Below are positions 1 to 34,216 of a DNA stretch of 34,216 nt, in pieces. The first letter of the stretch is position 1. Every line of letters starts with the position of its first letter. The translations under genes and the position numbers were made by a program. The notes beneath the pieces are model-generated. The model had not been told where the DNA came from. It made no database searches and saw only the letters and a program-made list of their open reading frames with translations. Source of the DNA: a virus; IMG/VR virus record IMGVR_UViG_3300020157_000009, positions 1 through 34,216 of that record. One strand, 5' to 3'.

Positions 1-56
1 TGAAAGATACTGAAATCAATTTCTTCTTTTTCTGTCTGTTGTGTTGTTGTGCTCAT
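1..56 (-). CDS. 5' end of a leftward gene, cut by the window edge
   Basis: An ATG on the minus strand at 56-54 opens a frame that stays open to the window edge (MSTTTQQTEKEEIDFSIF...). Only 18 residues are visible, rich in Thr, Gln and Glu, so no family can be named. The bases before the start are a run of A with no Shine-Dalgarno sequence, a leader type that recurs in this window. It is divergent from the small-terminase gene, with about 417 bp of control region between them. Confidence 0.5.
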   Translation of the reverse strand, partial: MSTTTQQTEKEEIDFSIF

Positions 57-146
57 GTTTTTTTTGTTGTTGGTGTTGATTGTGATCGCTTCCAGGGCCA
101 GTATTTAAGCGGTTCTGTTGTCAATCACTGAGAACAAGATACCACA

Positions 147-165
147 TTGCAAGAACCTTGCAAGA
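147..165. repeat. Tandem TTGCAAGA repeat, 11-bp period
   Basis: TTGCAAGA occurs at 147-154 and again at 158-165, one helical turn apart. The second copy contains the palindrome CTTGCAAG (157-164). The position, about 50 bp upstream of the -35 box, suits an activator or repressor site, but this is inferred from geometry only. Confidence 0.45.
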
Positions 166-216
166 TATTTTTATTGGGTAGGTCATCTTTTTTTTCATGG
201 AGTTGATAAAATAGTG

Positions 217-246
217 TTGACACGTTTTCTGACGGATCATTATACT
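217..246 (+). promoter_or_regulatory. Sigma70-type promoter, TTGACA-N18-TATACT
   Basis: A perfect -35 box TTGACA (217-222) is followed after 18 bp by TATACT (241-246), five of six matches to TATAAT. The expected start point is near 253, giving a leader of about 220 nt before the small-terminase ATG at 474. This is one of the clearest promoters in the window. Confidence 0.65.
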
Positions 247-268
247 CAATTCGGCGAAGCCACTTCTT

Positions 269-299
269 TATATAGGTTGCACTCTAGAGTATATAGGTT
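269..299. repeat. TATATAGGTT direct repeat around a 10-bp palindrome
   Basis: TATATAGGTT is present at 269-278 and 290-299, a 21-bp period (two helical turns). Between and touching the copies is the perfect palindrome ACTCTAGAGT (281-290). It lies just downstream of the predicted transcription start, where a repressor could block elongation. The operator role is an inference. Confidence 0.45.
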
Positions 300-473
300 C
301 AGAGATTGTCCTCTCTTCTTCTTAACGCCTCCAATCTGAGAACGTCCATCACTGATTACGATCAGAATCACTGTCTCCCGGCTTCGCCTCGCACGATAGG
401 GATCATCAAAACAACGAGGGGGTGAACAAGGGAAGGTTGACTATGAAGGAGAGAGTAGGTAAAGATCAGGTTA

Positions 474-1031
474 ATGATCCCTAAAAACCAAGCAACCTTA
501 CCTAGCAGTCTAAACGCTCGCCAACTAGCCTATTGCACCCTTCGAGCAAAGGGTAACAATAAAGCACAATCCTACCTTCAAGCAGGCTATAAAGCTAAAG
601 ACATAACTCAAGCAGGATCGGCAGCTTGTAAACTGGAAAACGATGAACGAGTCTTGACCTATATCAAGACGTTGCAAGAATCTTCCTTTCTGAAAGACGC
701 ATTATCTGTAGCAGAAAAGCGAGCCTTCCTGGCTGCAACCGTTCGAGCTAATCCACTCGATCCTGATTTACCTGGTCATTTGATCCAAGAGGCCCGCACA
801 GAAGTTGATCCCGCCGGTAACATTAAAAAGGTTATCAAATTGCCTAGCAAATTGGAAGCCATTAACATAGACAACAAGATGGCTGGCGATAACTACGCCG
901 ACCGAGCAGGTAGCGAGATAGTCAATCCCTTCTTGGCTATCGTGAGTCTGTTCAGTAATCAGCCCGGCACGTTGCCAGCTATGCCAGCACAAGCACGAGT
1001 CATTGAAGCCGAGATCCTGCCAGCGGACTAG
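474..1031 (+). CDS. terS: Terminase small subunit
   Basis: The 185-aa product looks like the small terminase subunit, which binds phage DNA and hands it to the large subunit for packaging. Residues 14-50 have the helix-turn-helix layout common in Terminase_2-type proteins (LNARQLAYCTLRAKGNNKAQ, then the AGY motif). A middle helical part follows (AEKRAFLAATVRANP), then a variable tail. The length fits the family. ATG 474 is used because the similarity begins about 13 residues later; only a weak AGG precedes it. It lies 4.6 kb from the large subunit and on the opposite strand, which is unusual because the two are normally adjacent. The family call is from motif recognition, not a search. Confidence 0.65.
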   Translation: MIPKNQATLPSSLNARQLAYCTLRAKGNNKAQSYLQAGYKAKDITQAGSAACKLENDERVLTYIKTLQESSFLKDALSVAEKRAFLAATVRANPLDPDLPGHLIQEARTEVDPAGNIKKVIKLPSKLEAINIDNKMAGDNYADRAGSEIVNPFLAIVSLFSNQPGTLPAMPAQARVIEAEILPAD

Positions 1032-1289
1032 GCAAGCCGGAAGCCAGGATAAAAGCCGGGGAGGGGTGATGATAAAAGAATGCTTTTAAGGAATCTCTTC
1101 GGGTGGTGGGGTAGGGTATGCACGCCTAGCGTGGGGGCGGTCGTATACGATACTCCCCAATGAAAAAATATCAGTATCTGGAAACTTTCCCTTCTTTTAG
1201 TTTCTTTTCATACACATTGGATTGCAGGAAGTGAAATGTATTGTATAGATGCTTGACGAGGTGATGGGAGTGGTTATAGTTTTGGAACT
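1032..1289. other. Intergenic region with two hairpins
   Basis: No gene is seen. TAAAAG/CTTTTA (1073-1078/1083-1088) forms a small AT hairpin. CACGC-CTA-GCGTG (1121-1133) is a perfect 5-bp stem with a 3-nt loop. Just after it, GGGG and CCCC (1155-1158) bracket the perfect 10-bp palindrome TCGTATACGA (1141-1150). Together these could insulate the two transcription units. G/C strand bias flips across this interval. Confidence 0.4.
1253..1280 (+). promoter_or_regulatory. Promoter candidate, TTGACG-N16-TATAGT, nearly leaderless
   Basis: TTGACG (1253-1258) and TATAGT (1275-1280) are separated by 16 bp. The expected start point, about 1287, is only some 3 nt before the ATG at 1290, so the mRNA would be leaderless or nearly so. 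No Shine-Dalgarno sequence sits in the gap. Confidence 0.45.
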
Positions 1290-1652
1290 ATGGACAAAGG
1301 CGATCTACTTATTACGTTACTGAATGCTGCTACGATTGGTCATGTGTTTCACTTGCAGAGTCGGAGCTATGCGGAGCATAAGGCATTGAATACCTTTTAT
1401 TCTGACTTGCCTGATCTGGTGGATAGTGTGATTGAGGCTTATCAGGGAAGGCATGGGGAGTTGATTGAGTATCCCGATCAGGTGGTAGAGTTGAGTGAGT
1501 ATAAGGATGCTTTGGATTTTGTGATGTTTTTGAAGATTCTGGTTGAGGAAGAGCGTTATGTATTGGGAGATGCTTCGGAGATTCAGAACTTGGTGGATGA
1601 GATTGCGGCTTTGATTGACTCGACGATTTATAAGCTGACGTTCCTCAAGTAG
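1290..1652 (+). CDS. DUF5856 / Dps-like helical phage protein (candidate)
   Basis: This 120-aa, largely helical protein resembles small phage proteins grouped as DUF5856, which look like a shortened Dps/ferritin fold. The clearest stretch is residues 18-58: HVFHLQSRSYAEHKAL, then the segment ending in VIEAYQGRHG. That matches the pattern of His and Asp/Glu spaced over two helices. The C-terminal half is two more helices, the last ending in LTFLK. No function is established; DNA or metal binding by analogy with Dps is a guess. It is followed 1 nt later by the next small gene. Its coding strand is strongly G-rich, unlike the gene before it. Confidence 0.5.
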   Translation: MDKGDLLITLLNAATIGHVFHLQSRSYAEHKALNTFYSDLPDLVDSVIEAYQGRHGELIEYPDQVVELSEYKDALDFVMFLKILVEEERYVLGDASEIQNLVDEIAALIDSTIYKLTFLK

Positions 1653-1653
1653 A

Positions 1654-1860
1654 ATGATCCACGAATTTAGTAAACCTATACCTGTGGTTACGCCTATGGG
1701 AGATGGGCATGCTATCTATGTAGAGAGTGGTGGGATGTTTGAGCATGATGTGTGGACTGTTTGTTTAAGCGAGGGAGGGTCTATAAAGCATTTTAATAGT
1801 AGCCAGTTGAGGATGTGGCATAACGAGAAATTTGGCATCCATAAGCCATGTGTTGATTAA
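1654..1860 (+). CDS. Small conserved phage protein, unknown function
   Basis: The 68-aa product has a compact beta-rich look: PVVTPMGDGHAIYVESGG, then WTVCLSEGG and a final FNSSQLRMW. This layout (a 'TP-G-G-A-Y' strand followed by an 'acidic, hydrophobic, H-F-S' segment) is familiar from small proteins encoded next to replication or Dps-like genes in other phages, though I cannot name a family. The start is 1 nt after the preceding stop codon, so the two are co-transcribed and probably translationally coupled. It shares the same G-rich coding strand. Confidence 0.55.
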   Translation: MIHEFSKPIPVVTPMGDGHAIYVESGGMFEHDVWTVCLSEGGSIKHFNSSQLRMWHNEKFGIHKPCVD

Positions 1861-1915
1861 GCATCCATATCCATAGGTTCATGTTTAAAAAACAAGGATC
1901 TTTGAACATATAGGT

Positions 1916-1988
1916 AATCAACTACTAAAACGGGCTCAAAAATGGCTCAATCGGCTCAAGGGCCGTTTATAATTAGTAGTTCGGTGAT
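1916..1988. repeat. Compound inverted repeat with three GGCTCAA repeats in the loop
   Basis: AACTACTAA (1920-1928) pairs perfectly with TTAGTAGTT (1973-1981). AAACGG (1928-1933) pairs with CCGTTT (1963-1968) inside it, and AATCA/TGATT extends the base after a bulge. The apical part carries GGCTCAA three times (from 1933, 1944 and 1953). The lack of a following T-run argues against a simple terminator. Confidence 0.55.
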
Positions 1989-2130
1989 TCTTAACTCGCC
2001 AAAATAGACGAATGTTTCCCTTTGGAAATGCCTTAACTCGACTTCTGTTACGAGTTAGGAGGAGGGTTGTGTCTTTATCGGGTGGGTGAATTTCCGAAAC
2101 TGTGTCTCGGATTTTATGCAAGGTTGTTAA

Positions 2131-2160
2131 TTATTGGTGTGCGGCTTGATCGGGTATAAT
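2131..2160 (+). promoter_or_regulatory. Promoter candidate with perfect TATAAT box
   Basis: TATAAT is perfect at 2155-2160, but the -35 region is weak (TTATTG at 2131-2136 with 18-bp spacing). The expected start is near 2167. The transcript would run rightward through small hairpin sequences to the five-codon frame at 2281. No standard gene follows until 2920. Confidence 0.4.
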
Positions 2161-2280
2161 GCGGTGAATAATCGGGTAATCTCCGCAAGTGTAACCATAC
2201 TTAACAAATAATCGTCTTTTTTGTAAGGTATCGTTTACAAAATGCGGATGTCTACGATCTACTACACAGGAGCAGTAATC

Positions 2281-2298
2281 ATGAAATACTACTTTTGA
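2281..2298 (+). other. Five-codon ORF (MKYYF) with a good ribosome binding site
   Basis: ATG-AAA-TAC-TAC-TTT-TGA is preceded by AGGAG at 2268-2272, eight bases before the start. This is the best Shine-Dalgarno match I see in the window, placed before a frame that ends after five codons. It may be a leader peptide or chance. It is downstream of the TATAAT box at 2155. Confidence 0.3.
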
Positions 2299-2308
2299 GT
2301 GGTAGATA

Positions 2309-2410
2309 TCATTTGTCTCTGAATTTATTGATAAAATCTTTTAGGACGACTAGGATTATGCCAGTAGCCATTCCTAGAATTACGGCATCGGTGTCGATTG
2401 ATGTATTCAT
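2309..2410 (-). CDS. Small single-pass membrane protein (33 aa)
   Basis: The minus-strand frame from ATG 2410 encodes 33 residues: a polar start (MNTSIDTD), one hydrophobic helix (AVILGMATGIILVVL, about residues 9-23) and a charged end (KDFINKFRDK). The layout of a short acidic head, one helix and a basic cytoplasmic tail is typical of real phage micro-proteins. No Shine-Dalgarno sequence is visible. It lies downstream of the tRNA in the leftward transcription direction. Function unknown; it could be chance. Confidence 0.35.
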   Translation of the reverse strand: MNTSIDTDAVILGMATGIILVVLKDFINKFRDK

Positions 2411-2530
2411 GAAAAAATGGAGATGGAGGTTCAGGTCGCTAGTTCCGATCCGAATTTCACGGCGTAAAGAACCCCCTCAATGCCTCCATCAATATAAATC
2501 CTATTCACTTCTAAATATCTGTCAAGGAAT

Positions 2531-2604
2531 TGGCTACCCCTCATGGACTCGAACCATGACCCACAGAGCCAAAATCTGCGGTGCTACCATTACACCAAAG
2601 GGTA
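2531..2604 (-). tRNA. tRNA-Gln (anticodon UUG)
   Basis: The minus strand folds into a full 74-nt cloverleaf with encoded CCA. The acceptor TACCCTT pairs with AGGGGTA, with G as discriminator. The D arm is GTGT/GCAC, the anticodon stem GCAGA/TCTGT around loop TTTTGGC (anticodon TTG), and the T arm CATGG-TTCGAGT-CCATG. A U1-A72 first pair is typical of tRNA-Gln. It sits 37 bp downstream of the 74-aa leftward gene and is probably part of the leftward transcript. It would read CAA, a frequent codon in the Gln-rich virion proteins. Confidence 0.9.
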
Positions 2605-2641
2605 TAGGCTAATAATTATCTTTCTAAATTAGAGTATGGGC

Positions 2642-2866
2642 TTATTTTTTCCGAGGACGGCCCCTAGATTTTGAGGGAGCTGTTTGTTGGGATAAAGCAA
2701 CCCTGCCATAGATTGTTTTTTTAGCCACATCATCTGGCAAGTTATAAATGAATGCCCTCAACCTCATCCGTTGCTCTGGATTTATAACCCCGGCAAGCAC
2801 ACTAAAGTCCTCGCCCAATGCGGCTAATCTTTTTGCTTCCTCAAATGCTTCATCCTGTAATTTCAT
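2642..2866 (-). CDS. Small basic-tailed protein, unknown function
   Basis: The 74-aa product starts with a charged helical region (MKLQDEAFEEAKRLAALGED), has a middle INPEQRMRLRAFIYNLPDD helix and ends in SRGRPRKK, an AT-hook-like GRP core flanked by basic residues. That tail suggests nucleic acid contact, but no family is recognised. It is the last protein gene before the tRNA in the leftward block and is convergent with the zinc-finger gene at 2920. Confidence 0.55.
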   Translation of the reverse strand: MKLQDEAFEEAKRLAALGEDFSVLAGVINPEQRMRLRAFIYNLPDDVAKKTIYGRVALSQQTAPSKSRGRPRKK

Positions 2867-2919
2867 TTATAAATAAAAATGCTTGTATTTAGAAAAAATT
2901 CGTCTAGTGCTTGCAATGT

Positions 2920-3114
2920 ATGAAAAACATATTCTCCAAGAACAACCTTGAAAGGGCTTGTGATGAGTGTGGTGGAACTGGAAGTGATTGGTATGATGAA
3001 GGCTTGGGTGAACCATGCTGGAAGTGCCAAGGCACAGGCCATATAGCTACCGACGAGGGTAAGGCTATCCTCCAACTCATTGCACACCATCAGGGTAGTA
3101 TCTTGCAATACTAA
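2920..3114 (+). CDS. Small zinc-finger protein with DnaJ-type CxxCxGxG repeats
   Basis: The 64-aa product contains two CxxCxGTG units: CDECGGTG (C14, C17) and CWKCQGTG (C33, C36). These match the cysteine-rich repeats of DnaJ and small phage zinc proteins, so one zinc ion bound by four cysteines is likely. The start ATG 2920 is preferred over an in-frame TTG at 2911. It is the only rightward gene within a leftward block; the overlapping minus frame (2863-3108) lacks such motifs and is rejected. Role unknown; zinc binding is inferred from the motif. Confidence 0.7.
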   Translation: MKNIFSKNNLERACDECGGTGSDWYDEGLGEPCWKCQGTGHIATDEGKAILQLIAHHQGSILQY

Positions 3115-3117
3115 TAA

Positions 3118-3369
3118 TTACTTTTCTAGTCTTCTCCATCGGTCACGCCAAAGGAGATCGGCTAGACGATTGGCATAAGCTCTTACTTTCAATTCTGGAA
3201 GGTTAGGGTCAAGGATGTGTATCCCTTCGTGTAAAACAATATTGAGTCGTTTTTTACTTTTTAGTCTTGGGTCTATTTCAATTAGCTTATCAGCAAAGAT
3301 AGCCTGACCATCATTTCGTTCTCTACCTAGCTTCCTATCCTCAATCTTAATACGCCCTGGTAATTTCAT
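3118..3369 (-). CDS. HExxH metallopeptidase-like small phage protein
   Basis: The 83-aa product (from ATG 3369; an in-frame GTG at 3411 would add 14 residues) has a central HEGIH motif (H47, E48, H51) in the context IVLHEGIHILDP. This is the zinc-binding signature of metallopeptidases. An early strand (KIEDRKLGRE) and the conserved strand before the motif (IEIDPRLKSKK) match a common family of small phage proteins, and the end is a helix (ANRLADLLWRDRW). No substrate is known. It ends 4 bp from the stop of the convergent zinc-finger gene and overlaps the upstream winged-helix gene. Confidence 0.65.
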   Translation of the reverse strand: MKLPGRIKIEDRKLGRERNDGQAIFADKLIEIDPRLKSKKRLNIVLHEGIHILDPNLPELKVRAYANRLADLLWRDRWRRLEK

Positions 3370-3646
3370 CAGGCATTTTGTAGAGATTGAGATTTGTATT
3401 TGCGCTACCACACATACACCTGATGGTTTTCATTTCTAATTCACCCCTTTTAAAAGCACGTTTTAAACGCTTTGATGCAGCATCTTCAGATATATTTAGA
3501 TGCTGTGACATTCGTTTAGAAGTAACCCATTCCGTATTATCAAAATCCTCTTCCCTTGGAACCTCTGATCCCATTGTTTGACCAATGGTATCAAGGATGC
3601 TTTTTCTTAAATCAGCCGAGGATGGGTTTAGTTTCTTTTGGCTCAT
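3347..3646 (-). CDS. Winged helix-turn-helix protein
   Basis: From ATG 3646 this encodes 99 aa. Residues 39-70 (EWVTSKRMSQHLNISEDAA, then SKRLKRAFKRGEL) have the layout of a helix-turn-helix followed by a wing, with basic residues in the recognition helix. A CMCG pair follows (C77, C79). An alternative upstream start at 3685 would overlap the phosphoesterase gene more deeply; the shorter form already overlaps it by 35 bp. It may be a transcription regulator of the phage, but no target is visible. Confidence 0.55.
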   Translation of the reverse strand: MSQKKLNPSSADLRKSILDTIGQTMGSEVPREEDFDNTEWVTSKRMSQHLNISEDAASKRLKRAFKRGELEMKTIRCMCGSANTNLNLYKMPDEITRAY

Positions 3647-4418
3647 AAGATATAATCTTGGTTGATGGTAATTCTCCTTTGTCACATCCCCTCCAATCTA
3701 TGATTCCTACACCGGGACGACATATTGCATCTCCAACAACCTTGTGAGCGTATTTAGTCAGCAACTGCCAAGCTGGAGTTACCATAAAGATTCCAGATCC
3801 ATCGTTAAAGATTCCTCCCGTGTGTCGATGGCCTCGTAAATATATCTTTGGAACCTTATGACCTACACGGGAGTAATTCTGGCGAGCATTGCCCATTGTT
3901 ATAGACATCGCTCCTGCCTCAAGGTATGCCCTAGAACTCGTCGGCATATGGTGGGCAATATCAATGAGCGTTCCGTTAATTTCAAGCAGTCCCTTGTCAC
4001 CTAGCCAAGTTGCTCCTATTTCTCTAGCAATCATCTTTTCCCAATCACCAACATGGCATTCTGTTCCAGCAGTCATATAAACCGCACAAGCCATTTTAGC
4101 CAGAGGTCGTAAACACTCAATAGCGGCAAGAGTATGATCCAAATTAAGAGCAGCAACAATTTCAGATGAACCATGATGGCGACCCTCAATACAATCGCCA
4201 TTGATGACCAAAGCAAACGGGGTGTCTTTAAAATGATTAGCAATCTTTTTATCCTTGTCCTGCCAACATTGCCACAACCATTGTTGGTGGAGATTATTTC
4301 CTAATCCAATTGTGTTGCCAGTAGATGTCTCATGACCATCAGGCCACAACCCAACAGTAGAACCACAATGGAGATCACTTACAATGACAACTCCAAGTGG
4401 CTTTTGTTTTTTAGTCAT
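3612..4418 (-). CDS. Calcineurin-like metallophosphoesterase
   Basis: This 268-aa protein has the ordered metal-binding motifs of the calcineurin-like phosphoesterase fold: SDLH (D15, H17), NGD (D75), a modified third motif GTECH (H122) where GNH(E/D) is usual, a His pair (H156-H157) and GHRH (196-199). The family hydrolyses phosphoester bonds in nucleotides, nucleic acids or proteins, using two metal ions. In phages such enzymes are found near DNA metabolism and packaging genes; the substrate here is unknown. It overlaps the upstream gene by 8 bp and the downstream gene by 35 bp, so it belongs to a tight leftward operon. Confidence 0.8.
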   Translation of the reverse strand: MTKKQKPLGVVIVSDLHCGSTVGLWPDGHETSTGNTIGLGNNLHQQWLWQCWQDKDKKIANHFKDTPFALVINGDCIEGRHHGSSEIVAALNLDHTLAAIECLRPLAKMACAVYMTAGTECHVGDWEKMIAREIGATWLGDKGLLEINGTLIDIAHHMPTSSRAYLEAGAMSITMGNARQNYSRVGHKVPKIYLRGHRHTGGIFNDGSGIFMVTPAWQLLTKYAHKVVGDAICRPGVGIIDWRGCDKGELPSTKIISYEPKETKPILG

Positions 4419-4728
4419 TAGATTGATGGGAATATGGTTTTGGGGGGTGACTTGATGACAGCTCTTTTAAAATAATAGCCGCATCCCTCAATGAGACTTC
4501 CTCATCTTCCATCATCTCTGCAAGAGTCTGCATGGATTTAAGGCGTTCAATCAAGTGGTGATTGTAGCTAATTAGATCCAACTGCTCATCACGAAGATTC
4601 TCTGCATACCATCCAGCCCCGGCAGTCCAGAATTGAGTCTTATGCTCTACTTGACCAACCTTATATTTTTGTAAACCATTAGAACCAGCTTTTGACCAAA
4701 TTTCAAAAGCATCTTGTTCAGCGTTCAT
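4411..4728 (-). CDS. Small helical protein, unknown function
   Basis: From ATG 4728 this encodes 105 aa. The middle reads KYKVGQVEHKTQFWTAG, then ENLRDEQLDLISYNHHLIERL. An EQLDL-x2-Y-x4-L helix after a G-Q-x-E-H segment recalls small MazG/DUF5664-like phage proteins, but key residues are too few for a firm call. An alternative start at 4749 would add seven residues. Its 3' end overlaps the phosphoesterase start by 8 bp, so the two are probably coupled. Confidence 0.5.
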   Translation of the reverse strand: MNAEQDAFEIWSKAGSNGLQKYKVGQVEHKTQFWTAGAGWYAENLRDEQLDLISYNHHLIERLKSMQTLAEMMEDEEVSLRDAAIILKELSSSHPPKPYSHQSND

Positions 4729-4733
4729 TATGG

Positions 4734-4898
4734 TTATTTCTTTTTCCACTTTGCAGCATTAGCCGCAAATGTAGCCATTTTTCTAACAGCAGGAGATTTA
4801 CTGTGCTTTAGTTCAGCGGTAGTTTTACCAGTCTTTTTTTTGACAGCAGTGAATCTACCTTTGTGACTTTCTTTAATATGAATGCCGCTTTTATTCAT
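4734..4898 (-). CDS. Small basic phage protein (54 aa)
   Basis: From ATG 4898 the product is 54 residues and strongly basic: MNKSGIHIKESHKGRFTAVK at the start and SPAVRKMATFAANAAKWKKK at the end. This 'GIHIK-SHKG...SPA-RK-ATFA-NA--W' pattern is a widespread small phage protein of unknown role, which supports the internal start over the 101-codon frame that begins at 5039. Its start overlaps the stop of the upstream zinc-ribbon gene. Confidence 0.7.
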   Translation of the reverse strand: MNKSGIHIKESHKGRFTAVKKKTGKTTAELKHSKSPAVRKMATFAANAAKWKKK

Positions 4899-5070
4899 TG
4901 GTTGTTTTGGTTGAGAATCTATTCCAGACTCTATTGGGTTTGATATAGCCCAGAACATTACAGACATGGCAAGGACTTTTATTGGTATCTTTAAAATCAG
5001 ATAAGCATTCTGGACAATAACCATTCCAGTAAGCAACACAGCCTACAAACCATTTAAAGAGGAAGAGCAT
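4891..5070 (-). CDS. Small zinc-ribbon protein (59 aa)
   Basis: The minus frame from ATG 5070 encodes 59 residues with two CxxC pairs: CPEC (19-22) and CHVC (34-37). The spacing (C-x2-C-x11-C-x2-C) fits a zinc ribbon. A hydrophobic start (MLFLFKWFVGCVAYW) may form a short membrane helix or a hydrophobic core. The stop TAA at 4893-4891 lies inside the start of the next gene (ATG 4898), a typical translational coupling. A leftward promoter candidate ends about 10 bp upstream. Function unknown; zinc binding is inferred. Confidence 0.6.
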   Translation of the reverse strand: MLFLFKWFVGCVAYWNGYCPECLSDFKDTNKSPCHVCNVLGYIKPNRVWNRFSTKTTNE

Positions 5071-5080
5071 CTGGTTGGTA

Positions 5081-5109
5081 AGTATTCTTTAAGTCAAGTT
5101 TCAAGTCAA
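5081..5109 (-). promoter_or_regulatory. Leftward promoter candidate, TTGACT-N17-AATACT
   Basis: On the minus strand TTGACT (5109-5104) is followed after 17 bp by AATACT (5086-5081). The predicted start near 5074 is about 4 nt before the ATG at 5070. The same stretch has a 7-bp direct repeat AAGTCAA (5091-5097 and 5103-5109) and the inverted pair AGTATT/AATACT (5081-5086/5108-5113), so it may also be an operator. Confidence 0.4.
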
Positions 5110-5171
5110 TACTCCACAGGCTAAAGAAATACAAAAGAGTAAAGGAAACTCCCCCCCTGATCCCCCCACCA

Positions 5172-5438
5172 TCAAGTAGGAAAGCCTGTCAGAAAAGAAA
5201 AGAAATTACTGCCTACCGAGAAATCTGCAAGCAGTGTATTTCCTCTCCTTTCAATCGGGTAGGGAGTTTTGATTCTCCAAAGCCGAGTTGTTGGCTTACA
5301 CGGTACGCATTCGTATTTAGCCTCACTTGCTATAACGGACAAGGGCCGCCAAGTGTGACAGCACTTTAACGGCCCTTTCTTTTTGGATGAAAGTTTGTTT
5401 AGAATGCTGTCACATTCAGAATGCAATGACTTTGCCAT
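5172..5438 (-). CDS. Possible small Cys-containing protein
   Basis: The 88-codon frame from ATG 5438 encodes C26-C27-H28-T-W and YECVPC (C44, C47), a possible zinc-binding arrangement similar to short phage zinc-ribbon proteins. The C-terminal 30 residues look less protein-like. It contains a strong hairpin (5341-5377) that could instead be a terminator read rightward, which lowers confidence. If real, it belongs to the leftward block between the large terminase and the zinc-ribbon gene. Confidence 0.4.
   Translation of the reverse strand: MAKSLHSECDSILNKLSSKKKGPLKCCHTWRPLSVIASEAKYECVPCKPTTRLWRIKTPYPIERRGNTLLADFSVGSNFFSFLTGFPT
5341..5377 (+). terminator. Two-step hairpin followed by TCTTTTT
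   Basis: AAGGGCCG (5341-5348) pairs with CGGCCCTT (5370-5377), and inside it AAGTG pairs with CACTT around the loop TGACAG. On the plus strand it is followed by TCTTTTTGG, giving an intrinsic-terminator shape for rightward transcription. No rightward gene lies just upstream, so it may stop antisense transcription into the leftward block, or it may be a coding-region structure. Confidence 0.45.
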
Positions 5439-5593
5439 TGACTGATCAAGCTGTCAACAATATATTTTGTTTGGAGCTTAAGGGATACCGTAGTTCCTAT
5501 ACTCTTGATCGCCTTCTCCCCTTGAGTCGCAGAAACAAGGGAAATCGGCACTTGAGTTTCTTCAAAGGTTCCTTGCCCCTGACAAATACCCAT
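5399..5593 (-). CDS. Possible small protein downstream of the large terminase
   Basis: A 64-codon frame from ATG 5593 reads as a plausible soluble protein (TFEETQVPISLVSATQGEKA, then STIVSLKL-like strands and IVDSLISQW). No family is recognised. It begins 42 bp after the large-terminase stop and overlaps the start of the next frame by 40 bp. Its start codon sits in the loop of a perfect hairpin (see 5571-5623). Confidence 0.35.
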   Translation of the reverse strand: MGICQGQGTFEETQVPISLVSATQGEKAIKSIGTTVSLKLQTKYIVDSLISQWQSHCILNVTAF

Positions 5594-5623
5594 TGGGTAT
5601 TTCCTGCGAGATAGGGGGCAAGG
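5571..5623. repeat. Nested inverted repeat just after the large-terminase gene
   Basis: CCTTGCCCC (5571-5579) pairs perfectly with GGGGCAAGG (5615-5623). Inside it, AAATACCC (5584-5591) pairs perfectly with GGGTATTT (5595-5602) around the 3-nt loop ATT. It lies 12 bp from the large-terminase stop codon. On the leftward transcript the loop contains the AUG of the small frame at 5593. No T-run follows in either direction. Confidence 0.6.
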
Positions 5624-5634
5624 TCATCTACTAA

Positions 5635-7557
5635 TTAAAATCCATCGTCATCCACGCCCCTGCCGCCATACCCCCAATCTTCTTCCATCTGCTCTTCCTC
5701 CACATTGTTTTTGCTGTGGATTAATTTGTTCTCCCAGTCGCTTATTTCTTGAATGTCCAAGGAAACTGTCTCTTCCTCAAAATTAAACTCTAATCCTGCC
5801 TTTCGTAGCATCTGAACTGCATAAGTAAAAGAGTCAGCCAAATCGGGTGACTTCTTTAAGCGATGCTTCATGTCGAGCTTCTTCTCAACCGCAACTTTCC
5901 TGCCCTTGTGGGTATAAAGACGACTGCAAAGTTCGTTTATCATTATCCCATGTTTATCCACATCAATGCCAACTAAACTTCTTGTTGACATAGCAGTATG
6001 AACAGCAAACCAATATTCGGTAACAAGCCTATCGTATGCTTCTTTACAGGTTCTTTGATCCAAGTTGCTAATCTTTCGATCCGTGGGCATCCCCATTGAG
6101 GAAATAGGGAATAAGAACATTGCCTCTGGATGGTATTTGCTCCACTCAATGATAATTGCCCTCATCATCTTTCCTCCATCACCAGAAATATCCAATCCAA
6201 AGTCCCTTGGATGGACTCCATATTCAATACAATCTTTAACCAACTGGATTGCTATGGATTCTTCAAAGACATCACCCACAGATGAGGAGTATTCTCTAGT
6301 TCCAAGGTAAAAACCTATACTCCTTCCTGTATCATTCTGTCCCATGCGACAAAAAGTAGCCGCACATCTATCTCCACCAGCGGTAAATGCCGGGTCAAAT
6401 CCACAAACCACCTTGGTTCTCCCACTCCAAATAGGTTCATAGTTTAAATTGCACCCTTGGATAAAGGCTTTTGAGAAGATTGTAAGCTCAACAGAGTTAT
6501 CGGGCCACCATCCATAGACATTTCTCCAATACTCAAGGGCATTTTTGTTCCCGTAGCATCGTTTTAGGGTATTTGCTTCTCCTTGGATGGTAAGAAAGCG
6601 ATCAAAGGGAGGTATTTCGGCATCAGGTAGCTTAAAGTTTGGGCTATCTTCTCCAGAAAGGTGTAATGCAACCCCTGTGCGAGTCCTCCACTTCTTTGTA
6701 TAGCGTGTAACTGACTCCCATTCCATAGGATCATCAGGCTGGCACAACTCTGTATGAGGGTTATTGGCAGTAGCAGCAGGATTTGCCATCCCCCCAAAAA
6801 TGAAATCAGGATTTGCTCCAAGGTTTACCCTGGTATCCAATGCGTAGAGATCCATTTCTGCCAACTCATCCAAAAACAACCTCATTCTGGCATTCTTGCG
6901 ACCTCTTGTATTCTCAACGGCTCGCTTTCCTTCTCCACCTTTAGGGAATGCCAATGCTTTTATGGCATTTGTATAGTCTCGTTCAGTATCTTTGGTATCA
7001 ATGCTCTCAAAAACAATCATTCTACGATATTCAACCAAATTTCCAATGGTTGCTCCCTTGTATTGGGCTTGGATGTTACGCATTGCAATCCTGTAAAGGG
7101 TGCAAACCTTACCCCATAATCGGTCTTCTGAAGCATCCAAAGAGGTAGAAGCTACATAGGTTGAGGTAACATTTGGGGCGCAAAGCCAATCAATTACAAT
7201 GCAAGCGGCAACAGAAAAGGTTTTTCCGCTGGATGCACACCCCGCAATACCCCAATCGTTTTCATTACAGAACAAATCTATAATATCCAAGGCATAGTTG
7301 TTGGGTATTCCTTGGGATTGGAGCAAAACATCATTGCCATAAATCAAATTAAAGCAATTGATCATGTGCTGTGTGGGATTCTTTAGGTCAGTATCTTCAA
7401 TCCTGATCCCTCGTTTGATCCTTTCACGCCTACCAAATTCACCACGGGTATAAACGTATGCCATTAATTCCCTAATGAATTGGGGGCTACTCTCAAAATA
7501 TGGAATGCCGTATGTAGTGTCTTTTGGTGTGTCCAGACAAAGACCGTTATAAATCAT
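5635..7557 (-). CDS. terL: Terminase large subunit
   Basis: This 640-aa protein is the packaging motor: an N-terminal ATPase drives DNA into the capsid and a C-terminal nuclease cuts it. Numbering from ATG 7557, Walker A is GCASSGKT (106-113) and Walker B is LFLDE (227-231). The RNase H-like nuclease shows the expected acidic residues: D388 in GFDPAF, D456 in GLDISGDGG, and D572/D575 in SPDLADSF. A TTG two codons upstream is open but less likely as start. It is leftward and divergent from the virion block, 52 bp away, and is not next to the small subunit. Confidence 0.95.
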   Translation of the reverse strand: MIYNGLCLDTPKDTTYGIPYFESSPQFIRELMAYVYTRGEFGRRERIKRGIRIEDTDLKNPTQHMINCFNLIYGNDVLLQSQGIPNNYALDIIDLFCNENDWGIAGCASSGKTFSVAACIVIDWLCAPNVTSTYVASTSLDASEDRLWGKVCTLYRIAMRNIQAQYKGATIGNLVEYRRMIVFESIDTKDTERDYTNAIKALAFPKGGEGKRAVENTRGRKNARMRLFLDELAEMDLYALDTRVNLGANPDFIFGGMANPAATANNPHTELCQPDDPMEWESVTRYTKKWRTRTGVALHLSGEDSPNFKLPDAEIPPFDRFLTIQGEANTLKRCYGNKNALEYWRNVYGWWPDNSVELTIFSKAFIQGCNLNYEPIWSGRTKVVCGFDPAFTAGGDRCAATFCRMGQNDTGRSIGFYLGTREYSSSVGDVFEESIAIQLVKDCIEYGVHPRDFGLDISGDGGKMMRAIIIEWSKYHPEAMFLFPISSMGMPTDRKISNLDQRTCKEAYDRLVTEYWFAVHTAMSTRSLVGIDVDKHGIMINELCSRLYTHKGRKVAVEKKLDMKHRLKKSPDLADSFTYAVQMLRKAGLEFNFEEETVSLDIQEISDWENKLIHSKNNVEEEQMEEDWGYGGRGVDDDGF

Positions 7558-7609
7558 GTGCAATAAGAATTGACAAATTTATAAAAAGAATGCAAATCAT
7601 TTACGCAAC

Positions 7610-7999
7610 ATGAGATTAAAGGATCGTAACGGGCCAATCCCATCGGGACTTTGGTATGAGTATAGCGACGACAAGGGAACAAAGTATCGTGTAAATGGAA
7701 TGGAGCTTACTTATGGGGCATCCTTCACAAATAAAGTGAAGTCAGATATGCAAAATAACAATGTCCAAGTGCCAGATAATTTAGATTACTTGATTGAACA
7801 ACAAATTTGTGGCAGGATTGCTGGTCAATATTGTTGGCAAGAGGCTGGCGACAAGGTAGCGAATGTAATTCATAGCTTCGCAAACCTTGGTGATCGTGTT
7901 GCGGCAAGCCTTGGCATTAACGCCAACCTTGAAAAAACCGCAAAAGGTTGCACCTCTTGTCAGAAACGCAGACAAGCAATGAATCAAACTTTAGGTTAA
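7610..7999 (+). CDS. Small protein with a CxxC end motif
   Basis: The 129-aa product has an N-terminal beta-like part (GLWYEYSDDKGTKYRVNG), a central helical part, and a C-terminal GCTSCQKRRQAMN motif (C114, C117). Small phage proteins with a C-terminal C-x2-C-x-KRR-x2-N tail are frequent before portal genes; the role is unknown. Two further cysteines (C67, C75) could complete a zinc site. It starts the rightward virion block and ends 1 bp before the portal start. The 52-bp gap to the divergent large terminase shows no strong promoter, only an isolated TTGACA at 7570-7575. Confidence 0.65.
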   Translation: MRLKDRNGPIPSGLWYEYSDDKGTKYRVNGMELTYGASFTNKVKSDMQNNNVQVPDNLDYLIEQQICGRIAGQYCWQEAGDKVANVIHSFANLGDRVAASLGINANLEKTAKGCTSCQKRRQAMNQTLG

Positions 8000-8000
8000 A

Positions 8001-10619
8001 ATGGCAAAAACAAAAAAGATTGTAAATCGTGAGGGAGTATCAAGTTGGGGTTTTAATACCATCAACTCCAATGGCGTAGCTCCTACTAGCCGAGTCCAAA
8101 CGGCAAATGATGCGTTTACAATTTGTTGGAACCTTCGCCTTGATAATGCTGGTCGTGAACGTAAGTGGGGAAGGATTTACAAATGTTATAAGGGTTTTCC
8201 CCCTACGGATTATAGCCAAGTAGCTTCTCGCCAGTTGTCAGGAATGAGCAATGTGCCATTCCGACAGATGAAATTCATTGTTGATAACCAAAAATCCTCA
8301 TTTGTGGATATGGTTATGGAGCGAAACACTGCTGCGAACATTGTTACCAAGATTGGAAATCCAACTGAAAAGAAACAATGGAGTGACTTAATCAGTATTG
8401 GATTTGATCGAATGCTTCGTTCTTGGACTTCCTACAATTACAATGTTGAGTTGGATGTTGAGGAGATGAGCCTTTATGGAAAAGGGTTCGAGATTGCGGA
8501 AGACCGAGATGGATGGCCTACAAAGAGCTTTCATAATTCTAATGTGTTAATTCCAGATAAAACGTATGCGGATCTCACGAACTTGGGGGAGATGTGCATT
8601 AAACGTAGCTACACACCCCTTGAGTTCTGGCTCAAGATTACCGGCGGGGAGGAAGATCCAGTAAAAGCACAGGCACACGCTACCGATATGGGTTGGAACT
8701 TCTGGGCTTGCGTGGATGCACTCCGAATGTTCACCACAAACTACCGCAATACTTATACAAATACGGAATGGTTGCGTGATGTAGCTTCTGGAAACCTTAA
8801 TCTTTCTCGCCTCTACACACTTCGCATTGAGTTGTATGAACTCTACATTATGGAGTTTAACGGATCTATTTCAAAGATGCTCTTGCTCCAAAACTACGGG
8901 GGACTTGTTCTTGGGTATAAAGAAAATGGACGTAAAGATTTAAGCGAAGAAGAGTATCGTGATCAGACGGGATTCCTTTATTACAAAAAAGATTGGGTAG
9001 AAAAGGATGGCGATGGTTGGGAAGATATCATTGCCCCAATGACTGACTCTACGGGTTCTGGTATTTGGCATGAGATCCAGGGTCTAGCTGAAGCTATCTT
9101 TATCCAATGCCGAGCTTACGACATCCACATGAATCGTGCTTTTGATTCAATGGATTGGTCAACTCGTTTGATGCTTAAAGGAGGTTCTGCTGAATCTACA
9201 AAGAAGTTAAAGCAAATGGAGTGGCAGCCCTGGATGATCCTTCCCCAAGATGTTGAGCCAGCCCAAGTTAATTTGAGCGTTCCTCTTGGTGAGTTGTTTG
9301 CAGGGATGCAGATGTATCAGCAAGATATGTATCGTGGTATTGGTGCATACAATATTGGAAATTCTCAAAGAGGTGGAAAGCAACGCACAAAGGGTGAGGC
9401 AGAACTTGATGCCGCTGAATCTGCCAAACTCCAAGGAACCCAGATTCGTCGATTCAATGACAACCAGACTCGTTGGCTAAAGATGCTTTATAAACGCATG
9501 AGTCGCACAACCAAGGGCGGGTATGGTTATAAACTCAAAGAGAAGTTTGTAGATTTCATGAATGAGAATGGCGTTCCAAAAGAAGCATGGAAGTGGGAGA
9601 ACATTGAGAACTTTGAATCCAATATGCTTTCTGGCTCTGGAAGCCCATCTTATAAGCTGATGGCGGCACAACAGACTGTTTCACTCACGGGAATGACCCC
9701 TATTAACGATGGTCAGGCTAATGCTATTGCTGATGCCATTGCCGCACTCAATGGTCGTCAAAATGTTAATCGTTACTTCCAGCATACCAAGGTTGAGATT
9801 CCTGATGAACAAGGAATCATCTCAATGGAGAACATTGGAATGACTGATCCTAAAGGAAATGCCGCAAACTTCCGGGTATATCCAGATCAGAACCATGTGG
9901 AACATTTCAAGGGCCACATCCAAGATGCTGCTGTATCAATGCAGGAAGCCCAACAGGCTCTCCAAAGTGCAGGGGTTAATCCACAAGCACCTATCCGTGG
10001 TCAAGCTGCTGGCGGGGTTTCTGAAGAGGCTATTGAGCTTATTAAAGACATCTATGCTTGTCTCATGCGATTCAAGGGGCCGCATCTTGTTGCCCACCTT
10101 GGATTCATCCAGAAAGATCCTTCCAAAAAGCAGATTGCACAACAATTTGGTCAGCAAATGCAACAGCTTCAGCGTGGTGTTGATGAGCTTGGTAGTCAGC
10201 TTGGACAGATTGAGCAAGCCAAACAGCAATCTCAAGGTGATCAGTCCCAGAATATGTCACCAGAGCAAATCAAACTTCACGCTCTGGTTGCCAAAGAGTC
10301 CATGCAGACTGACTTCCTCCAGAAGAAAGAGAACATTAAGCTGGCTGCAATGGCACAGAAAGCCAAGTTGCACGATGCAATGCACATGGAAAAAGCATCT
10401 ACCGACCTTGCAATCAAGAGGGCAAAGGCCGCTAATGACATCCAGATCCACCGAGCAAAGGCATCACAGAATGCTAAAGTCATGGAAGACCAACATGAGC
10501 AGGAGTTGGATCACAATGAACAACAGAACTCTCAAGACATGGCAGCTCAACAAGCCGCTATCGCACAGCAAGAAGCCATAACCACGCAAAACCCCAACAC
10601 AGGCAACGAAAATGGATGA
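8001..10619 (+). CDS. Portal protein
   Basis: The 872-aa product fits a podovirus-type portal, the dodecameric ring at the capsid vertex through which DNA passes. Support: size, position directly before scaffold and capsid genes, and the body sequence (for example YRGIGAYNIGNSQRGGKQRT followed by EAELDAAESAKL, a typical portal stem/wing region). Residues 640-872 are a long Gln/Lys-rich helical tail (QQFGQQMQQLQRGVDELGSQ, then KAKLHDAMHMEKA repeats), likely a coiled coil or barrel inside the capsid. A weak AGG precedes the start. Its stop overlaps the next start by 8 bp. A 240-codon frame inside the tail is a shadow. Confidence 0.8.
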   Translation: MAKTKKIVNREGVSSWGFNTINSNGVAPTSRVQTANDAFTICWNLRLDNAGRERKWGRIYKCYKGFPPTDYSQVASRQLSGMSNVPFRQMKFIVDNQKSSFVDMVMERNTAANIVTKIGNPTEKKQWSDLISIGFDRMLRSWTSYNYNVELDVEEMSLYGKGFEIAEDRDGWPTKSFHNSNVLIPDKTYADLTNLGEMCIKRSYTPLEFWLKITGGEEDPVKAQAHATDMGWNFWACVDALRMFTTNYRNTYTNTEWLRDVASGNLNLSRLYTLRIELYELYIMEFNGSISKMLLLQNYGGLVLGYKENGRKDLSEEEYRDQTGFLYYKKDWVEKDGDGWEDIIAPMTDSTGSGIWHEIQGLAEAIFIQCRAYDIHMNRAFDSMDWSTRLMLKGGSAESTKKLKQMEWQPWMILPQDVEPAQVNLSVPLGELFAGMQMYQQDMYRGIGAYNIGNSQRGGKQRTKGEAELDAAESAKLQGTQIRRFNDNQTRWLKMLYKRMSRTTKGGYGYKLKEKFVDFMNENGVPKEAWKWENIENFESNMLSGSGSPSYKLMAAQQTVSLTGMTPINDGQANAIADAIAALNGRQNVNRYFQHTKVEIPDEQGIISMENIGMTDPKGNAANFRVYPDQNHVEHFKGHIQDAAVSMQEAQQALQSAGVNPQAPIRGQAAGGVSEEAIELIKDIYACLMRFKGPHLVAHLGFIQKDPSKKQIAQQFGQQMQQLQRGVDELGSQLGQIEQAKQQSQGDQSQNMSPEQIKLHALVAKESMQTDFLQKKENIKLAAMAQKAKLHDAMHMEKASTDLAIKRAKAANDIQIHRAKASQNAKVMEDQHEQELDHNEQQNSQDMAAQQAAIAQQEAITTQNPNTGNENG

Positions 10620-10854
10620 TAAAAAAGAATCTATAATTGTATCACATGAAGGGTGGTTTTTATTTTGTCCGATTTATTGGTCAGATGATAAAGAACAAGC
10701 AATTGCTAAATACGATCTTTTTTGGTTATTTGATTTAGCATTGCAAATTCAACATTTTAGAAACTGGGTTTTATCATTTTTTAATATTGAAGGTGGATTC
10801 CCATTTAACTTAAAACAATTAAAACAACAAAAAGTAATAAGTTATCATGGATAA
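10612..10854 (+). CDS. Small protein, unknown function
   Basis: The 80-aa product is rich in aromatic residues (EGWFLFCPIYWSDDKEQA, YDLFWLFDLALQIQHFRNW), suggesting a compact or membrane-near fold. It overlaps the portal stop by 8 bp and the next gene start by 8 bp, so translational coupling is likely. It is not recognised and more AT-rich than the portal gene. Confidence 0.55.
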   Translation: MDDKKESIIVSHEGWFLFCPIYWSDDKEQAIAKYDLFWLFDLALQIQHFRNWVLSFFNIEGGFPFNLKQLKQQKVISYHG

Positions 10855-11125
10855 TAAAAACGTATTAAATCTAGCGGCATCAATTGTTAATGACAAACGA
10901 TACAGCGAGTTAAAGACAGCAATTTACGAGGATCTTGTAGCCAAAGATCACGCAACAGTTGTTTCAGTATTCAAGGCTCTCCAAGAATGGGCAACGGAAG
11001 CTGATGATAACAAATTTGAGACAATAGAACGTCCCAAAATAGCAAAAGTAAGCACACATGATTTGGATCTTGATCCCGATCTTGATGATTCACTCACACC
11101 AGAAGAAATCAACCTCCGCAAATAA
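10847..11125 (+). CDS. Small acidic protein, unknown function
   Basis: The 92-aa product is helical at the start (NLAASIVNDKRYSELKTAIY) and strongly acidic at the end (DLDLDPDLDDSLTPEE). It lies between portal and scaffold genes, overlapping the preceding stop by 8 bp. Such acidic small proteins may be scaffold-associated or capsid chaperones, but nothing in the sequence proves it. Confidence 0.55.
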   Translation: MDNKNVLNLAASIVNDKRYSELKTAIYEDLVAKDHATVVSVFKALQEWATEADDNKFETIERPKIAKVSTHDLDLDPDLDDSLTPEEINLRK

Positions 11126-11140
11126 CAACCACACAACACC

Positions 11141-12463
11141 ATGTCCGAACCAACAAACGATCCTACGCTCAATCCTAACCTTACTGCCGCATCTATTGCT
11201 GATAAAGCCGCAAGGGATGCTGCTGTAAAGCAAGCAGATTCTTTCTTCAAATCAGAAATCAAAGAAGCACCAAAGGGAACTCCAGAAGATTTGTTCCGTA
11301 AGTTTGGTTCAAAACAAGCAGAAGATGCTGAAGCTCATCAAGAAAAAATTGATGAATCAAAACAAGCTAGGCGTGACATTGAAGAAAACAGGCCAGAACC
11401 AGAGATCAAGGCATCATCGGTTGATGATGAGAAGAAGCCGGGATATATCAAATCCCTCAAGCAAACCAATGAACAGCTTTCTAAAGAAGCCGCTGAACTC
11501 AAGGCCAAGGTTGCTGACTATGAGAAATCCAAAGCAGAAGTTGAAGAGCTACGAGCAAAAATTGATGACTCTGAAACGAAGAAACAGGTTGATAAACTTC
11601 AGAAAGAATTGGAGTTGGCAATCAAGGAAAAGCAAGAACGTGAAGAAACTTTATCAAACGATTTGGAAGAGCTTCGCAAAGCTAATGCATTCCTTAATCT
11701 GCCCGCTGATTCAATCTTTAAAGAAACTTATGATGCTCCAATCCTTACTGGATATAATCAGATCAAAATGATTCTTGGTGAAGACCCAAACTATTTAATG
11801 GAGTTTGAAAAAGCAGTTGCCGCTTATGAGACATCACTTCGTACGGGAGATCAGAACGAGCGATCCAGACAGCGTGAGATTTCCAAACAAACTCTTAATT
11901 CCATCTACGAGAATCTTTCTCCTATGGAACAGGCTAAATTTAATACTACGGCTTATGATGTTCTTGGTAAGGTTGAGAATCGAATCCAAGCACTCCAAAA
12001 TTGGGAAGTAACTAAAGCACAAGCAGACGAAGAAAAGAATCGTCGCACAACCATGACCAAATCCCAAATTGGCAAACGCTGGCAGGATGCTCTTACTCAA
12101 GCCAAACAATCACTCCAAGATTCAATTAAGTATCCAGAGGAGATTGCAAAGATTATTGCATCACAAAAGATTGATGATGATACAACGGAAGATGAGATGA
12201 TTGCTGAAGCAGCATTGCGTGAAAATAGCAACTACGCTCCAGAACAAATCACCCGTGTTCTTATGCAGGGAGCAAGTTTTAAAAAAGCTAAAGCCTATTC
12301 ATTTGCTCTTGAAAAAGAAAACTCTGAACTCAAAGAAACCATCAAGAAAATGCGTGGTTCATCTACTGGAGATGGCAACATTGGATCTTCATCTGCTGGC
12401 AAAGCAACGGAAGCTGAAGAGCGAACACCAGCATCACTTTTTGCTAAATTTAGAAATAGATAA
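11141..12463 (+). CDS. Scaffold-like coiled-coil protein
   Basis: The 440-aa product is charged, helical and lacks hydrophobic-core patterns, as expected for a capsid scaffold. A coiled coil covers about residues 105-190 (SKEAAELKAKVADYEKSKAE and following heptads). The N-terminus is acidic, and the end is a Ser/Gly linker followed by a short basic tail (PASLFAKFRNR) of the type that binds capsid protein. Position between portal and major capsid genes supports the call. No protease domain is visible. No Shine-Dalgarno sequence precedes the ATG. Confidence 0.7.
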   Translation: MSEPTNDPTLNPNLTAASIADKAARDAAVKQADSFFKSEIKEAPKGTPEDLFRKFGSKQAEDAEAHQEKIDESKQARRDIEENRPEPEIKASSVDDEKKPGYIKSLKQTNEQLSKEAAELKAKVADYEKSKAEVEELRAKIDDSETKKQVDKLQKELELAIKEKQEREETLSNDLEELRKANAFLNLPADSIFKETYDAPILTGYNQIKMILGEDPNYLMEFEKAVAAYETSLRTGDQNERSRQREISKQTLNSIYENLSPMEQAKFNTTAYDVLGKVENRIQALQNWEVTKAQADEEKNRRTTMTKSQIGKRWQDALTQAKQSLQDSIKYPEEIAKIIASQKIDDDTTEDEMIAEAALRENSNYAPEQITRVLMQGASFKKAKAYSFALEKENSELKETIKKMRGSSTGDGNIGSSSAGKATEAEERTPASLFAKFRNR

Positions 12464-12740
12464 ATAATGTGTTGACGAGCTATTAGAAAAACACTAATAG
12501 CTTGTTTAGACATTTTAACTGGAATGGTCGGTTTTAATTAACCAACTGCTCTTGGTGGAAGCAACGAGTCTGATAGCGTCAGACATAAATAAAAAGCAGG
12601 TTGCCAAACTAAAGAGTAGTGGGTTGGTTAAAAAAGACCCGCAATGGTTGCCAGGTTGCAAACCCAAACAAACACTAACCATGTTCCAAGGGGGAGCAAT
12701 CCTTTTTGGGACAAACATATAAACCCAAAAACTTAAAATT
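12464..12740 (+). other. Structured leader of the major capsid gene
   Basis: These 277 bases hold no convincing protein gene. They carry several hairpins: AGCTATTAG/CTAATAGCT (12478-12486/12494-12502), ACCAA/TTGGT (12541-12545/12552-12556), GTCTGA/TCAGAC (12568-12573/12579-12584) and GTTCCAAGG/CCTTTTTGGGAC (12683-12691/12701-12712, with wobble pairs). The last one sits 28 nt before the capsid ATG. A 13-codon frame (12681-12722, MFQGGAILFGTNI) runs through it. The role may be terminator plus promoter, or RNA control of capsid yield. Confidence 0.5.
12478..12502 (+). terminator. Perfect 9-bp hairpin after the scaffold gene
   Basis: AGCTATTAG and CTAATAGCT pair perfectly around the loop AAAAACA, 15 bp after the scaffold stop, followed by TGTTTAG. 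The stem is AT-rich and the T-run poor, so it may be a weak terminator or an RNA processing or stabilising element. Confidence 0.4.
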
Positions 12741-14153
12741 ATGGCCGCACAAAATGGCGTAACATTCTCATCCTGTCAGGATGTGGATACCCTCTTTAGA
12801 GAGGCTCGTACATACTACAATCCATTCTTCATCAAGAAGATGGCGATTAACTCGATCTATTATGGTCGTCTTGAAACTGAAACTTGGCCTCTGAATACCC
12901 TTCCCACAATGAAGGCATTCCGTTTTGGTCGTGGATGGTATAACCCAAATCAGCCTTGGGAGCAAGTTCAATCAGGTCGTTGCATCCAGAACGCAGATGA
13001 CGTTCAGTTTGAGACGATTGCTCACCCCGGTACAGAATCCTATAGCTTCAGCCTTTTCACCAAGGCAATGCGAACCGATTGGTATCAGCTTACCGATTTC
13101 ATGTATCGTCTCTTCCCTCAAGAGGAGATGGATCATATCATGGCAACAAACGTCAACATCACGAAAAACGTGCATGAAGAGTTTGCTCGTTCTAACTGGA
13201 TCGGTGGTGCTGGTCACAAGTGGATTCCTATCTCCAATGGTCAGAGCCTTGTTTCTTGTGCCACTCCTGATGATCAGATGTTTATCGTTCAGCCCTTTGA
13301 GGGAACGAATGAAGGCAGCTTCAACATGGGCTATGTCTATGTTAAGATGGCAGCTTCCAGCCTTAACAACATCGGTCTTCTCTCACTTGATACCCTTGAT
13401 GATATCCTCATCAACCTTCAGCGTGAAGATGATGCCTATCGTCTCGACGTAAGCGAGGCCGCTGGTCGCCCTCTCCTTGAGATCATTGTTCCTGATGCCC
13501 GTGTCCTTCGTCAGCTCTGGCAGTATGCCAAGCAGTCTGGTGGATGGTGGGAGAGCGTTAGTGACTTTGATGACAAGCAGCTTCAGTACTCTTTGGGTAT
13601 TGATCGTGTCATCGGTAACTACGCTTTCTGTAACGACATCAATGGTGTTCGCTTAAACGTGGATTGGGTGTACAACGCTTCCCTTCCTACGTTCAACGTG
13701 AATGATCCTACGACATGGCCTCGTCTGGTGCGTGTGCTTCCTTACTACCCCGTCACGACGGAATTAGGTTGCAAATACATCCAGAATCCAGCCTTCCAGT
13801 ATGCTGATTTCGGTATCACGAATCCTTGGGTCAACAAGGCAATGATTAAGTGGATCAGCCCATCACAGAGTGGTATTGGAGAAGCCCAAGGCATGACCCA
13901 GAACTATGCTGGTGATTGGGAGTGGAAGAACCCAGATTGGGAGTGCAACATCAAGCGTGACCAAGGTTTCTTCTGGAACCAGTTCCGTATGGGTATGCAG
14001 TTCCAAGATCCTACTCTGATGCACTCAATCCTTCACAGGTTGAACAATGCACAGTTGGTGATCCCTGCGGCTTGCACACTCTCGCCGAACTATGCCCCTC
14101 AATACACCCCTGATTGCTACGCTTGCAACAGCACTGTTAGCCAGCCTATCTAA
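12741..14153 (+). CDS. Major capsid protein
   Basis: The 470-aa product follows the scaffold gene and has the size and even composition of a phage major capsid protein. The sequence is rich in aromatic residues (WPLNTLPTMKAFRFGRGWYN near residue 50; VYVKMAASSLNNIGLL near 200). Codons end in C more often than in the neighbours, consistent with high expression. The last 25 residues carry several cysteines (CTLSPNY, CYACNS). An HK97 fold is expected from context, not seen directly. The leader ending AAAATT-ATG has no Shine-Dalgarno sequence. Confidence 0.75.
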   Translation: MAAQNGVTFSSCQDVDTLFREARTYYNPFFIKKMAINSIYYGRLETETWPLNTLPTMKAFRFGRGWYNPNQPWEQVQSGRCIQNADDVQFETIAHPGTESYSFSLFTKAMRTDWYQLTDFMYRLFPQEEMDHIMATNVNITKNVHEEFARSNWIGGAGHKWIPISNGQSLVSCATPDDQMFIVQPFEGTNEGSFNMGYVYVKMAASSLNNIGLLSLDTLDDILINLQREDDAYRLDVSEAAGRPLLEIIVPDARVLRQLWQYAKQSGGWWESVSDFDDKQLQYSLGIDRVIGNYAFCNDINGVRLNVDWVYNASLPTFNVNDPTTWPRLVRVLPYYPVTTELGCKYIQNPAFQYADFGITNPWVNKAMIKWISPSQSGIGEAQGMTQNYAGDWEWKNPDWECNIKRDQGFFWNQFRMGMQFQDPTLMHSILHRLNNAQLVIPAACTLSPNYAPQYTPDCYACNSTVSQPI

Positions 14154-14172
14154 TCAATAAGGTAAACACACG

Positions 14173-14502
14173 ATGTCACTTAATAACGCAAATTACGGCC
14201 CGTCGAGTGTCCTCAACGCCCCTGCCCTGCTATACGCAGGGTACGGGCAACCGTTGACACCCTACTTTGTTGCGGTAACAACTGGAACATCGTTCACCAT
14301 CCCTACAAGTGCCCTTACCTGGTCGATCTCGACTAGCGGTGGTGGTACTGCTGTAGTTGGCGGTGTTACGATTACTGGTGCATTTAACCTTAATGGTAGT
14401 GGCCCACTTCAGAGTGCTATTACTATTGCTCCTTCATCTGAAACGGTCAATGTTGCTTATACGCTTAATAACGTCATTTACAACACTCCTAGCTACTATT
14501 AA
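14173..14502 (+). CDS. Small beta-rich virion protein, possible capsid decoration
   Basis: The 109-aa product is almost free of charged residues and rich in Thr, Ser, Gly, Asn and Val (TTGTSFTIPTSALTWSISTS), which points to a beta-sandwich. It starts 20 bp after the capsid gene, a common place for decoration proteins. No family is recognised. Confidence 0.55.
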   Translation: MSLNNANYGPSSVLNAPALLYAGYGQPLTPYFVAVTTGTSFTIPTSALTWSISTSGGGTAVVGGVTITGAFNLNGSGPLQSAITIAPSSETVNVAYTLNNVIYNTPSYY

Positions 14503-14530
14503 TCTTAACTAATCAAACAAAACTAATTAT

Positions 14531-15238
14531 ATGTCCGTCCCTAAACCCACTCCCAATAACCTGACCTTGGTTCGTTTCGGCCCACTATCGGTCGATTTCA
14601 CCAAGACGGGAACTTACACCCTTGGAGCAATTAACTACGATGAGAATACTTTTATTCCCACCGCTTCGTTCATTGTTTACACCAACGCACTTGGAACTAA
14701 CGGCACTCCAGCTGTTGTTGCAATTGACAACGGAACCACTAGCGAGAATATCGCTACTGGAACTCTGATTGCTACTCCCGTCAGCACCAGCCCAAATGCC
14801 ACTGGAAACCTCTCACAGCAGGTTCTCACGGCAACTGCCGCAAGTGGAAATGGTTATGTGCTTGGCAACATCCCTGTTGCTAACCCTAACCCTGCTAGTG
14901 GTTCTGCCGCTGGTGGAGCTGCTTCTGCGCAATCGGTTCGTGTCAACGTCACGACTGCTGCAATCCCACAATTGGCTTCAACCAATCGTGTTACCGCCAA
15001 CAACATCAGCACTATCACGGTGTCGAGCGTTCCTTCTTGGCTGGTTGCTGGAGTTCAAGTCAATGTTTTGAGCATTGGTAATGCCGCCTATAACGGCCTT
15101 GTCACTGTTCTTTCCAAGACCAGCACTACGTTCTCGTACTACAACCCATCCCTCACTACCGAGGCTTCTACGGCTGATACCGCTGGACGCATTGGTTCGA
15201 TTACGGGCGATGTGTACGTTGTTGGTTTCCTTCAGTAA
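14531..15238 (+). CDS. Beta-rich virion protein, possible head fibre or decoration
   Basis: The 235-aa product has two parts: an N-terminal domain (SVPKPTPNNLTLVRFGPLSV, about 1-95) and a C-terminal domain (about 135-235), joined by a Gly/Ala/Ser-rich linker (PASGSAAGGAASAQS). Composition is low in charge and high in Thr/Ser/Val, as in immunoglobulin-like virion domains. It is followed by a strong GC hairpin, suggesting the end of a capsid-gene transcript. Exact function unknown. Confidence 0.55.
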   Translation: MSVPKPTPNNLTLVRFGPLSVDFTKTGTYTLGAINYDENTFIPTASFIVYTNALGTNGTPAVVAIDNGTTSENIATGTLIATPVSTSPNATGNLSQQVLTATAASGNGYVLGNIPVANPNPASGSAAGGAASAQSVRVNVTTAAIPQLASTNRVTANNISTITVSSVPSWLVAGVQVNVLSIGNAAYNGLVTVLSKTSTTFSYYNPSLTTEASTADTAGRIGSITGDVYVVGFLQ

Positions 15239-15252
15239 TTAAACTATTGATG

Positions 15253-15277
15253 CCTTGGGGGTTCTATCCCCCCAAGG
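15253..15277 (+). terminator. GC-rich hairpin after the capsid gene cluster
   Basis: CCTTGGGGG (15253-15261) pairs perfectly with CCCCCAAGG (15269-15277). It is the most stable simple hairpin in the window. The following bases (TGTCTTACCAATTTT) give only an interrupted T-run, so it may be a partial terminator that reduces transcription from capsid into fibre genes. Confidence 0.6.
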
Positions 15278-15298
15278 TGTCTTACCAATTTTATAGCC

Positions 15299-15706
15299 AT
15301 GTCTGTTACTGCTCTTACATTTCCTGCATTTGTTGACACAACTTCAAGTGAACAGCTTTGGCAGATTTTCAGTGCCTTGCAGGGACAAATTGTTCCTTCT
15401 GGATCTACTACTCCTAGCGGAGCAATTCCAGTTCAGCCTCCTGTTGGTGTTCTTACTTTTAGTGGTGGAACTGCTACTTCAACAACTGGAGTAGCATTGG
15501 GAGTTACCCCAACCCAAACCTTGACCATTCAGAATACTTCTACTGGATCAGCGGTTTTGTTTGTTTCTACAACAAGCGGAACTCTTACGAATGTGAACTC
15601 AATTAATATTGGGCCAGGAGTAGGATATCAATTTCCTTACATCCCTACAGGAACGATTTACATTGGTGCATCTGCTAGTTGCACTTATTCATTCTGGTAC
15701 GCTTAA
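15299..15706 (+). CDS. Small beta-rich virion protein
   Basis: The 135-aa product has an N-terminal helix-like part (SEQLWQIFSALQGQIVP), a Pro/Ser/Thr linker and a beta-rich C-terminal part (GVALGVTPTQTLTIQNTSTG, ending in YSFWYA). It lies between the capsid cluster and a tail fibre, so it is probably a minor virion protein. No family is recognised. Confidence 0.5.
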   Translation: MSVTALTFPAFVDTTSSEQLWQIFSALQGQIVPSGSTTPSGAIPVQPPVGVLTFSGGTATSTTGVALGVTPTQTLTIQNTSTGSAVLFVSTTSGTLTNVNSINIGPGVGYQFPYIPTGTIYIGASASCTYSFWYA

Positions 15707-15723
15707 TAGCGTTCCCATAAATT

Positions 15724-17337
15724 ATGGGATTTATTCTTAATACCTCATTCCAGCCGACATCGGGGTTTTTAAACCTTATACCGATTGTCTCTAAATATAC
15801 TTGGATAAGCCCAGAGGGATTAAATTGGTACAATAGAGTGCTGGCGGCAGGTGCATCTATTACAAATGCCAATCAAGCCGCATTTGATACAGCGTTTCAA
15901 GCCATTTATAATCCAGCATTAGGAAACATAGCACCAGCTATGGAATCTTCAGCTTTTTTGATGGGATTTAATGATGGATCTGGTGGTGTTGGATCTGCTT
16001 ATAAGGGATGTTTTGTTCCAATAGTAGGAAATCCAGTAAACCATAATTTTGTTTCATCTGATTTTTCAATTGCTTCTGGATTAACAAGTGACGGACTAAC
16101 AAAATATATTGACTCTGGTGCATTAAATAATAGCAACTCTTCTAAACACTTGTTTTTGTATTATACTGCATCACCAACTATTAGTTCTCCAATGATCGGT
16201 TCTGGAGTTACTCCTAATAATAGTAATTGTAATATATTCCCATCCACTATTTGTTTTAACCAAACAACACCCGCTTCAAGAAGTATATCAACCGCTCCTT
16301 CTTCTGTTGGAGCAAACAGATATTCAACATCAGCATTTAGGTACTACTCTGCTCAAGGAACATCTGGATCTGTTTCAAATGTTGGAGGAGCAACTGGAGG
16401 GTCTCCAAATTCAGCAAACATAACAATATTTTCAGCGGGGGTAGTAAAATCAATTTCAAGTATTGTTTTTTATTCAGTAGGAACATCATTTTCAACAGCG
16501 GCAACAGAATTGCAAACCCTGTCAGGAATTATTGAAACTTTGAGGTCTTCATTAAGTTATTCCATTGACTATCTTTTAATTGGCGGTGGTGGCGCAGCCG
16601 GGAGTTCATTTGCTGACGGAAATGGTGCTGGTGGTGGAGGCGCAGGAGGCTTTGTCTCTGGATCATTTCCTGTTACTGCGACTGGTACTTTATTTTCAAT
16701 GGCTGTAGGAGCTGGAGGCACGGCCCAACCACCTTCTTCATGGGGATCTAATGGAGGAAACTCATCAATTTCATATTCTGGATCATTGGTTTCGGCAATT
16801 GGAGGTGGTGGTGGGGCGGGTGAAATTGCCCCTTATCTTTCGGGACTTAATGGAGGATCTGGGGGAGGAGCTGGAACTAACGGATTAATTTCTGGATCAA
16901 TTGGATTGGGAACAAGCGGTCAGGGTTTTGCTGGCGGTTTGTCAGAGGTTGTATCCGATGAGGGCGGTGGTGGAGGCGGCGCAGGCGGTTTGGGAGGTAT
17001 TCCATATACTGATGGAAGTGGAAATCAATTAGGAGGATATGGAGGCAACCCTAAATTATCTTCAATCACTGGATCTAGTCAATACTACGCAGGTGGAGGA
17101 GGTGGTTGTGGCGTTGATGGTGGTGGATCTGATGGAAATGGACTTGGCAGCGGAATTTTTGGTGGTGGTGGAAACACGCAGAGCCAAGGAAACATCGGAT
17201 TTGATGGTAATTCTGGAGGAATCATACTTTCTATTCCGACCAATAAATATTCTGGAAACTATACAAATGCTACTGTTACTACAAATGGATCAAACACCAT
17301 TTTAACCTTTACCCAAAGTGGGACTTATACTTCATAA
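15724..17337 (+). CDS. Glycine-rich tail fibre or adhesin
   Basis: The 537-aa product has three parts. Residues 30-65 contain GLNWYNRVLAAGASITNANQ, a helical segment found at the start of many environmental phage fibre proteins. Residues 90-280 look like a beta-sandwich (YIDSGALNNSNSSKHLFLYY, ISSIVFYSVG). Residues 286-500 are a glycine-rich region with many GGGG and GGAGG runs, ending in GGIILSI, followed by the terminal strand pair (TVTTNGSNTILTFTQSGTYT). Such glycine-rich regions form polyglycine-II-type packing in phage adhesins, so receptor binding is likely. The leader ends AAATT-ATG. Confidence 0.65.
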   Translation: MGFILNTSFQPTSGFLNLIPIVSKYTWISPEGLNWYNRVLAAGASITNANQAAFDTAFQAIYNPALGNIAPAMESSAFLMGFNDGSGGVGSAYKGCFVPIVGNPVNHNFVSSDFSIASGLTSDGLTKYIDSGALNNSNSSKHLFLYYTASPTISSPMIGSGVTPNNSNCNIFPSTICFNQTTPASRSISTAPSSVGANRYSTSAFRYYSAQGTSGSVSNVGGATGGSPNSANITIFSAGVVKSISSIVFYSVGTSFSTAATELQTLSGIIETLRSSLSYSIDYLLIGGGGAAGSSFADGNGAGGGGAGGFVSGSFPVTATGTLFSMAVGAGGTAQPPSSWGSNGGNSSISYSGSLVSAIGGGGGAGEIAPYLSGLNGGSGGGAGTNGLISGSIGLGTSGQGFAGGLSEVVSDEGGGGGGAGGLGGIPYTDGSGNQLGGYGGNPKLSSITGSSQYYAGGGGGCGVDGGGSDGNGLGSGIFGGGGNTQSQGNIGFDGNSGGIILSIPTNKYSGNYTNATVTTNGSNTILTFTQSGTYTS

Positions 17338-17338
17338 T

Positions 17339-17668
17339 ATGTCAAACTTTGCTCACATAATTAATGGAATTGTTGATAATGTAATAATTGCTGACGCTAA
17401 CTTTATTTCTTCTCTTGATAACGCTAAAGAGTGGGTAGACGTAACAGGATTATCTGTTGGGGTTGGATACAATTACAACGGAGCCTTATTTTATGCTCCA
17501 CAGCCGTATATTTCTTGGACGCTAGACGAGAATCTTAAATGGATTCCTCCAATAGAAATGCCATTGGATAATCAAAAATATAATTGGGATGAAGACAATC
17601 AAAAATGGGTAGTTGTTCCACCAAAAGTAAAAATAAGTCGAAATCTTAATGCAACAAATTCCCAATGA
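17339..17668 (+). CDS. Tail-fibre-associated small protein (WxxxE-type)
   Basis: From ATG 17339 (2 bp after the fibre stop) this encodes 109 aa beginning SNFAHIINGIVDNVIIADAN. The pattern 'FAKV-NG-V--VIVA', a central GYNYNG, then PYISWTLDE and YNWDEDNQKWV, is common in small phage proteins encoded near fibre genes; their role is unknown, perhaps fibre chaperone or tip. An upstream in-frame start (17318) would overlap the fibre gene. Its stop overlaps the next start in ATGA. Confidence 0.65.
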   Translation: MSNFAHIINGIVDNVIIADANFISSLDNAKEWVDVTGLSVGVGYNYNGALFYAPQPYISWTLDENLKWIPPIEMPLDNQKYNWDEDNQKWVVVPPKVKISRNLNATNSQ

Positions 17669-17853
17669 ATCCTTCCTCATCACCTAGTCCAGACGCAACA
17701 ACAGCATCAACAAGTGCTTTAGTATCCCTTGTGACATTACTTGTATCATTTTTTAATAATTCGCACGTTTGGTTGCAGAATATTACTTTAATTGTTTCTT
17801 TTATTGCTGGTTGTGTGGCTATCTACGCAAGCATTAAAAAACTCTCTAAATGA
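17665..17853 (+). CDS. Two-helix membrane protein, holin candidate
   Basis: The 62-aa product has a polar Ser/Pro-rich start, hydrophobic segments at about 17-30 (SALVSLVTLLVSFF) and 37-57 (LQNITLIVSFIAGCVAIYA), and a basic end (KKLSK). Size and layout fit a class II holin, which forms the membrane holes that release or activate the endolysin. It overlaps both neighbours by ATGA and lies two genes upstream of the endolysin. Holins are too variable to assign by family here. Confidence 0.6.
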   Translation: MNPSSSPSPDATTASTSALVSLVTLLVSFFNNSHVWLQNITLIVSFIAGCVAIYASIKKLSK

Positions 17854-18332
17854 AATATCTGGTATTAGTAATGGCGTTTCTTTTGGTTGGATGTGCCAGC
17901 ATACCTAAATCAAATTATCTGGATTTATCTCCAGCGATTGCCAATACAAATAACGCTGTCAAGGAATTAGATGTAGCGTTGAAACAAAAGACTGTGGCGT
18001 TAAAGAACCAGGCCATCAAGGTTGCACAGAATGATATCAATCAGATTAGACAACAATTGCTTACAGAAGCTAATCTAGCCAAGAAACTTCAATCTCAAAT
18101 TGACTTCTTTATAAATTCCAACAAGGAAAAGGATAAGGAAATATCTAGCCTAAAACAAAGGATCTCTCATTTCAATAAACTCCTCTTCATCCTTTCTTCT
18201 ATCATTGGAATGCTTGTTACTTTTATGATTGGTAGGATTGCTATGGCGTTCTCACCTTACGGAATCTTCATTGGAGTTGGTGCTGGTCTTTCAGCATTCG
18301 GTGCTTCTTGGGCATTGCTATCTCATCTATGA
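17850..18332 (+). CDS. Unimolecular spanin (u-spanin) candidate
   Basis: The 160-aa product starts with a lipoprotein signal (KYLVLVMAFLLVGC, lipobox LVGC with C15). It continues with a long charged coiled coil (about 30-108) and ends with two hydrophobic segments (111-133 and 137-159). An N-terminal lipid anchor in the outer membrane and a C-terminal inner-membrane anchor on one chain define u-spanins such as T1 gp11, which fuse the two membranes at lysis. Known u-spanins have one C-terminal helix, whereas two are seen here. It overlaps the holin candidate and the next gene by ATGA. Confidence 0.7.
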   Translation: MKYLVLVMAFLLVGCASIPKSNYLDLSPAIANTNNAVKELDVALKQKTVALKNQAIKVAQNDINQIRQQLLTEANLAKKLQSQIDFFINSNKEKDKEISSLKQRISHFNKLLFILSSIIGMLVTFMIGRIAMAFSPYGIFIGVGAGLSAFGASWALLSHL

Positions 18333-18613
18333 ACTTCCTAGAGGGACTATTAAGCGAAACTAATGGTACTCCTTCTAGTTTAAGGATTTCATTCCTTGTG
18401 TGGGAGATTGTTCTACTAATCGCTTTTATCGTTGTGATTGGTTACACAATATTTGCTAATTACATTCATGATGATTTCAACCCATCTGCTTGCCTTACTT
18501 GGATAGCATCTATCTTTGCAGTAAATCGAGGATCAAAGATAATCCAAAAGCCATTTGAAAATAATCGTTATGAGGATGATTCATTCCCATCTCCAAGAGT
18601 TCGTGATCTATGA
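18329..18613 (+). CDS. Small membrane protein of the lysis cassette
   Basis: From ATG 18329, in ATGA overlap with the spanin stop, the product has 94 aa. It begins MNFLEGLLSETNGTPSSLRI, has a strong helix at about 20-44 (FLVWEIVLLIAFIVVIGYTI) and a second weaker one near 52-65 (ACLTWIASIFAV), then a charged tail. The SETNG-x-PSSLR start occurs in small phage membrane proteins near endolysins. It may be the holin, an antiholin or a partner of the two-helix protein. An in-frame start at 18308 lies deeper in the spanin gene. Confidence 0.55.
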   Translation: MNFLEGLLSETNGTPSSLRISFLVWEIVLLIAFIVVIGYTIFANYIHDDFNPSACLTWIASIFAVNRGSKIIQKPFENNRYEDDSFPSPRVRDL

Positions 18614-19167
18614 AAATTCAAGATATCCTAGATTACTCTGCTGATAAATATACCCCAAGATTTACCTTTTGGTTAAAGTTCATTTGCAATGTTGAGGCAA
18701 CTGTTGATCACCAAGGAAACATCCTCAAGGAAGATGATCATGATGGAGCCGGGATTACATTCTGTGGCCTCACCCAAAAGTATGATCACTTACCTGATAA
18801 TCCTACTCCTAAATGGATAGCTGATACCTATCACGACTATTACTGGTCAGAATCAAGAGCTGATCTTCTTCCTCAAGGGGTAGGCGAGGAGGTAGCCAAC
18901 ATTGCTGTGAATGAGGGTTATGCAACTGCATTCAAGATACTACAACAAGCCATAAATGCCCTTGGAGTTCACATTGCTATAGATGGTAAGATAGGCTCTC
19001 AAACTGAAGAAGCAGCATTCCAAGAGGACGCACATCAATTGTGTTTGATGATTGGTCAATACAATGATAAGCATTATAAAAATATAGCTGACAGACGACC
19101 CGATTTAAGGAATAATCTCCGAGGCTGGTTGTCCCGTGACCAACAGATGATCCAAACTTTCGCCTAA
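18610..19167 (+). CDS. Endolysin, glycoside hydrolase family 108 type
   Basis: The 185-aa product fits GH108 muramidases, which cut the glycan strands of peptidoglycan. The N-terminal domain has E29 in the position of the catalytic Glu of the usual EGGY motif (here VEATV), followed by DHDGAGITFCGLTQKY, equivalent to the DPGG-T--GIT signature. The C-terminal half carries the family's peptidoglycan-binding part (FKILQQAINALGVHIAIDGK, then IGSQTEEA). No signal peptide is seen, so release depends on the holin. It overlaps the upstream membrane protein in ATGA and ends just before the first tailspike. Confidence 0.8.
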   Translation: MKIQDILDYSADKYTPRFTFWLKFICNVEATVDHQGNILKEDDHDGAGITFCGLTQKYDHLPDNPTPKWIADTYHDYYWSESRADLLPQGVGEEVANIAVNEGYATAFKILQQAINALGVHIAIDGKIGSQTEEAAFQEDAHQLCLMIGQYNDKHYKNIADRRPDLRNNLRGWLSRDQQMIQTFA

Positions 19168-21240
19168 ATGAATTACACCAATAATCAGAATTGCAACTCA
19201 AACAACTATTGTGGTTGTGGACAGCAATATCCTGTTGTACCCGGATCTAATCCTAGTCTCCAGACATGGAACGGTCAGAGATTTGTTGTAGCTGATGGTT
19301 CTTATCAATTGCCGATCTATTTGCCAAACTTGCAACAGTACGATCCTACGCAAGTATCAAATGTGATTGGCATGAGTGCTACTGGTCAGTTAGTAAGATT
19401 TGCTGATGTTCAGTACGCTCCCAATAATGCATTGGTGACTGCTACAGGTTCTACAACCCCAAGGACACTGGCTAACCGTTTTGCTGATGTGGTTAATGTA
19501 AAGGATTTTGGTGCTGTAGGAGACGGGGTAACGGATGATACAGCAGCCATCCAAGCTGCATTAACATCTACTTATTCAAACAATGGTGGAAGGGGAATAA
19601 AACTTTTATTCTCTGCTGGAACATATTTAATAACTTCATCATTAACCACTGGATCAAATCAATTTCTTCAATTTGATCCTAGTGTAATAATTAATTTAGT
19701 TCCTTTATCAAATAATGAAACAACCTCGGCCTTTAACTCATCTAATCAAACAAATGTAGTGTTTGATGGAAATGGGGCAACAATTAATGGATACCGATCT
19801 GGAGCAAATCCTTCTATTGAAGGAAATGCAGCAGCATTTTTTGTTTATGGATCAGATAATGTAACTATTAGAAATTTTAATATTAACAATTTTTCTACTG
19901 ATGGAATTACAATTGCTGGAGATAATTCAACTTCTGGCCCATCTACAAATGTTTTAATTGAAGGGGTTGTTTGTAATAATAATCGCAGAAATGGATTATC
20001 AATTACTCATGCAAATGGAGTAACAATTTTTAATGGTAAATACATAAATAGCAATGGATCACCAAATGGCCCGTTTGCAGGAATTGATGTTGAGCCTAAT
20101 ATAAATAATTACGCTCAAAATATTAATATTATTGGAGTTTATACACAGGGAAATATAGGTGGTGGATTATTGTTTGTTCCCTCTGCACAATCAAATGTTT
20201 CTAATACAACATATTCTGTAACTGTAAATGGTGGAAAATCATTTCAAGATGGATCTGCTATTAATATTCCAGCCTTACGCTTTGCTGGTGGAACTTTCTC
20301 AAATCAAATAAATGGGTCTGTATCAGTTTCAAACTATACCATAGAAAATCCACAAGGAAGAGGCGTTGATCTAACGAATTGGGATGCAAATTTAGCCCCA
20401 CAAGTTATTTGCACAAATGTAAATGTATTAAATCCAGGCTCAAATGCTAGTGCATCTACAAATCAAGATTTATCTGGGTTTGTAATTGATGGCACAACCT
20501 CATCATTGGTAACAAATCTTGGTAATGCTAGATTTACAAATTGTTCCGTAATTGATTTAAGGGGAGCTTATGCCAAAATGATTAGCGGATTTTGGATTAA
20601 TACCATTTCTGGTAAAACAACTAAAAACATAAACATTGTTGATCCAAATACATTTGGTCAAATTGTTTATTCTGGAGTTGATGTTCTTCTAGAAAGTTGC
20701 CTTGTTACAAATGGTTCAAATAATGTAACTGTATTTTACACTAATGGTAAAAAGTATTCTTCTACTGCTACATTAACAAATTTTGGAATATTTGCGGGAA
20801 TTACATTTGAAGCAACAGAAATACCTTCTACTGGACAAAATTTATCACTCCCACTTGCTGCAAATTGCATTAATACTACATATAAAATTCAAACTGGATC
20901 AACAGGTGGAAATATAAGCATTATTCCAAGCGGGTCTGATAGCTTTGTTGGATTAGCTCCGTATGGTGGAAATATTATTTTGTCAAATGGAGGATATGTT
21001 GAACTATGTTCTCTTGGAGGAACTTCATGGCAAATTAAAAATATAACTTCTGAATATTTTCTTACTGGTTCAGTAACACCAGCAAGAATTATATGGTCAT
21101 CTGTTAATGCGCCAACTACAGGGCGTTGGAATGTTGGAGATATAGCTTTTAATAAAACTTCTACAGTAGGATCACCTAAAGGATGGATGTGTACCGTTGC
21201 TGGAACACCTGGAACTTGGGTAAGTATGGGAAACCTTTAA
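19168..21240 (+). CDS. Tailspike 1, pectate-lyase-type beta-helix
   Basis: The 690-aa product starts directly after the endolysin stop. Residues 1-18 are Asn/Cys-rich (NCNSNNYCGCG), and residues 42-77 form a short particle-binding region (ADGSYQLPIYLPNLQQ, then ATGQLVRF). At 106-131 is the pectate-lyase-3 signature VVNVKDFGAVGDGVTDDTAA. Residues 150-530 show short repeats of a right-handed beta-helix, and the end has TTGRWNVGDIAFNKTS and a Trp-rich finish. Such spikes bind and often cleave surface polysaccharide. It shares the anchor and signature with the next gene. Confidence 0.8.
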   Translation: MNYTNNQNCNSNNYCGCGQQYPVVPGSNPSLQTWNGQRFVVADGSYQLPIYLPNLQQYDPTQVSNVIGMSATGQLVRFADVQYAPNNALVTATGSTTPRTLANRFADVVNVKDFGAVGDGVTDDTAAIQAALTSTYSNNGGRGIKLLFSAGTYLITSSLTTGSNQFLQFDPSVIINLVPLSNNETTSAFNSSNQTNVVFDGNGATINGYRSGANPSIEGNAAAFFVYGSDNVTIRNFNINNFSTDGITIAGDNSTSGPSTNVLIEGVVCNNNRRNGLSITHANGVTIFNGKYINSNGSPNGPFAGIDVEPNINNYAQNINIIGVYTQGNIGGGLLFVPSAQSNVSNTTYSVTVNGGKSFQDGSAINIPALRFAGGTFSNQINGSVSVSNYTIENPQGRGVDLTNWDANLAPQVICTNVNVLNPGSNASASTNQDLSGFVIDGTTSSLVTNLGNARFTNCSVIDLRGAYAKMISGFWINTISGKTTKNINIVDPNTFGQIVYSGVDVLLESCLVTNGSNNVTVFYTNGKKYSSTATLTNFGIFAGITFEATEIPSTGQNLSLPLAANCINTTYKIQTGSTGGNISIIPSGSDSFVGLAPYGGNIILSNGGYVELCSLGGTSWQIKNITSEYFLTGSVTPARIIWSSVNAPTTGRWNVGDIAFNKTSTVGSPKGWMCTVAGTPGTWVSMGNL
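19480..19547 (+). repeat. 68-bp exact direct repeat, copy 1
   Basis: These 68 bases are identical to 21596-21663 in the next spike gene. They encode the start of the pectate-lyase signature (FADVVNVKDFGAVGDGVTDD). On the left, the two proteins remain identical for 20 more residues, but their codons differ at many silent positions, so the edge is sharp. Confidence 0.9.
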
Positions 21241-21253
21241 TATTTAATCTACT

Positions 21254-23089
21254 ATGCCCTGCTACAATACAGTTCCAATCAGCATTATCCCCCCCACAGG
21301 ACAAGGGGTTGGCCCTCTTGTCTGGCAGAATGGTAGCCAGATCAATAGGCTTAATATTCCTCTTAATCCTAGTTGGCTGATCTATGATGGAAGCAAAACT
21401 CGTTGGGGTGATGGGTCAGCACAGGCTCCTGTTTACTTGCCAAATCTTCAACAAGTTCAGCAGAACACCATTAACTATGCCGTAGGGTTAAATACATCTG
21501 GTCAGCTTGCTGCTTACGCTAACACTACAATTAATCCAAACAACGCCTTGGTAACGGCTACTGGAAGCACTACGCCTAGAACGCTTGCTAATCGGTTTGC
21601 TGATGTGGTTAATGTAAAGGATTTTGGTGCTGTAGGAGACGGGGTAACGGATGATACAGCAGCTATACAGGCTGCTATTAATTTTGCAACAGGAATAGTT
21701 AGTTTTCCCTCTGGAAATTATCTTGTAAGTAATTTAAGTATTACTAAAAACATTCAATTAATTGGACAAGGATCAGGAACTACAATAATTGTAAATACTA
21801 CAGGAAATTGTATAACAATTAATTTTACTCAAGATCAAAGCAATAATGTTGTAATATCAAACTTTAATTTTGTTGGAATTAATTCAAGTTTAATTATTGG
21901 ATCATTTATTTATATTCAACAAAATGTAAATGTTGTTATATCTCATTGCCATTTTTCTAATAGCTCTTGCACATATTGCATTAATCATCTTTATGGGTAC
22001 GGATTACTTGTAGATCAATGTGAGTTTTTAAATTTAACTGGAAATGGAATTTATTTGCAGGGAGTAGTTGATTCAAGTACAGCTTATAGTTTTGTAACAA
22101 GAATAAGAAATTCAGATTGGGCTAGATTAACTGGGTCGGCAATTATAATAAATAATATACAAGATTTGTTATTTGATAGTTGTGTTTTTGAAGAATGCAA
22201 ATTAAAAGCAATTTCTTTTTCTGGAACAAGTTTTGATTTAGCAATCAGTTTTATTAATTGTTGGTGGGAAGCAAATTATGCTGATGGAATTAACGTTTCT
22301 TCTGGAACATCAACAAGCATTACAATTATAAATCCTGTATTTAATAATAATAGTCCAAGTGGAAATCCTTATTTAACAATTAACAATCAAACAAGATTAA
22401 ATATAATTGGAACGCAAGGAGGTGGTGGTGGAAACCCTTTAACTATTATTGGATCTGGATCTAGTAGTGTTAATATTTTGGGTGATGAAAACTATGTTCA
22501 ATCTGGAACATATTCATGGAATAGTTTTAATGCCAATGGTTTAAATATAAATACAGGAGCATATAATAATAATATACATACTGATCCTTCCAATGGAATC
22601 CTTGAACTTGATTCCACTGGAAACGCAGAATTTCAAATTACCGCACCATCTGGAGGAACACTTACTTCTTCATTAAATCTTTTATGTCGTGGAACAAGTC
22701 AAGCTGCAATGATATTGCGCCCGACAACTGGCTATCTTCAAGTTTGGAATGGAAGCCCTTCTTATGGAGTAAACTTAACTACTAATGCAACCTCTTGGGC
22801 TGCTGTTTCTGATGAAAGATTTAAAGAAAATCTTCAACCAATTCAAAATGCTGTCATTAAAGTAAATTCACTTCGCTCTGTAACAGGTACATACATTTGC
22901 GATAATGAAAAAACAAATCGTTCATTTTTAATAGCGCAAGATGTTCAAAGTGTATTTCCAGAAGCAATTGATGCAAATAATCCAAATGAATTACTTTTAA
23001 GATATACGGATATAATTCCTCTTCTTGTGGCAGCAATTAAAGAACAATCAAAGCAAATAGAATTGTTGCAATCTAAAATAACCTCTTAA
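21254..23089 (+). CDS. Tailspike 2, pectate-lyase-type with S74 C-terminal chaperone
   Basis: The 611-aa product starts MPCYNT, has an anchor region (WGDGSAQAPVYLPNLQQ at 51-67, SGQL at 82-85) and the same pectate-lyase signature as spike 1 (116-141). A beta-helix follows (about 150-460). The last 95 residues are a peptidase S74 intramolecular chaperone: SDERFK gives the Ser-Lys dyad S519/K524, followed by FLIAQDVQSVFPEAI and LLLRYTDIIPLLVAAIKEQS with the terminal coiled coil. These domains guide trimer folding and then cleave themselves off. It is separated by 13 bp from spike 1. Confidence 0.85.
   Translation: MPCYNTVPISIIPPTGQGVGPLVWQNGSQINRLNIPLNPSWLIYDGSKTRWGDGSAQAPVYLPNLQQVQQNTINYAVGLNTSGQLAAYANTTINPNNALVTATGSTTPRTLANRFADVVNVKDFGAVGDGVTDDTAAIQAAINFATGIVSFPSGNYLVSNLSITKNIQLIGQGSGTTIIVNTTGNCITINFTQDQSNNVVISNFNFVGINSSLIIGSFIYIQQNVNVVISHCHFSNSSCTYCINHLYGYGLLVDQCEFLNLTGNGIYLQGVVDSSTAYSFVTRIRNSDWARLTGSAIIINNIQDLLFDSCVFEECKLKAISFSGTSFDLAISFINCWWEANYADGINVSSGTSTSITIINPVFNNNSPSGNPYLTINNQTRLNIIGTQGGGGGNPLTIIGSGSSSVNILGDENYVQSGTYSWNSFNANGLNINTGAYNNNIHTDPSNGILELDSTGNAEFQITAPSGGTLTSSLNLLCRGTSQAAMILRPTTGYLQVWNGSPSYGVNLTTNATSWAAVSDERFKENLQPIQNAVIKVNSLRSVTGTYICDNEKTNRSFLIAQDVQSVFPEAIDANNPNELLLRYTDIIPLLVAAIKEQSKQIELLQSKITS
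21596..21663 (+). repeat. 68-bp exact direct repeat, copy 2
   Basis: Identical to 19480-19547. The base before (G versus T) and the base after (T versus C) differ, and similarity at silent sites falls off at once on the left side. A short tract of gene conversion or recombination between the two spike genes is the simplest reading. Confidence 0.9.
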
Positions 23090-23090
23090 A

Positions 23091-23138
23091 ATGCCCTGCC
23101 ACAACACAGCACTTGATCTTTTCTTAAAAACCAACTAA
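23091..23138 (+). pseudogene. Remnant of a spike gene start (MPCHNT...)
   Basis: Two bases after the spike 2 stop, a 15-codon frame starts ATGCCCTGCCACAACACAGC and stops at 23136-23138. Its first codons match the start of spike 2 (MPCYNT versus MPCHNT), with 14 of the first 17 bases or more equal. It looks like the leftover 5' end of a third spike gene, or a duplicated start. A functional micro-peptide is less likely. Confidence 0.45.
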
Positions 23139-23149
23139 AACTAAAAACT

Positions 23150-24484
23150 ATGTCTTGTGGATGCAACAATAATGGATGGGGTGGATGTGGATGTGATAAC
23201 ACAGTCCAGTATGCACCTTCAGCTTGTAACTCTAACTTCCCAACAACTTGTGACGCATTAGGACAAGGCGTTATTCAGCGTGTGGTAGGAGAAGATTCTG
23301 CTTCTTGTAAATATACTGTTCCTACTTTTAACTCCAATAGTTTGCTTTCATACAATGCCTCTACTGGCCTTGTAAATTGGGCTGATGGATCTGCATCTAA
23401 TCCAATCTTTCTTGGTAACGGAAACCAAGTTTCATCTTCAACCGTAGGAGCAATTCAAGGAACTACTCCCACGGGTCAACTTGTTGAATTTAATCCATCA
23501 ACATCTGCTGAAACACAATTCCCAATTGTATCACCTAGTGGCAGCACAACAACTTGGGGAACCATTGAAAATATCATCCCTAACCAAGGCATAGTTTATA
23601 AGAACTCTTCTAATGTGGTTGCACAGGCCGCACTTGGAACTGCTGGTCAGGTTCTTACAATGGTTGGTGGAGTTCCAGCTTTTGCTACTCCAGCTACAAA
23701 TGGATTTGTCGATGCTCGTTCCGTAAATATCTCATATGCAAGCGTTACTTCATTGAGTGTTAATTTTGGAAATTTAGTTGTTAATAGTAACACAAGCAGT
23801 ATTGCTATTAATAATTCTTCTACTTACACGCTAAACCTTTCTACCAATAGCCTTCCCAATGGACTTGATACAGGTTCTTTAATTGCAAGTACTTATTATT
23901 ATGTATTTGCAATTTACAATTCTACAACATCTACCGTTGCTACGCTTGCTTCAATAAGCCCAACTGCTCCAACCCTTCCAACTGGATATACATATTTCCG
24001 TTTGATTGGATTATTCCGTACAAATTCATCTTCCCAGATTGATCCTCTCTACAACCAGAATGGCAGGGCAGTAAACCTTGGGCAGACAGCAAATGTTGTT
24101 GTCTCAACACAATCAACACAAGCCACAAACAAATACTGGTCTGGATCTATTTCATACGCCCCATATCAGTATGTTGATAAAGCATTCTTCCGATTTAGCC
24201 TAGTTGGTGCTGCTGCTACTCAAACAGCAAATGTAGTTATTTCAAATATTGCCGCTGGATCAACAGGAGCAACATATCAGAACGTAACAACTACAAATGA
24301 AATTTATGGAGCGTTTATTGTTGCTCCATACACAACAGCAGGAACAAATATTGCATATTCCACAACAACTTGTGTTGTTCCTAATAACTTAAATAGTTTT
24401 TTTAATATCTATACTACTGCTGTTCTTGGAACTGGTGATTCATTTACCCTTCAAATCTCTGGTTACGAATTGAGCTTCCTCTAA
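23150..24484 (+). CDS. Tail fibre 3, Cys-rich N-terminus
   Basis: The 444-aa product opens with SCGCNNNGWGGCGCDN, a Cys/Gly/Asn-rich start similar in character to that of spike 1. Residues 75-114 repeat the anchor motif of the two spikes (WADGSASNPIFL, then TPTGQLVEF), but no pectate-lyase signature follows. The rest is Ser/Thr/Asn-rich beta structure with two segments (IVYKNSSNVVAQAALGTAGQ; RAVNLGQTANVVVSTQSTQA) like those in trimeric fibres. It is probably a third receptor-binding protein sharing the docking site. The stop is 1 bp from the GIY-YIG remnant. Confidence 0.65.
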   Translation: MSCGCNNNGWGGCGCDNTVQYAPSACNSNFPTTCDALGQGVIQRVVGEDSASCKYTVPTFNSNSLLSYNASTGLVNWADGSASNPIFLGNGNQVSSSTVGAIQGTTPTGQLVEFNPSTSAETQFPIVSPSGSTTTWGTIENIIPNQGIVYKNSSNVVAQAALGTAGQVLTMVGGVPAFATPATNGFVDARSVNISYASVTSLSVNFGNLVVNSNTSSIAINNSSTYTLNLSTNSLPNGLDTGSLIASTYYYVFAIYNSTTSTVATLASISPTAPTLPTGYTYFRLIGLFRTNSSSQIDPLYNQNGRAVNLGQTANVVVSTQSTQATNKYWSGSISYAPYQYVDKAFFRFSLVGAAATQTANVVISNIAAGSTGATYQNVTTTNEIYGAFIVAPYTTAGTNIAYSTTTCVVPNNLNSFFNIYTTAVLGTGDSFTLQISGYELSFL

Positions 24485-24485
24485 A

Positions 24486-24692
24486 ATGGCACAGGATGGA
24501 AAGTGCGGTATTTATGGATTCCGTAATTCCTTAAATGGAAAATGGTATATTGGTCAAAGCATTAATATTAAAGAAAGAATGCAAAGCGAAGAATATAAAA
24601 AACAACGATCTTTGGCTTCCAAAAAACTTTGGCAAAATGTAAAATCTTCTGGATTTACTAATCTTAAATTATATAAAGATTCAATTATATGA
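24486..24692 (+). CDS. Truncated GIY-YIG endonuclease remnant with NUMOD3-like tail
   Basis: The 68-aa product begins with a clear GIY-YIG half-domain: CGIYGFRNSLNGKWYIGQS (GIY at 8-10, YIG at 21-23) and a conserved Arg (R31). The rest of the nuclease domain, including the catalytic Glu usually some 50 residues later, is missing. Instead residues 34-50 (SEEYKKQRSLASKKLWQ) resemble a NUMOD3 DNA-binding repeat, normally placed after the nuclease in homing enzymes. An internal deletion of a homing endonuclease explains this. It overlaps the nozzle gene by ATGA, so it is transcribed, but nuclease activity is unlikely. Confidence 0.7.
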   Translation: MAQDGKCGIYGFRNSLNGKWYIGQSINIKERMQSEEYKKQRSLASKKLWQNVKSSGFTNLKLYKDSII

Positions 24693-26893
24693 GTGCAGAT
24701 GGAAGAGTTTACGATGGATCTACGCTAACGATTGGAATGGATGCGGAAACGCATCCTTCAGTCCTTCCAGCGGAATTTGTTTCATCGTGTGTAAACCGAT
24801 CCTTTAGACAAGGAGTAAATGCTACTCGTCCTCCTTTTACGGAGATTCCAATTACACCAGCCTACGGACAAGATCCATCCATCCTTACCGCTTTCCAAAC
24901 TGGAAACTTCCAAGGTGCTTGGCCTTATAAATCAATCAAGACGGGATCACTAGATGGGTTTGTGGTATCAGTTGCTGGAACAATCTATTTCCTATCTATC
25001 GTCAATAATGTAGGAACTCTTTACAAACTCATTGATGGAAATGATCCAACCATGATGCACACATGGTTTGTTCAAGCTGAAGATTGGATGTATATCCAAA
25101 ACGGATACCAAAATCCTATTGCATGGTCTGGAGACATATCTGGAGTTCCAACCAATCTTCAAGCAAAGGGAAATGGTTCAACTAGCATATCTTTAACATG
25201 GACGGATAATGCTCCAGGAGCGATTCAGAATGAAATTCAAGTTCAGTATAACCAAGGAATATTTGGAACGATTGCTTTAGTTCCTTATTCCCAAAAATCC
25301 TATACCTTTACTGCTCAATCTTCATCTATCCAATACGCATTCCAAATTCGTAGCGTATTTCCAGATGGGTCATCTACTCCTTGGTCAAACATTGCAACAA
25401 CTACTGCTTCAAATACAACGATTACAGCGGCACAACCAAACACTTGCTTTAGGCTTAATCCTGTTAAGCAACAAATGCCAATTGGAACGATCATGGCTTA
25501 TGCTTATGGGCGTGTTGCGGTAAGCACCGCCAGCAACAATATCTACGTTTCTGATATCATTTTTGGAAACGGATTTACAACGACATCCAACACCCAAAAC
25601 TTTACCGAGCAAACTTATTGGCAAGAAGGTGGATCATTTACACCTCCTGCCAACCTTGGGTTGATTACAGGCATGAGGGTAATGCCATCCCTCAACATCA
25701 ATGTGCGAGGTCAAGGCGAGCTTGTGGTGTTCTGTGAGAATGGATCATTTACTCTTGATCTCTCCCAAGACCGAACAACATGGCAAACCAACAACATCCA
25801 AAAGGTTTCCCTTATTGGTCGTGGTTGCCGTTCTCCTTGGAGTATTGCCGGGGTTAATAACGATGTTTATTTTCGGGCTGATGATGGATGGGCTTTCTAC
25901 AACAATGCTCAAGTAGATTTTTATCAGGCTCTTTCTTTCCGTAAAATCTCTCGTGAGGTTCAACCTTGGGTAAACTATGACACTCCTTGGATGAGGCAAT
26001 TTGAGAGTGCGATGTTCTTTGATAATCGACTCATAGCAACTGTCTCACCATTTACTGTATCTACAGCAGATCCATCTGTATGTGGACTCCATCGACCTAG
26101 TAGGGCAATGATTGTCCTAGATGTTGAACAAGAGAGCAGGATCTCTCCAGACGCTTCTATGCCTTCACGCTGGAATGGTTTATGGGAAGGCCCGCAACCA
26201 ACCCAATTAGCTACAGCCCAAATCAATAATGTTCAACGTGGGTTTGCTTTCTCGTTTGATGCTGACAATGTGAATCGTCTTTACGAGCTTCAAAGCAGCA
26301 GTTCACTTCTTACGGGAGTAGATGACTATTCAGTTAAATATGGCAGCGTAAAGATCGGTTCATATTTCACTACCAAGAGATATGACTTCACGCCTAATCC
26401 TGGAGCTTCTAAATTTGTTCGTAAACAACTTGTGGGTGGTGAGGTATGGGTTTCAAATCTGAAGGAAGCTATTACTTTGGGGTGTGAGTTTCGTCCAGAT
26501 TCCTATGCCTGTTTTAACACCCTTTCATACCCGATTAAGATAGGATTAGATGAATGCACCCCAATTACAGCAGATTGTGTTCCAAGGATTTCTCAACCTC
26601 GATACCAGCAATTAAGGTTTCCGACTCCAGACATAGATCAATGTGAAAAATATGCTCAAATACCTCTCCAAGAGGGAGCAGAGTTCCAAGTAAAAATTAA
26701 CATTATTGGATCTTGTATTGTGGATAGGTTGAGGCTTGCTGTTATTTTCAATGATAGCATTGATCTTCCGCAAGGGTATTGCCCTGATACTTTCTATAAT
26801 GACCCAGAACCAGTTCAATGTGCCTGTCAACAGGATCTTGATTACTACCGGATTGTTCCGTTGCCAGATTCCATCTATTCTGTTGCTGGATAA
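24689..26893 (+). CDS. Tail nozzle protein (tail tubular B / gp12-like) with FnIII insertion
   Basis: The 734-aa product fits the large nozzle protein that closes the podovirus tail. The start (RVYDGSTLTIGMDAETHPSV, then CVNRSFRQGVNATRPPF) and repeated WMYIQNGYQNPIAW / VVFCENGSFTLDL strands suggest a beta-propeller-like body. Residues 152-241 form a typical fibronectin type III domain (GVPTNLQAKGNGSTSISLTW, then YAFQIRSVFPDGSSTPWSN) inserted in it. The C-terminal part is Cys-rich (CQQDLDYY). The start overlaps the GIY-YIG remnant by ATGA. The nozzle call is from size, context and sequence style, without a search. Confidence 0.65.
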   Translation: MSADGRVYDGSTLTIGMDAETHPSVLPAEFVSSCVNRSFRQGVNATRPPFTEIPITPAYGQDPSILTAFQTGNFQGAWPYKSIKTGSLDGFVVSVAGTIYFLSIVNNVGTLYKLIDGNDPTMMHTWFVQAEDWMYIQNGYQNPIAWSGDISGVPTNLQAKGNGSTSISLTWTDNAPGAIQNEIQVQYNQGIFGTIALVPYSQKSYTFTAQSSSIQYAFQIRSVFPDGSSTPWSNIATTTASNTTITAAQPNTCFRLNPVKQQMPIGTIMAYAYGRVAVSTASNNIYVSDIIFGNGFTTTSNTQNFTEQTYWQEGGSFTPPANLGLITGMRVMPSLNINVRGQGELVVFCENGSFTLDLSQDRTTWQTNNIQKVSLIGRGCRSPWSIAGVNNDVYFRADDGWAFYNNAQVDFYQALSFRKISREVQPWVNYDTPWMRQFESAMFFDNRLIATVSPFTVSTADPSVCGLHRPSRAMIVLDVEQESRISPDASMPSRWNGLWEGPQPTQLATAQINNVQRGFAFSFDADNVNRLYELQSSSSLLTGVDDYSVKYGSVKIGSYFTTKRYDFTPNPGASKFVRKQLVGGEVWVSNLKEAITLGCEFRPDSYACFNTLSYPIKIGLDECTPITADCVPRISQPRYQQLRFPTPDIDQCEKYAQIPLQEGAEFQVKINIIGSCIVDRLRLAVIFNDSIDLPQGYCPDTFYNDPEPVQCACQQDLDYYRIVPLPDSIYSVAG

Positions 26894-26937
26894 AAGCATT
26901 GCTAATTACTTAAAATAAGGCTACAAATCAAATAATT

Positions 26938-27420
26938 ATGCAGAACCAGAGTTCTCCAGCACAACTTCTCTTTCCAACTGTCCCTAGCAATTATTGCCCA
27001 GAGGGTAAGTGGAGTGATATTCTCAACAGCTTTATCCAATTGTATCTGAATAATGGGACTGTAAATATTCCTGGACTTGGGCAAGTTACTCCTGCACAGA
27101 TTGCTACGATCAATCAGAATATCCAGAATCTCCAAAATCAGTACAATGCTTTGGCGGTTAATGTTCAGCAAGGAACTACAAGCATTACCGCTGGAGCTTC
27201 CAAAATTTATACAGTAAGTTTTGCCAAAAATATGCCTAATACAACTTACCAAGTTGTAATTGAACCATTAACTGCATCAACTACTACTACAGGAACATGG
27301 TCTTGGGCTATTATTACTGGAAGCAAAACAACTACTGGATTTCAAGTCTTGTTTACTGATGCAACAACAGCTTCAATTACAGGATTTAATTGGACAGTCT
27401 CATCTATCGCATCATCCTAA
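26938..27420 (+). CDS. Small fibre protein with knob-like C-terminus
   Basis: The 160-aa product has an N-terminal part (PEGKWSDILNSFIQLYLNNG), a short helical segment (INQNIQNLQNQYNALAVNVQ) that may trimerise, and a beta C-terminus (KIYTVSFAKNMPNTTYQVVI, then GFNWTVSS) typical of fibre knobs that contain 'FA--MPNT-Y-V' strands. It is probably a minor tail fibre or nozzle tip. The leader ends AATAATT-ATG. Confidence 0.55.
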   Translation: MQNQSSPAQLLFPTVPSNYCPEGKWSDILNSFIQLYLNNGTVNIPGLGQVTPAQIATINQNIQNLQNQYNALAVNVQQGTTSITAGASKIYTVSFAKNMPNTTYQVVIEPLTASTTTTGTWSWAIITGSKTTTGFQVLFTDATTASITGFNWTVSSIASS

Positions 27421-27446
27421 CCTAACCTAAACAACAAACCAAACCT

Positions 27447-27626
27447 ATGGCTAAAGACACAAACAGGGCTACCGAGCCTAAACTACAATCCGAGGGTTTC
27501 TCAACCCGTGGAGACATCAAAGAAGGCATGAGCAACACCCCAAGGGGAACCGAGTTTTCGGGGATCTTTTATAGTGGTGCTAAACAGCCAGAGCCTTCTT
27601 CCCCCGGTCGTTCATCCAAGAAATAA
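27447..27626 (+). CDS. Small hydrophilic protein (59 aa), unknown
   Basis: ATG 27447 opens a 59-aa frame (MAKDTNRATEPKLQSEGFST at the start, SSPGRSSKK at the end), hydrophilic and rich in Pro, Ser and Gly. It fills the space between the knob-like fibre and the next small gene, which begins 1 bp after its stop. Codon use matches the two small genes that follow. Probably a minor virion or assembly protein; no family is recognised. Confidence 0.5.
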   Translation: MAKDTNRATEPKLQSEGFSTRGDIKEGMSNTPRGTEFSGIFYSGAKQPEPSSPGRSSKK

Positions 27627-27627
27627 T

Positions 27628-27879
27628 ATGGCATCTCACGGTGTTCAATACACGGTTGATAAGACCGAGCGTGGGATTGTCTCCGATTCTGTTACTCCTC
27701 AACCTATGCAGAGGGTGCAGATAAAGGGAGATATTCCTACTATTCGTGCTTATAAGGATGCTCGTACTGCCCGCATTAAGTCCATTGGTGAATCCTGCCA
27801 GAGTGCATTCTCTGTAGGTGGCCCCGCTAATGAGACCGCAATGGGCAAGGGAACTCCTTTTAACGCAGACTGGATCTAA
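27628..27879 (+). CDS. Small protein (83 aa), unknown
   Basis: From ATG 27628 the product starts MASHGVQYTVDKTERGIVSD and ends in GKGTPFNADWI, with a central basic segment (IRAYKDARTARIKSIGESC). An upstream in-frame start would run into the previous gene. The spacing, 1 bp after one gene and 1 bp before the next, shows a compact operon. No family is recognised; a head-tail connection role is possible from position only. Confidence 0.55.
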   Translation: MASHGVQYTVDKTERGIVSDSVTPQPMQRVQIKGDIPTIRAYKDARTARIKSIGESCQSAFSVGGPANETAMGKGTPFNADWI

Positions 27880-27880
27880 T

Positions 27881-28048
27881 ATGGCTCTTTCAAGGCTCCC
27901 TAATCTTGGGGCTATGAGGAGCAGGATGCTCAAGGTCAAAGCGATGCCGTCGATTAAATTGACGGATGTGAAGACCACTACTGGCCCACAATTGAAAACC
28001 ACAAGGAATCTTGTGGGTAGTCCCATTACCCGTGGAGAAATGATCTAG
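27881..28048 (+). CDS. Small basic protein (55 aa), unknown
   Basis: ATG 27881 gives a 55-aa product, strongly basic (LPNLGAMRSRMLKVKAMPSI, then QLKTTRNLVGSPITRGEMI). It follows the previous stop by 1 bp and precedes the adaptor-like gene by 3 bp. A longer frame from 27818 overlaps the previous gene and is not preferred. Function unknown. Confidence 0.5.
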   Translation: MALSRLPNLGAMRSRMLKVKAMPSIKLTDVKTTTGPQLKTTRNLVGSPITRGEMI

Positions 28049-28051
28049 GTT

Positions 28052-29059
28052 ATGCTTTTTGATGTTGCATATACACTAAACGCTATAAAACCCTATGCAG
28101 GGAATAGCGGTACTTGCAATCAAGCGGTACAACTTGCATACATGAACAAGGCTCGTAGTCTGTTGTGGAATAAAACGGACACTGATGCAACTTGTGATTA
28201 TGTATGTATAGCTTGTGTTAATCAGCTATTAACCCTTCCTAGTATCTACAAGCAAGTCAGATTGGCTTGGATAGATGGAAGCCCCGTTAGCCTTGGAAAT
28301 GAATGGTATCAGAGCATCCCCCAAGATTCATGGGGTGATGCCTCTAGCGGTGGGTATGGCAATGGTTGGGGACAAGGATATGCTTGGAATGGTAGTAACA
28401 AGAAATTCATCGAGGTTGGTGGAAAGCACGTTACCTTCCAGAACTATGATGCCTCACCATACCAGCTTGCAATCGAGCCAGAATCCCCGCTAGACGCAGG
28501 AAAAGAGATTACCCTATTCGGTGATAATGCTTATGGAACTCGCATCAGTGAGACGCTTGTATTGGGAAATGCCCCTAATTTTACTTACTCGGTAAACTTC
28601 TTTAAGAGTCTGTTCCAATGCACCAAAACACAGACTAATGGAAGGGTAAGGGTTTATGCGTATGATCCCGATAATAGCATCAGAATGTTGTTGGCAGTTT
28701 ATCAGCCTTATGACATTAACCCTTCTTTCCGTAGGTATTTCATCCAAGGCAAGGTAAGGGATTCGGTGATTCTTTATTGCAAGAAGAATTACTACGATCT
28801 TGTTGATCTTAAAGAACAAGTAGAATTTACTCCAGAAGCCATGATCTCTGCTGTCATGGCAGTTGTTTATCGTGAGAACAAAGGAAGTGATCAGCTTTAT
28901 AACACATCACTCCAGAATGCTATCTTTGAGGTAAATAGGGAGACTGCTGATAGGGAAGAGCCTACGGGTAGCCCGATTAGGCAGTTCTCAAACAACATGA
29001 TGCTTAATGCCTTGGTTCCTACTTATGCGTGGGATGATGGGGCAACATGGCCTTATTGA
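28052..29059 (+). CDS. Tail adaptor-like protein (tail tubular A / gp11-like)
   Basis: The 335-aa product fits the ring protein that joins portal and nozzle in podoviruses, by size and by position next to nozzle and ejection genes. The N-terminal 75 residues are helical (CNQAVQLAYMNKARSLLWNK). A Gly/Trp-rich stretch follows (WGDASSGGYGNGWGQGYAW), then a beta-rich core with ISETLVLG and a helical end (FTPEAMISAVMAVVYRENKG, DREEPTGSPIRQFSNN). The large Gly/Trp-rich part is more than a T7 gp11 has, so the call is tentative. Confidence 0.55.
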   Translation: MLFDVAYTLNAIKPYAGNSGTCNQAVQLAYMNKARSLLWNKTDTDATCDYVCIACVNQLLTLPSIYKQVRLAWIDGSPVSLGNEWYQSIPQDSWGDASSGGYGNGWGQGYAWNGSNKKFIEVGGKHVTFQNYDASPYQLAIEPESPLDAGKEITLFGDNAYGTRISETLVLGNAPNFTYSVNFFKSLFQCTKTQTNGRVRVYAYDPDNSIRMLLAVYQPYDINPSFRRYFIQGKVRDSVILYCKKNYYDLVDLKEQVEFTPEAMISAVMAVVYRENKGSDQLYNTSLQNAIFEVNRETADREEPTGSPIRQFSNNMMLNALVPTYAWDDGATWPY

Positions 29060-29090
29060 TTTAATTCTAAATATCTAATATAACAATTAT

Positions 29091-30104
29091 ATGGCATTCT
29101 CAGGATCAGGAACAGCAACAGGAGCATTAGGTGGAGCTGCATCAGGAGCCATGATGGGTTCTGTTGTTCCCGGAATTGGAACTGCTGTTGGAGCAGGGGT
29201 GGGAGCATTGGTTGGTGGTCTTGGTGGATCTGGATTATTAGGTGGTGGTTCAAATACATCATCTGTTCCTCAATTCAATCCTCAACAGGCACTTGCACTT
29301 CAGCAACAGCAGTATAACCAAATGGCTCCTCAAGCCCAAGGGTTTGCTTCCAATCTTTACAATCAAGCTGCACAACAAGGAATTGATTTCTCCAATCAAG
29401 GAACGGCACAGAATATTCGTCTCCAGAATAAGGTTACTCCCGGTTCTTCTGCACAAAGGGAGCAAGCACTTCAACAAATCAATTCCTACATCCAAGGGCA
29501 AGTTCCTCAAGATGTTCAGCAAAACATCAATCGTCAGGTAGCACAGAACCTTGGTGGTGGATTTAACCTTTTCTCTGGTGGTGGACAAGCTCCACAGAAT
29601 TTTGCTCGAAACATTGGTCAAACAAGCCTTGGTCTTTCCCAATTTGGATTGAGTGCTGCACCTACATGGCAACAGCTCGCTAATACAATGGTTGTTTCCC
29701 CCCAAGTGGGATTAGCCGCTGGACTCCAAGCTGGTAGTTTGGGAACTCAACTTGCAGGATATGCTGCTGGACAAGGGAATCAGTTAGCAGAAAGCCAATA
29801 CCAAGGAGCATTCAACCAATACCAAGGTCAGCAGTTGCAGAACCAAATGCAGAATCAGATGGGACTTGGATTAGGTCAGCTTGGATTGCAGGGATATACA
29901 GCAATGAACAAAGCCAATTACCTTAATTCTTTGGGATCGCCATCACAAGGATCTGCCGCATACGGCAATCAATTTGGAAGTGATCAATTAAGTTCTGGTG
30001 GTTTTTATGAAACCCCTGCCGCCGTACAAGCCGCATTCGGTAAGGGTGCTATCCCTGCTTATTACTCTGGTGGTGGGCAATCTGGATACTATAATCAAGG
30101 ATAA
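29091..30104 (+). CDS. Ejection-type internal virion protein 1
   Basis: The 337-aa product starts with a Gly/Ala-rich hydrophobic region (residues 1-52, for example GTAVGAGVGALVGGLGG), a glycine-zipper-like segment able to insert in membranes. A Gln-rich helical body follows (QQALALQQQQYNQMAPQAQG, QGAFNQYQGQQLQNQMQN), and a Gly/Tyr-rich end. This layout recalls internal proteins that leave the head with the DNA and form a channel across the envelope. It is the first of three consecutive genes of this type. Gln codons are mostly CAA/CAG, matching the phage tRNA-Gln. Confidence 0.6.
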   Translation: MAFSGSGTATGALGGAASGAMMGSVVPGIGTAVGAGVGALVGGLGGSGLLGGGSNTSSVPQFNPQQALALQQQQYNQMAPQAQGFASNLYNQAAQQGIDFSNQGTAQNIRLQNKVTPGSSAQREQALQQINSYIQGQVPQDVQQNINRQVAQNLGGGFNLFSGGGQAPQNFARNIGQTSLGLSQFGLSAAPTWQQLANTMVVSPQVGLAAGLQAGSLGTQLAGYAAGQGNQLAESQYQGAFNQYQGQQLQNQMQNQMGLGLGQLGLQGYTAMNKANYLNSLGSPSQGSAAYGNQFGSDQLSSGGFYETPAAVQAAFGKGAIPAYYSGGGQSGYYNQG

Positions 30105-30109
30105 AACTT

Positions 30110-30976
30110 ATGCCAATTGGATACGCAAATTTCGGAACAATAGAACAAGCTAATAACCAGACTGTTAATCAACTTGCTGGTCTTGGTCAACAGATTGGAA
30201 ATGCTATTGAGACCCATGCGGCTACGCAGTCTGCACAGGCAATGTTGCCTATGCTTCAGCAACAATACCAAACTGGTATGGCAAAGATTGCTGGTGGAGA
30301 TCCTAATGGCCTTGGTGATGTTTATTCTGCAAGCGTTATAGCTTCACAGAATCCTTTGCTTGCCCCTATGGCTAATCATGCGGTGAATATGGCACAGTCT
30401 GCCAATATCAATGCACAGCACATGATGAGGACTCAAGCTATGATCCAAGGTAGGAATCTTGGATTGGCGGCAAAGTATCCAGGATTTATGGACTTACAGA
30501 CGGGTCAGATTAATCCTGATTATACACCCCAATCAAAGCAATCTGCGCCAGTAACGGGATCAACGCTTGCAAATCAAACTGGAAAATTTAGAAACGCTAT
30601 TTCTACTGCTTACAATAATCAAAAAGTAGGATTAGAAGATTTTGTTTCTGGAAAAGATTCCGATGCTGCATCAAGTTTTGCTACAGCGGTTAATTATTAT
30701 CAAGCAGTACAGAAAGACTTGCCAGGATTTACTGATCCAAACTTTGAAAATGCTCTTGCGGCACAAAAAGCAATTCAAGCGGGTCGTGATCCAGCGTTAG
30801 TAATGAAGAAACTGAAAACTATGACTTCAAAATCTCCCGCATCTTCTGCCCCTGCATCTGCACCTGCTCGTAATCCTCAAGCTGGAATGGGAATGCTTCC
30901 TGCCGCCTCTGGTGGAGTTGCCCAAGAAGATACAGAAGAGCCACAAACCCAAGAAGAGAGCCAATCTGTTAGCTAG
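30110..30976 (+). CDS. Ejection-type internal virion protein 2
   Basis: The 288-aa product is helical and rich in Ala and Gln (NQTVNQLAGLGQQIGNAIET, AQAMLPMLQQQYQTGMAKIA). The last 50 residues are a low-complexity Ala/Pro/Ser and Glu/Gln tail (SPASSAPASAPARNPQAG, then EEPQTQEESQ). It lies between two other ejection-type genes, 5 bp after the first and 3 bp before the giant one. Function is inferred from context and composition. Confidence 0.55.
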   Translation: MPIGYANFGTIEQANNQTVNQLAGLGQQIGNAIETHAATQSAQAMLPMLQQQYQTGMAKIAGGDPNGLGDVYSASVIASQNPLLAPMANHAVNMAQSANINAQHMMRTQAMIQGRNLGLAAKYPGFMDLQTGQINPDYTPQSKQSAPVTGSTLANQTGKFRNAISTAYNNQKVGLEDFVSGKDSDAASSFATAVNYYQAVQKDLPGFTDPNFENALAAQKAIQAGRDPALVMKKLKTMTSKSPASSAPASAPARNPQAGMGMLPAASGGVAQEDTEEPQTQEESQSVS

Positions 30977-30979
30977 GTC

Positions 30980-33900
30980 ATGGACGATCCTTTTGCCGAT
31001 ATTCCTATTGTGGGAAAAGGGCAAGCTGGTTCTGTACCAACTGCTCCTTCTAATGATATTCCCATAGGGCCAAATGGGGAGCAATTGAATTTGCCTCCTA
31101 ATACTGGAGCAACTAATTCGTATGGTGGACTTCCTGCTACGCAAACATCTGAAAAAAAAGCACCTGTAGAAGAAGATCCATTTGCTGATATTCCCATGCT
31201 TGGAAAAGCATCTGCACCTGCATCTGCATCTGCTATTGCAAAACCAAAGATAGAATTAGAAAAGGATAATCCATTTTCTAATGTTCCTCTAGTTGGTGAG
31301 GTTCCAGCAGAATTGCCTTGGTATAAGAATTTACCATTATCTGCTGCTGCACAGACTGCCGCTGGAGCAATTCAAACTGCTGGTGGGTTTGAGAGGGCAG
31401 GAGCCGCACCCGTTACAGATATTTCTGGAGTCAATGCCCCTTTCCAACGTGGAGCTACAACTCAAGAGGCTACAACTGCATTTGATAAAGCAATTGCTGA
31501 TAAACAATCAGCGTTGGATTCCATCCAAGGGATTGTTAAAAAGCAAGGATTCTCTACTGCTGAATATGGAAATCAGATTAATGATCTCCAGAGAGAGATT
31601 GGTGATCTTCAAGCACAGAAAGAACAGACTCTTAAACTTCCTCAATACGCTTCTGATACTCAACAACAAGAATTAATCCAACAAAGGAAACAGCTTGGAA
31701 AAGAAGCAAGTGCATTAAGCGAACAAGCCGCTGGAATGTTCCCTGCTTTGGGTGTTAATCAAAAGGATACATCTATTGCCGCCCAATTAGGTCGAGGAGT
31801 TGGTGGAGTTATTGGATTAGCTCCTGCAATGGTGGCTGGCCCATTAGCATTGCCAGCAATGGCAGTGATGAGTGGCAGCCAAGCATACGGCGAGGGATAC
31901 GATGCAAAGGTTCAAGAACTCAAACAACAAGGAGTAACCGACCAAAAGCAACTTGATGAAGCTGGACACCAAGCTGGCAGCCAAGCCGCTGTATCTTCTG
32001 TTCCTCCACTTGCCGCATATACTGTGGGAGGAGCATTAACAACCGCCGCAACATCTGCTCTGCTTAAGGGCGCATCTCCTTTGATAAAGGGATTAGTTGG
32101 TGGAACTGCTGCTGCTGGAGTAAATCTTGGAGTCTCTGGTGGATTAAGGAAAGCAGAAGGCGGGAATTTCTTGCCCAATGTGGAACAAGCTGTACCAGAT
32201 ATTTTATTTGGCGGTCTTCATGGAGTAGGTGCTGGATTAGAGGCTAGAGCAGAAGCCAAGAAAGTCGCTGACACAGAACTTGGTGGGCCAATGCCAGAGA
32301 TTGCCCCATCTAGTGTTGTTGGCGTTAATGAGAAAGAAGCACAGATTATTGCTAATGCTGATACATTGCATGAGACCCCTACACCTGTTGTAGAAACACC
32401 TACACCTGTTGCTGAAGCTCCATCCGTTGAACCAATTGCTTCACCAGAAGAAGCTCCTCAATCTTCAGTAAGAGATGCCGCTTTGCAACAAAAATGGGAG
32501 GAAGTTCAATCTCATCCAGAAGGTAGTCCAGAAAGAGAAAAGGCATTCCAAGAATATATTGATATTTCAAGTGGAAAAACCAAACCCGCTGAAGCTCCAA
32601 TAGCTGAAGCACCAACCGAGGAACCATCAGCTACCGAGCAATCCCCACAACCTGTATCGGGTGCTGGAGAAACCCCTGCTGTAGAACCAACCGCTGAAGT
32701 TGAAATGGTTCCTACACCCGGAGTTCTTCCTGGAGGCAAAGAACCTAAAACAATGGCTCCAAAAGTAGAATATGAAAAAGGAATTGCTGAATTACAGCGA
32801 TTGCGTGGAAATGAAAACATTTCTCTTATTGATTACCAAAATGTTCATTCAAATGTAGCTCAAGGAGTTGATCCTATTGAAGCGGCATTGAGGGCAGAGA
32901 ATGAATATCAAGCTCATAAATATGCAAGATCGGAAACAAACAAGGCTGTAAGTTCTGGAGAGATTCCATCTGGCCCTAAAGTATCTGAACTTTATGAACA
33001 AAAATATAATGAGCGAATTGCTCAACTAAAACCCGCTGAAGTTCCCGTAGCTGAAGCACAACCAACAGAAAAAAATGCCATTCAAAAGCAAACAACAAGA
33101 GAAGTGGGCATTCGCAACGCACCAGCCGTGGGCGAAGGAGTGGGCCGACAAAACGAAACAGAAGTCTCTGCCCAAGAAGGTCAAGTCCCAAAAGAAGAAG
33201 TAACAACCCCAACGATTGAAACTAATGGCGAAAGTGAAGCCCCCAAAATAATTGGCCCTTCTGCTAGGTTAATGAAGAGGGCCGAATCAAGGGGTGAGAT
33301 TATAGCACCAAATCCACAAGAAGGCGTTTCTCCTAAAGAGAGTTTAGATAGGGGTCAAAATTTGATTTCAAAAGGAGCAAATGCAGAGAAAGTTTTGAAT
33401 AATTTTGAAGCTACAAAACGATTCTCTACTGATGATCAAGATATTGTAAGGGCAAAAACCTTTGAACTGGCTCAAAATGCCGAAAAAGCATCTCGCAAGG
33501 GAATAAATTCTCCAGAATATATAGCCGCAAGAGATGCACATCAAAAATGGATTGATAGATCACAAGCAATGATTAGCCAAGCTGGATCAGCTTTAGGAAA
33601 TTTAAGAGGTGGTAATGATATTGATACTGGAACTTTTTATGGAATGCAGGATTCATTCTACAAAACAACAAAATCAAACTTTACTTTACCCCAAGCAGAT
33701 AAAGCCAAAAAACTATCTGATAAGGTAAAATCATATTCAGAACAAGAGCAGAAAAATCAAACAGAATTTAATCAAGGAATTGATAATGCATTAAAAGATG
33801 TTCCTTCAGAACCAATTAGCAGTCCTGATAATGCAAGGCAACAAGTAGCGGATGCAGAACCTGGATCAACTGCTGAAACAAATCGCAACGCTTCAGTATT

Positions 33901-34216
33901 AGAAGATGAAAAAAACAGAATAGAACAACAACTTGAAGAACATAAGAAAACAATATCTGACCTTCAAGAGGAATTAAAGTCACGACCATCTAAAATCAAA
34001 ATCATTTCTGAAAAGGCAAGCAAGATGATTGATGATCTTGCAAACCAAGCAGAAAAACGTATTGCAGAAAGAAGGCGTGAGGGGCGTTTATTTAGTGGAT
34101 CACCTGACCCAACTGAATTAGCTGATTATGCTATTATTGGAGCAAAATTTATTAAAGATGGAGCATTGGGGCTAGGTGAATGGACGGTGAAAATGAAAAA
34201 CAAATTTGGTGATTTT
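30980..34216 (+). CDS. Giant internal virion / polyvalent-type protein, cut by window end
   Basis: The frame from ATG 30980 stays open for 1079 codons to the window edge. Residues 3-13, 66-76 and 97-107 repeat a (D/N)PF(A/S)(D/N)(I/V)P-x-(V/L)G motif. Hydrophobic Gly/Ala-rich stretches lie at about 270-300 (GGVIGLAPAMVAGPLALPAM) and 344-390 (YTVGGALTTAATSALLKGAS). Pro/Glu/Ala-rich linkers cover about 470-590 and 680-720, and a coiled coil about 970-1035. The visible end (RRREGRLFSGSPDPTELADY, then AIIGAKFIKDG) matches a segment common in very large phage ejection proteins, which carry enzymes further on. The C-terminal domains are outside the window. Confidence 0.7.
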   Translation, partial: MDDPFADIPIVGKGQAGSVPTAPSNDIPIGPNGEQLNLPPNTGATNSYGGLPATQTSEKKAPVEEDPFADIPMLGKASAPASASAIAKPKIELEKDNPFSNVPLVGEVPAELPWYKNLPLSAAAQTAAGAIQTAGGFERAGAAPVTDISGVNAPFQRGATTQEATTAFDKAIADKQSALDSIQGIVKKQGFSTAEYGNQINDLQREIGDLQAQKEQTLKLPQYASDTQQQELIQQRKQLGKEASALSEQAAGMFPALGVNQKDTSIAAQLGRGVGGVIGLAPAMVAGPLALPAMAVMSGSQAYGEGYDAKVQELKQQGVTDQKQLDEAGHQAGSQAAVSSVPPLAAYTVGGALTTAATSALLKGASPLIKGLVGGTAAAGVNLGVSGGLRKAEGGNFLPNVEQAVPDILFGGLHGVGAGLEARAEAKKVADTELGGPMPEIAPSSVVGVNEKEAQIIANADTLHETPTPVVETPTPVAEAPSVEPIASPEEAPQSSVRDAALQQKWEEVQSHPEGSPEREKAFQEYIDISSGKTKPAEAPIAEAPTEEPSATEQSPQPVSGAGETPAVEPTAEVEMVPTPGVLPGGKEPKTMAPKVEYEKGIAELQRLRGNENISLIDYQNVHSNVAQGVDPIEAALRAENEYQAHKYARSETNKAVSSGEIPSGPKVSELYEQKYNERIAQLKPAEVPVAEAQPTEKNAIQKQTTREVGIRNAPAVGEGVGRQNETEVSAQEGQVPKEEVTTPTIETNGESEAPKIIGPSARLMKRAESRGEIIAPNPQEGVSPKESLDRGQNLISKGANAEKVLNNFEATKRFSTDDQDIVRAKTFELAQNAEKASRKGINSPEYIAARDAHQKWIDRSQAMISQAGSALGNLRGGNDIDTGTFYGMQDSFYKTTKSNFTLPQADKAKKLSDKVKSYSEQEQKNQTEFNQGIDNALKDVPSEPISSPDNARQQVADAEPGSTAETNRNASVLEDEKNRIEQQLEEHKKTISDLQEELKSRPSKIKIISEKASKMIDDLANQAEKRIAERRREGRLFSGSPDPTELADYAIIGAKFIKDGALGLGEWTVKMKNKFGDF

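Follow-up and report, generated by a model that had tools for sequence, protein, structure and literature searches.

A candidate unimolecular spanin with a predicted hairpin anchor shares its lysis-cassette slot with single-pass and two-gene forms in related phages

The lysis cassette and the gene for P0001

The window analysed here is the whole stretch of 34,216 nucleotides of a viral IMG/VR record (34.2 kb). Its final ORF runs off the end, so it represents a partial genome. Four genes follow one another with overlaps between neighbours: a 62-aa holin-like gene with two transmembrane (TM) segments, the gene for P0001, a 94-aa holin-like gene and a GH108 endolysin gene. P0001 is the 160-aa product of a stop-free ORF at 17850-18332 (+). 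The features are as follows.

17665..17853 (+): 62-aa two-TM holin-like gene, left flank; ATGA overlap; hydropathy from the identical L005/L006 copies
17850..18332 (+): P0001, hairpin-anchored u-spanin candidate; 160 aa; dN/dS 0.06-0.15
17850..17894 (+): lipoprotein signal peptide with lipobox LVGC; Cys15 codon at 17892-17894
17895..17927 (+): linker, residues 16-26; opens the K20..Y23...S27P28A29 motif common to form B
17928..18176 (+): periplasmic helix or coiled-coil region, residues 27-109; AlphaFold2 (low confidence) and heptad test
18177..18242 (+): predicted TM segment 1, residues 110-131; hydropathy, Hessa-type scale and AlphaFold2
18243..18260 (+): hairpin loop, residues 132-137, presumably on the cytoplasmic side; 6/6 identical in G003 and G005
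18261..18329 (+): predicted TM segment 2, residues 138-160; Gly/Ala/Ser rich; 20/23 identical to G005
18329..18613 (+): 94-aa holin-like membrane gene, right flank; ATGA overlap with the P0001 gene
18610..19167 (+): GH108 / PG_binding_3 endolysin; ATGA overlap with the 94-aa gene

Comparison of P0001 with two relatives gave a dN/dS of 0.059 for G003 (92.5% identical) and of 0.15 for G005 (70.6% identical, dS 1.3); the gene is under purifying selection. An earlier sequence-only reading of the window had assigned an outer-membrane lipobox to this protein, and the lipobox is present in the 160-aa ORF as L-V-G-C15 (residues 12-15), followed by Ala at residue 16, in agreement with the consensus given in the available text of Kongari et al. 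(PMC6139136). Cys15 is the only cysteine in P0001, and a periplasmic cysteine is absent from 58 of the 58 u-spanins in the same text (PMC6139136). The lipobox alone is not convincing, since Markov simulations of the window also produced a lipoprotein-like ORF in 5 of 20 runs (mean 0.25). A six-frame scan of ORFs of at least 40 aa found P0001 to be the only lipoprotein-like ORF in the 34.2-kb window. The sequence-only reading had held that separate inner and outer spanin genes would speak against a one-piece spanin; the partial record contains no further lipoprotein-like ORF and, because it is a fragment, further spanin genes could sit outside it. Type II-like ORFs of at least 70 aa numbered 11 in the window, 7 overlapped by longer ORFs and 4 free, and the only free one inside the lysis operon was the 94-aa neighbour.

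Predicted topology and structure of P0001

To locate membrane segments we used a 19-residue hydropathy window, in which the only segments after Cys15 were 112-130 (2.10) and 139-157 (1.75). On a Hessa-type scale the same two segments scored 0.02 and 1.58; the one TMD of the u-spanin candidate from SIO1 scored 5.46. The second segment is the weaker of the two, though plausible as a TM segment. AlphaFold2 (4 sequences, mean pLDDT 63, pTM 0.29, low confidence) predicted helices at 4-14, 27-131 and 138-159. Hydropathy and predicted helices agree with the two C-terminal hydrophobic segments (111-133 and 137-159) that had been read from the sequence alone. The helix 27-131 ends as TM segment 1 and is preceded, within the same helix, by 83 residues (27-109). 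The coiled coil of about 80 residues proposed earlier therefore stands as a predicted helix of that length, but not as a heptad pattern shared with relatives: the pattern was equalled by 9 of 2000 shuffles of the window protein and by 258 of 2000 shuffles of the 71%-identical relative G005, for which reason 'long helix' is the safer wording. The model is all-helical, unlike the beta-rich T1 gp11. Positive charges also occur on the presumed periplasmic flank of TM1 (net +1 in the last 15 residues).

Conservation between the window and G005 is higher in the loop plus TM2 than in the long helix (26/29 versus 56/83 identical residues; Fisher p 0.027, one pair only), a difference that loses significance once TM1 is added (p 0.24). 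As a guess from this conservation, the hairpin may have a role beyond that of a tether, such as packing, oligomer formation or holin contact. A Foldseek search against PDB and BFVD returned nothing at E <= 0.001, and no solved structure in it resembled P0001.

Three forms of the spanin slot in related records

With the endolysin, the 94-aa protein and the spanin forms as queries, database searches returned 17 related records, or 18 together with the window. Homologues with the same ends as P0001, a search the sequence-only reading had proposed, were found: one chain with a lipobox, a helix and two TM segments (form A) occurs in 5 of the 18 records (the window, G001, G002, G003 and G005). G001 equals G002 across the cassette, which leaves 4 distinct form A versions, and the window copy is 99% identical to both. 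One chain with a lipobox, a helix and a single TM segment (form B) was found in 3/18 (G008, G011 and G012, the last being a record that stops shortly after the start of the right-flank gene). Two genes occupy the slot (form C) in a further 6/18 (G007, G009, G010, L066, L067 and L068); L066, L067 and L068 are identical over 2400 bases of the cassette, leaving 4 distinct form C versions. An unrelated cassette was present in three records (G004, L015 and G006), and in one (L014) the slot was cut off. The layout given by the sequence-only reading is supported, as is a place in the lysis cassette; that reading had missed that relatives carry a one-TM chain or two genes in the same slot.

Forms A, B and C each sit between the same two flanking genes. 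The left-flank protein shares 39 of 62 residues between the window and G007 (form C) and 38 of 62 between the window and G008 (form B), and the right-flank gene aligns end to end among the three. Conservation of the right flank and of the endolysin is partly by construction, because both served as search queries; the left flank did not. DNA similarity between the window and G007 covers the left-flank gene (17716-17840), is interrupted over the spanin slot and resumes at 18326; it resumes at 18326 in G009 and at 18329 in G010. Because similarity is lost at one border of the slot and regained at the other, we conclude that the slot is exchanged as a whole. One slot with one-TM, two-TM and split forms is a natural split/fused series. 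A looser scan of ten related records (G003-G012) found exactly one lipoprotein inside every one of the 8 cassettes of form A, B or C, with stray hits beyond the cassette in G007 (2) and G010 (1); it found zero lipoprotein-like ORFs in G004 (51.5 kb) and G006 (15.7 kb), whose cassettes are unrelated.

Two of the records with unrelated cassettes, G004 (L007 5001-5998) and G006 (L010 4999-5997), have endolysins that are 95% and 84% identical, and the genes directly upstream are unrelated. Their DNA similarity to the window begins exactly at the endolysin ATG (18610). They are possibly spanin-less members or partial records.

The two-gene form

Form C consists of a gene for a 52-54 aa lipoprotein followed by a gene for a 144-145 aa protein with a signal peptide, a helix and C-terminal hydrophobic segments. 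The two-component layout, in which the lipoprotein and the inner-membrane protein have separate genes, is matched by form C in gene layout only; it is not that of the window, which has a single chain. By eye, the start of the second protein resembles a cleavable signal peptide, with an A-E junction at 23-24 in G009 and G010. AlphaFold2 (3 sequences, pLDDT 81, pTM 0.47) predicted helices at 2-20, 27-105 and 113-141, a model that has the plan of form A minus the lipidated part. The hydropathy of its second TM segment varies: the segment is clear-cut in G007 (1.66) and borderline in G009 (1.40), and in G010 it falls below the threshold. If cleaved, the second protein would be a type I-like inner subunit.

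The forms resemble lambda Rz-Rz1 in combining a lipoprotein with a helical periplasmic part, and form C is likewise encoded by two genes. In lambda Rz the membrane anchor is an N-terminal TMD, and the C-terminus contacts Rz1, whereas the second form C protein appears to have the reverse polarity, starting with what resembles a cleavable signal peptide and carrying its TM segments at the C-terminal end. A type I-like inner subunit was named as possible, and not searched for, in the available text of Kongari et al. (PMC6139136). Split spanin-like pairs were seen at L011 4246-4838, L013 5104-5702 and L036 2406-3004; their second gene resembles a type I inner subunit, with a signal peptide, a helix and hydrophobic segments at the C-terminal end.

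Tests of homology among the forms

To examine if the three forms are homologous, we compared their profiles and single sequences with shuffled controls. Forms A and B with the signal peptide included gave a profile score of 48.8 in hhalign, which was reached by 0 of 100 shuffles, and the best form B protein in an HMM search with the signal peptide included had an E of 3e-6. A K..Y...SPA motif after the Cys is common to both, and the score of A16-60 against B17-60 was reached by 1/100 shuffles. For the mature parts alone, 5/100 shuffles were as good (HMM E 0.1-1.2), and A 40-160 against B 40-135 was at chance level (35/100). Pairwise, 0-7 of 1000 shuffles were as good for G005 and form B, and 71-107 of 1000 for the window and form B. 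The N-termini of forms A and B are thus related by sequence comparison, significantly so only with the signal peptide included.

For the mature parts of forms A and C, 0 of 100 block-shuffled controls were as good in hhalign, and with smaller shuffle blocks the score of A 40-160 against C 25-145 was reached by 1/100. The segments alone do not stand out (helix 7/100, hairpin 10/100), and the pairwise alignments were not significant, with 98-495 of 1000 shuffles as good. In an HMM search of 2528 ORFs a form A protein ranked 5th, with an E of 0.76. Collectively, these comparisons are no more than suggestive of homology between A and C. Trees of the endolysin and of the right-flank protein had support too weak to order the forms. 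Fusion or fission of the slot genes is a hypothesis based on their synteny and anatomy rather than on proven homology.

Comparison with known spanins

Database searches placed P0001 outside known families. It had no Pfam match above the cut-off. A PHROG match to 'Rz-like spanin' (phrog_812, E 2.9e-5) was gone once the signal peptide was removed and was rejected as proof of family; because the PHROG spanin matches depend on the signal peptide, they lend no independent support. In tblastn against 50,697 phage records, forms A, B and C gave chance-level hits only and no credible match, and P0001 had no match in the T1 gp11 sequence family in the same records. Pattern matches were found in GTDB genome contigs, none of them confirmed as a relative.

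The sequence-only reading knew of no described u-spanin with this layout, and none with two C-terminal TMDs was found in the accessible text of the literature searched, which was mostly open papers. By the same method, the known u-spanins recovered (T1 gp11, phi12:1 gp64, 11b gp49 and SIO1 gp22) each have one segment after the Cys (4/4), a count that covers four of the 13 known u-spanin families; RAP44, FCL-2, 9A, CHOED, VpV262, CW02, PB1 and ICP2 are among the phages outside it. In phi13:2 and phi10:1 neither the scan nor inspection by eye found a clear-lipobox u-spanin adjoining the endolysin, and both were excluded from the count of four. The proteins of Cellulophaga phi12:1 (gp64), Flavobacterium 11b (gp49) and SIO1 (gp22), which we take to be u-spanins from the phage names in Table 5 of Kongari et al., share the lipobox and C-terminal anchor with P0001 but differ from it in having a single segment after the Cys (3/3) and no sequence match.

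T1 gp11, as described in the available text of Kongari et al. 2018 (PMC6139136), is like P0001 in its N-terminal lipobox, C-terminal anchor, single lysis-cassette gene and lack of a periplasmic cysteine. It has one TMD with a charged tail and is beta-rich by description, whereas P0001 has two predicted TM segments and an all-helical model; T1 gp11 goes with a pinholin and SAR endolysin, P0001 with a soluble-looking GH108 endolysin. A paper on KP34-like phages places 'two transmembrane domains' at distal parts of the protein (PMC4411677), which, from the part of the text available, we have taken as a signal and a single TMD. The i-spanin of Caulobacter phiCbK (gp105/gp106 pair; PMC3556154, available text) resembles P0001 in having TMDs beyond a simple tether; these extra TMDs are N-terminal and in a two-component i-spanin, whereas those of P0001 are C-terminal and in a one-piece protein. 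According to the same text, the extra i-spanin TMDs are unneeded for tethering and perhaps holin-linked (PMC3556154).

P0001 as a probable hairpin-anchored unimolecular spanin

P0001 has a lipoylation signal, a predicted C-terminal membrane anchor (two TMDs rather than one), a place in a lysis cassette and no periplasmic cysteine, as u-spanins do. The same slot holds form B, which has the classical u-spanin layout, and form C, whose layout is two-component; this supports a spanin reading of P0001. Points against such a reading are the all-helical rather than beta-rich model, the weak hydrophobicity of TM2, the positive charges on the presumed periplasmic flank of TM1, the absence of a resembling structure in the Foldseek search and the fragmentary record. 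We consider it likely that P0001 is a unimolecular spanin anchored in the inner membrane by a hairpin, a new layout outside the known u-spanin families.

The reading closest to this one accepts the lipobox and denies the hairpin: TM2 would lie on or in the membrane surface, making P0001 a single-TMD u-spanin of the classical kind that ends in a hydrophobic tail. TM2 is indeed marginal (1.58 on the Hessa-type scale) and form B ends shortly after its single TM segment. Yet TM2 is predicted as a separate helix (22 residues in A, 29 in C), and it is part of the stretch that is better conserved than the long helix (26/29 versus 56/83, Fisher p 0.027, one pair); we regard a surface-lying TM2 as unlikely. 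Alternatively, P0001 could be an o-spanin-like outer-membrane lipoprotein with a membrane-seeking C-terminus and a separate partner, for instance the 94-aa neighbour (18329-18613). In that neighbour one strong hydrophobic segment lies at the N-terminus; the neighbour adjoins the slot in forms A, B and C, and form C does split the function over two genes. The neighbour also lies beside the complete two-gene form C, however, and is then not a missing half; it is only 94 aa long with no long helix region seen by eye, and P0001 carries an inner-membrane anchor of its own. A separate partner is accordingly very unlikely in our view.

Similarly low odds attach to P0001 being a holin or antiholin whose periplasmic domain is lipidated, its TM pair forming a pore or a holin-binding hairpin. 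The two TM segments, the Gly/Ala-rich second helix and the holin-like neighbours fit this idea, and work on P2 and phiCbK hints at cross-talk between spanins and holins (PMC3556154, available text). Against it, two other small membrane proteins of the operon already fit holin and antiholin, and form B lacks TM2 in the same slot but has the lipobox and helix. Class II holins have two TMDs, N-in/C-in, and no lipobox, and P0001 has a lipobox and a long helix before its TM segments. A superinfection-exclusion or other surface lipoprotein unrelated to lysis (Cor-like) is suggested by a weak match to the Cor family (phrog_1119, E 0.017), but that match covers residues 1-20 only, the signal peptide, and four-base overlaps tie the gene to holin-like genes in a lysis operon. 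Two C-terminal inner-membrane segments are not a known feature of Cor proteins, and we find a Cor-like function scarcely credible.

We infer lipidation, topology, bridging and fusion for the hairpin-anchored spanin by analogy with the published spanin model (PMC6139136, available text). Cleavage of the P0001 N-terminus at the lipobox would be followed by lipidation of Cys15 and transport to the outer membrane. Residues 27-109 would form a periplasm-spanning helix running straight into TM1. With the 11-residue linker, these 83 helical residues would measure about 160 angstroms by our arithmetic from the rises per residue, which is of the order of the periplasm. TM1, loop and TM2 would make a hairpin in the inner membrane and return the C-terminus to the periplasm. 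The peptidoglycan mesh would hold P0001 in place at first; once the holin has opened the inner membrane and the GH108 endolysin has removed the wall, P0001 molecules would cluster, their helices collapse and the inner and outer membranes fuse.

The single-pass and two-gene versions of the slot in relatives suggest a possible route to a one-piece spanin. Paired TMDs of atlastins drive fusion and are sensitive to loop length, and the available text of the review that cites this calls the u-spanin TMD a mere anchor (PMC7830690). A tentative scheme, which we hold to be possible but doubtful, is that form C is a two-component spanin with a reversed-polarity inner subunit (cleaved signal peptide, helix and C-terminal TM hairpin), the C-terminus of the lipoprotein meeting the N-terminus of the helix; that read-through without the second signal peptide would yield form A; that loss of TM2 would yield a form B-like classical u-spanin; and that the hairpin would actively bend the bilayer, as described for atlastins. 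Within one phage group, this position in the operon is taken by a one-TM chain, by a hairpin chain or by a split pair whose inner subunit is type I-like. The series makes two questions testable: whether fusion of a split pair can give rise to a u-spanin, and whether a spanin's inner-membrane segment serves solely as a tether.

Other features of the window

The large ORFs at 8001-10619 and 12741-14153 had no convincing PHROG family match, and that at 12741-14153 had no tblastn match in the phage collection. The large terminase (5635-7563) is encoded on the minus strand, in contrast to the small terminase (474-1031) and the virion genes from 7610 onwards, which are on the plus strand. A 68-aa ORF at 24486-24692, between tail-like genes, resembles by eye the start of a GIY-YIG nuclease. 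Two neighbouring fibre-like ORFs (19168-21240 and 21254-23089) have in common, close to their N-termini, an almost identical stretch of about 45 residues (from NNALVTATGSTTPRTLANRFADVVNVKDFGAVGDGVTDDTAAIQAA), as if duplicated.
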